From positions 1 through 29,472 of the IMG/VR virus record IMGVR_UViG_3300044635_000997: 29,472 nt of DNA; one strand, written 5' to 3'. This DNA comes from a virus. Positions 1 to 29,472 of the stretch are shown here, piece by piece. The notes under the pieces are model-generated. The model ran no database searches and was not told the origin of the DNA. It saw nothing but the letters and a program-made list of their open reading frames with translations. Every line of letters starts with the position of its first letter. Within the stretch, counting starts at the first letter, position 1. Position numbers and translations under genes: made by a program.

Positions 1-127
1 CCACCGTGATGCGTGCCATGTCCACGCCGTTGACCGCCCTGCTGATGACGATGTCGAGCACGTCGCTCACGTAGGAGGTGCGTGCGCCTGCGCTGTCATA
101 GGTGATGACGGTGTACTGTACTGCCAT
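1..127. repeat. Terminal direct repeat, left copy (circular contig overlap)
   Basis: These 127 bases are identical to 29346-29472. On the minus strand they hold the first 42 codons of the baseplate-type gene that is complete at 28387-29472. The fibre gene's TGA (129-127) overlaps that gene's ATG (127-125) by one base, so both copies carry the same natural gene junction. A length of exactly 127 matches a common assembler k-mer, so I read it as the overlap left when a circular or circularly permuted molecule is assembled, not as a biological terminal repeat. Confidence 0.93.
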
Positions 128-1005
128 CAGAGCTTCACGATGTCAACGTTGACTGACGTCGCCGTGCGAGTCGCGCCACTATCCTGCCAAATCTGGCACT
201 GGATGACGTCTCCAGCGCTCGTACTGTAGTACTCGGTGTACACATGCTGTGAAAATGCGGCGGTGATAAAACTCGTCGCCGTCAGCTGACTGCCTCGCAG
301 GCTATTAACCGTAAGACGTCGTCGGTTAGTGGTGTTGGTATCCCATACTGCTGTTACTTGGATAGCATAGGTGCCAGCCTGCAAAAACGTGACATTTCCA
401 GTAGTCACATCGACCTTGACATAGTCACTACTCTGCTCCGACACCGCCCCCGTGCCTGCGATGGTGGTGTCGGTACTCGTAGTGATAGACATCGACGAAA
501 TGTACATGTTGGCATAGTTATACGGCAATGTCGAGCGGGACACCGCCCAGCGATTGGTGACGGACGTGGTCGATATGCCCGTGATGGTGCCTGACGTGAT
601 GCCCACCACTGCCAGCTTGATGTAGGGCTGGGTCGGCGTGGTGAGGTTCAGTGCAAGGCGCACGGTCTTTGATGCCACGGTGGTGCCAGCCACTGAGCGG
701 GACACGGCGAGCGCTGAAGCCGACTCGTTGGCAATGAGGTATAGCCCGTATGACCCCGTGCCCAGCGTTGACGTGGCAATCGATGCGGACGAGGTATTTT
801 CATACAGGTAACCGTTGATGAGCGCCGCACCCGTATTGATAGACAGCGTGGTGCTACTACCCGTCGCCTCGAGGTCGTTGAGGTACTTCAGTAGCCCGTC
901 GCCGAGCACCGATTTCCAGATGCTGGCGAGGCGGTCGGAGGTGTAGCCACCGCTGATGCCGTCGCCCGTGCCCGTCGTGGGCCAAAACATACTTTGCTCT
1001 GCCAT
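127..1005 (-). CDS. Tail fibre / receptor-binding protein with C1q-like C-terminus
   Basis: A 292-residue protein, probably at the tail tip and involved in host recognition. The first ~165 residues look like the N-terminal part of siphovirus fibre or baseplate proteins: an early Trp/Gly-rich stretch, then a beta-rich Ser/Thr-rich segment with INGYLY. Residues ~170-292 follow a C1q/TNF-like jelly-roll pattern: GTYAIQV, then an Arg-rich strand, then YYSTSAGDVIQCQI, ending in VNVDIVKL. A similar pattern recurs in the protein at 27915-28409. The gene starts two bases after the distal tail protein gene ends, and its TGA overlaps the next ATG across the contig junction. The location and fold pattern support the role; binding specificity cannot be read from the sequence. 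Confidence 0.7.
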   Translation of the reverse strand: MAEQSMFWPTTGTGDGISGGYTSDRLASIWKSVLGDGLLKYLNDLEATGSSTTLSINTGAALINGYLYENTSSASIATSTLGTGSYGLYLIANESASALAVSRSVAGTTVASKTVRLALNLTTPTQPYIKLAVVGITSGTITGISTTSVTNRWAVSRSTLPYNYANMYISSMSITTSTDTTIAGTGAVSEQSSDYVKVDVTTGNVTFLQAGTYAIQVTAVWDTNTTNRRRLTVNSLRGSQLTATSFITAAFSQHVYTEYYSTSAGDVIQCQIWQDSGATRTATSVNVDIVKL

Positions 1006-1006
1006 G

Positions 1007-1888
1007 TCACACTCCTATGTATCTTGTGTAGTAGACGATGCTGACGGCGGATGATGCGCCTGGCGATGATCCCGTCACGGTAATGCTGTTTGCGCCAGGC
1101 TCGAGTGACCACGTTGCCAGCGATGAGTCGGCGGTGATGGCGGTGATTTTATTTGCACCAGTCTGGTCAACCACCGTCTTGCGCCCGTAGCTGAGGTCAA
1201 AGACCCACGTGTCGCCGTTGGGGATGGTGCCGTCTACCTCGATTTTATCACCCGTCGTCGTGTTGGTCATAATCAAATCGGTGATGGGCCCCACCGCCGT
1301 GATGATGGGGAAGGCACGCCACGTGCCAGCGTTGGTAATGGGGATGGTCGAGTTGATGTTCGATGCCCCCACCGTCCACGGGATGAGTAGCGGCACTGGG
1401 GTGGGTGTGCCCTCCACCGCTGGCGTTGCGCCACCACTGACGGGTGTGGGATCGTACCACGTGGGGTCCGATGCCCTCAACTGTGCGACGGTGCGGATAT
1501 GATAGCCCGTGCCCTGCTCCACATTAAACTCAAGCCCGCCCAGCGTTCGGCACTCGATGGCACGGTCATAGGCATCGGTAGTGATGCGTAGGATACCGCC
1601 GCCCGATGCGGGGCTGAAAATGCGTGTCAGCGCCTCGCGTGCGCTGTAGCCCGCCTCGATGGTCGATGCCTCGACCACGAGGGGCAGTTGTAGGATGCGC
1701 GGATCGAGGCGGAAATCAACGTCGCTGTCACCGTGCTGCAGTGGACCACGCTGGGTGATGCGATGCAGTGGAGCGAGGCCAAAGCCCTGGTCGCCGAGGT
1801 AGCGCAGTCGTAATCCGCCCAGCGATGCGTTGGTGCCGTTCAGGTTGTAGGTCGTTCCGCCTGTGGTGTAGGTGATTGAGTATGCCAT
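1007..1888 (-). CDS. Distal tail protein / siphovirus tail component
   Basis: A 293-residue protein between the tape measure gene and the fibre gene, which is the usual place for the distal tail (Dit) protein that joins the tail tube to the tip. The N-terminal half has the mixed pattern of the family (LGGLRLRYLGDQGFGL, then a segment with conserved aromatics). The hinge motif RASDPTWYDP near residue 140 is typical of siphovirus tail-component proteins and marks the start of a galectin-like C-terminal half. The ATG at 1888 overlaps the tape measure stop region, so translation is probably coupled. It could be called a generic phage tail protein, but position and the DPTWYDP motif agree. Confidence 0.75.
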   Translation of the reverse strand: MAYSITYTTGGTTYNLNGTNASLGGLRLRYLGDQGFGLAPLHRITQRGPLQHGDSDVDFRLDPRILQLPLVVEASTIEAGYSAREALTRIFSPASGGGILRITTDAYDRAIECRTLGGLEFNVEQGTGYHIRTVAQLRASDPTWYDPTPVSGGATPAVEGTPTPVPLLIPWTVGASNINSTIPITNAGTWRAFPIITAVGPITDLIMTNTTTGDKIEVDGTIPNGDTWVFDLSYGRKTVVDQTGANKITAITADSSLATWSLEPGANSITVTGSSPGASSAVSIVYYTRYIGV

Positions 1889-3660
1889 TATGCGACGCCT
1901 CCTGCCAGCAACTGCATGGCCCTGAGGTCAGCGGTCAAGCTGGATTGGCTTTGTGCGGTTTGGTAGTTTGCGGTGAGGTAAAAATTCTGCACGGTCTGCG
2001 TCGGCGCACCCGTCGCACTGCTGACGGCGACGTTGAGCGCACGCTGGATATCGGGCACACCGCTCACGATGCCAGCGGCGATGCCCTGCGCGATGGGCTG
2101 GCCAATGATTTGCGCCATCATGCGACTGGGCGAGGCAATGCCGAGGAAGCTTTTGACCGCATCGATGCCCGACTTGATAGCGCTCATCAGTGCCTCACGA
2201 ACACGGTTCTTGGCGTTGTTGATGCCCTCGGTAATGCCTGCAACGATGTCACGGCCAAGGTCTTTGGCCTTGCCGATGGTTTCGTCGATGAACGTGCCGA
2301 CACGGGTTGAAATCTCCTTGACGACGTTCTCCACCGTGGTCTTGATGTCGCTCCAGATGCCCAGCACCAAGTTCTTGATGGTATTCCATGCCGTGCTAAA
2401 GTCGCCGCGGAGTAAGGCGGAGATGGCATTGAGCGCCTCGACCATCTTGGGATAGACGTAGTTAAAAATTGGGGTCATGGCCTCAGCAAAAATCTTGATG
2501 CCGTCGACGATAAGCCCGAAGGCGATGCGCAGGACATCGAGGGCAAGGATGACCGCATCGAGTGCGACGATGAATACACCTTGCAATACCTCGGCCACCT
2601 GCCCAAGCCAATTCTGCACCGCTGGATCACTGGCCAGCTCCATCGTGTCAGCGAAGAGGCTTGTCAGCGTCTCCCACACTTTGGTGCCCAGCTCAATGAG
2701 TTTCTGCAGGACGGGTTGTGACTCGATAAAGCCCATGATGCTCTGCTTGATGCCGTCCAACGTCGCCACTACACCGCCATTGTCGCTGATGCCCTGAAAA
2801 AACTCGCCAATCCGTGCGGTGACGTCTTGGATGACGGGCAGGATATGCTCGCCAAAAATGCTGACCATCTCTGAGAGAAGTGGCAGCAATGCGTCGCCGA
2901 TGGCGCCCTTCGCATCCTCGATTTTCTCCTGCATGACGATGAACTGCCCGCTAAACGTGTTCGCCGCCGCCGCCGCACTGCCACCGAATTGCCGCTCGAG
3001 CTCGCCGAGGATGAGGCGCTGGGCTTCAGCGGTTTTCCCCGTCTCCACGAGCGTCTTCACCATGTCTTTCTGCTCGTCCGTGAACGACACGCCGACACGG
3101 GTCAAAGCCGTGATACCCTCCGCAGGGTCATTGAGTGCTTTACCAATCTGCACCGCCGAGCTCTGCAGGTCTTGGCCCATTGCCTGGCTGAGGTCAGTTA
3201 CCGCCGCCGTGGCGTCGGCAAACTCGAGGTCCCGGATATTGGTGAACGTCATCAGCACGTTTTGCGCGCCAAGGATTTGGTCATCTGAAAAAAGACTTGC
3301 CCCCTCGACGGCGGACAGGTTGCGTGCGAGGTTCTGCAGCTCATCGGTGGTGACACCGACTGCGCCGCCAGTCGACTTGAACACGGCTTCAGTCTGAGCG
3401 AAGGCTTTTTGATAGTCCGCACTGCCCTGCACCGAAGTCTTGAAAAAGTCGACGATGCCACCAAGAGAGTTTTTCGCTACATCAAGCGCTATCTCACCGA
3501 TGCCACGCAGTGCGCCGATGCCGACTTCTTTGAGTGATCCAAAGCGGCCGCTGGTATCGTCAGCGGCTTTCCCGACATCGGCGATTTTGTCTTCGATTTT
3601 GCTGGCGACATCTGACACATCATCATCGCCTCGAAATCGAATTACGACGGTTTCGGCCAT
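1888..3660 (-). CDS. Tail tape measure protein
   Basis: A 590-residue protein that sets tail length and is expected to help DNA entry. It has an N-terminal coiled-coil and Ala-rich region (VASKIEDKIADVGKAADDT), a typical tape measure core (SLFSDDQILGAQNVLMTF, AQRLILGELERQFGGS), hydrophobic segments around residues 340-390, and a C-terminal SPSRMMAQIIGQPIAQGIAAG segment as in many tape measure proteins. Its ATG overlaps the stop of the frameshifted chaperone extension (TAATG), the usual order. At about 1.5 angstroms per residue the tail would be roughly 90 nm, so this is a short-tailed siphovirus. No peptidase domain is visible. Confidence 0.92.
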   Translation of the reverse strand: MAETVVIRFRGDDDVSDVASKIEDKIADVGKAADDTSGRFGSLKEVGIGALRGIGEIALDVAKNSLGGIVDFFKTSVQGSADYQKAFAQTEAVFKSTGGAVGVTTDELQNLARNLSAVEGASLFSDDQILGAQNVLMTFTNIRDLEFADATAAVTDLSQAMGQDLQSSAVQIGKALNDPAEGITALTRVGVSFTDEQKDMVKTLVETGKTAEAQRLILGELERQFGGSAAAAANTFSGQFIVMQEKIEDAKGAIGDALLPLLSEMVSIFGEHILPVIQDVTARIGEFFQGISDNGGVVATLDGIKQSIMGFIESQPVLQKLIELGTKVWETLTSLFADTMELASDPAVQNWLGQVAEVLQGVFIVALDAVILALDVLRIAFGLIVDGIKIFAEAMTPIFNYVYPKMVEALNAISALLRGDFSTAWNTIKNLVLGIWSDIKTTVENVVKEISTRVGTFIDETIGKAKDLGRDIVAGITEGINNAKNRVREALMSAIKSGIDAVKSFLGIASPSRMMAQIIGQPIAQGIAAGIVSGVPDIQRALNVAVSSATGAPTQTVQNFYLTANYQTAQSQSSLTADLRAMQLLAGGVA

Positions 3661-3860
3661 TATCTCTTACCCTTCATCTGACTCCGTGCCTTCTGAACCT
3701 GCGCCTCGACCTCCATGATGGCCAAGTGCTTTTTGATGCGATGCCACGGCGGAAGCTGGGACGGCGGACAGTGGTAGACATCGCGACACAGCACCAGCTC
3801 AAGGTACTCCAGCGGCATGGGACCCGATGTCCACAGATGCTCCAGCACCGCCGTCCTCAG
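3660..3860 (-). CDS. Tail assembly chaperone C-terminal extension (lambda gpT-like), reached by -1 frameshift
   Basis: This frame (66 residues plus stop) continues the upstream chaperone after a -1 slip at 3860-3866 and would give a fusion of about 142 residues. It reads LRTAVLEHLW after the slip and contains LEYLELVLCRD, PPSQLPPWHRIKKHL and a basic tail, as seen in gpGT-type extensions. In lambda the short and fused forms bind the tape measure and recruit tail tube subunits. A GTG at 3848 could start an independent 62-residue protein, but no good ribosome binding site precedes it and the canonical slippery site explains the arrangement better. Confidence 0.85.
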   Translation of the reverse strand: MRTAVLEHLWTSGPMPLEYLELVLCRDVYHCPPSQLPPWHRIKKHLAIMEVEAQVQKARSQMKGKR

Positions 3861-4087
3861 TTTCCCGCGTCTTGCTCCGTGATCGCCTCAACGATGCGCC
3901 GTGCTAACTTGACCGCATGCGTCGCCTTGATGCGCTTGACGGGGTTGCCATCGATGTCGGTCACACAGCGGACAAGCACGGCGTTCATGCGGGCAAAGTC
4001 CGTGCTCTTTAGTGCTTCGCTTAGCTCAGCGATGTCGTCGAGATAGATGTGGTCGGGGTTGACGGTGTACTCAGTAATGCTTGACAT
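3857..4087 (-). CDS. Tail assembly chaperone (lambda gpG-like)
   Basis: A 76-residue acidic protein just before the tape measure region, the normal position of the G-type chaperone. The start at 4087 is chosen because AGGAGC lies 6-7 bases upstream; an open frame reaches back to 4150 without a good ribosome binding site. The protein ends ...EQDAGN then TGA, and its last two sense codons form the slippery heptamer. The family has little sequence conservation, so the assignment rests on position, size and the frameshift. Confidence 0.85.
   Translation of the reverse strand: MSSITEYTVNPDHIYLDDIAELSEALKSTDFARMNAVLVRCVTDIDGNPVKRIKATHAVKLARRIVEAITEQDAGN
3860..3866 (-). promoter_or_regulatory. -1 programmed frameshift site GGGAAAC
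   Basis: On the minus strand the codons read GCG GGA AAC TGA, so the heptamer G GGA AAC fits the X XXY YYZ rule exactly and sits directly before the zero-frame stop. Slipping by -1 opens the frame that runs to 3660. Lambda uses the near-identical GGGAAAG between genes G and T. Confidence 0.93.
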
Positions 4088-4162
4088 TGGGATGCTCCTA
4101 GGTACGGGATGCAAAAGTGTTGGCTGGGCGGTACGGCATCCCAAGCGCACCGCCCTGCCCTA

Positions 4163-4609
4163 CTATGAGCCTGGCGCTGTGCGAGTGATACCACCACAGC
4201 GCACCGTGATGGCGGCCATGAGTGGCCCTGCACTATCAGCACTGCCAGCAGGATAGACGATGCTGGAAATCTTGCCACCGGTAATGCTCTCATAGGTTTG
4301 TCCACCAGTCTTGGGGACCCACTTGAGCTGCACTGAACTGCCAGCTTCGTATGCGGCGGCGGCGGTCAGAAATGCTTCGCCTGCGGTCTCGGTGTAGACC
4401 ACGTTGACGGTGATGTCGATGGATTCGTTTTTGCCTACGAGGAAAAAGGCTGAGGTGCCGTCATAGGTGAAGCCCTCACCAATCATCTTGCTAGCCGTGG
4501 GGGTGTCGACGCTCTGCGTTGATCCGCTGATGTCGACGTATGACCCGTCAGCGACTTTGATGCTCACCGCCGTCGCTTGTCCGGTAATGGCGTCAGTGGT
4601 CTGTGCCAT
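4163..4609 (-). CDS. Major tail protein (tail tube subunit)
   Basis: A 148-residue beta-rich protein with the pattern of small tail tube proteins: IKVADGSYVDISGSTQ near the N-terminus, a central FFLVGKNESIDITVNVVYT strand pair, an Ala-rich helix (EAFLTAAAAYEAG), and a closing AAITVRCGG strand. It lies between the terminator-like protein and the chaperones, the canonical place for the tube subunit. The ATG at 4609 follows AAGGAGACACAGC, a strong ribosome binding site, which fits high expression. No Ig-like extension is present. Confidence 0.78.
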   Translation of the reverse strand: MAQTTDAITGQATAVSIKVADGSYVDISGSTQSVDTPTASKMIGEGFTYDGTSAFFLVGKNESIDITVNVVYTETAGEAFLTAAAAYEAGSSVQLKWVPKTGGQTYESITGGKISSIVYPAGSADSAGPLMAAITVRCGGITRTAPGS

Positions 4610-4620
4610 GCTGTGTCTCC

Positions 4621-5073
4621 TTACTGAATAATGTCTGCCACGGTGAGCGTTGCCACCACGGCGTCAAAGAACGTGCCCGACGCTGCTGGCCACTCCAGCA
4701 CTTGGCTGCGCAGTGCCACATCAGTGACGGACCAATGAGAATTCCCGTCGTACACCGTGCGCACCGCTTCATGGTACGCCGCAAGGTATCCCTCAATCGT
4801 CGGCGCAATGTCCATGAGGCCAATGCCCAGCGATGCAGAGCGGATAAGCGCGACGTCTTGGATTGTCCACTCGGTGCGCATCACACTACCGCCGCCATAG
4901 GTCTGGCGTTGCGTGCGAGATGACTGCACCCCAATGGCGCTAATCACTCGGCACGGCGTGGTGGCGATGTCGACCACGTTCTTCAGCGTCGCTCCTCGCA
5001 GGACGGTGTAGCTGTACCCCGTGATGGTCATGGCCTGCAGTGCGTCCAAGATGCTGTCAAGGTTACTTGCCAT
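4621..5073 (-). CDS. Probable tail terminator / minor tail protein
   Basis: A 150-residue protein between the head-tail connector and the major tail protein, where tail completion or terminator proteins usually lie. The N-terminal SNLDSILDALQAM helix, then strands with VVDIATTPCRVISAIG and a C-terminal FFDAVVATLTVADII, resemble the alpha/beta build of gpU-like terminators that cap the tube. The ATG at 5073 follows GGAGGTCATAGT. The function is inferred mainly from gene order. Confidence 0.55.
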   Translation of the reverse strand: MASNLDSILDALQAMTITGYSYTVLRGATLKNVVDIATTPCRVISAIGVQSSRTQRQTYGGGSVMRTEWTIQDVALIRSASLGIGLMDIAPTIEGYLAAYHEAVRTVYDGNSHWSVTDVALRSQVLEWPAASGTFFDAVVATLTVADIIQ

Positions 5074-5074
5074 A

Positions 5075-5689
5075 CTATGACCTCCGAATGTACGGCTTGA
5101 GCATCTGTGCTACGTCGCTCGGAATGCGGTTCGATGCAAAGGCGCTGCCGTCGGCACTCACCGTGATGTCAGCAGGGACAGATGTTGCGCCCGTGCGAAG
5201 CCGGTAGAGGTGCGCCCCCCAACGAAGTGCCGCTGCTTTGACATCGTCTGGTACGTCGGTGCTGTAACTCCACTTGCCAGCGACGGCAATCGCCGCTTCT
5301 GGCGAGGTGGTGTACGTCCACGTCGTATTGATCCCGCTCTTAATGCGGATGAAATTGGTCGGCTTCACGTTGAGCGGAAGCAGAACCACATCACTCGCAG
5401 AAATGGCGGTGCCGTCGCCGTTGGTGATGCTCGTGAGTTCTGCCAGGTCGTGGTTCAGATTGAGTGTGCGCCAGTCGAGCAAATCGCCGCCATCCACGGT
5501 CAGCAGTGCGGTGAAATGGTGCGTGTGACTCGCAGCAGGGCCGTGCTCGGCTTCGGGCTCGAAGTGGCGGTGGCAGTAGCTGTCAATCGCCGCCGTGACA
5601 CGGTCGGGGATATGTGCCAGCTCGGCATCATCCGACGACGACGTGATGCCCAGGTACGCCTTTAGCTCTGCCGTCGTGAAGTATGCCAT
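5075..5689 (-). CDS. Head-tail connector protein (HK97 gp6-like)
   Basis: A 204-residue protein starting FTTAELKAYLGITSSSDDAELAHIPDRVTA, the classic opening of the gp6-like / phage QLRG-type connector family that forms a ring under the portal. A conserved IDSYCHRHF motif follows near residue 36, and a C-terminal helix (DDVKAAALRWGAHLYRLRTG) closes the fold. About 60 residues between these look like an inserted beta domain, which makes it longer than the usual ~100 residues. It lies directly downstream of the 5690-5884 gene. Confidence 0.78.
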   Translation of the reverse strand: MAYFTTAELKAYLGITSSSDDAELAHIPDRVTAAIDSYCHRHFEPEAEHGPAASHTHHFTALLTVDGGDLLDWRTLNLNHDLAELTSITNGDGTAISASDVVLLPLNVKPTNFIRIKSGINTTWTYTTSPEAAIAVAGKWSYSTDVPDDVKAAALRWGAHLYRLRTGATSVPADITVSADGSAFASNRIPSDVAQMLKPYIRRS

Positions 5690-5884
5690 TTAAATCACCT
5701 TTTTTGTCGTACGCTTTGCTGGGACGGGGTCGGGGTCGGGCTCCTCAATCAGAATCGCTTGGCCCTGTGCAATCAGCGTTTGCGCTTCGCCTTCACTCAG
5801 CTCGATGATGTCGCCCGGTGCATGGATGATGAGCTCTCCTGCGTGTCCCAATGCGGCCATGGCGTATAACAACATAATTCTCAT
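5690..5884 (-). CDS. Small protein after the capsid gene, unknown function
   Basis: A 64-residue protein starting at 5884 (TGGAGCGTT before the ATG). The middle has a predicted small beta fold, LIIHAPGDIIELSEGEAQTL followed by IAQGQAILIEE, as in short head-associated proteins of other phages. The C-terminus is Pro/Asp-rich, then basic (KRTTKKVI). The hydrophobic N-terminus (MRIMLLYAMAALG) is short for a membrane segment. It sits between the capsid gene and the connector. Possibilities include a capsid decoration or completion protein; nothing in the sequence decides. Confidence 0.65.
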   Translation of the reverse strand: MRIMLLYAMAALGHAGELIIHAPGDIIELSEGEAQTLIAQGQAILIEEPDPDPVPAKRTTKKVI

Positions 5885-5892
5885 AACGCTCC

Positions 5893-5930
5893 AGTGGGGA
5901 GCACTGACGGATCCATCAGTACTCCCCAGT
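5893..5930 (-). promoter_or_regulatory. Stable hairpin directly after the capsid gene
   Basis: A long dyad begins about 7 bases after the capsid stop codon and ends before the next ribosome binding site. The stem is close to complete. The two positions that are mismatched on the plus strand become G-U pairs in the minus-strand RNA, so it looks selected as RNA. No U-run follows, so I favour an mRNA-stabilising or partial attenuation hairpin that raises capsid mRNA over downstream genes. Confidence 0.7.
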
Positions 5931-5936
5931 GTGATA

Positions 5937-7940
5937 TTAGGCGTGCTTGCCGATAGCGAACGCCTCAGGCTGAGTGACATCGCCACCGAAGCGCCACTTG
6001 GCGATCATGTACGTGACGCCCGTGCGGGGATTGTAGTCACGCTCAATTTGCACCCCAGCGGTGCGCTCGGCGAAGGCGTAGTAGCTGAAGTTACCGAAGA
6101 TGAGTGGCTCGTTGGTGCTGGTGCCGTAGGCATCCACCTGCTCACTCAACGCGACTGGCCATGACTCGATGCGTCGCACGCCGCCCTCCATGCTGGTCAG
6201 GAGCATGCCCGTGTTGGCGAGGTCAAGACCACGTGCAACACCCCAGGTTGCATTGCGCATAATCCAGCCGGTTTCACCGTCGGTCATGTACTCACCGTTG
6301 ATACCCGTGCTCACGCTGAGAATCTGCGCCGAGGTCGCCGTGGTGGCGCCGAGGGCGATGTCGTTGGTCACGCGGGCATAGATGCCGTAGGGCTGTGAGC
6401 TCCCCGTGCCCTTGATGATGAACGTGTTGACGCTCACCGCCATGGCGCGGGCAATCTCGTTCATGAGAAACTCCTCGTAGTTGCTGGCAGTGTCGGCGAG
6501 CAACTCCTCGGTGATGGCAAACTCCAAGGTGTCTTTGTAGAGCTGGATGGTCTTGGTGTTGGCAATGTTGGGCTCGCTGGCGGTGGCAGTGACGCCTTCG
6601 CCGACGATGGCGGCCGTGGCCTTGGTGCTCTGTGCAGGCACGACGACCTTCCAGGTGTCAGTCGTCACGCGCTGAAATCGGAACTTGCCAAGCAAGCTCG
6701 ACTCATCACGTCGTGCCACCACCGAGCGGTTGACTGCGGTTGGCACGGTGAAACCACCGTCGTTGTTGGCGCCCTCGGTCTGCGTCTTGACGGCGTAGGC
6801 CTTGGTGGCGTTGCGCAGTACTTGGTGTACTTCGTAGCTGTCGTCCGCCTTCTCGATGGGGTTCTTGACATCGATGAAGCGCTTGTAGGCGCGGTGGTAC
6901 TCGTTGCTGTCGAACGGATTCTCGGACGGAGCGGCAGGCAATGCCGCCTTTACCTGTGGCTCGTCGTTGCGAGCGTTGTCGATGATGCCTTCTGGCATGG
7001 CTTTCGTCTCCTCTGATGGTGATTCGGTGACCTCTTCGGTCGTCTCTGATGTGATCTCTGTATCGTCAGGCAATGTCTCATCTGCAGCCATGCTCGCAGG
7101 TGCGACCTCTTCGCTCTTGACTTCGGTGGTTGTGCGGGGCTCGGCTGGTGTGGGTGTTAAGCTGATTTCAGCGACGTGCCAGCGCTTGATTTCGTAGCCG
7201 CCCTTGACCGGCTCACGGACAACAAGGTGTGACACGGCGCCGGTGCTGAGTCCGAGTGCGCCGGCTTCAACGAGTTTCATGACCTCGCTGGCGTACTGGT
7301 GACGGCGGTCCAACTCAATCTCTACATCGATGCCGTCATCGGTGGGTACCCACGCTTTGACCGTGCCGATTTGCGACTTGATGCCGCCCATGGCGTGGTC
7401 ATAAAAAACGGGCATGCCCTCAAATGGACGTGATCCGCCGAGGTCGGTGTCGGCAGTGAATGTGTCTTCGGTGAGGTCGAAGCCGCCGAACACAATGCCC
7501 TTTCCCTTGACCGTGTATTCACCAATCGCTTTCACCGCTGTGGGCAGTGTTTTGACCGTGTCTTCCATCGCTTGTCCTCCTACTTCCATTATATGGGGGT
7601 CGTCAAATGCCTTCGTGTCTTCCGATTCGATGATGCGCCGAGCCCATGCCCAGCCCTCATCACCTCCCCAGCCCATCCATGCCTGCCAACCCGGCCCCTG
7701 CTCATCCCACGTCGCCCCCTGCTTGTCCACCTCATGGCGGGCAAAGTAGGACGCCATGCGCCGGAGTGTAGCGACGCTCACCGGCTGACGATTTGCGAGT
7801 TGCCGTGCTCGAGCAAGGCCCACTGGGGTCATGCCTCGCTGACTCGGTGGCTTCTCTGCTCGCACTTCGAGAGCCATGCGCGCATTGTCGGCCACGGCTT
7901 GTGGCGGGGTGTGGGTATCGCTTTCGGCTTTGGTTGTCAT
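5937..7940 (-). CDS. Prohead protease-major capsid protein fusion
   Basis: A 667-residue polyprotein. Residues 1-~120 form an Ala/Arg-rich domain (GLARARQLANRQPVS, MASYFARHEVDKQG, AWMGWGGDEG) found at the front of some phage protease polyproteins. Residues ~125-290 look like a caudoviral prohead protease (FYDHAMGG with the candidate His, ALGLSTGAVSH with the candidate Ser). An acidic Thr/Glu-rich linker (~270-330) resembles a delta/scaffold region. Residues ~340-667 are an HK97-fold capsid protein (ENPFDSNEYHRAYKRF, GGFTVPT, ending IAKWRFGGDVTQPEAFAIG). A second start at 7568 has AGGAGG at ideal spacing and would give a protein without the first 124 residues. Cleavage into protease and capsid is expected but not shown. 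Confidence 0.88.
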   Translation of the reverse strand: MTTKAESDTHTPPQAVADNARMALEVRAEKPPSQRGMTPVGLARARQLANRQPVSVATLRRMASYFARHEVDKQGATWDEQGPGWQAWMGWGGDEGWAWARRIIESEDTKAFDDPHIMEVGGQAMEDTVKTLPTAVKAIGEYTVKGKGIVFGGFDLTEDTFTADTDLGGSRPFEGMPVFYDHAMGGIKSQIGTVKAWVPTDDGIDVEIELDRRHQYASEVMKLVEAGALGLSTGAVSHLVVREPVKGGYEIKRWHVAEISLTPTPAEPRTTTEVKSEEVAPASMAADETLPDDTEITSETTEEVTESPSEETKAMPEGIIDNARNDEPQVKAALPAAPSENPFDSNEYHRAYKRFIDVKNPIEKADDSYEVHQVLRNATKAYAVKTQTEGANNDGGFTVPTAVNRSVVARRDESSLLGKFRFQRVTTDTWKVVVPAQSTKATAAIVGEGVTATASEPNIANTKTIQLYKDTLEFAITEELLADTASNYEEFLMNEIARAMAVSVNTFIIKGTGSSQPYGIYARVTNDIALGATTATSAQILSVSTGINGEYMTDGETGWIMRNATWGVARGLDLANTGMLLTSMEGGVRRIESWPVALSEQVDAYGTSTNEPLIFGNFSYYAFAERTAGVQIERDYNPRTGVTYMIAKWRFGGDVTQPEAFAIGKHA
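7576..7608 (-). promoter_or_regulatory. 33-bp element before the internal capsid-gene start (copy B)
   Basis: On the minus strand this reads ATTTGACG, 14 bases ending in TATAATG, then GAAGTAGGAGG, followed 7 bases later by the internal ATG at 7568. It matches 27 of 33 positions with the element at 12911-12943 before the amidase. It lies inside coding sequence here, so the match is not explained by related proteins. Candidate roles are a late promoter with a TATAAT-type -10 box or a translation element. Confidence 0.55.
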
Positions 7941-8404
7941 GCAAGCCCCGCTTTCCGTATCGCATCCTGTGTAACCTGATCGAGTGTGCCGTCTCGTGCG
8001 ATGTCGGCGGCTACCTGCATCGCCGTCGCCCAGCGGTCTCGGTGTATCTGTGCCTGCTGGTCACCGACGACATAGGGCGCATACGCAGCCGCATTGTAGA
8101 GCACTGCTTCGAGCCCCTCCTTGTCGACGCGGTAACCGCGGTTGAGCGACTGACTGCCCCGAAGCCCATTGCCCTGGCCGCGCTCGTAAGGCACTTTAAT
8201 TTTTTTCTGCGCTATCATCGCCATGACAAAGCGTCGCTGTTTTTCACTCTTCCATACCATTGAGCCACGCTTGGGCTTTGGCGGCGTTGCCTTCTGTAGT
8301 CTGCCCTGCACCTCCTTGGCGTAGGCGAGGCTGACTGATGTCACGACGTCACCGATGGCTTTGGATAAATCGATGCCGAGTTTTGTCATCTCTACACTCA
8401 TCAT
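7937..8404 (-). CDS. Head-tail / neck protein, HK97 gp10-like
   Basis: A protein of about 155 residues between portal and protease-capsid genes. The N-terminus is a helix (LGIDLSKAIGDVVTSVSLAYAKEVQGRLQ). The C-terminal part has the AAYAPYVVGDQQAQIHRDRW pattern typical of HK97 gp10-like neck and minor head proteins. ATGs at 8404 and 8401 are both possible; the first overlaps the portal stop (ATGA), which suggests coupled translation. A basic stretch, PPKPKRGSMVWKSEKQRR, lies around residue 40. Its place before the capsid gene is a little unusual for gp10, which normally follows it. Confidence 0.65.
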   Translation of the reverse strand: MMSVEMTKLGIDLSKAIGDVVTSVSLAYAKEVQGRLQKATPPKPKRGSMVWKSEKQRRFVMAMIAQKKIKVPYERGQGNGLRGSQSLNRGYRVDKEGLEAVLYNAAAYAPYVVGDQQAQIHRDRWATAMQVAADIARDGTLDQVTQDAIRKAGLA

Positions 8405-10443
8405 CGGCGCACCACCGTGAGTGCGGTACTGCATCGGCAGTTAGTATGCGCTGGTGGACCCTCGGGATACTCCATCACCCAGCCCTGCGGATACGTGGAG
8501 GTGACTTCGTCCTCGACGAGGTTGTGCAGTGGTCCACACGTCGGACACACTTTTTCGTCAACGTTGGTAATCCATGTGCGCTCCATCATGATGCCCTTAC
8601 CTGCGAGGTATCGCTGGTAGTCAACCTCAGCCTGCGCCGCCGCACGGGTCACCTCGGTGATGGCGATGCTTCGAGCCCGAGCCCGATCCGTCGCTGGGGC
8701 AACCTTGCGCATGACGTCCTGTATCGTCATGCCTGGCGTGGTGCGGTAGGCGGCGATGGCGCGCTTGAGTACAGAGATGGTCGACGCATCGAGCTGCCGA
8801 TTGCGCTCGGGGACGTACTCAAACAGCCAATCTTGCACGATGTCACTCGCTTCGGTTGGGTCGATGGGCTGAAACTGCGTGCCCAGTCTATCGATGCGTC
8901 CACCCATCACCCTGCCCAGCTCATCGCTGAGTACGGGGGCGGTGATGTCGCTGACCTTGCCCTCGGCGTCGCTGATGTCCTCGCCTCGCATGATGCGCCG
9001 TGCCCAGCGCTCACCTCGTGCGGTGAGTGGCCCGATGAGGCGGTCAAAAATGTTTTTCTCCTCTGGGGTGAGGTCCTCTGCTTTGACTGCGTCGACCACT
9101 GTGTGCACATCGGCCACGCTCATGCCGTCGCTGAGCCGCTCCATCACGCTGGCAATGTCGTCATCGCTGAGGATTTCGCTTTTGAAACTGCATTGCAAAG
9201 ACTTGCCCGCTTTGATGCGTCGTTCTAACTTTTTAGCGAGAAGCTCAAACTCTGCTGAGCGCATAGTCGCCGCATCGCTTGGCGCATCGGTGGCAGGGTC
9301 AGGCAGTGCCGGCTCTGGTGGTTCAGGCAGTGCCGATGGCGTCGGCTCTGCTACGGGCTCTGGTCCAAGCGCCTCCTCAATCATATCGTAGCCAAGGATG
9401 GTCATCGCCCCACGCAGTGGCACGCCAGCTTGGACAAGTTGGAGCAGTGATCCGGCACGGCTTGCCTCGTCCACCTGCATCACGTCGAGCATCTCCGGCT
9501 GAAAGCTGATTTCCCAGCCAAGCGGAGCAAATATTTGCGTATTCAGTACCGCTTCGTACAGGCTGAGACGCGGGATGATGGTTTCTCGCCAGAAGCTTTG
9601 CCGGTCAGACTCTGCCGTTGCATAGTTGGCCGCCGACGCCTCGAGCATGGTGCGCGGTACGCCATACGCCATGCCTACGCTGGTAATGACCCGCTCGTAT
9701 AGCTCGGGCATCTGCAGGGAGTTGAGCGGCGGCGTGAGTTGCTCAATCTTGATGTCCGGAGCCCGCATAAAAATCATTTTGAAGGCGTTGATAATCCCGC
9801 CGCCGATGGTTGAGCGCATTTCCGTGCGGAAGCGCTGGAACTCCGCTTCGTCCATGTGCTCGGGCAGGTTCATAATGGTGACGGGCTGTGCGCCGCCTTC
9901 GAAAAACGCCGAGGCAAAGCGGGACAGGTAGTGCTCCAGCTTTGCGTTGCTCAGTGCTACATGCGCCGGGGCAATGCCCGGCCCGATGTCGTCGAGGTAG
10001 CTGGGCTCACGAAAATAGACGACCTCGTTCACCGTCCATGGCCCGTAGGATTTCCCGTTAATGCTCTGCACAAACGATGCTCCAAGCAGGGGATTTTCAA
10101 GCGTCGCTTTGTCCGTCATGAGGGTGACGTTCATCGTCGTGGGATTGAGTGGAACAAATCCTGCAAGGCGTTTACCCTTGTAGATTTTGTAGAGATATGC
10201 CCCACCCGTCAAGCACAGTGACCGCTCGATGTCCTTGAGCAGTTGAGGAAAGCTTTGTGCAAATGGCCAATCCTGCTCAACATCGTTGTACGTCAGTCGG
10301 TAGGGAATTGAGCTGAGTGCATCGGCACGAAGATTGGTAGCACGGTACAGCAGTGGTGACACGCCGTAGGCATCCGCAGTCGTAGCAATGCGGCCGCCAC
10401 GGCGGAGTTGCTCGAACCATGCGGGAAAAGAATTCAGTGTCAT
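8401..10443 (-). CDS. Portal protein fused to a MuF-type head morphogenesis domain
   Basis: A 680-residue protein if it starts at 10443, where GGGAG lies 5 bases upstream; the ATG at 10455 lies just ahead of that Shine-Dalgarno. Residues 1-~370 are an HK97-type portal (SPLLYRATNLRADALSSIPY, YLSRFASAFFEGGAQPV, GVPRTMLEA, IIPRLSLYEAVLN), forming the dodecameric DNA gate. A Pro/Ala-rich linker (~385-415) leads to a helical region and a C-terminal MuF-like domain with CPTCGPLHN and AHTNCRC, a putative metal site. Portal and MuF are separate genes in many phages, so this is a natural fusion. The stop overlaps the next start. Confidence 0.92.
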   Translation of the reverse strand: MTLNSFPAWFEQLRRGGRIATTADAYGVSPLLYRATNLRADALSSIPYRLTYNDVEQDWPFAQSFPQLLKDIERSLCLTGGAYLYKIYKGKRLAGFVPLNPTTMNVTLMTDKATLENPLLGASFVQSINGKSYGPWTVNEVVYFREPSYLDDIGPGIAPAHVALSNAKLEHYLSRFASAFFEGGAQPVTIMNLPEHMDEAEFQRFRTEMRSTIGGGIINAFKMIFMRAPDIKIEQLTPPLNSLQMPELYERVITSVGMAYGVPRTMLEASAANYATAESDRQSFWRETIIPRLSLYEAVLNTQIFAPLGWEISFQPEMLDVMQVDEASRAGSLLQLVQAGVPLRGAMTILGYDMIEEALGPEPVAEPTPSALPEPPEPALPDPATDAPSDAATMRSAEFELLAKKLERRIKAGKSLQCSFKSEILSDDDIASVMERLSDGMSVADVHTVVDAVKAEDLTPEEKNIFDRLIGPLTARGERWARRIMRGEDISDAEGKVSDITAPVLSDELGRVMGGRIDRLGTQFQPIDPTEASDIVQDWLFEYVPERNRQLDASTISVLKRAIAAYRTTPGMTIQDVMRKVAPATDRARARSIAITEVTRAAAQAEVDYQRYLAGKGIMMERTWITNVDEKVCPTCGPLHNLVEDEVTSTYPQGWVMEYPEGPPAHTNCRCSTALTVVRR

Positions 10444-11654
10444 AGTATCTCCCATTGAATCTTGGGCCGTGCGACCATCGCCACGGCACCGCTTGCGGCG
10501 TCCACGTAGTCGTCATGTGGTGCGCTCGGGAACGACACCACTTCGTCGATGAAATCTTTGACCCAGCTTCCGGCCACGATGCGCACCGCCCCTGCTTCGG
10601 CACGCGCCGCCCATGGCATCGCGCGGCTGGTCTTGTCTCTGTCCACCTTGATGCCGCGCAGCGTGGTCGATGCAAGCTCGGGCATGCGGCGCAGTTCCTG
10701 CACAGCGGCGAGGCCATGCAGTGCCTCCTCGATGCCGAGCACTGTGCCACGCTCGTTCAGCGCCGTGGCGACAATCACTTTGCGGACATCGGGCCACTCT
10801 GCTTTCAGCTTGATGCCGTCGGCGATGTACAGCACACCGTCATGCATGGCGCACCGCACACTCGCGCTGTAGTCGGCGCTCTGCTTGGTTGAGGCGGCGA
10901 GGTCCCAGTACCGCGACCATGCGAGGCCCTGCGGTGCGGTGGGGACGACGCTGAACCAATGGCGCTGGAACAGTGAGCCAAGCGGATCAATGAAGTGACC
11001 CTGCACCTCCTGCGCATACATCTCCGAGGTCATGCTCTGCTTGAGCGTGGCCACGAAGTGCGCTGGCAAATACGTGTTGTCCGTCGTTGCGCTCTCAATG
11101 ATGCTGTAGTCCTCTCCACCATCTGTCCACAATGTGTAGAGCCAATTCTTGCCCCGTGGCGTCGTTGTTGCAATGGCACAACCGGGACGATGCCGAAGCG
11201 TGGCGATGGCGATGGGCCATATCTCTTCATTCATCAGCGCTGCCTCGTCGAGCCACAAAAAACCGACGTTGGCGCCACGCAGTCGGTCGGGGTTGTCGGC
11301 ACTGCGGAAGATGATGCGACGGTCGCCCAGCAATTTCAGCTCCATGTCCGACTTGTTCCATGATACCGCCACCCCCATCTGTGCGACTAGTGCGAGGATG
11401 GTTTCCATAGCACCGAGTCTGAGCATGGGATACGTTGGTGCGATGATGAGCGACGTCGTACCCGGCGGTTGACGGAGCACCTCCACCGCACCGGCTCTCG
11501 TCTTACCGCTGCCACGACCACCGACAAAAAGACGGAAGCGGTGCGCATCACTCCAGAACCTCCGTTGTGGCGGGGTCTGCGTCGTGTGCTTCACCGTCAG
11601 CGGGGAGGGCGAGGTCAATGATGTAGTCGGTGGGAACTGTGGTGTTGTGGACAT
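10440..11654 (-). CDS. terL: Terminase large subunit
   Basis: A 404-residue packaging motor with ATPase and nuclease domains. The Walker A is GGRGSGKT near residue 50. The Walker B with catalytic Glu is VGFLWLDEAALM near residue 130. The C-terminal RNase H-like nuclease region shows YWDLAASTKQSADYSA (first Asp), GIEEALHG, and DDYVDAASGA near the end. The first ~30 residues are Thr/Pro-rich and overlap the small subunit gene by 107 bases. The ATG at 11654 has a poor ribosome binding site; a GTG near residue 20 is an alternative. Confidence 0.95.
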   Translation of the reverse strand: MSTTPQFPPTTSLTSPSPLTVKHTTQTPPQRRFWSDAHRFRLFVGGRGSGKTRAGAVEVLRQPPGTTSLIIAPTYPMLRLGAMETILALVAQMGVAVSWNKSDMELKLLGDRRIIFRSADNPDRLRGANVGFLWLDEAALMNEEIWPIAIATLRHRPGCAIATTTPRGKNWLYTLWTDGGEDYSIIESATTDNTYLPAHFVATLKQSMTSEMYAQEVQGHFIDPLGSLFQRHWFSVVPTAPQGLAWSRYWDLAASTKQSADYSASVRCAMHDGVLYIADGIKLKAEWPDVRKVIVATALNERGTVLGIEEALHGLAAVQELRRMPELASTTLRGIKVDRDKTSRAMPWAARAEAGAVRIVAGSWVKDFIDEVVSFPSAPHDDYVDAASGAVAMVARPKIQWEIL

Positions 11655-11964
11655 TGTAGCTTTCTCTGTAGCTGGGGTCCTCCCGCTTGAGGAGGAACAT
11701 CACCATGACCGGGTTGTCCGGCGCCATCTGATACGCAATGCTCTCGAGGTAGTCGCGCCGCTTCTCTCTGCCACGCTCTACTGCATCGCGCACCGCATCG
11801 GCAACGACGGGGTCAGACCCCATTAGTCGGTACAAGGCTTTGCGCTCAAAGCCCATGGCCTCGCACGCATGGCGGATCACTCCCAGCTCGGCAATGGCGT
11901 CGATGACTTCGGGCAAGCGAATCATCAGCACTTCACGCTCGGCTTTTGGCTTGCGTGGCGCCAT
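11548..11964 (-). CDS. Terminase small subunit
   Basis: A 138-residue protein. Residues 15-60 form an HTH of the small-terminase type (LPEVIDAIAELGVIRHACEAMG, then ERKALYRLMGSDP), followed by a helical oligomerisation region (AVERGREKRRDYLESIAYQ). It should bind the packaging site and recruit the large subunit. It lies directly upstream of terL and overlaps it by 107 bases. The C-terminal ~40 residues are acidic and low in complexity, which is also the overlapping part. Confidence 0.8.
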   Translation of the reverse strand: MAPRKPKAEREVLMIRLPEVIDAIAELGVIRHACEAMGFERKALYRLMGSDPVVADAVRDAVERGREKRRDYLESIAYQMAPDNPVMVMFLLKREDPSYRESYNVHNTTVPTDYIIDLALPADGEAHDADPATTEVLE

Positions 11965-11966
11965 GG

Positions 11967-12146
11967 CTACACCAGCTTTGTATCAGTGATGAAGCGCAGC
12001 ACGATGTTGACCACGCTGAGCGCGCCGAGTAACTGCGGTGCGATGCTTTGCAGCTCTGGCCACTGTGCCACGGTGCCGAGGATGAGTGCCAGCAGGGTCA
12101 AGACGTTGACCCACAGCGTCTTTGATTTGTACCATTCTTTGGCCAT
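11967..12146 (-). CDS. Small two-segment membrane protein, holin candidate
   Basis: A 59-residue protein starting at 12146, with GGGAGG 6 bases upstream. A charged start (MAKEWYKSKTLW) leads into LTLLALILGTVA and then a second hydrophobic segment, LLGALSVVNIVLRF, with a short charged tail (TDTKLV). The pattern matches small phage membrane proteins often placed beside endolysins. With two transmembrane segments it could form the holin pore that releases the amidase. It lies between an XhlA-like protein and the small terminase gene. Confidence 0.7.
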   Translation of the reverse strand: MAKEWYKSKTLWVNVLTLLALILGTVAQWPELQSIAPQLLGALSVVNIVLRFITDTKLV

Positions 12147-12148
12147 AC

Positions 12149-12355
12149 TTAGCCTCCCATCATGTAACGGATAATCAGCGGGATGATGACCGTCGCCAGG
12201 GCAAGGCCACCCCACAGTCGGTTGATTTGTTGCTCGAGGTGTGCGACCCGGTTATCCATCTCACGGAATTGCCGGTCACCGTTTTCGAGGCGCCTCAACA
12301 CTTGGTCGATTTTCTCCTCAAGCCGTGCCAGCTTGACCTCTACACTTTCGGTCAT
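12149..12355 (-). CDS. Coiled-coil plus C-terminal membrane anchor protein (XhlA-like), holin partner
   Basis: A 68-residue protein with a coiled-coil (VKLARLEEKIDQVLRRLENG through VAHLEQQINRL) followed by one membrane segment (LWGGLALATVIIPLIIRYMMGG). This build is that of XhlA/hemolysin-like proteins, which act with a second small membrane protein and an amidase in lysis. Its ATG overlaps the amidase stop by 4 bases (ATGA), so the three genes form a tight lysis cassette. Confidence 0.75.
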   Translation of the reverse strand: MTESVEVKLARLEEKIDQVLRRLENGDRQFREMDNRVAHLEQQINRLWGGLALATVIIPLIIRYMMGG

Positions 12356-12903
12356 TGCTCCCTCGCCTGTGCTTGTGCGAACTGCGTGCGGATGATGTTC
12401 ATATCAATGGCCTTGCCCGGGCAGGTCTTGGGGCTGCCCCACTCACGATGCCCTTTCAGTGTGCCAGCGCTGACAGCGAGGCCACGCCAATCGAGCAGTG
12501 CCAGCGTGGTGTCTCTCACGAGGTCATGCAGTGCCCATGGCCATGGCTCGGTGTCGTAGTTGCCGACCACCTCAATGCCCCAATGCTGGGCGTTGGCGGG
12601 GTAGCCCGCATGGATGCCCTTCTCATTGAGTGCTGTCATCTGCCAGATGCCGTCATGCGCTGGATCGGGTGAGCCATGCGCAATGAAGAGGTGCGGCCCG
12701 GCATCCCAGCCGAGCCCCTCGTAGTAGCGCTTGATGCCCTGCATCGTGCGAAGGCCACGCCAATCCTGTCGGCGTGGCTTCCATGTATGGTGCAGGGTGA
12801 CGCCCTTGGCCCACGATGCGATGCTGGGCGGGTACTGTGCGAGATGCGCACGAAGCAGTGCGGCGCTTGGCCAGTGGCGGAAGTCGTGGCGAAACTTGGT
12901 CAT
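12352..12903 (-). CDS. N-acetylmuramoyl-L-alanine amidase (endolysin)
   Basis: A 183-residue single-domain amidase_2 family enzyme that cuts between muramic acid and the peptide stem. Zinc-ligand motifs are GVTLHHTWKP near residue 37, WGIEVVGNYD in the middle, and LKGHREWGSPKTCPG near the end, where His and the Lys/Thr-Cys-Pro-Gly loop complete the site. There is no signal peptide and no separate wall-binding domain, so release would depend on a holin. The start at 12903 is set by AGGAGG 7 bases upstream. The 33-bp element at 12911-12943 lies immediately before it. Confidence 0.9.
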   Translation of the reverse strand: MTKFRHDFRHWPSAALLRAHLAQYPPSIASWAKGVTLHHTWKPRRQDWRGLRTMQGIKRYYEGLGWDAGPHLFIAHGSPDPAHDGIWQMTALNEKGIHAGYPANAQHWGIEVVGNYDTEPWPWALHDLVRDTTLALLDWRGLAVSAGTLKGHREWGSPKTCPGKAIDMNIIRTQFAQAQAREQ

Positions 12904-12910
12904 GACGTTG

Positions 12911-12943
12911 CCTCCTACTTCTATTGTACGGAGTGCGTCAAAT
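12911..12943 (-). promoter_or_regulatory. 33-bp element before the amidase gene (copy A)
   Basis: On the minus strand it reads ATTTGACG, 14 bases ending in TACAATA, then GAAGTAGGAGG, and ends 7 bases before the amidase ATG. It overlaps the methyltransferase stop codon. It matches copy B at 7576-7608 at 27 of 33 positions with identical spacing. A TTGACG box is present but only 7 bases from the TACAAT box, so it is not an ordinary sigma-70 promoter. The ribosome binding site is part of the element. Confidence 0.55.
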
Positions 12944-13858
12944 ACGCTTAATGCTATCCACGCACTCATCGACAGCGGCATGCACTTCTCTGGCAAACTC
13001 CTCAAAGTCCCAGCCTGCAATTTGGCTGATCAGGTGGCTGGTCTTGAGCTCACAGACAATGCGATGAATGGCGGCGCTTCGTGCCATTTGCTCGAGTTGC
13101 CACGGGTCGACCTGCGGCCGCTCCTCGACTGGCGGTGCGATGTAGCGATTCACCGACAGTGACCAATCCATGTGCTCGATTTCATCACGGCTGACCGTGC
13201 GAGTGATGTTGTGCTCACGGTCAACAAAAGTGATGTCCGTTGTATCACGTTGCTTTTTCAGCACTAGGCACAGCGTGGCAATGGCGGTGTCAGTGAACGT
13301 ATTGCCCGGAATGTGAATTACTTGGTCGATGACGTTTTGCTCTATCATCCAGCGGCGCAGCGTTGCTTCTCGTCCGCCACGATAGCCGATGCCTGGCGAG
13401 TTGATGACCACGGCCGTGCCATCATCGGACAGCATCCATAGGATATGCAGGAGAAAGGCAAAGTCGGCTTTGCTTGGGCTCGGCACGGTCGGCGCAAAAG
13501 CGAAGTACCCATCCGCCTTGCCGTGCCACTTGATGCTGAATGGGGGATTGGCTACGATGGCATCGAAGCGCATATCGATAAACGCTGGCGCTGCCAGCAC
13601 ATCGCCGACAGCGCCGTGAAAGTTGGTGAGTAACTTGCCAGCATCGCCAACCGCTGTCTCGTCAACGTCTTGACCGTACTTGGCAACGTCGTCGTCAAAG
13701 ATGGCGAGGAGTGAGCCCCGACCACACGTTGGGTCATACACGGCGGACGGCTTAGTGGGGAGGAGCTCCGACACCATTTTAGCGAGTTCTGGCGGTGTGT
13801 AGAAAAGCCCTTGCTCTCGGAATTGCTGGCGGATCGTGCGCAGGCTGTAGTCGCCCAT
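12938..13858 (-). CDS. N6-adenine DNA methyltransferase (HsdM-like)
   Basis: A 306-residue class I methyltransferase of the HsdM/type I family. The N-terminus (QQFREQGLFYTPPELAKMV) is typical. The SAM-binding motif is YDPTCGRGSLLAIF, and the catalytic motif is VANPPFSI, an NPPF form that targets adenine. No specificity domain or restriction subunit is next to it, so it is a solitary enzyme that could protect phage DNA from host restriction or mark it for regulation. The last ~70 residues are helical. Its ATG overlaps the dCTP deaminase stop (TGATG). Confidence 0.88.
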   Translation of the reverse strand: MGDYSLRTIRQQFREQGLFYTPPELAKMVSELLPTKPSAVYDPTCGRGSLLAIFDDDVAKYGQDVDETAVGDAGKLLTNFHGAVGDVLAAPAFIDMRFDAIVANPPFSIKWHGKADGYFAFAPTVPSPSKADFAFLLHILWMLSDDGTAVVINSPGIGYRGGREATLRRWMIEQNVIDQVIHIPGNTFTDTAIATLCLVLKKQRDTTDITFVDREHNITRTVSRDEIEHMDWSLSVNRYIAPPVEERPQVDPWQLEQMARSAAIHRIVCELKTSHLISQIAGWDFEEFAREVHAAVDECVDSIKRI

Positions 13859-14403
13859 CAGTCCACCATCGGCAGGACCACGCCGACTTGGTGCTGGTAC
13901 TTGCCGCCCTTCTCTGCATACGTGATGGCAGGCCGCTCACCACGGTGGAAGATGCACTGTGCGATGCCCTCGTTGGCGTAGACCACGACGGGTACGGTGT
14001 TGGTGTTGCTCAGCTCGATGGTGACATATCCCGTCCACCCCGGCTCGAGCGGTGTCACGTTGACGATGATGCCACAGCGTGCGTACGTTGACTTGCCCAG
14101 CACCGTCACCATGACATCATCGGGGATGACAAAGTGCTCGACGCTCCGACACAGTACGAAGTCGCCGGGCATCATGGTGATGGCATCCGCACGATGCGAC
14201 ACGGTGCGCTGTGTGTCGATGCGCTTGGGGTCCAGCGTCGAGAACTCGCCCACGTAGTGCGTCCACTCATCAGCCACGCGCATGTCGTAGCCGAACGAGG
14301 TGACCCCGTAGCTGATGGTGTTCGGCCGCTTGATGCCCAGCGCCAACGGGGTGATCATGCCGTCGGCGGCGAGGCTCGTAATCTGTCGGTCATTCAGAAT
14401 CAT
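13858..14403 (-). CDS. dcd: dCTP deaminase
   Basis: A 181-residue trimeric dCTP deaminase/dUTPase-fold enzyme that turns dCTP into dUTP and so feeds dTMP synthesis. Visible motifs are ISYGVTSFGYDMRV, GKSTYARCG with the family Ser and Arg, and NVTPLEPGWTGYVTIELSN with the catalytic Glu. The length is near normal for the family. The ATG at 14403 follows GAGGAG at 9 bases; a GTG one codon upstream is less likely. No thymidylate synthase or separate dUTPase is seen, so it probably feeds the host pathway. Confidence 0.92.
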   Translation of the reverse strand: MILNDRQITSLAADGMITPLALGIKRPNTISYGVTSFGYDMRVADEWTHYVGEFSTLDPKRIDTQRTVSHRADAITMMPGDFVLCRSVEHFVIPDDVMVTVLGKSTYARCGIIVNVTPLEPGWTGYVTIELSNTNTVPVVVYANEGIAQCIFHRGERPAITYAEKGGKYQHQVGVVLPMVD

Positions 14404-14825
14404 CACTCAATCTCCTCAATGTCTATCCACTTCTCCCAGCATGGCCGTGACGCCGCCCAATGCTGCCACCCGTTGCCCTCATCCCATACCACTTCGAATG
14501 CGGCGAGCTGCACCGCTGGCGGCGCATCGCCAGCACGTGGCCATGCACTCAGTACGGCATCGCTCGACATGGCCAAGCGCTGGGCAATGCGGCGCATCAT
14601 CCAGCGGTCATCGGCGTTCCATATCCAATGGCTATTGAACTGAAACGCACCGGTGTCGATCGTGCCGTCAGTGTTGATGTTGGTAGCACGCCAATTCAGT
14701 GAGCCCAGCGTCACGGTGTCGCCGCTCTCACAGCTCGCCACGGCGGCGGCCTCGTGGGACAGGGTCATATACTCAGGGTGGCACACGCCGCCCATGCAGA
14801 GCAGTGCGAAGAAAATCTCAATCAT
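14403..14825 (-). CDS. Secreted lysozyme/transglycosylase-like protein
   Basis: A 140-residue protein with a hydrophobic N-terminus that looks like a signal or lipoprotein-type leader (MIEIFFALLCMGGVC). Next comes CESGDTVTLGSLNWRATN with the likely catalytic Glu, then DGTIDTGAFQFNSHWIW, the Gly/Phe-Gln-Phe-Asn pattern of lysozyme and transglycosylase folds. A C-terminal region with PPAVQLAAFEVVWDEGNGWQHW completes the domain. It may weaken murein at entry or help lysis with the amidase 1.5 kb downstream. The start has a weak ribosome binding site and overlaps the upstream gene, suggesting coupling. Confidence 0.72.
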   Translation of the reverse strand: MIEIFFALLCMGGVCHPEYMTLSHEAAAVASCESGDTVTLGSLNWRATNINTDGTIDTGAFQFNSHWIWNADDRWMMRRIAQRLAMSSDAVLSAWPRAGDAPPAVQLAAFEVVWDEGNGWQHWAASRPCWEKWIDIEEIE

Positions 14826-15162
14826 GGGCTAGACTCAATGCAATCAACCGCTGAACTGCATCTTGTGGTGTATGCCAATCGAATGGGTATTTGGCAAGTG
14901 GCACCTCGGGGCACTGAAACAACTGCCAATGGTCCTTATGATAGTGATTGGACACCTGCCCCGTTGGCAGCATGGCAACCACGATAAACCAATCATCATC
15001 ACCGAAACACTGTTCTCCATTGTGGTGGCGGTATGACTTGTGCACGTCGTACAGTCCTTGCCGTGCCCACTCACTCACCAGGAGCGCGTGATACGCCATA
15101 CGAAAATCATAGAGTAACTCAATTTGCGCTTTCATCTCGTCCACGTCACTCATCTCAATCAT
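14818..15162 (-). CDS. WDGH-type phage protein, unknown function
   Basis: A protein of about 114 residues from the ATG at 15162. The core DDWFIVVAMLPTGQVSNHYH, then WQLFQCPEVPLAKYPFDWHT and DAVQRLIAL, follows the pattern of small phage proteins named for a WDGH motif; here the motif reads FDWH. These are common in phage accessory regions and their role is not known to me. The N-terminus is acidic and helical. It overlaps the preceding microprotein gene by 8 bases. Confidence 0.6.
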   Translation of the reverse strand: MIEMSDVDEMKAQIELLYDFRMAYHALLVSEWARQGLYDVHKSYRHHNGEQCFGDDDWFIVVAMLPTGQVSNHYHKDHWQLFQCPEVPLAKYPFDWHTPQDAVQRLIALSLAHD

Positions 15163-15277
15163 CGTCGCTTCCCCAGTAGCGTGCAACGATGCTCCCCACT
15201 GTCGTCACGAAAATCACCAGCACCACGGCACAGCAGAACAGTGTGGCGATGGCGGTGTTACTATACGTCCATTGCAT
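15155..15277 (-). CDS. 40-residue single-pass membrane microprotein
   Basis: The ATG at 15277 is preceded by GGAGGAAACCG, a strong ribosome binding site, and lies inside the end of the upstream gene. The translation is MQWTYSNT, one hydrophobic segment (AIATLFCCAVVLVIFVTTVG), then IVARYWGSDDD. An N-out or N-in anchor with an acidic end is likely. It is linked by overlaps to genes on both sides. It could be a lysis modulator or superinfection factor, but nothing shows this directly. Confidence 0.72.
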   Translation of the reverse strand: MQWTYSNTAIATLFCCAVVLVIFVTTVGSIVARYWGSDDD

Positions 15278-15494
15278 CGGTTTCCTCCAGCTCATCAGCA
15301 ATCTCCCTCAGCTCATCGGCGACCCATCTCAGTATATCCGTTGCCGTCATGCCTGGCAGTGCCCTGCCGTGCGCTATCACCTCGTCGTCCGCATCGCCAG
15401 GCATCTCACGGACGAGGATGTAGCGCATCGACGGCGGTATCACATACAGGCTGACGGGGTAGCGCCCGATCTCACGGCGCCAGCGTAGTGTCAC
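15261..15494 (-). CDS. Small acidic protein, unknown function
   Basis: A 77-residue protein beginning at the GTG at 15494, which overlaps the nuclease stop (GTGA). An open frame extends upstream but only through the nuclease gene in another frame. It has a beta-like first half (YPVSLYVIPPSMRYILVRE) and a C-terminal acidic helix (ILRWVADELREIADELEETD). I do not recognise it. Overlaps on both sides place it in a translationally coupled run with the nuclease and the membrane microprotein. Confidence 0.6.
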   Translation of the reverse strand: MTLRWRREIGRYPVSLYVIPPSMRYILVREMPGDADDEVIAHGRALPGMTATDILRWVADELREIADELEETDAMDV

Positions 15495-15766
15495 GGCACT
15501 GCCCCAATCAGTGCCAAAGCCTCGTCTACCGTGCGGACCACGGCAATGGCCTTGCCCCGCCATGCGGCATGCAATTTGACTTGGCTCTCACTCAGCTTAG
15601 TCTTGGGGCCCTTGACCTCGACGAGCCACGTATCACCACGGTAGCCCACGAGGATATCGGGGCACCCGTGGCCGACCGTGGCCAGGTCGATGACGCTGGC
15701 ACCAACCGCACGCAATGCCTCGACGATAGGGCGATGTGTTGTGTCAATCTTGGCAGCTCTACGCAT
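15491..15766 (-). CDS. VRR-NUC family nuclease / Holliday junction resolvase-like
   Basis: A 91-residue PD-(D/E)XK nuclease of the small stand-alone VRR-NUC type. The active-site pattern is HGCPDILVG, then WLVEVKGPKTKLSESQVKLH, with Asp, Glu and Lys in the expected order. Such phage enzymes cut branched DNA during recombination or packaging. The start at 15766 follows AAAGGACAGGCC. The open frame extends further upstream, but that part is the tRNA-like element read in frame and should be left out. Confidence 0.85.
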   Translation of the reverse strand: MRRAAKIDTTHRPIVEALRAVGASVIDLATVGHGCPDILVGYRGDTWLVEVKGPKTKLSESQVKLHAAWRGKAIAVVRTVDEALALIGAVP

Positions 15767-15782
15767 GGCCTGTCCTTTGTAG

Positions 15783-15857
15783 TGGTGGAGCGGATGGGAA
15801 TCGAACCCACCTGGAACACGTTCAATCATACGCCGATCCGTCGCCTTGACCCGCCCC
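15783..15857 (-). ncRNA. tRNA-like element with alanine identity pair and CCA end
   Basis: This 75-nt minus-strand segment fits exactly between the stop codon of the upstream gene (15858-15860) and the ribosome binding site of the nuclease gene. It begins GGGGCGG and ends CCGCUCC plus ACCA, which pair over 7 bp with a G-U at the third pair (G3-U70). A perfect T-arm precedes the 3' strand (GUGGG, UUCGAUU, CCCAU). Between them there is no normal D-arm or 5-bp anticodon stem. Instead there is GCGACGG, like the D-loop equivalent of tmRNA, then an irregular long hairpin with an 8-nt loop. G3-U70 with A73 is the known alanyl-tRNA synthetase signature. It may be a tmRNA-like domain without an mRNA part, or a degenerate tRNA. 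Confidence 0.6.
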
Positions 15858-16970
15858 TCATCGTCGAGTGAGACCGCTTCGGCGTTCCCTCTCTCGTATG
15901 ACCTCATCATAGCACAGTGGGACGCCGCGGTACAGTGCTCGAGCGATGTCGGCGTGGCCGTTGGCCTTGCACCATGCCACCACCTCGAGGCGATCGTAGT
16001 ACATGCGAAACCGTGCTTGGCGGGGGAAGTCCTTCGATGCGCGCCACTTGCTCACCGTGCCCTGCAAGAAAAATGTGTGCAGCTCGGCATTGAGCACGTA
16101 GCGCGACTGCCACGCCAGCACTACGTCGGCAATGTCGGGGTGCTTGACACTCTCGGGGATGACATGCGCCCATGCGTAGGCCCATGCCCTGACTTCGTCC
16201 TTGCGGTAGTAGACGACGCGTAACTGGCGACTGGCACCCTTGTTGCCACCGCCGTTGCGTCCAATGATGATAGCCTTGGGTGGTGACGCGCCGCACCCTT
16301 GCGCTTCTCCCCACTTCCATTGGCGTGGCATCAGTGCTGGCACGTCAATCGCATTAAGCTCATCGAGTGTGTAGTGCTCACGCCGCACTGCATCGTAGAG
16401 GCGCTGAAGACGCGGCTCGATCGCATCGCGAGTAAGGCGCAAGACGTTGGCATCGGTGCGAAGCCACTCGAGAATTTCCGATTCGTAGGCGAGGTACATC
16501 TTGCCTCGTACGTGGTATGGCAACCCGTTGTCTTTCCACCATGTGCCGACGGTGTGCTTGGTGACACCAAGGAACTCGGCCACGTCGGTGCTGGTCATCA
16601 TCATCTCTGCATCGTGGCGGAGCTCCTCATGAGCCTGAAGCTTGTACGCCTTGCCCCACACCGATGCAAATGAGCGCTTGAGGCGCTGCGCAATTTTTCG
16701 CGTGGGCATCGTGCCGTAATGCGCGGCCACGAATTGCTCTTCCTGCGGTGTCCAGCGCCGTGGTGGATGGTGCACCGTGCGTCGCTTGATGGTCGGTCGT
16801 TGTATGCCCTGCAGAGTGATGCCCATCCTGCCAATCTGACGACGCACGGCCCGCTCGGTGGTGTCGAAGTGCTTGGCGATGGCGGCGACGGGCTGGGTTG
16901 TGGCCATGCGCTTGAGTGTGGCCATTGCTTCAGGTGACCAATTGACGCGCTTTCGTTTCTGCTCTGTCAT
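15858..16970 (-). CDS. Multi-HTH DNA-binding protein
   Basis: A 370-residue basic protein. Residues ~8-50 form an HTH (WSPEAMATLKRMATTQPVAA, then HFDTTERAVRRQI). Residues ~72-112 are a second SANT/Myb-like unit (RWTPQEEQFVAAHYGTMPTR, then SFASVWGKAYKL). Residues ~125-170 are a MerR/excisionase-like HTH with TSTDVAEFLGVTKHTVGTWW and a hydrophobic wing ending ILEWLRT. The C-terminal half has another Trp-rich region (VVYYRKDEVRAWAYAW) and FRMYYDRLEVVAWCKANG, also HTH_17-like. It could regulate late genes or act in replication near the candidate origin. The stop is directly followed by the tRNA-like element. Confidence 0.7.
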   Translation of the reverse strand: MTEQKRKRVNWSPEAMATLKRMATTQPVAAIAKHFDTTERAVRRQIGRMGITLQGIQRPTIKRRTVHHPPRRWTPQEEQFVAAHYGTMPTRKIAQRLKRSFASVWGKAYKLQAHEELRHDAEMMMTSTDVAEFLGVTKHTVGTWWKDNGLPYHVRGKMYLAYESEILEWLRTDANVLRLTRDAIEPRLQRLYDAVRREHYTLDELNAIDVPALMPRQWKWGEAQGCGASPPKAIIIGRNGGGNKGASRQLRVVYYRKDEVRAWAYAWAHVIPESVKHPDIADVVLAWQSRYVLNAELHTFFLQGTVSKWRASKDFPRQARFRMYYDRLEVVAWCKANGHADIARALYRGVPLCYDEVIRERERRSGLTRR

Positions 16971-17392
16971 AGCTCAAGCCCTCGCTGTCCTGCATGCTCC
17001 GTGAATGTGATGTGCTGGCGCAGTACGTCGCGGTCGGCATGGCGCTGCATGCACTGCCACCACGTCAGCACCGCATCGGCGAAGGCATCGCCCACGTCGA
17101 TGGTGGCGTCGAGGCGCTTGCGGAAGACATTGATCCGCGTGCGATACGTGGCGTACGGTGCTGGCGAGGTCGATGCCTCGTCCCACGCTATCAGCATCTT
17201 CTCAAAGCGGTCTTGCTCTGCGGGGCCCAGTGCGGCCACCTTGGCACCCCATGCCCTGGCCAGGAGGTCAATGTCGGAACTAATGCGGCGCATGGCCAAC
17301 TCCGTGCCCGTGGCCCTGCAGGCAACGCAGAGCTGGGGATAGGGTGTAGCGGTGTCGAGCCGTGTGCGGCAACAAAGGCAATGCTCGGTCAT
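16967..17392 (-). CDS. Zinc-finger protein, unknown function
   Basis: A 141-residue protein. The N-terminus has two CxxC pairs (Cys5/Cys8 and Cys22/Cys25), a small zinc ribbon, followed by an all-helical region rich in Arg, Ala and Trp. The ATG at 17392 follows GGAGGAG. It is the first gene downstream of the candidate origin, and its stop overlaps the start of the multi-HTH gene (ATGA), so the two are coupled. A replication accessory or regulatory role is possible. Confidence 0.65.
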   Translation of the reverse strand: MTEHCLCCRTRLDTATPYPQLCVACRATGTELAMRRISSDIDLLARAWGAKVAALGPAEQDRFEKMLIAWDEASTSPAPYATYRTRINVFRKRLDATIDVGDAFADAVLTWWQCMQRHADRDVLRQHITFTEHAGQRGLEL

Positions 17393-17447
17393 GATCTCCT
17401 CCAATTTTTTTATACGGTGGCGATGGCGGTTTTACTCATAGTGCGGA

Positions 17448-17561
17448 TAGTGCGCAAGTGCGCATCTTCGATGTAATTTCAACTCTTTTCTCTTATTTTC
17501 CCTTCGTGTAGTTACTTTTGGAAAATAGAGTAGAAATGCGCACTTGCGCACTAAATGCGCA
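17448..17561. other. Candidate replication origin: 18-bp inverted repeats around an AT-rich tract
   Basis: TAGTGCGCAAGTGCGCAT at 17448-17465 is repeated perfectly in inverted orientation at 17536-17553. Each arm contains two copies of the self-complementary hexamer TGCGCA, and a fifth copy lies at 17556-17561 against the primase-helicase stop codon. The 70 bases between are AT-rich with a long pyrimidine bias on the plus strand, which contrasts with the GC-rich genome. Iteron-like repeats, an easily melted tract and the adjacent primase-helicase fit an origin. A promoter operator or a transcript hairpin for the next gene is the main alternative. Confidence 0.6.
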
Positions 17562-19874
17562 CTACTTATCCGCTTCACGATCTGAACGAAGGGTAATTCC
17601 GATGTACAACATACGCCCCATGCCGCCCAGCTCTATGTTTTTCCGCTTGAGCTGTTCGGTAAAGCGACGCTGGGACCAGTTCGACGCCGCCTTTTCGCTT
17701 TCATGCTCCGTCCACTCCTGCCATGCAGAAAAGAGCTTGTGCTTGACGATGCTGGCATCTTTGGCCATGACGCACTCTTCTGCAATGAAGCGGGCCACGA
17801 TGTCCTCCTCGCCTCGATATTCCATCGTTGCCTTCTCGATGGTCTCGGAGCGAGGCAGTCCCCAGTCGTACCATGCAATAGCGCCGTTGACTGCCCACGC
17901 CAAAATACCTGGCAACTCGGCACGGAACTCCTCGAGGATTTCTGTCATGGGGCGGCGCTCATGCTCGGGAATGGTCACGGTGAATGGCACCATGCGGATG
18001 CGTCGCCAGATGCCCTCATCAGTGCCAGTGATGCGTGGCTTGTGGTTGCCACTGATCCACATCGTGTGACTGGGCTGGAACTCAAACGGCGCGCCGTACA
18101 GGTGCCGTGCGCTGATAGTGCCACCGCCGGTAATGTCCTTGATGAGTGACTCATTGAAGCGCCGCCCCTCTGGCATCTCACTGGCCATGGCCATGCGCAT
18201 TCCTGCCATGGCGGCCACGTAGGGCGTCGCACCTCCACCGTGCGCATCAAGTGCTAGCATTGCCTCAATGCTGGTGGTCACGTAGTACTCACCCATCAAC
18301 ATGCGCAAGACCTCGAGGAACGTCGATTTGCCGTTGGCGCCAGTGCCGTACAGAAAGAATAGACAATGCTCGTCAACGCTCCCTGTGAGCGCATAACCGA
18401 CGGCGCGCTGGATGAACTCAATCAGATCACCGTTGCCGTCGAATATCTTTCGGAGAAACGCCGTCCACTTGGGGCATTTGGCAGTGGCATCGTAGGCGAT
18501 GGGCACCATCTTGGTGAGCATGTCGGCAGCCGATGCCTCACGGAGCTGGCCATTGCGCAGATTGAGCGTGCCATTGGTGACGGTGAGCAGATGCGCATGG
18601 GTATCGAAGAGGCTGTGCGACTTGGTGAGGTATGGCCGTGCGGTCTTAATCATGGCGTCGATGCGCTGGGACGATTCCGAGGCCATGGCCCACTTGACGA
18701 AGTCCTTGCGCTTGTCATCGGGCTGACTGGAGATGTCATCGTAGATACTGAGCGCGACCTTGTGCGCCAGCATTGACACCCCGGCGTCCTCACCTCGTGC
18801 CCAGCGGTGTCCGTCCCATACAAGCCATTGCTTCCATGCGTCGACGTAGCAGAGCCGTCCACTGGTGGCGTCGACCATGCGCTGGCCATTGCCGAGGTCG
18901 GTCAAATGGTATTCGCGTTTTTCTGCTGGCACGTCAATCTCAATCGCTGGCGACGTGGTCGGCACCGTCATGGGCGGCGGCGGTTCAATGGGCTTCCGTC
19001 GCTCCCATATCTCCAGCGGTGCAGTGAGGCCATAGTTGAGCCCATCTTCGATGGCACGCCACTCGACCCGTTGCTCACCTTGGTCAGGCTCCAACACGTC
19101 GTACAGCATACGGATCGCCTCATCATCGGACATGGTAGGATATCCAGCACCACGCAATGCGGCCAACGCTCCACCGAGCAAGCGCCCTGCTTTGACTCTG
19201 GTGGTGTGGCGGTTGCCGACGTAGGCATTGCGCATCATATCGACGGCACGGTCGACCCAGGTCTGATACACGAAGGCGAGGTGCTCATCATCGGACGATG
19301 TTGACGGAATGGCGATGCTGGCAAGCTTGGAGAATGACTTTGTTTTCTCGTCCTCGATGAGATCGTAGATTTCGTTGATGGCGTCTTGGATGCTGGCGAA
19401 CTCGGTGGGCGTTCCTTCGATGTGATTTCCAGTGTAGGTGAAGTAGCGCCCCGTGGCGTATTGCTCGACCTTGTCACCCTTAATCTTGGTGTTGACGCCA
19501 CGGTGCATCTGGCCAAAGCCAATGATGTGCAGGCCATCACCACCAGGGCTCAGCTCGGTGTAACTGGGCGCCAGCGACATGATGTGCGATGCGAAGGCAC
19601 TGCGCTTAAATGCAGCCTCCCCGTCTTCCGTGGTGACTGGCGTCAAGCACTCGTCGAGGTCAATACCACAGATATCGTCGTCGTCATGCACAACGAATCC
19701 CACGCCAGCAAAGCGGAAGCGCTTTGCACCTGCCACGGCCTCGTCATACGTTGACCATGTCGACGGGTCGGTACTCTTGGCGTCAGTTCCTCGACGTGCA
19801 TCCATCGGTTTTTTGTTTTCAACCGTGTAGTAGCACACCCATCGTTTTTGCTGTTTGAGGTCGTCAAAGTTCAT
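17562..19874 (-). CDS. Primase-polymerase / SF3 helicase replication protein
   Basis: A 770-residue multidomain replicase. Residues 1-~175 are a PrimPol-like domain with GIDLDEC at 70-76 (metal-binding acidic residues), YTELSPGGDGLHIIGFG near 105-121 and TGRYFTYTGNHIEGTP near 141-156. A middle helical part leads to a D5_N-like region (~330-490) and an SF3 helicase: Walker A GTGANGKST at 510-518, a Walker B region MAMASEMPEG near 561-570, and a sensor motif WISGNHKPRI near 606. The C-terminal ~70 residues resemble a winged helix. No DNA polymerase gene is visible, so as with NrS-1-type proteins it may both prime and extend. The start at 19874 overlaps the previous stop (ATGA). Confidence 0.9.
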   Translation of the reverse strand: MNFDDLKQQKRWVCYYTVENKKPMDARRGTDAKSTDPSTWSTYDEAVAGAKRFRFAGVGFVVHDDDDICGIDLDECLTPVTTEDGEAAFKRSAFASHIMSLAPSYTELSPGGDGLHIIGFGQMHRGVNTKIKGDKVEQYATGRYFTYTGNHIEGTPTEFASIQDAINEIYDLIEDEKTKSFSKLASIAIPSTSSDDEHLAFVYQTWVDRAVDMMRNAYVGNRHTTRVKAGRLLGGALAALRGAGYPTMSDDEAIRMLYDVLEPDQGEQRVEWRAIEDGLNYGLTAPLEIWERRKPIEPPPPMTVPTTSPAIEIDVPAEKREYHLTDLGNGQRMVDATSGRLCYVDAWKQWLVWDGHRWARGEDAGVSMLAHKVALSIYDDISSQPDDKRKDFVKWAMASESSQRIDAMIKTARPYLTKSHSLFDTHAHLLTVTNGTLNLRNGQLREASAADMLTKMVPIAYDATAKCPKWTAFLRKIFDGNGDLIEFIQRAVGYALTGSVDEHCLFFLYGTGANGKSTFLEVLRMLMGEYYVTTSIEAMLALDAHGGGATPYVAAMAGMRMAMASEMPEGRRFNESLIKDITGGGTISARHLYGAPFEFQPSHTMWISGNHKPRITGTDEGIWRRIRMVPFTVTIPEHERRPMTEILEEFRAELPGILAWAVNGAIAWYDWGLPRSETIEKATMEYRGEEDIVARFIAEECVMAKDASIVKHKLFSAWQEWTEHESEKAASNWSQRRFTEQLKRKNIELGGMGRMLYIGITLRSDREADK

Positions 19875-20221
19875 GACTTGTCCTCTACGTAGTACTGCGC
19901 CTCGAAAAACGTGCGCCCCTTGTGCTGCACCATAGTAATCGAAAATCCCGGATGGTCTTCGCCACATCCCTCGCATGAGAAGTAAATGCGGATACCATTG
20001 CGACGGTCGCTGGGATTGAAGCCCATAACACGGTCGATGTCTACGTCGGTTTCGTGGACGCTGACATGTATGCCAGTCGCCGAATCTTCGCTGTCCCGCT
20101 GGTACACATCGACGCGTTCATGGCTTGTGTAGCTATAGCCACATGCTGGGCAGTGCATGAGCTGTCCCGCGTCGTCCGACAGTGTGATGTAGCTGGTCTT
20201 CATGATCCACTTGGTTTTCAT
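19871..20221 (-). CDS. Phage zinc-ribbon protein
   Basis: A 116-residue protein with CPAC near residue 24 and CEGC near 83, i.e. CX2C-X55-CX2C. The motifs NPSDRRNGIRIYFSCEGCG and MVQHKGRTFFEAQY are those of a zinc-ribbon family common in phages, of unknown role. The second half resembles each half of the tandem protein at 21431-21967. AGGAGGTGCGGGG precedes the ATG at 20221; a second ATG at 20203 is possible. It sits between a ribbon-helix-helix gene and the replicase, overlapping both. Confidence 0.75.
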   Translation of the reverse strand: MKTKWIMKTSYITLSDDAGQLMHCPACGYSYTSHERVDVYQRDSEDSATGIHVSVHETDVDIDRVMGFNPSDRRNGIRIYFSCEGCGEDHPGFSITMVQHKGRTFFEAQYYVEDKS

Positions 20222-20397
20222 CCCCGCACCTCCTGGATGTACTTCTTGGCCGCCTTGGTGAGGAGCTGGGTAATCAGCGCATTGCGGCTCATCCCCTTCT
20301 TGTCGGCCATGCGGTTTAGTGCATCAATCAGTGCTTGGGGCAGATAAAGCCCAGTATTGACCATGCTAGCTGTGGTCTTATCGCTTCGCTGTGGCAT
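20218..20397 (-). CDS. Ribbon-helix-helix (CopG-like) DNA-binding protein
   Basis: A 59-residue protein. The strand TGLYLPQALIDALNRMADKK followed by GMSRNALITQLLTKAAKKYI is a classic ribbon-helix-helix pattern, a dimeric DNA binder. The ATG at 20397 has GGGAGG upstream; the longer frame starts with a poorly supported TTG. It is the first gene after the promoter at 20425-20454, whose -10 region holds direct TATGG repeats, so it probably controls its own promoter and the replication operon. Confidence 0.82.
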   Translation of the reverse strand: MPQRSDKTTASMVNTGLYLPQALIDALNRMADKKGMSRNALITQLLTKAAKKYIQEVRG

Positions 20398-20424
20398 ATG
20401 CCCTCCCATAAACAATGTAGGTAG

Positions 20425-20454
20425 ATTATACCATACCATACAATGCTTAGACAA
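20425..20454 (-). promoter_or_regulatory. Promoter of the replication operon
   Basis: On the minus strand TTGTCT (20449-20454) is separated by 18 bases from a perfect TATAAT (20425-20430), which also has the extended TGG just before it. Direct repeats TATGG TATGG overlap the -10 box and could be the operator for the ribbon-helix-helix protein encoded immediately downstream. Confidence 0.7.
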
Positions 20455-20460
20455 CACAAT

Positions 20461-20488
20461 GCCCCACCCAGCTGATGCCAAGTGGGGC
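20461..20488 (-). repeat. Repeated intergenic hairpin, copy A
   Basis: Stem GCCCCAC/GTGGGGC, 7 bases after the stop codon of the gene at 20496-20843. The loop differs from copies B-E (GGCATCAGCTGG instead of GGCCAGAGCTGG) while the stem is kept. It is followed by TTGTGTTGTCT, so this copy could work as a terminator between the early operon and the replication promoter. Confidence 0.75.
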
Positions 20489-20495
20489 GCGGTGC

Positions 20496-20843
20496 TTAGT
20501 CGAACAGCACCGCTTGATACAGATTGTATCCCTCCATAAACTGCCGGTGTGCAATCTCGCGGTTATGTGCTGCCACCTCGTTGAGATCGTAGATAGTGTC
20601 AACGCTCTCGAGGCATAGCCGAATCAGCGACTCTGGCCACTGCTGCACTGCCTCCCGCGCTTGCTCAATGGTCGGATACATCCATGCGCGGTATCCTGCG
20701 GCTTTTGGGTAGTGATAGCAGTGCGACTTCCCTGTCACCGCAATGAGCTTCCCATCTAACTGCATCTCGATGCGGATATAGACGAATCCCATGATGTCGT
20801 GCGGAACGGTGAGGTAGGCAATCTCAAATCGATGCCACTCCAT
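20496..20843 (-). CDS. Early-region protein, unknown function
   Basis: A 115-residue protein from the ATG at 20843, preceded by GGGAGATTGAGT; the frame extends back to a GTG at 20864 inside hairpin B, which is unlikely to be used. It has an N-terminal beta sheet (RFEIAYLTVPHDIMGFVYIR), then HCYHYPKAAGYRAWMYPTIE, a Trp/Tyr-rich part suggesting a compact fold, and a helical C-terminus. I do not recognise it. It is the last gene of the early operon. Confidence 0.65.
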   Translation of the reverse strand: MEWHRFEIAYLTVPHDIMGFVYIRIEMQLDGKLIAVTGKSHCYHYPKAAGYRAWMYPTIEQAREAVQQWPESLIRLCLESVDTIYDLNEVAAHNREIAHRQFMEGYNLYQAVLFD

Positions 20844-20860
20844 ACTCAATCTCCCTTCGT

Positions 20861-20892
20861 GCACCCCACCCAGCTCTGGCCAAGTGGGGCGC
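20861..20892 (-). repeat. Repeated intergenic hairpin, copy B
   Basis: Stem with GCGCCCCAC/GTGGGG and the conserved loop TTGGCCAGAGCTGG in minus-strand orientation. One stem position near the base is changed (GTGGGGTGC), which turns a G-C pair into G-T, so pairing in RNA is kept. It lies between the stop of 20898-21434 and the ribosome binding site of 20496-20843. Confidence 0.85.
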
Positions 20893-20897
20893 GGTGC

Positions 20898-21434
20898 TTA
20901 CTCTACGATGCCTACCTTGCCCATGACGCTCTGCAGATGCGCAACGCCGGGCTCTGCCTCGCTGGCGCGATATATCTCACGCAGCGCCTCATAATACCCG
21001 GGCATGCTTCGCGAGACACTCACAGTGTCCTGGAATATCCGTTCACAGCTACAGTCGTAGTGGTGATTTTCCCGGCACTCCTCGTCGACCTGCTCGTCCT
21101 GATAGCAGAAAAACTCCCCGCACTCGGTGCGATACACTGCCAGCTCTCCAAGCACGGTGCGGTAGCGGGGCCGTGTGTCATCTCGGTGGAGCGACACAGG
21201 CAAGCGCCGCTCGACCCGCTCTGCAGTCGCTGTGATGGCGGTGTTGAGGTAGCGGTAGACATAAATCCACGCTTCGCCCGCGCTTTGTACACGAGGAGCG
21301 ATGCACTTGCCTCGCACGTACAGCGCATAGACCGGACCATAGTGGGTGAAGTCATGTTCTCGCAGCTCGACGGGCTCATCATATTCCACGCCGTGCCACA
21401 CTCCCTCGCTTACTCTCGTATATCCGTGCCTCAT
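20898..21434 (-). CDS. Early-region protein, unknown function
   Basis: A 178-residue protein starting at 21434, overlapping the previous stop (ATGA) with GGAG 8 bases upstream. It has a beta-rich N-terminal half (YGPVYALYVRGKCIAPR, AWIYVYRYLNTAI) and a central acidic Cys/His patch (CGEFFCYQDEQVDEECRENH, then CSCER) that may bind metal. The C-terminal helix contains YYEALREIYRASEAEPG. I do not recognise it. The gene is followed by hairpin copy B. Confidence 0.65.
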   Translation of the reverse strand: MRHGYTRVSEGVWHGVEYDEPVELREHDFTHYGPVYALYVRGKCIAPRVQSAGEAWIYVYRYLNTAITATAERVERRLPVSLHRDDTRPRYRTVLGELAVYRTECGEFFCYQDEQVDEECRENHHYDCSCERIFQDTVSVSRSMPGYYEALREIYRASEAEPGVAHLQSVMGKVGIVE

Positions 21435-21967
21435 CGTTTTTTCTCCAGCTCTACAGTGATCGTCACGCCGTCAAGCGTCGGCGCCATGCGGATGACAAAA
21501 ACCGTGCCGCTCATGCTGCACTCAGCGCACTCGAAGTACACGCTGACATGCTGGCCATCGTAGGGTACAGTGCCGACCACAAGGCGGTCACTGAGGTCCC
21601 AATGCACCTCCCGATTGGCCATCGCATCGACGCCAACCACTCTGACCGCACCGCTTCTGCATCGTGGGCAATCGACGTGTGCGATGTGTCGAGTACGGGT
21701 TACACCTGATACAAACCACTGGGACTCCACGTCAATGCCGCTCTGCTGCTCACTGCTGAGGCGGCATGATATCGCCGTCTGGCACTGGCATGCGGTGCAC
21801 TCCATCACCGCATAGGCGCGGTGCGGTCCGAGGGGATACGTAGTCACAGCTACAGCGGCGACGGTGCTGTATGCAGAAAAACGCTGGACGTCCAAGTGTA
21901 CCTCTTCGATGTGCATGTGCGTCGCATCACATCTCGGGCAGGTGACTGTCGCTTTGTGCCTTGCCAT
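21431..21967 (-). CDS. Tandem zinc-ribbon protein
   Basis: A 178-residue protein from the ATG at 21967. Cys pairs lie at 10/13 and 57/60, and again at 100/103 and 147/150: two CX2C-X43-CX2C units spaced exactly 90 residues apart. This is an internal duplication of one zinc-ribbon domain. CPRC opens each unit. YFECAEC in the second unit matches YFSCEGC in the single-domain protein at 19871-20221. The role is unknown; nucleic-acid or protein binding is plausible for zinc ribbons. Confidence 0.75.
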   Translation of the reverse strand: MARHKATVTCPRCDATHMHIEEVHLDVQRFSAYSTVAAVAVTTYPLGPHRAYAVMECTACQCQTAISCRLSSEQQSGIDVESQWFVSGVTRTRHIAHVDCPRCRSGAVRVVGVDAMANREVHWDLSDRLVVGTVPYDGQHVSVYFECAECSMSGTVFVIRMAPTLDGVTITVELEKKR

Positions 21968-21969
21968 AC

Positions 21970-22470
21970 TCAATCTTCTTTTGGTATATCTAGCGTCCGC
22001 ATTCGTGGACGCACTCTCACATACTCTGCATACATGTAGGCGACGTGTGCCGTGATAATCCGCTGAACGTCGTCCTTGCCCACATCGACGGCGTCGCCAT
22101 CCATATAGTAGCTCCGTGATACATGCGGCATAAACTCCTGGAACCAGATTGACACTGAGGTGTAGTGCTCGTCGAGTTTTGGCGAGTACATGAGCCACAC
22201 GTTAGCCATGATACGGTCGAGTGTGAATCGGCTTTCATACATCACCGTCCAGCGTGGCAGCCCCTTTACGCTCCACTCCTCTGGATAGTCGTCGCGCTTA
22301 CTGCGCCGCCCTCCAGTGTAGCGCTTCCATGCGAGGACTGGCACCCACTCCTCTGGGAGTTCAATGTCATGGGTCGGCATGAGGTCTTGACACAGATACA
22401 GTGCCGCATACGCCAGGTTAACCTGGGACTGGTGTATGGTGATGGGCTTTTTCTGCGGTATAGTCGTCAT
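21970..22470 (-). CDS. Early-region protein, unknown function
   Basis: A 166-residue protein from the ATG at 22470, which lies inside the end of the previous gene (53-base overlap). It is basic at the start, with a helical part (QVNLAYAALYLCQDLMP), a Trp/Tyr-rich middle (WVPVLAWKRYTGGRRSKRDD) and a C-terminal helix (DDVQRIITAHVAYMYAEYVR). No family is recognised. The long overlap with 22418-22945 suggests coupled expression. Confidence 0.62.
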   Translation of the reverse strand: MTTIPQKKPITIHQSQVNLAYAALYLCQDLMPTHDIELPEEWVPVLAWKRYTGGRRSKRDDYPEEWSVKGLPRWTVMYESRFTLDRIMANVWLMYSPKLDEHYTSVSIWFQEFMPHVSRSYYMDGDAVDVGKDDVQRIITAHVAYMYAEYVRVRPRMRTLDIPKED

Positions 22471-22945
22471 AGAGCATCACCTGAAACTTGCGCTCCGGGA
22501 GCATGCTCCACGCAGCGATGGCGGAACGAATAATAGGGCGCACTGCCCCTTCACGGATGACGATGAAGCGCACATTTTTCTGCCAGAGCATGGTGTGCAT
22601 CATTGCTAGTGAGAGGTATCGACTGAAGCATGCGACAAGCTGCACGCCTTCCTCCTCCTGAGTGTCGTTATATCCCGCGTAAAAAATCGGCACATACACA
22701 TCTGGCGCGTCGTGATCCTCGAGCGTTCGATTCATCACGGTGTGGTGCATCTCATACCACACTGGCACGCCGTACATGACGCCAGCACGGCCAAGCGCAT
22801 CGAAGAAACGGTCTTCGTCTGTCATCGGTGTGCTGGGGTCTCCCAGCTTGAGCACCTTGAACCCGACATCTGGCGGCCGTGTATCCGTCATCTTGCCTGG
22901 CGTGGGCAGTGACTTTTTGGATTTTTGTGGTGGTCTCCTTGCCAT
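22418..22945 (-). CDS. Early-region protein, unknown function
   Basis: A 175-residue protein starting at 22945 after AAAGGAGATTGAGT. The first 25 residues are basic and Pro-rich (ARRPPQKSKKSLPTPGK). The rest looks like a small alpha/beta fold with VPVWYEMHHTVMNR, VYVPIFYAGYNDT, GVQLVACFSRYLSLAMMHTM and NVRFIVIREGAV. No known motif is seen. It follows hairpin copy C and overlaps the next gene by 53 bases, with the end of one coding region used in two frames. Confidence 0.63.
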   Translation of the reverse strand: MARRPPQKSKKSLPTPGKMTDTRPPDVGFKVLKLGDPSTPMTDEDRFFDALGRAGVMYGVPVWYEMHHTVMNRTLEDHDAPDVYVPIFYAGYNDTQEEEGVQLVACFSRYLSLAMMHTMLWQKNVRFIVIREGAVRPIIRSAIAAWSMLPERKFQVMLYDDYTAEKAHHHTPVPG

Positions 22946-22962
22946 ACTCAATCTCCTTTTCT

Positions 22963-22994
22963 GCGCCCCACCCAGCTCTGGCCAAGTGGGGCGC
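22963..22994 (-). repeat. Repeated intergenic hairpin, copy C
   Basis: A perfect 9-bp stem GCGCCCCAC/GTGGGGCGC with the conserved 14-base loop. It lies 5 bases after the stop of 23000-23293 and is followed within about 15 bases by the ribosome binding site and ATG of 22418-22945. Confidence 0.88.
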
Positions 22995-22999
22995 GGTGT

Positions 23000-23293
23000 T
23001 TAGTCTGATACTACTATGGTCATCTGCTTGCGCATACTCGCTACGTACTCCTCTGCGATTTGCATCGCAGTATGTGCAGTCCAGCGCGTAGTCACATTCA
23101 CCTCAAATTTTTCCACCTGTATCGTATGGCCACCATGCACCACCTCGGCTCGAACCACCACGAGGTACAGTCGGTATCGAAACCAATTGCGGTGTCGAAT
23201 TTCATCAGCCCCCATGTACATCACCAAATCAATTCCTGGCTGAATCGGCATAGTCAGTGTATATCTATGCAGTTTCTCGAGTGGATTGTCCAT
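23000..23293 (-). CDS. Early-region protein, paralog of the gene upstream
   Basis: A 97-residue protein starting at 23293 with GGAGGTTGAGT before the ATG. It has two halves: beta strands (YRLYLVVVRAEVVHGGHTIQ) and a C-terminal helix, RWTAHTAMQIAEEYVASMRK. The same order and closely similar helix (RWEEGLAYQVADEYIQRMKS) occur in 23306-23584, so the two arose by tandem duplication. Function unknown. Confidence 0.68.
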   Translation of the reverse strand: MDNPLEKLHRYTLTMPIQPGIDLVMYMGADEIRHRNWFRYRLYLVVVRAEVVHGGHTIQVEKFEVNVTTRWTAHTAMQIAEEYVASMRKQMTIVVSD

Positions 23294-23305
23294 ACTCAAC
23301 CTCCT

Positions 23306-23584
23306 CTATCCAATCATCGTCGCACGCGACTTCATGCGCTGAATGTACTCATCAGCGACTTGATACGCTAAGCCTTCCTCCCACCGTCCATCGCGATATG
23401 TCGTCAGTCGCTCCACGGTCGCACAGTGTCCATCAATGACAATCTCCACGTGCACATCAATCCCAAATCGGTCATGCACCGCAAAGTTGTGGTGCCATAT
23501 CCGCTCCCCTTTAATGTGCAGTACCAGCATGGCCTTTTCTGTCAACGGCGCTTTGTAGGTAAAAACCTGGTCCATCTGCTTCAT
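23306..23584 (-). CDS. Early-region protein, paralog of the gene downstream
   Basis: A 92-residue protein starting at 23584 after GGGAGATTGAG. Strands LVLHIKGERIWHHN and IDVHVEIVIDGHCATVERL lead to the helix RWEEGLAYQVADEYIQRMKS. It pairs with 23000-23293 as a tandem duplicate. The protein at 25709-26014 has the same two-part build and may be a third, more distant member. It lies after hairpin copy D. Confidence 0.68.
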   Translation of the reverse strand: MKQMDQVFTYKAPLTEKAMLVLHIKGERIWHHNFAVHDRFGIDVHVEIVIDGHCATVERLTTYRDGRWEEGLAYQVADEYIQRMKSRATMIG

Positions 23585-23600
23585 CTCAATCTCCCTTCAT

Positions 23601-23633
23601 GCGCCCCCACCCAGCTCTGGCCAAGTGGGGCGC
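23601..23633 (-). repeat. Repeated intergenic hairpin, copy D
   Basis: Same stem and loop as copies C and E, with one extra base in the C-run of one arm (plus strand GCGCCCCCAC). The extra base bulges and leaves the 9 pairs possible. It lies 9 bases after the stop of 23643-24002 and just before the ribosome binding site of 23306-23584. Confidence 0.87.
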
Positions 23634-23642
23634 GGTGCTTTG

Positions 23643-24002
23643 TCACTCATAGTGATGCATCCAAAAATTGAAGTGGGCTCTACTTGGCTTCGTGTGCTTT
23701 GAGTTGTAGACCTCACTGACCGGCAGCTCGACACGCCCACAGTCACAACCAGCGTCTGGAACGTACATCCACCCCGATCGGTCGGTCAGGTACACAACCT
23801 TGTACTCTTGGCTAAAGATTTTCATACCCATACTGTCGACAGGCTCGACATCGCCGAGTAGCCAGTCCGGAGCAGGCTGCCTAAAAAAATATTCAACTTC
23901 GTTTCGCTGCTTTAGCAGCATCAGGTACTCATAGTCGGTCATATGTGCGCACACTGTAGCACGCTCGATTTTGTGCATCGCAAGTAAATCCCAAAGTTCC
24001 AT
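23643..24002 (-). CDS. Early-region protein, unknown function
   Basis: A 119-residue protein starting at 24002 after GGGAGATTGAG. It has an N-terminal helix (LWDLLAMHKIERATV), an acidic middle (WLLGDVEPVDSMG) and a strand-rich region with GCDCGRVELP, whose two Cys are too few for a zinc site alone. The C-terminus is rich in His and aromatics (RAHFNFWMHHYE). Not recognised. It lies between hairpin copies E and D, so it is a self-contained cassette. Confidence 0.65.
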   Translation of the reverse strand: MELWDLLAMHKIERATVCAHMTDYEYLMLLKQRNEVEYFFRQPAPDWLLGDVEPVDSMGMKIFSQEYKVVYLTDRSGWMYVPDAGCDCGRVELPVSEVYNSKHTKPSRAHFNFWMHHYE

Positions 24003-24018
24003 CTCAATCTCCCTTCAT

Positions 24019-24050
24019 GCGCCCCACCCAGCTCTGGCCAAGTGGGGCGC
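24019..24050 (-). repeat. Repeated intergenic hairpin, copy E
   Basis: A perfect 9-bp stem with the conserved loop, identical to copy C over the full element. It lies 11 bases after the stop of the SSB-like gene and just before the ribosome binding site of 23643-24002. Confidence 0.88.
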
Positions 24051-24061
24051 GGTGTTTCATC

Positions 24062-24937
24062 CTAGAACGGCATCGGCGTGGCGTCGTCGTCCTCGATGGG
24101 CTGTGCCGCGGGCTGGGCCGCGGGCTGGGCCGCGGGCTGGGCATCAGCACCGATAGCGAAGTCATCCCGTGCGGGCTCACTAGCCCACGCCTCACCGTCG
24201 AGGTACATTGCATGTGCGAGCTGGAGCAGGTCGCGGCCAATGAATTGGCGAACGAGTTCTTCCCGCGTCACCTTCGATGGCTCGTTGTGGAGCTGAGGGT
24301 AGACCACGACGGCACCCTGTGACACCTCGGTCGTGACGGGCTTGCCCTTGGCCGTGAGCGGGGTTACCAGCGTTGCCCAGAAGGCGAAGTGCGGGATGGG
24401 GTCAGGGCCCTTCTTGGTTTGGTTCGCCAGCGACGTACACGCATTGATCCAGAGGTACACCTCGCCGCCACCGCTGCGCTTGGTTGGGCGCTTGAAGAGC
24501 TTCATCGCTACGAGGCCCTTGGCTTGGATGACCACGGGCTCGGCAATGCCCTTGACCATGGCCAGCACTTGGGTGGTGCTCCGCACCCCAGCGTACTGCC
24601 GAGTCTCACCGTGCTTGGCGAGGTACGTCTTGGCCGCCACGGCGTCCATGTAGTGCGGGATGGCCTTGGTTGAGCCGTCATCCAGTGACAGATACCACTG
24701 CATACGCTGGCGGAGTGGCACGAAGGTGAGGTAGCGCGTCTCAAAGGCCACTTCCTCGTTGTCGAACCGCTCGACCTGCTCCCACCCCTCAGGCATCGAC
24801 GCAAAGCTCGAGGTGTGCCATGCGCCGACCACGCCGCCGAGCTTGGTCGAGTTGAGCCAGTAGATGAGCGGGTAGCGCTCAGCGGCGTCGTCATAACTCT
24901 CGGGCTGGTATCCAGCAAGTGAAAAATCGTTACTCAT
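24062..24937 (-). CDS. Single-stranded DNA-binding protein-like
   Basis: A 291-residue protein ending in a Pro/Ala/Gln linker and the acidic tip IEDDDATPMPF. That pattern (flexible linker, Asp cluster, Pro-Phe end) is the hallmark of bacterial and phage SSBs, whose tip recruits replication and repair partners. The body is mixed beta with LIYWLNSTKLGGVVG, RYLTFVPLRQRMQWYL, VEVYLW-type strands and a central basic stretch (KLFKRPTKRSGGG). It does not show a textbook SSB OB-fold motif, so the family call rests mainly on the tail. Its start overlaps the ribbon-helix-helix gene stop. Confidence 0.62.
   Translation of the reverse strand: MSNDFSLAGYQPESYDDAAERYPLIYWLNSTKLGGVVGAWHTSSFASMPEGWEQVERFDNEEVAFETRYLTFVPLRQRMQWYLSLDDGSTKAIPHYMDAVAAKTYLAKHGETRQYAGVRSTTQVLAMVKGIAEPVVIQAKGLVAMKLFKRPTKRSGGGEVYLWINACTSLANQTKKGPDPIPHFAFWATLVTPLTAKGKPVTTEVSQGAVVVYPQLHNEPSKVTREELVRQFIGRDLLQLAHAMYLDGEAWASEPARDDFAIGADAQPAAQPAAQPAAQPIEDDDATPMPF
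24098..24145 (-). repeat. 12-bp tandem repeat in the SSB-like linker
   Basis: Four units of a 12-base repeat (plus strand GGGCTGGGCCGC, with one or two changes in the outer units). They encode AQPA-type units in the flexible linker before the acidic tip. Tandem units of this kind change in number easily, so linker length may vary between relatives. Confidence 0.85.
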
Positions 24938-25118
24938 CGTCCTTCATCTCCTTATGCGCATTGCTGATAATCGTGCGGATCACCTCCGCATAGGCCACGT
25001 GTCGTCCGAGCTCCTGCGCCATCGTGCGGCGCATCTCCTCCAGTCGCTCAGCATCATCAGGGTAGATGGTGATGAGCAGTTTCTGGGCACCTCTACCGCT
25101 AATCGTTTTACGAGGCAT
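24930..25118 (-). CDS. Ribbon-helix-helix DNA-binding protein
   Basis: A 62-residue protein from the ATG at 25118, with GGGGTGA upstream. The N-terminus is basic (PRKTISGRGAQ), followed by KLLITIYPDDAERLEEMRRT and YAEVIRTIISNAHKE, the strand-helix-helix pattern of Arc/CopG-type dimers. It overlaps both neighbours, including the SSB-like gene. It may repress the early promoter, whose spacer and leader contain perfect dyads. Confidence 0.72.
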   Translation of the reverse strand: MPRKTISGRGAQKLLITIYPDDAERLEEMRRTMAQELGRHVAYAEVIRTIISNAHKEMKDDE

Positions 25119-25272
25119 TGCGGTCACCCCGCAGCTTGGTGAGCATCGCTTCGAGCTGGGCAAGGCGCTTGATGTATGCCTTGCGGACAGCTGGTTCGGT
25201 GATGTAGTCCATCTGGCGGTTGAGGCGGTTGCGCTCCTCGAGGAGCTGGGTAATCTGTTGGAATGTCGTCAT
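25108..25272 (-). CDS. 54-residue coiled-coil protein
   Basis: The ATG at 25272 follows GGGGAGGAAAAACG. The protein is MTTFQQITQLLEERNRLN, then QMDYITEPAVRKAYIKRL and AQLEAMLTKLRGDRNAS, a strongly helical, basic coiled coil. It overlaps the membrane protein gene by 4 bases (ATGA) and the ribbon-helix-helix gene by 11 bases, so it is in a coupled run. Function unknown. Confidence 0.72.
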   Translation of the reverse strand: MTTFQQITQLLEERNRLNRQMDYITEPAVRKAYIKRLAQLEAMLTKLRGDRNAS

Positions 25273-25463
25273 CGTTTTTCCTCCCCTTCCACCTGCTCTT
25301 TGATTGCCTTGCAGGCCGCGTCCCAGCCATCGGCGTAGCTCTCCAGCATCATCTCATGGTGCCACCGTGCGCTATAGCGCTCGTACCATGCCAGGGCTTG
25401 GACAATGGTCAGCGCCACCATGCAGATGATGAGCATGACCACGAGTGCAATACCAATCTCCAT
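25269..25463 (-). CDS. Single-pass membrane protein, unknown function
   Basis: A 64-residue protein starting at 25463 with GGGGAG upstream. One long hydrophobic segment (IGIALVVMLIICMVALTIVQ) is followed by an aromatic/basic belt (WYERYSARWHH) and a cytoplasmic helix ending in EQVEGEEKR. The build is a tail facing the cytoplasm. It is an early gene, so a role in takeover or superinfection exclusion is possible, but not shown. Confidence 0.7.
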   Translation of the reverse strand: MEIGIALVVMLIICMVALTIVQALAWYERYSARWHHEMMLESYADGWDAACKAIKEQVEGEEKR

Positions 25464-25464
25464 C

Positions 25465-25707
25465 CTACCACTCCCCTTTCAGTGCTTTGAGGGCTGCGGT
25501 GTACCGCTCAATGCTTATCTCGATTTTGCGAATTGCCTCCTGCGTTGCCCCCTGTTCTGTCCAGTCGTACACCCCGACGATGAAACCGTCAGCATACACA
25601 TCGAGCGAATGCACCTCTCCCGTGGGCGACTGGGTCAGCGCATGGTCGACCCACTGCATCGGGCTATCATCGGCGGTGTAGACGCTACGATCGAGATTAA
25701 TCTCCAT
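25465..25707 (-). CDS. Early-region protein, unknown function
   Basis: An 80-residue protein starting at 25707 with GAGGAG upstream. It has short beta strands (SLDVYADGFIVGVYDWTE) and a C-terminal amphipathic helix (AIRKIEISIERYTAALKALK). It resembles the layout of the small two-part early proteins nearby but with a different sequence. Unrecognised. Confidence 0.62.
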   Translation of the reverse strand: MEINLDRSVYTADDSPMQWVDHALTQSPTGEVHSLDVYADGFIVGVYDWTEQGATQEAIRKIEISIERYTAALKALKGEW

Positions 25708-25708
25708 A

Positions 25709-26014
25709 CTACCACTCCTCTCCACTGATAACGGGCTCGATCTGCTGCATACTGCCCATCATGGTTTTTACGCTAATTTTCTCGGCGATGGCTAGGGTAG
25801 TCCCGCAGTCCCACACATCAACCGCATAGTCCTGCATGTGCACCACGCGGACTGCACCGCTTCCAGCACTGGGGTCACTGACCTCTACCGTCGCTCGCAC
25901 GATGACGGGCCGTGCGGTCATCCACACCAAGCTGGGCATTGCGTCCTCGAGCTGTACCACGTGTACCGTCATCTCCAGCTCACCCAGCCACATCCGATAC
26001 GTATGCTGCATCAT
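25709..26014 (-). CDS. Early-region protein, possible relative of the 23.0-23.6 kb pair
   Basis: A 101-residue protein starting MMQHTYRMWLG at 26014. The body is beta-rich (LEMTVHVVQLEDAMPSLVWM, VIVRATVEVSD, VVHMQDYAVDVWD), with a helix LAIAEKISVKTMMG that matches the position of the AIAEEY-type helix in the tandem pair at 23.0-23.6 kb. The similarity is weak and needs a profile comparison. The start overlaps the upstream microprotein stop. Confidence 0.62.
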   Translation of the reverse strand: MMQHTYRMWLGELEMTVHVVQLEDAMPSLVWMTARPVIVRATVEVSDPSAGSGAVRVVHMQDYAVDVWDCGTTLAIAEKISVKTMMGSMQQIEPVISGEEW

Positions 26015-26097
26015 ATCCGTCCCCTCGCTTTGTCAATCAGATAACACACTGCTGCGAACGCCACCACGGTCCCGACCACAATCAAGCCATCAATCAC
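26011..26097 (-). CDS. 28-residue membrane microprotein
   Basis: The GTG at 26097 has GGAGG exactly 6 bases upstream, within the end of the previous gene. The translation is a single hydrophobic span (IDGLIVVGTVVAFAAVCYLI) followed by the basic tail DKARGRI. Its TGA overlaps the next ATG. Size, ribosome binding site and overlaps on both sides make it a probable real gene. Confidence 0.6.
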   Translation of the reverse strand: MIDGLIVVGTVVAFAAVCYLIDKARGRI

Positions 26098-26293
26098 GCT
26101 TTGCCTCCATCATCTCTGCGATGCGGTGCCGACGCAGGTCACGCAGTCGGCGAATCTCGTCCAGCACCTCCGCCTCGACCTTCACAAACTCCTTGGGTGA
26201 TACCTGGCCACTCTCAATCAGCTCATCGCATCGCTGGCGCCACTGGATGAGCCATGCGATCTGCTCGGCATACTGTCGGTCTAGCTCTGCCAT
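26090..26293 (-). CDS. Small helical protein, unknown function
   Basis: A 67-residue protein from the ATG at 26293, with AGGAGG 11 bases upstream. It is almost entirely alpha-helical and charged: LDRQYAEQIAWLIQWRQRCD, then VKVEAEVLDEIRRLRDLRRH. Likely a coiled-coil dimer. A longer open frame upstream is a shadow of the preceding gene. Function unknown. Confidence 0.65.
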   Translation of the reverse strand: MAELDRQYAEQIAWLIQWRQRCDELIESGQVSPKEFVKVEAEVLDEIRRLRDLRRHRIAEMMEAKRD

Positions 26294-26586
26294 GTTAGGG
26301 CAACCTCCTGCTGCATCAGGGCTGAAATCTCGTTGGCGATGCAGTCGACAGGGCCCCACCACGTGGCGATGCTCTCCATGCCGCTGGGAGTGTATACCCA
26401 CAGTGCGCACAGGATTGGTGTGGGGTCGACTTTCGGTGAGATGAGTGGACTGCCAGATACTTGACGACACTGCAGGACGAAGACGTCCTCTGGGGTCTGC
26501 CACATGCCTGCGTAGCCTGCGACCCACAGCGACGGGTCGGCGTGGGGGTTGAGAATCGCGCGCTCCATCTGAATAATTTTGCTCAT
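26281..26586 (-). CDS. Early-region protein, unknown function
   Basis: A 101-residue protein starting at 26586. Compact and rich in Trp and Pro: VAGYAGMWQTPEDVFVLQCR, PTPILCALWVYTPSG, IATWWGPVDCIANEI. The ribosome binding site lies in the loop of a perfect small hairpin (26587-26603). Not recognised. Confidence 0.62.
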   Translation of the reverse strand: MSKIIQMERAILNPHADPSLWVAGYAGMWQTPEDVFVLQCRQVSGSPLISPKVDPTPILCALWVYTPSGMESIATWWGPVDCIANEISALMQQEVALTWQS

Positions 26587-26603
26587 ACCAATCTCCTATT
26601 GGT
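26587..26603 (-). promoter_or_regulatory. Hairpin presenting the Shine-Dalgarno in its loop
   Basis: Minus-strand RNA reads ACCAAU, AGGAG, AUUGGU and then the AUG. The 6-bp stem is perfect and the 5-base loop is exactly the Shine-Dalgarno, with the start codon directly after the stem. It could either present the site or be a binding target for a translational regulator. Confidence 0.6.
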
Positions 26604-26607
26604 GTTG

Positions 26608-26630
26608 AGCGCCGCCGATGTGACGGCGCT
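26608..26630 (-). promoter_or_regulatory. Intergenic hairpin
   Basis: AGCGCC and GGCGCT form a 6-bp GC stem in the 63-base gap between the first and second early genes. No U-run follows, so it is more likely a processing or stability element than a full terminator. Confidence 0.45.
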
Positions 26631-26649
26631 GGGATTGTACTGTGATCTC

Positions 26650-27123
26650 CTAGGCCAGATATGCGCGGAGGTCTGCGACGGATGCGATGGGCTTGCCGTA
26701 GTCATCGCCATATGTACGTCGCATGCTGTGGTCGTCAGTCGTGGCGACGTCAAGGCACTCGCACCAGCCGTCCTTAGTGTCACTGACGTCAGCGCCGCAC
26801 TCACCACAGCGGACGCCGTCGACCTGCTCGGCGACGATTTCGGTGGCGGGGGCCTCGGTGACTTCGGTCGAGTCGAATTGCTCGAATTGCTCGATTTCCT
26901 TCATGTCTGATACCCACTCCTCACGAATGCGCTTGACCATCTCAACCGTAACCACGTCCTCATCGTACACGGTGAAACCGCTCATGACCATGTCGTACAG
27001 GTTGCCCATGGAATCGCATTCAATTACGTTGGTCATGCTCTCGTTGATTTCGGTGAGTGCGTCGTATACCATCTGCTCGAGCTGTGCGACTGGGGTGTCC
27101 TGTGAAATGATGTGCTTGCTCAT
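26650..27123 (-). CDS. First early protein, zinc-binding, unknown function
   Basis: A 157-residue acidic protein, first in the early operon directly after the strongest promoter. It has helical halves, an acidic linker (FEQFDSTEVTEAPATEIV) and a Cys cluster CGECGADVSDTKDGWCEC that fits a small zinc knuckle. Position and acidity suggest a host-takeover protein, but this is inference. The ATG at 27123 follows AAGGAGATTGAAGAC. Confidence 0.68.
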   Translation of the reverse strand: MSKHIISQDTPVAQLEQMVYDALTEINESMTNVIECDSMGNLYDMVMSGFTVYDEDVVTVEMVKRIREEWVSDMKEIEQFEQFDSTEVTEAPATEIVAEQVDGVRCGECGADVSDTKDGWCECLDVATTDDHSMRRTYGDDYGKPIASVADLRAYLA

Positions 27124-27139
27124 GTCTTCAATCTCCTTC

Positions 27140-27153
27140 GGTTCATCTGAACC
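27140..27153. promoter_or_regulatory. Operator-like dyad in the early leader
   Basis: GGTTCA and TGAACC flank two bases in a perfect 14-base dyad, placed between the start point of transcription and the ribosome binding site of the first early gene. It could bind a dimeric repressor or form a short leader hairpin. Confidence 0.45.
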
Positions 27154-27163
27154 TTATGTACAT

Positions 27164-27192
27164 AGTATATATCTATATAGATATCCTGTCAA
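27164..27192 (-). promoter_or_regulatory. Strong early promoter
   Basis: On the minus strand TTGACA (27187-27192), a 17-base spacer and TATACT (27164-27169) give a near-consensus sigma-70 promoter about 40 bases before the first early ATG. The spacer holds a perfect 16-base palindrome, ATATCTATATAGATAT (27169-27184), so a regulator binding there would block RNA polymerase. An AT-rich upstream stretch may act as an UP element. Confidence 0.9.
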
Positions 27193-27221
27193 GAGCAATT
27201 TAGGCCAATTTTCAACGAGTT

Positions 27222-27250
27222 TTGGGCGAGTTTTGGAATCGTGCTATAAT
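27222..27250 (+). promoter_or_regulatory. Divergent plus-strand promoter
   Basis: TTGGGC (27222-27227), a 17-base spacer and a perfect TATAAT (27245-27250) with extended TGC. It is the only strong plus-strand promoter I see, and no convincing plus-strand gene follows. A transcript from ~27257 would run into the hairpin at 27343-27380. A 19-codon frame (27311-27370) after AAAGGGGTG is too close to its Shine-Dalgarno to be trusted. Confidence 0.6.
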
Positions 27251-27329
27251 CGTATCAATCCCGCCCCACAGCGGTGAGTTCTTGAGCGGCATTGCCTACC
27301 GAAAGGGGTGATGTATAGCCCAGGGGTCA

Positions 27330-27427
27330 ACCAAAATACCAACACCGAGCCCCTACATAGTGATATGTAGGGGCTCGGTGTGCTGCGTGTGAGGAGATCG
27401 AGGTTCGGGGTTTGGGTCCAGATGTCC
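27330..27427 (-). ncRNA. Candidate small RNA ending in the strong terminator
   Basis: The promoter at 27434-27462 would start an RNA near 27427 that ends after the hairpin at 27343-27380, giving roughly 95 nt. It contains GAUCUCCUC, complementary to the GAGGAGAUC at the ribosome binding site of the gene at 16967-17392 and partly to the GGAGAUUGAG-type sites of many phage genes. It has no convincing open frame after the start point. Existence and ends are inferred from promoter and terminator only. Confidence 0.42.
27343..27380 (-). terminator. Strong terminator hairpin
   Basis: A perfect 17-bp stem beginning CACCGAGCCCC with a 4-base loop. On the minus strand it is followed by TTGGTATTTTGG, a moderately U-rich tract, so it should stop transcripts of the late operon and the small RNA. 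On the plus strand no U-run follows. Confidence 0.82.
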
Positions 27428-27433
27428 GACATC

Positions 27434-27462
27434 AGTATAGCATAGTTTTGTGCCGAGTTGAA
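27434..27462 (-). promoter_or_regulatory. Minus-strand promoter between the late operon and its terminator
   Basis: TTCAAC (27457-27462), 17 bases, then TATACT (27434-27439) with an extended TGC. The -35 box is weak but the extended -10 is good. It lies 140 bases beyond the last late gene and directly before the terminator, so its only product would be the small RNA. Confidence 0.55.
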
Positions 27463-27512
27463 GATATGTTTAGCGAAGGGCGACAACCCGGCACGTCACT
27501 AGTATACCACAA

Positions 27513-27534
27513 CGCCGCCCGATGCTGGGCGGCG
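27513..27534 (-). terminator. GC hairpin after the last late gene
   Basis: CGCCGCCC and GGGCGGCG form a perfect 8-bp stem around a 6-base loop, 68 bases beyond the stop of the tail-fibre chaperone gene. It is followed on the minus strand by TTGTGGTATACT, a weak U tract. Probably a first, leaky terminator of the late operon. Confidence 0.5.
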
Positions 27535-27601
27535 CGGTGGCGGAGATAGGTGGCTGATGTATTCGTTCCGCAACAAGGAGGTCAGCCATGCATGTAGTAT
27601 A

Positions 27602-27913
27602 TCACATATCTGGCGACGCTGGCGGCACTGGCCACGTCGTGATGTTCCATGCAAAGCCCTGCGTCATATCGCGCAGTGCTTGGCGGTAGATGCGCCACTG
27701 TGTCACCTGTGCCGGCAACAGCGGCACGTCGCCGAGCTGCGTCCAATCGCACTGCTCAAGGCGGCGCTTGCGCTCATCCCGCACCATGGCCATGGCCTCG
27801 TCAGCGCTGGGCACGTCCTCGAATGGCGCATCGCCGATGTCAGCGTAGACGGCGCCGTAGCGGTCGATATATAGCGTCATCAGCGTGTCAATGTCGTATG
27901 TCCGGTAGTACAT
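27602..27913 (-). CDS. Tail fibre assembly chaperone-like protein
   Basis: A 103-residue protein. The stretch RDERKRRLEQCDWTQLGDVP, then LPAQVTQWRIYRQALRDMTQ and WPVPP, is the classic pattern of the phage tail assembly chaperone family found next to fibre genes, which helps fibres fold or attach. The N-terminus is more variable. It follows the second C1q-like protein by one base and is the last gene of the late operon. Confidence 0.85.
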   Translation of the reverse strand: MYYRTYDIDTLMTLYIDRYGAVYADIGDAPFEDVPSADEAMAMVRDERKRRLEQCDWTQLGDVPLLPAQVTQWRIYRQALRDMTQGFAWNITTWPVPPASPDM

Positions 27914-27914
27914 A

Positions 27915-28409
27915 TCAGGCCACCTTTACGATATGGAGATACGGAGAGTTGGACTGCAGGTCATACGTAGTGACCAGTAGAGTGCGCAAAGCGCCGTTAA
28001 TCAGTTGGACCTCGACCGCATCGCCCTCGCTGAAGAAGCGCAGGGCCATGACGCGGAATTCAACGATAGAAGCCTGGTAGTGATTGGTCATGCGCTCGAC
28101 CATGACGCCGTTGACGTAGAGGCGGCCATAGGTCTGAGCACCACCCGAGTTCCAGTTGCCTGCCACATCGATGAGGTAGTAGCCACTGCTGGGGATGGTG
28201 ATAACCGAGCCCGACCACGAAATTCCATTACCCCGGTCTTCGCTTTGCCACGTGATGATCGCGCCTGCTCCGCCGACACCTACGGTCGTTGTGCGCGTCA
28301 GTGTGAGATACACCGCGCCTGCACTGCCACCCCCTCCGCTCTCGATGCGCTCCAGCTGGTCAACGCGTGACCGTGTGCGCAGGTAGTCACTGAGAAATGA
28401 GTCCGACAT
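27915..28409 (-). CDS. Second C1q-like tail fibre / receptor-binding protein
   Basis: A 164-residue protein from the ATG at 28409 (GGGAGTG upstream), inside the end of the preceding gene. A short helix (FLSDYLRTRSRVDQLERI) and Gly-rich hinge lead to a C1q/TNF-like jelly roll: GAVYLTLTRT, SGYYLIDVAGNWNSGG, GRLYVNGV, RFFSEGDAVEVQLING and YLHIVKV. A helix plus jelly roll suggests a trimeric fibre tip. It pairs with the following fibre chaperone gene. Confidence 0.72.
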   Translation of the reverse strand: MSDSFLSDYLRTRSRVDQLERIESGGGGSAGAVYLTLTRTTTVGVGGAGAIITWQSEDRGNGISWSGSVITIPSSGYYLIDVAGNWNSGGAQTYGRLYVNGVMVERMTNHYQASIVEFRVMALRFFSEGDAVEVQLINGALRTLLVTTYDLQSNSPYLHIVKVA

Positions 28410-29472
28410 CGATGCTTTCACTCCCGTCACTTGCATAGCGGATACCAATGGTCTGCACTTTGCGGGTCAGCGTGGTTGACCCCGTGTAGACGCTCACGAG
28501 GTCGCCAAGCACATAATCCCGTCCATACCGCAGTGCCTCGCTCTGCAGAATTCGCGCATCGACGCGGCTGCGCTGACGCTCGGCCTCTGCGAGGGTGATA
28601 TCACCGCTCGCCGTGTACTCACTCGTGGTGCTTTGGTTGCGTGCGTCGACCCACACTTCACGCAGATCGAGCCCCGTCGGCGCTGTGGCTGGGCGGATGA
28701 CAAAACTCCTTGTCGCCCCCTCGCCTTGCCCTGCTACGATGGCGGCCGTTGCGTCGGCGATGCGGTCGACCACGATGCGCAGTGAGCCGATGGTGCCATT
28801 GGCCACGCTGAAGATGACGGTAGAAGTGCGGTCAGTACCCCGCTGCCCCGTGTACCACGTGTAGGTGTACGTCGCTGGCGCAGTGAATACCAAATCAAAG
28901 TCACCGCCTGCCACCTCTTGCACGCGTTGCATGGCAGTGAGGAGGTTTTGCCCTGACACCGACAGCGAAATCGTATTGCCATTGCCCCCAGTGGCGGCCG
29001 TGGTTGCCCCCGTCAGCACACCGCTGAGGAGTCGCCCGTTCGCCGTGGTGGCACTGCTCCCCACGTTGTAGTTGAACAGTGTTTTCAGCACCGTTTCGGC
29101 GGCGACGCTGACAAACTGACTGCGATCGGCGACACCGCTTTTCCATGCCACGATGCGGTCGGCGAGCAGTGCGGCAAAGCCTACTGCCTGCACCGTGATG
29201 GTGGTGACATCGGCGATGACGGTGTCTATCATGCGCATGATGCCAGCGAACTCCCTATAGTAGGCGATGCCAGCGTCACGGTCTTCACGGTAGACCTCGA
29301 GGATGGCACCGTACACGAGGTACGGCACCGATGCACTCGTGCCGCCCACCGTGATGCGTGCCATGTCCACGCCGTTGACCGCCCTGCTGATGACGATGTC
29401 GAGCACGTCGCTCACGTAGGAGGTGCGTGCGCCTGCGCTGTCATAGGTGATGACGGTGTACTGTACTGCCAT
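28387..29472 (-). CDS. Tail-associated baseplate protein, Gp37-like
   Basis: A 361-residue protein matching the pattern of siphovirus ReqiPepy6 Gp37-like tail proteins: an early beta domain (VLDIVISRAVNGVDMARITV, GAILEVYREDRD), VQAVGFAALLADRIVAWKSG in the middle, and a C-terminal hub-like domain with LREVWVDARNQS, AERQRSRVDARILQSEALRY and DYVLGDLVSVYTG. It should sit at the tail tip below the distal tail protein. In the closed circle it directly follows the gene at 127-1005 (TGATG overlap). The first 42 codons also appear at 1-127. Confidence 0.8.
   Translation of the reverse strand: MAVQYTVITYDSAGARTSYVSDVLDIVISRAVNGVDMARITVGGTSASVPYLVYGAILEVYREDRDAGIAYYREFAGIMRMIDTVIADVTTITVQAVGFAALLADRIVAWKSGVADRSQFVSVAAETVLKTLFNYNVGSSATTANGRLLSGVLTGATTAATGGNGNTISLSVSGQNLLTAMQRVQEVAGGDFDLVFTAPATYTYTWYTGQRGTDRTSTVIFSVANGTIGSLRIVVDRIADATAAIVAGQGEGATRSFVIRPATAPTGLDLREVWVDARNQSTTSEYTASGDITLAEAERQRSRVDARILQSEALRYGRDYVLGDLVSVYTGSTTLTRKVQTIGIRYASDGSESIDVGLISQ
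29346..29472. repeat. Terminal direct repeat, right copy
   Basis: Identical to 1-127. Removing one copy leaves a 29,345-bp circle with unbroken genes at the join. Confidence 0.93.

Follow-up and report, generated by a model that had tools for sequence, protein, structure and literature searches.

The window, the whole 29,472-nt stretch of viral DNA analysed here, is a tailed-phage genome encoding a terminase, portal, major head protein, tape measure protein, and primase. Its ends, positions 1–127 and 29346–29472, form a perfect 127-bp direct repeat, which indicates that the phage genome, approximately 29.35 kb long, is probably circular and complete. A 75-nt tRNA-like element occupies positions 15783–15857 of the minus strand and is read from 15857 to 15783 (GGGGCGGGUCAAGGCGACGGAUCGGCGUAUGAUUGAACGUGUUCCAGGUGGGUUCGAUUCCCAUCCGCUCCACCA). 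It is positioned between two genes of the same strand. The upstream gene (15858–16970) encodes a helix-turn-helix protein of 370 amino acids (HTH_17), and its TGA stop codon at 15860–15858 abuts the 5′ end of the element. The downstream gene (15491–15766) encodes a 91-residue VRR-NUC-like nuclease, which is an endonuclease according to PHROG and scores just under the Pfam cut-off. The sequence AAAGGA at 15773–15778 of the minus strand probably serves the nuclease gene as its ribosome-binding site. The first-pass annotation described the element as filling the intergenic gap exactly. The element starts directly after the TGA, and 16 nt that include AAAGGA separate its 3′ end from the ATG at 15766.

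The element is composed of an acceptor stem, a T-arm, and a middle of 40 nt. The 5′ strand of the acceptor, GGGGCGG (15851–15857, with G3 at 15855), forms seven of seven pairs with 15787–15793. The 3′ strand, CCGCUCC, and the residues that follow it (15783–15793) contain U70 at 15789, A73 at 15786, and an encoded CCA at 15785–15783. The T-arm, GUGGG-UUCGAUU-CCCAU (15794–15810), has all five of its stem pairs. The 7-bp acceptor with G3·U70, A73, encoded CCA, and perfect T-arm reported by the first-pass annotation were thus confirmed on the minus strand. An acceptor and a T-arm at tRNA spacing occur once in the window, compared to 0.007 times per dinucleotide-shuffled window, and the combination with CCA was found in none of 150 dinucleotide shuffles. 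Because this end structure is beyond chance, the ends of the element are tRNA-derived. The alanine identity proposed from G3·U70 and A73 holds for the entire set of acceptor-stem determinants described in bacteria, A73, G2-C71, G3·U70, and G4-C69 (PMC9976931), all four of which are present.

The middle of the element is not clearly structured. In the minimum-free-energy fold, it can form a 3-bp hairpin, GUC-AAGGC-GAC (15840–15850), and an irregular arm, GGA..GCGU-AUGAUUGA-ACGU..UCC (15813–15839). The hairpin, a possible feature overlooked in the first-pass annotation, has the position of a D-arm without the linker of residues 8–9, and its pair probability is approximately 0.46. The irregular arm has the position of an anticodon arm. 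The best fold of the middle is no more stable than that of shuffled sequences (z 0.08, p 0.50), and the same holds when the acceptor and T-arm are kept fixed (p 0.35), in a fold-energy test that separates poorly, as true TLD-only RNAs (see below) average just −0.5 s.d. The earlier description of a middle without a normal anticodon arm stands, and its irregular hairpin can be drawn, but is no stabler than in shuffles.

The element is not a canonical tRNA. At its default threshold, ARAGORN called no tRNA or tmRNA in the window, and no other tRNA was found in the phage; loosened thresholds yielded only poor, mutually contradictory folds of the element. The outcome agrees with the first-pass annotation, which had named ARAGORN as a check for a canonical fold with a normal anticodon arm. 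The score of the element with the tRNA model RF00005 is 12.4 bits, compared to the curated cut-off of 29, and its best folds do not contain a 5-bp anticodon stem with a 7-nt loop. The Infernal tmRNA check, likewise proposed earlier, gave 27.5 bits with RF00023, below the cut-off of 47 and with the entire mRNA-like domain deleted. We rejected this score as proof of a tmRNA, since ordinary phage tRNA-Ala in other records score alike, from 20 to 36 bits. The element shares with full-length tmRNA the ends GGGGC...GCUCCACCA and G3·U70, but lacks the mRNA-like domain, pseudoknots, and D-loop motif. The mascRNA/menRNA family (RF01684) is also tRNA-like without a decoding arm; however, it is an animal nuclear RNA 3′-end element, and the match of the phage element, 19.5 bits, is weak and well under the cut-off of 42.5.

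The element also resembles phage tRNA-Ala(UGC) with a non-canonical D-arm, present in cluster M mycobacteriophages, Vibrio phage EniLVp02, and contig L440. These tRNAs have G3·U70 and GGCGAC in common with the element, their T-arm is near-identical, and their scores on tmRNA-type models are similar. GGCGACGGAUC is common to the element and the cluster M mycobacteriophage tRNA-Ala. Unlike the element, the tRNAs have a proper anticodon stem with UGC in its loop, and ARAGORN calls the two that were tested, from L159 and L440, tRNA-Ala. As a separate observation, phage tRNAs of the Ala-UGC and apparent Trp-CCA types share the non-canonical D-domain CAUGUnCCnnGGnGGCGAC (L025:554–629, L026:1454–1529, L159:6146–6223, and approximately 20 more loci), and in many cluster M mycobacteriophage records such tRNAs are not annotated.

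Comparison with related phages places the element within a 111-nt segment (15770–15880, minus strand), which covers the final codons of the upstream gene together with its stop, the whole element, and the new ribosome-binding site AAAGGA. The segment is missing in three related contigs, according to the alignments of L005 and L008 and the upstream sequence of L009. Three assemblies bear the element, and all of them represent one phage (99.99% identical). The nearest other relative (contig 3300045999_008439), with flanks 93–95% identical, lacks the segment, as do the more distant relatives L008 and L009. The conservation in related phages to which the first-pass annotation had looked for confirmation is thus absent from the nearest relative and two more distant ones. 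In relatives without the segment, the helix-turn-helix and nuclease genes overlap directly. An insertion of 111 nt in this phage lineage is the simplest history suggested by these alignments. The insertion left both neighboring genes intact, and no target-site duplication is visible. We also considered the element as an attachment site, in which attP would copy the 3′ end of a host tRNA; an integrase was sought, and none was found among the phage proteins scanned.

An exact 29-mer of the 3′ half of the element matched this phage only among viral contigs. Besides this phage, the 5′ motif GGGGCNNNTCAAGGCGACGG occurs in three stretches, none of which has a tRNA-like 3′ end. A pattern combining the 5′ half with the T-arm had no match in 85,000 genomes, a plasmid search gave no relevant match, and a terminase search for the host gave no match. 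Matches in scans with AAGGCGAC and GGCGACNG were almost all ordinary tRNAs. The element's own arrangement, GGGG, a short gap, GGCGACNG, and a T-arm, was sought in 2.9 million viral contigs; when G3·U70 and no tRNA call were required, no convincing relative was identified beyond the same-phage copies.

When IMG/VR was scanned for a T-arm near the D-loop motif of true tmRNA (TTCGACNGG, 18–48 nt, GGTTCRANTCC), a separate class of tmRNA-like RNAs emerged that consist of the tRNA-like domain only (TLD-only), occur in many phages, and are largely unannotated. Among the matches listed, many are of one RNA kind, 65–88 nt long, with tmRNA ends and the D-loop GGUUUCGACNGG. In these RNAs, a short P2-like hairpin replaces the whole mRNA-like domain and is followed by GGAC and the T-arm; G3·U70 and A73 are present. 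A model of the class, R1, was built from 14 sequences, and covariation in this seed is strong, as 14 of 26 pairs have changed on both sides. The model recovers at least 52 matches, at least 44 of them distinct, with scores of 46–100 bits, whereas ordinary tRNAs, whether from these records or from others, reach at most approximately 36 bits. In the 44 distinct RNAs listed, 93.7% of pair cells are standard, compared to 67.6% in shuffles, and double changes occur at 16 of 21 pairs. G3·U70 is present in 44 of 44; the seeds were picked with G3·U70, but the match list was made without that filter and shows the same. Members of the class (alignment A4) include L314:4277–4358, L336:1797–1878, L296:46–127, L349:10544–10624, L411:2501–2581, L412:2491–2571, L416:2450–2532, and others.

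Named carriers of TLD-only RNAs are Streptomyces phages LuckySocke, GiJojo, BRock, Alone3, and pSt2308, and Stenotrophomonas virus Jojan60. The locus is without annotation in most of the named-phage records checked, and the GiJojo record has a hypothetical protein there. Neither SmpB nor a second tmRNA above cut-off was found in any of the 43 carrier records searched. Mycobacteriophage DS6A has been listed as 'TLD only', and strong inhibition of tmRNA by a similar molecule is described in the same paper (Hudson et al. 2014, PMC4131195). The inhibition was observed in E. coli, perhaps through titration of SmpB (PMC4131195, citing Mao et al. 2009). A tmRNA database paper from 2025 repeats the statement on DS6A and adds two plastid forms of approximately 65 bp (PMC11915505). 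In the mainly open-access literature, we found no description of a wider phage class beyond DS6A. The D-loop GGUUU of TLD-only RNAs can pair with AAACC in the P2 loop (A2 columns 11–15 with 29–33); 95.7% of the cells are paired and there are no double changes, and the pairing is a possible pseudoknot.

The element resembles the TLD-only class and DS6A, the latter compared by its published description, in being phage-borne, in having G3·U70, A73, and an intact T-arm, in lacking an anticodon arm, and in its length within the 65–88-nt range. However, it has none of the UUCGAC motif, the GGAC motif, and the covarying P2 helix of the class. At the positions of the two motifs the element has GGCGACGG and CCAG, respectively, and the P2 helix pairs are broken in its alignment to R1. 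The GCGACGG previously interpreted as a tmRNA-like D-loop is not supported, as GGCGACGG differs from UUCGAC and GGAC is absent before the T-arm. The element scores 28.0 bits with R1 and 32.3 bits with model R2, below every member of the class, while ordinary phage tRNAs reach up to 36–37 bits. Its scores across RF00023, R1, and R2, 27.5–32.3 bits, are in the range of ordinary phage tRNA-Ala. We therefore rejected the element as a TLD-only tmRNA, since the common features are the alanine acceptor and T-arm only. Although outside the class, the element may work like one of its members.

We tentatively favor the interpretation that the element is a tRNA-derived, non-decoding RNA gene with alanine identity, acquired as the 111-nt module and working in a TLD-only-like manner. 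The phage lineage would have acquired the module at the gene junction, and the element would have kept a complete acceptor/T half with alanine identity and no decoding half. It would be co-transcribed with the helix-turn-helix–nuclease operon, and host tRNA-processing enzymes could excise it from the transcript. Alanine charging is the best-founded of the predicted steps, because the bacterial acceptor-stem set is complete and anticodon-less G3·U70 minihelices are chargeable. AlaRS needs little beyond a G3·U70 acceptor helix, and the element can probably be alanylated; the charging of such minihelices lacking an anticodon was reportedly shown by Francklyn and Schimmel in 1989. The charged element could then occupy AlaRS, EF-Tu, or SmpB, and so compete with host tRNA-Ala or tmRNA. 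Without an anticodon loop it would be unable to decode, which leaves the sequestration of AlaRS, EF-Tu, or SmpB as its conceivable effect. EF-Tu binds the TLD of tmRNA about as well as it binds tRNAs (PMC8012679).

Several observations argue for a non-decoding RNA. Perfect ends around an unrecognizable middle are unlike uniform neutral decay. The neighboring genes are intact, a stop codon immediately precedes the RNA, a ribosome-binding site follows, and the insert looks non-coding in the nuclease frame. Non-decoding RNAs with alanine identity are a recurrent phage gene type, and inhibition of tmRNA in E. coli by a molecule of the DS6A type has been reported (PMC4131195, PMC11915505). The tRNA-Ala-range scores, the shuffled-level fold of the middle, and the missing UUCGAC and GGAC motifs argue against it, and there is no evidence of selection on the element, because its nearest relatives lack it and all copies come from one phage. 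Of the earlier proposal of an alanine-chargeable RNA without a decoding loop, the end identity and the missing anticodon arm are retained, and such phage RNAs exist; the tmRNA-type D-loop and the conservation are not. It is unlikely, though conceivable, that the element represents a second architecture of such phage RNAs, assembled independently and converging on the presumed role of the TLD-only class.

The main rival to a non-decoding RNA is a rearranged or decaying tRNA-Ala relic from foreign DNA, perhaps made of recombined tRNA pieces, with no present function. We regard such a relic as almost as likely as the non-decoding RNA. A recent accident is suggested by the restriction of the element to one lineage, since relatives lack it and the scan of 2.9 million viral contigs gave no homologue; the phage has no other tRNA. 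On every tmRNA-type model the element is tRNA-Ala-like, and its middle is structurally nondescript. Its D-like part, GUC..GG.CGACGG, is similar to phage tRNA-Ala with a short D-arm, for example that of L440, and GGCGACGGAUC is the stretch held in common with cluster M mycobacteriophage tRNA-Ala. However, uniform neutral decay should not keep the acceptor, T-arm, A73, and CCA perfect and yet erase the anticodon arm, so that a single rearrangement must be assumed; the same perfect ends around an unrecognizable middle suggest selection on the ends. The available data do not separate the relic from the non-decoding RNA.

The remaining explanations are less likely. Host tRNA-processing enzymes mainly require the acceptor/T half, and the element lies exactly between a stop codon and a ribosome-binding site, as would suit RNA-processing punctuation, in which these enzymes cut the operon mRNA between the helix-turn-helix and nuclease genes and define transcript ends. 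This is improbable, as punctuation would require neither the four alanine determinants nor an encoded CCA, and in relatives the two genes overlap directly and do without it. A decoding tRNA that works but is highly unusual, its weak anticodon arm missed by the programs, is very unlikely: the element is about as long as a tRNA, and a weak 5-bp arm, GUAUG/CGUGU, closing a 6-nt loop can be drawn, but the resulting cloverleaf is approximately 11 kcal/mol worse than the best fold, RF00005 gives 12.4 bits, and ARAGORN calls none at its default threshold. A 139-aa open frame (15491–15910) spans the element in frame with the nuclease gene, and the insert, divisible by three, amounts to exactly 37 of its codons. 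That the tRNA-like features are a coincidence in protein-coding DNA is nevertheless hardly credible. The codon score of the insert in the nuclease frame is −0.04, compared to 0.34±0.16 for the real genes of the phage (approximately 2.4 s.d. below), on which ground we rejected the coding explanation. Moreover, the tRNA-end structure is far beyond chance, and the nuclease gene has a good start after the element that is kept in relatives.

RNAs of the TLD-only class may jam ribosome rescue in the host or its charging of alanine. If they are functional, they would give phages an inexpensive RNA-based means of countering trans-translation or alanylation, and the DS6A-type inhibition of tmRNA in E. 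coli would be linked to a natural, recurrent strategy. Through the class, this strategy becomes accessible to experiment in phages of Streptomyces and Stenotrophomonas that can be cultured; for the element, known from a single lineage, the case is weaker.

Two other repeats were observed in the phage genome. A hairpin repeat, GCGCCCCAC...GTGGGGCGC, is present in five copies between small early genes (20438–20502, 20840–20904, 22942–23006, 23581–23645, and 23998–24062) and also occurs in a relative contig; the copies are likely operator or terminator sites. A 33-bp inverted repeat with a 40-nt spacer (17448–17553), located between the primase gene and the next gene, is a possible replication origin or regulatory site.
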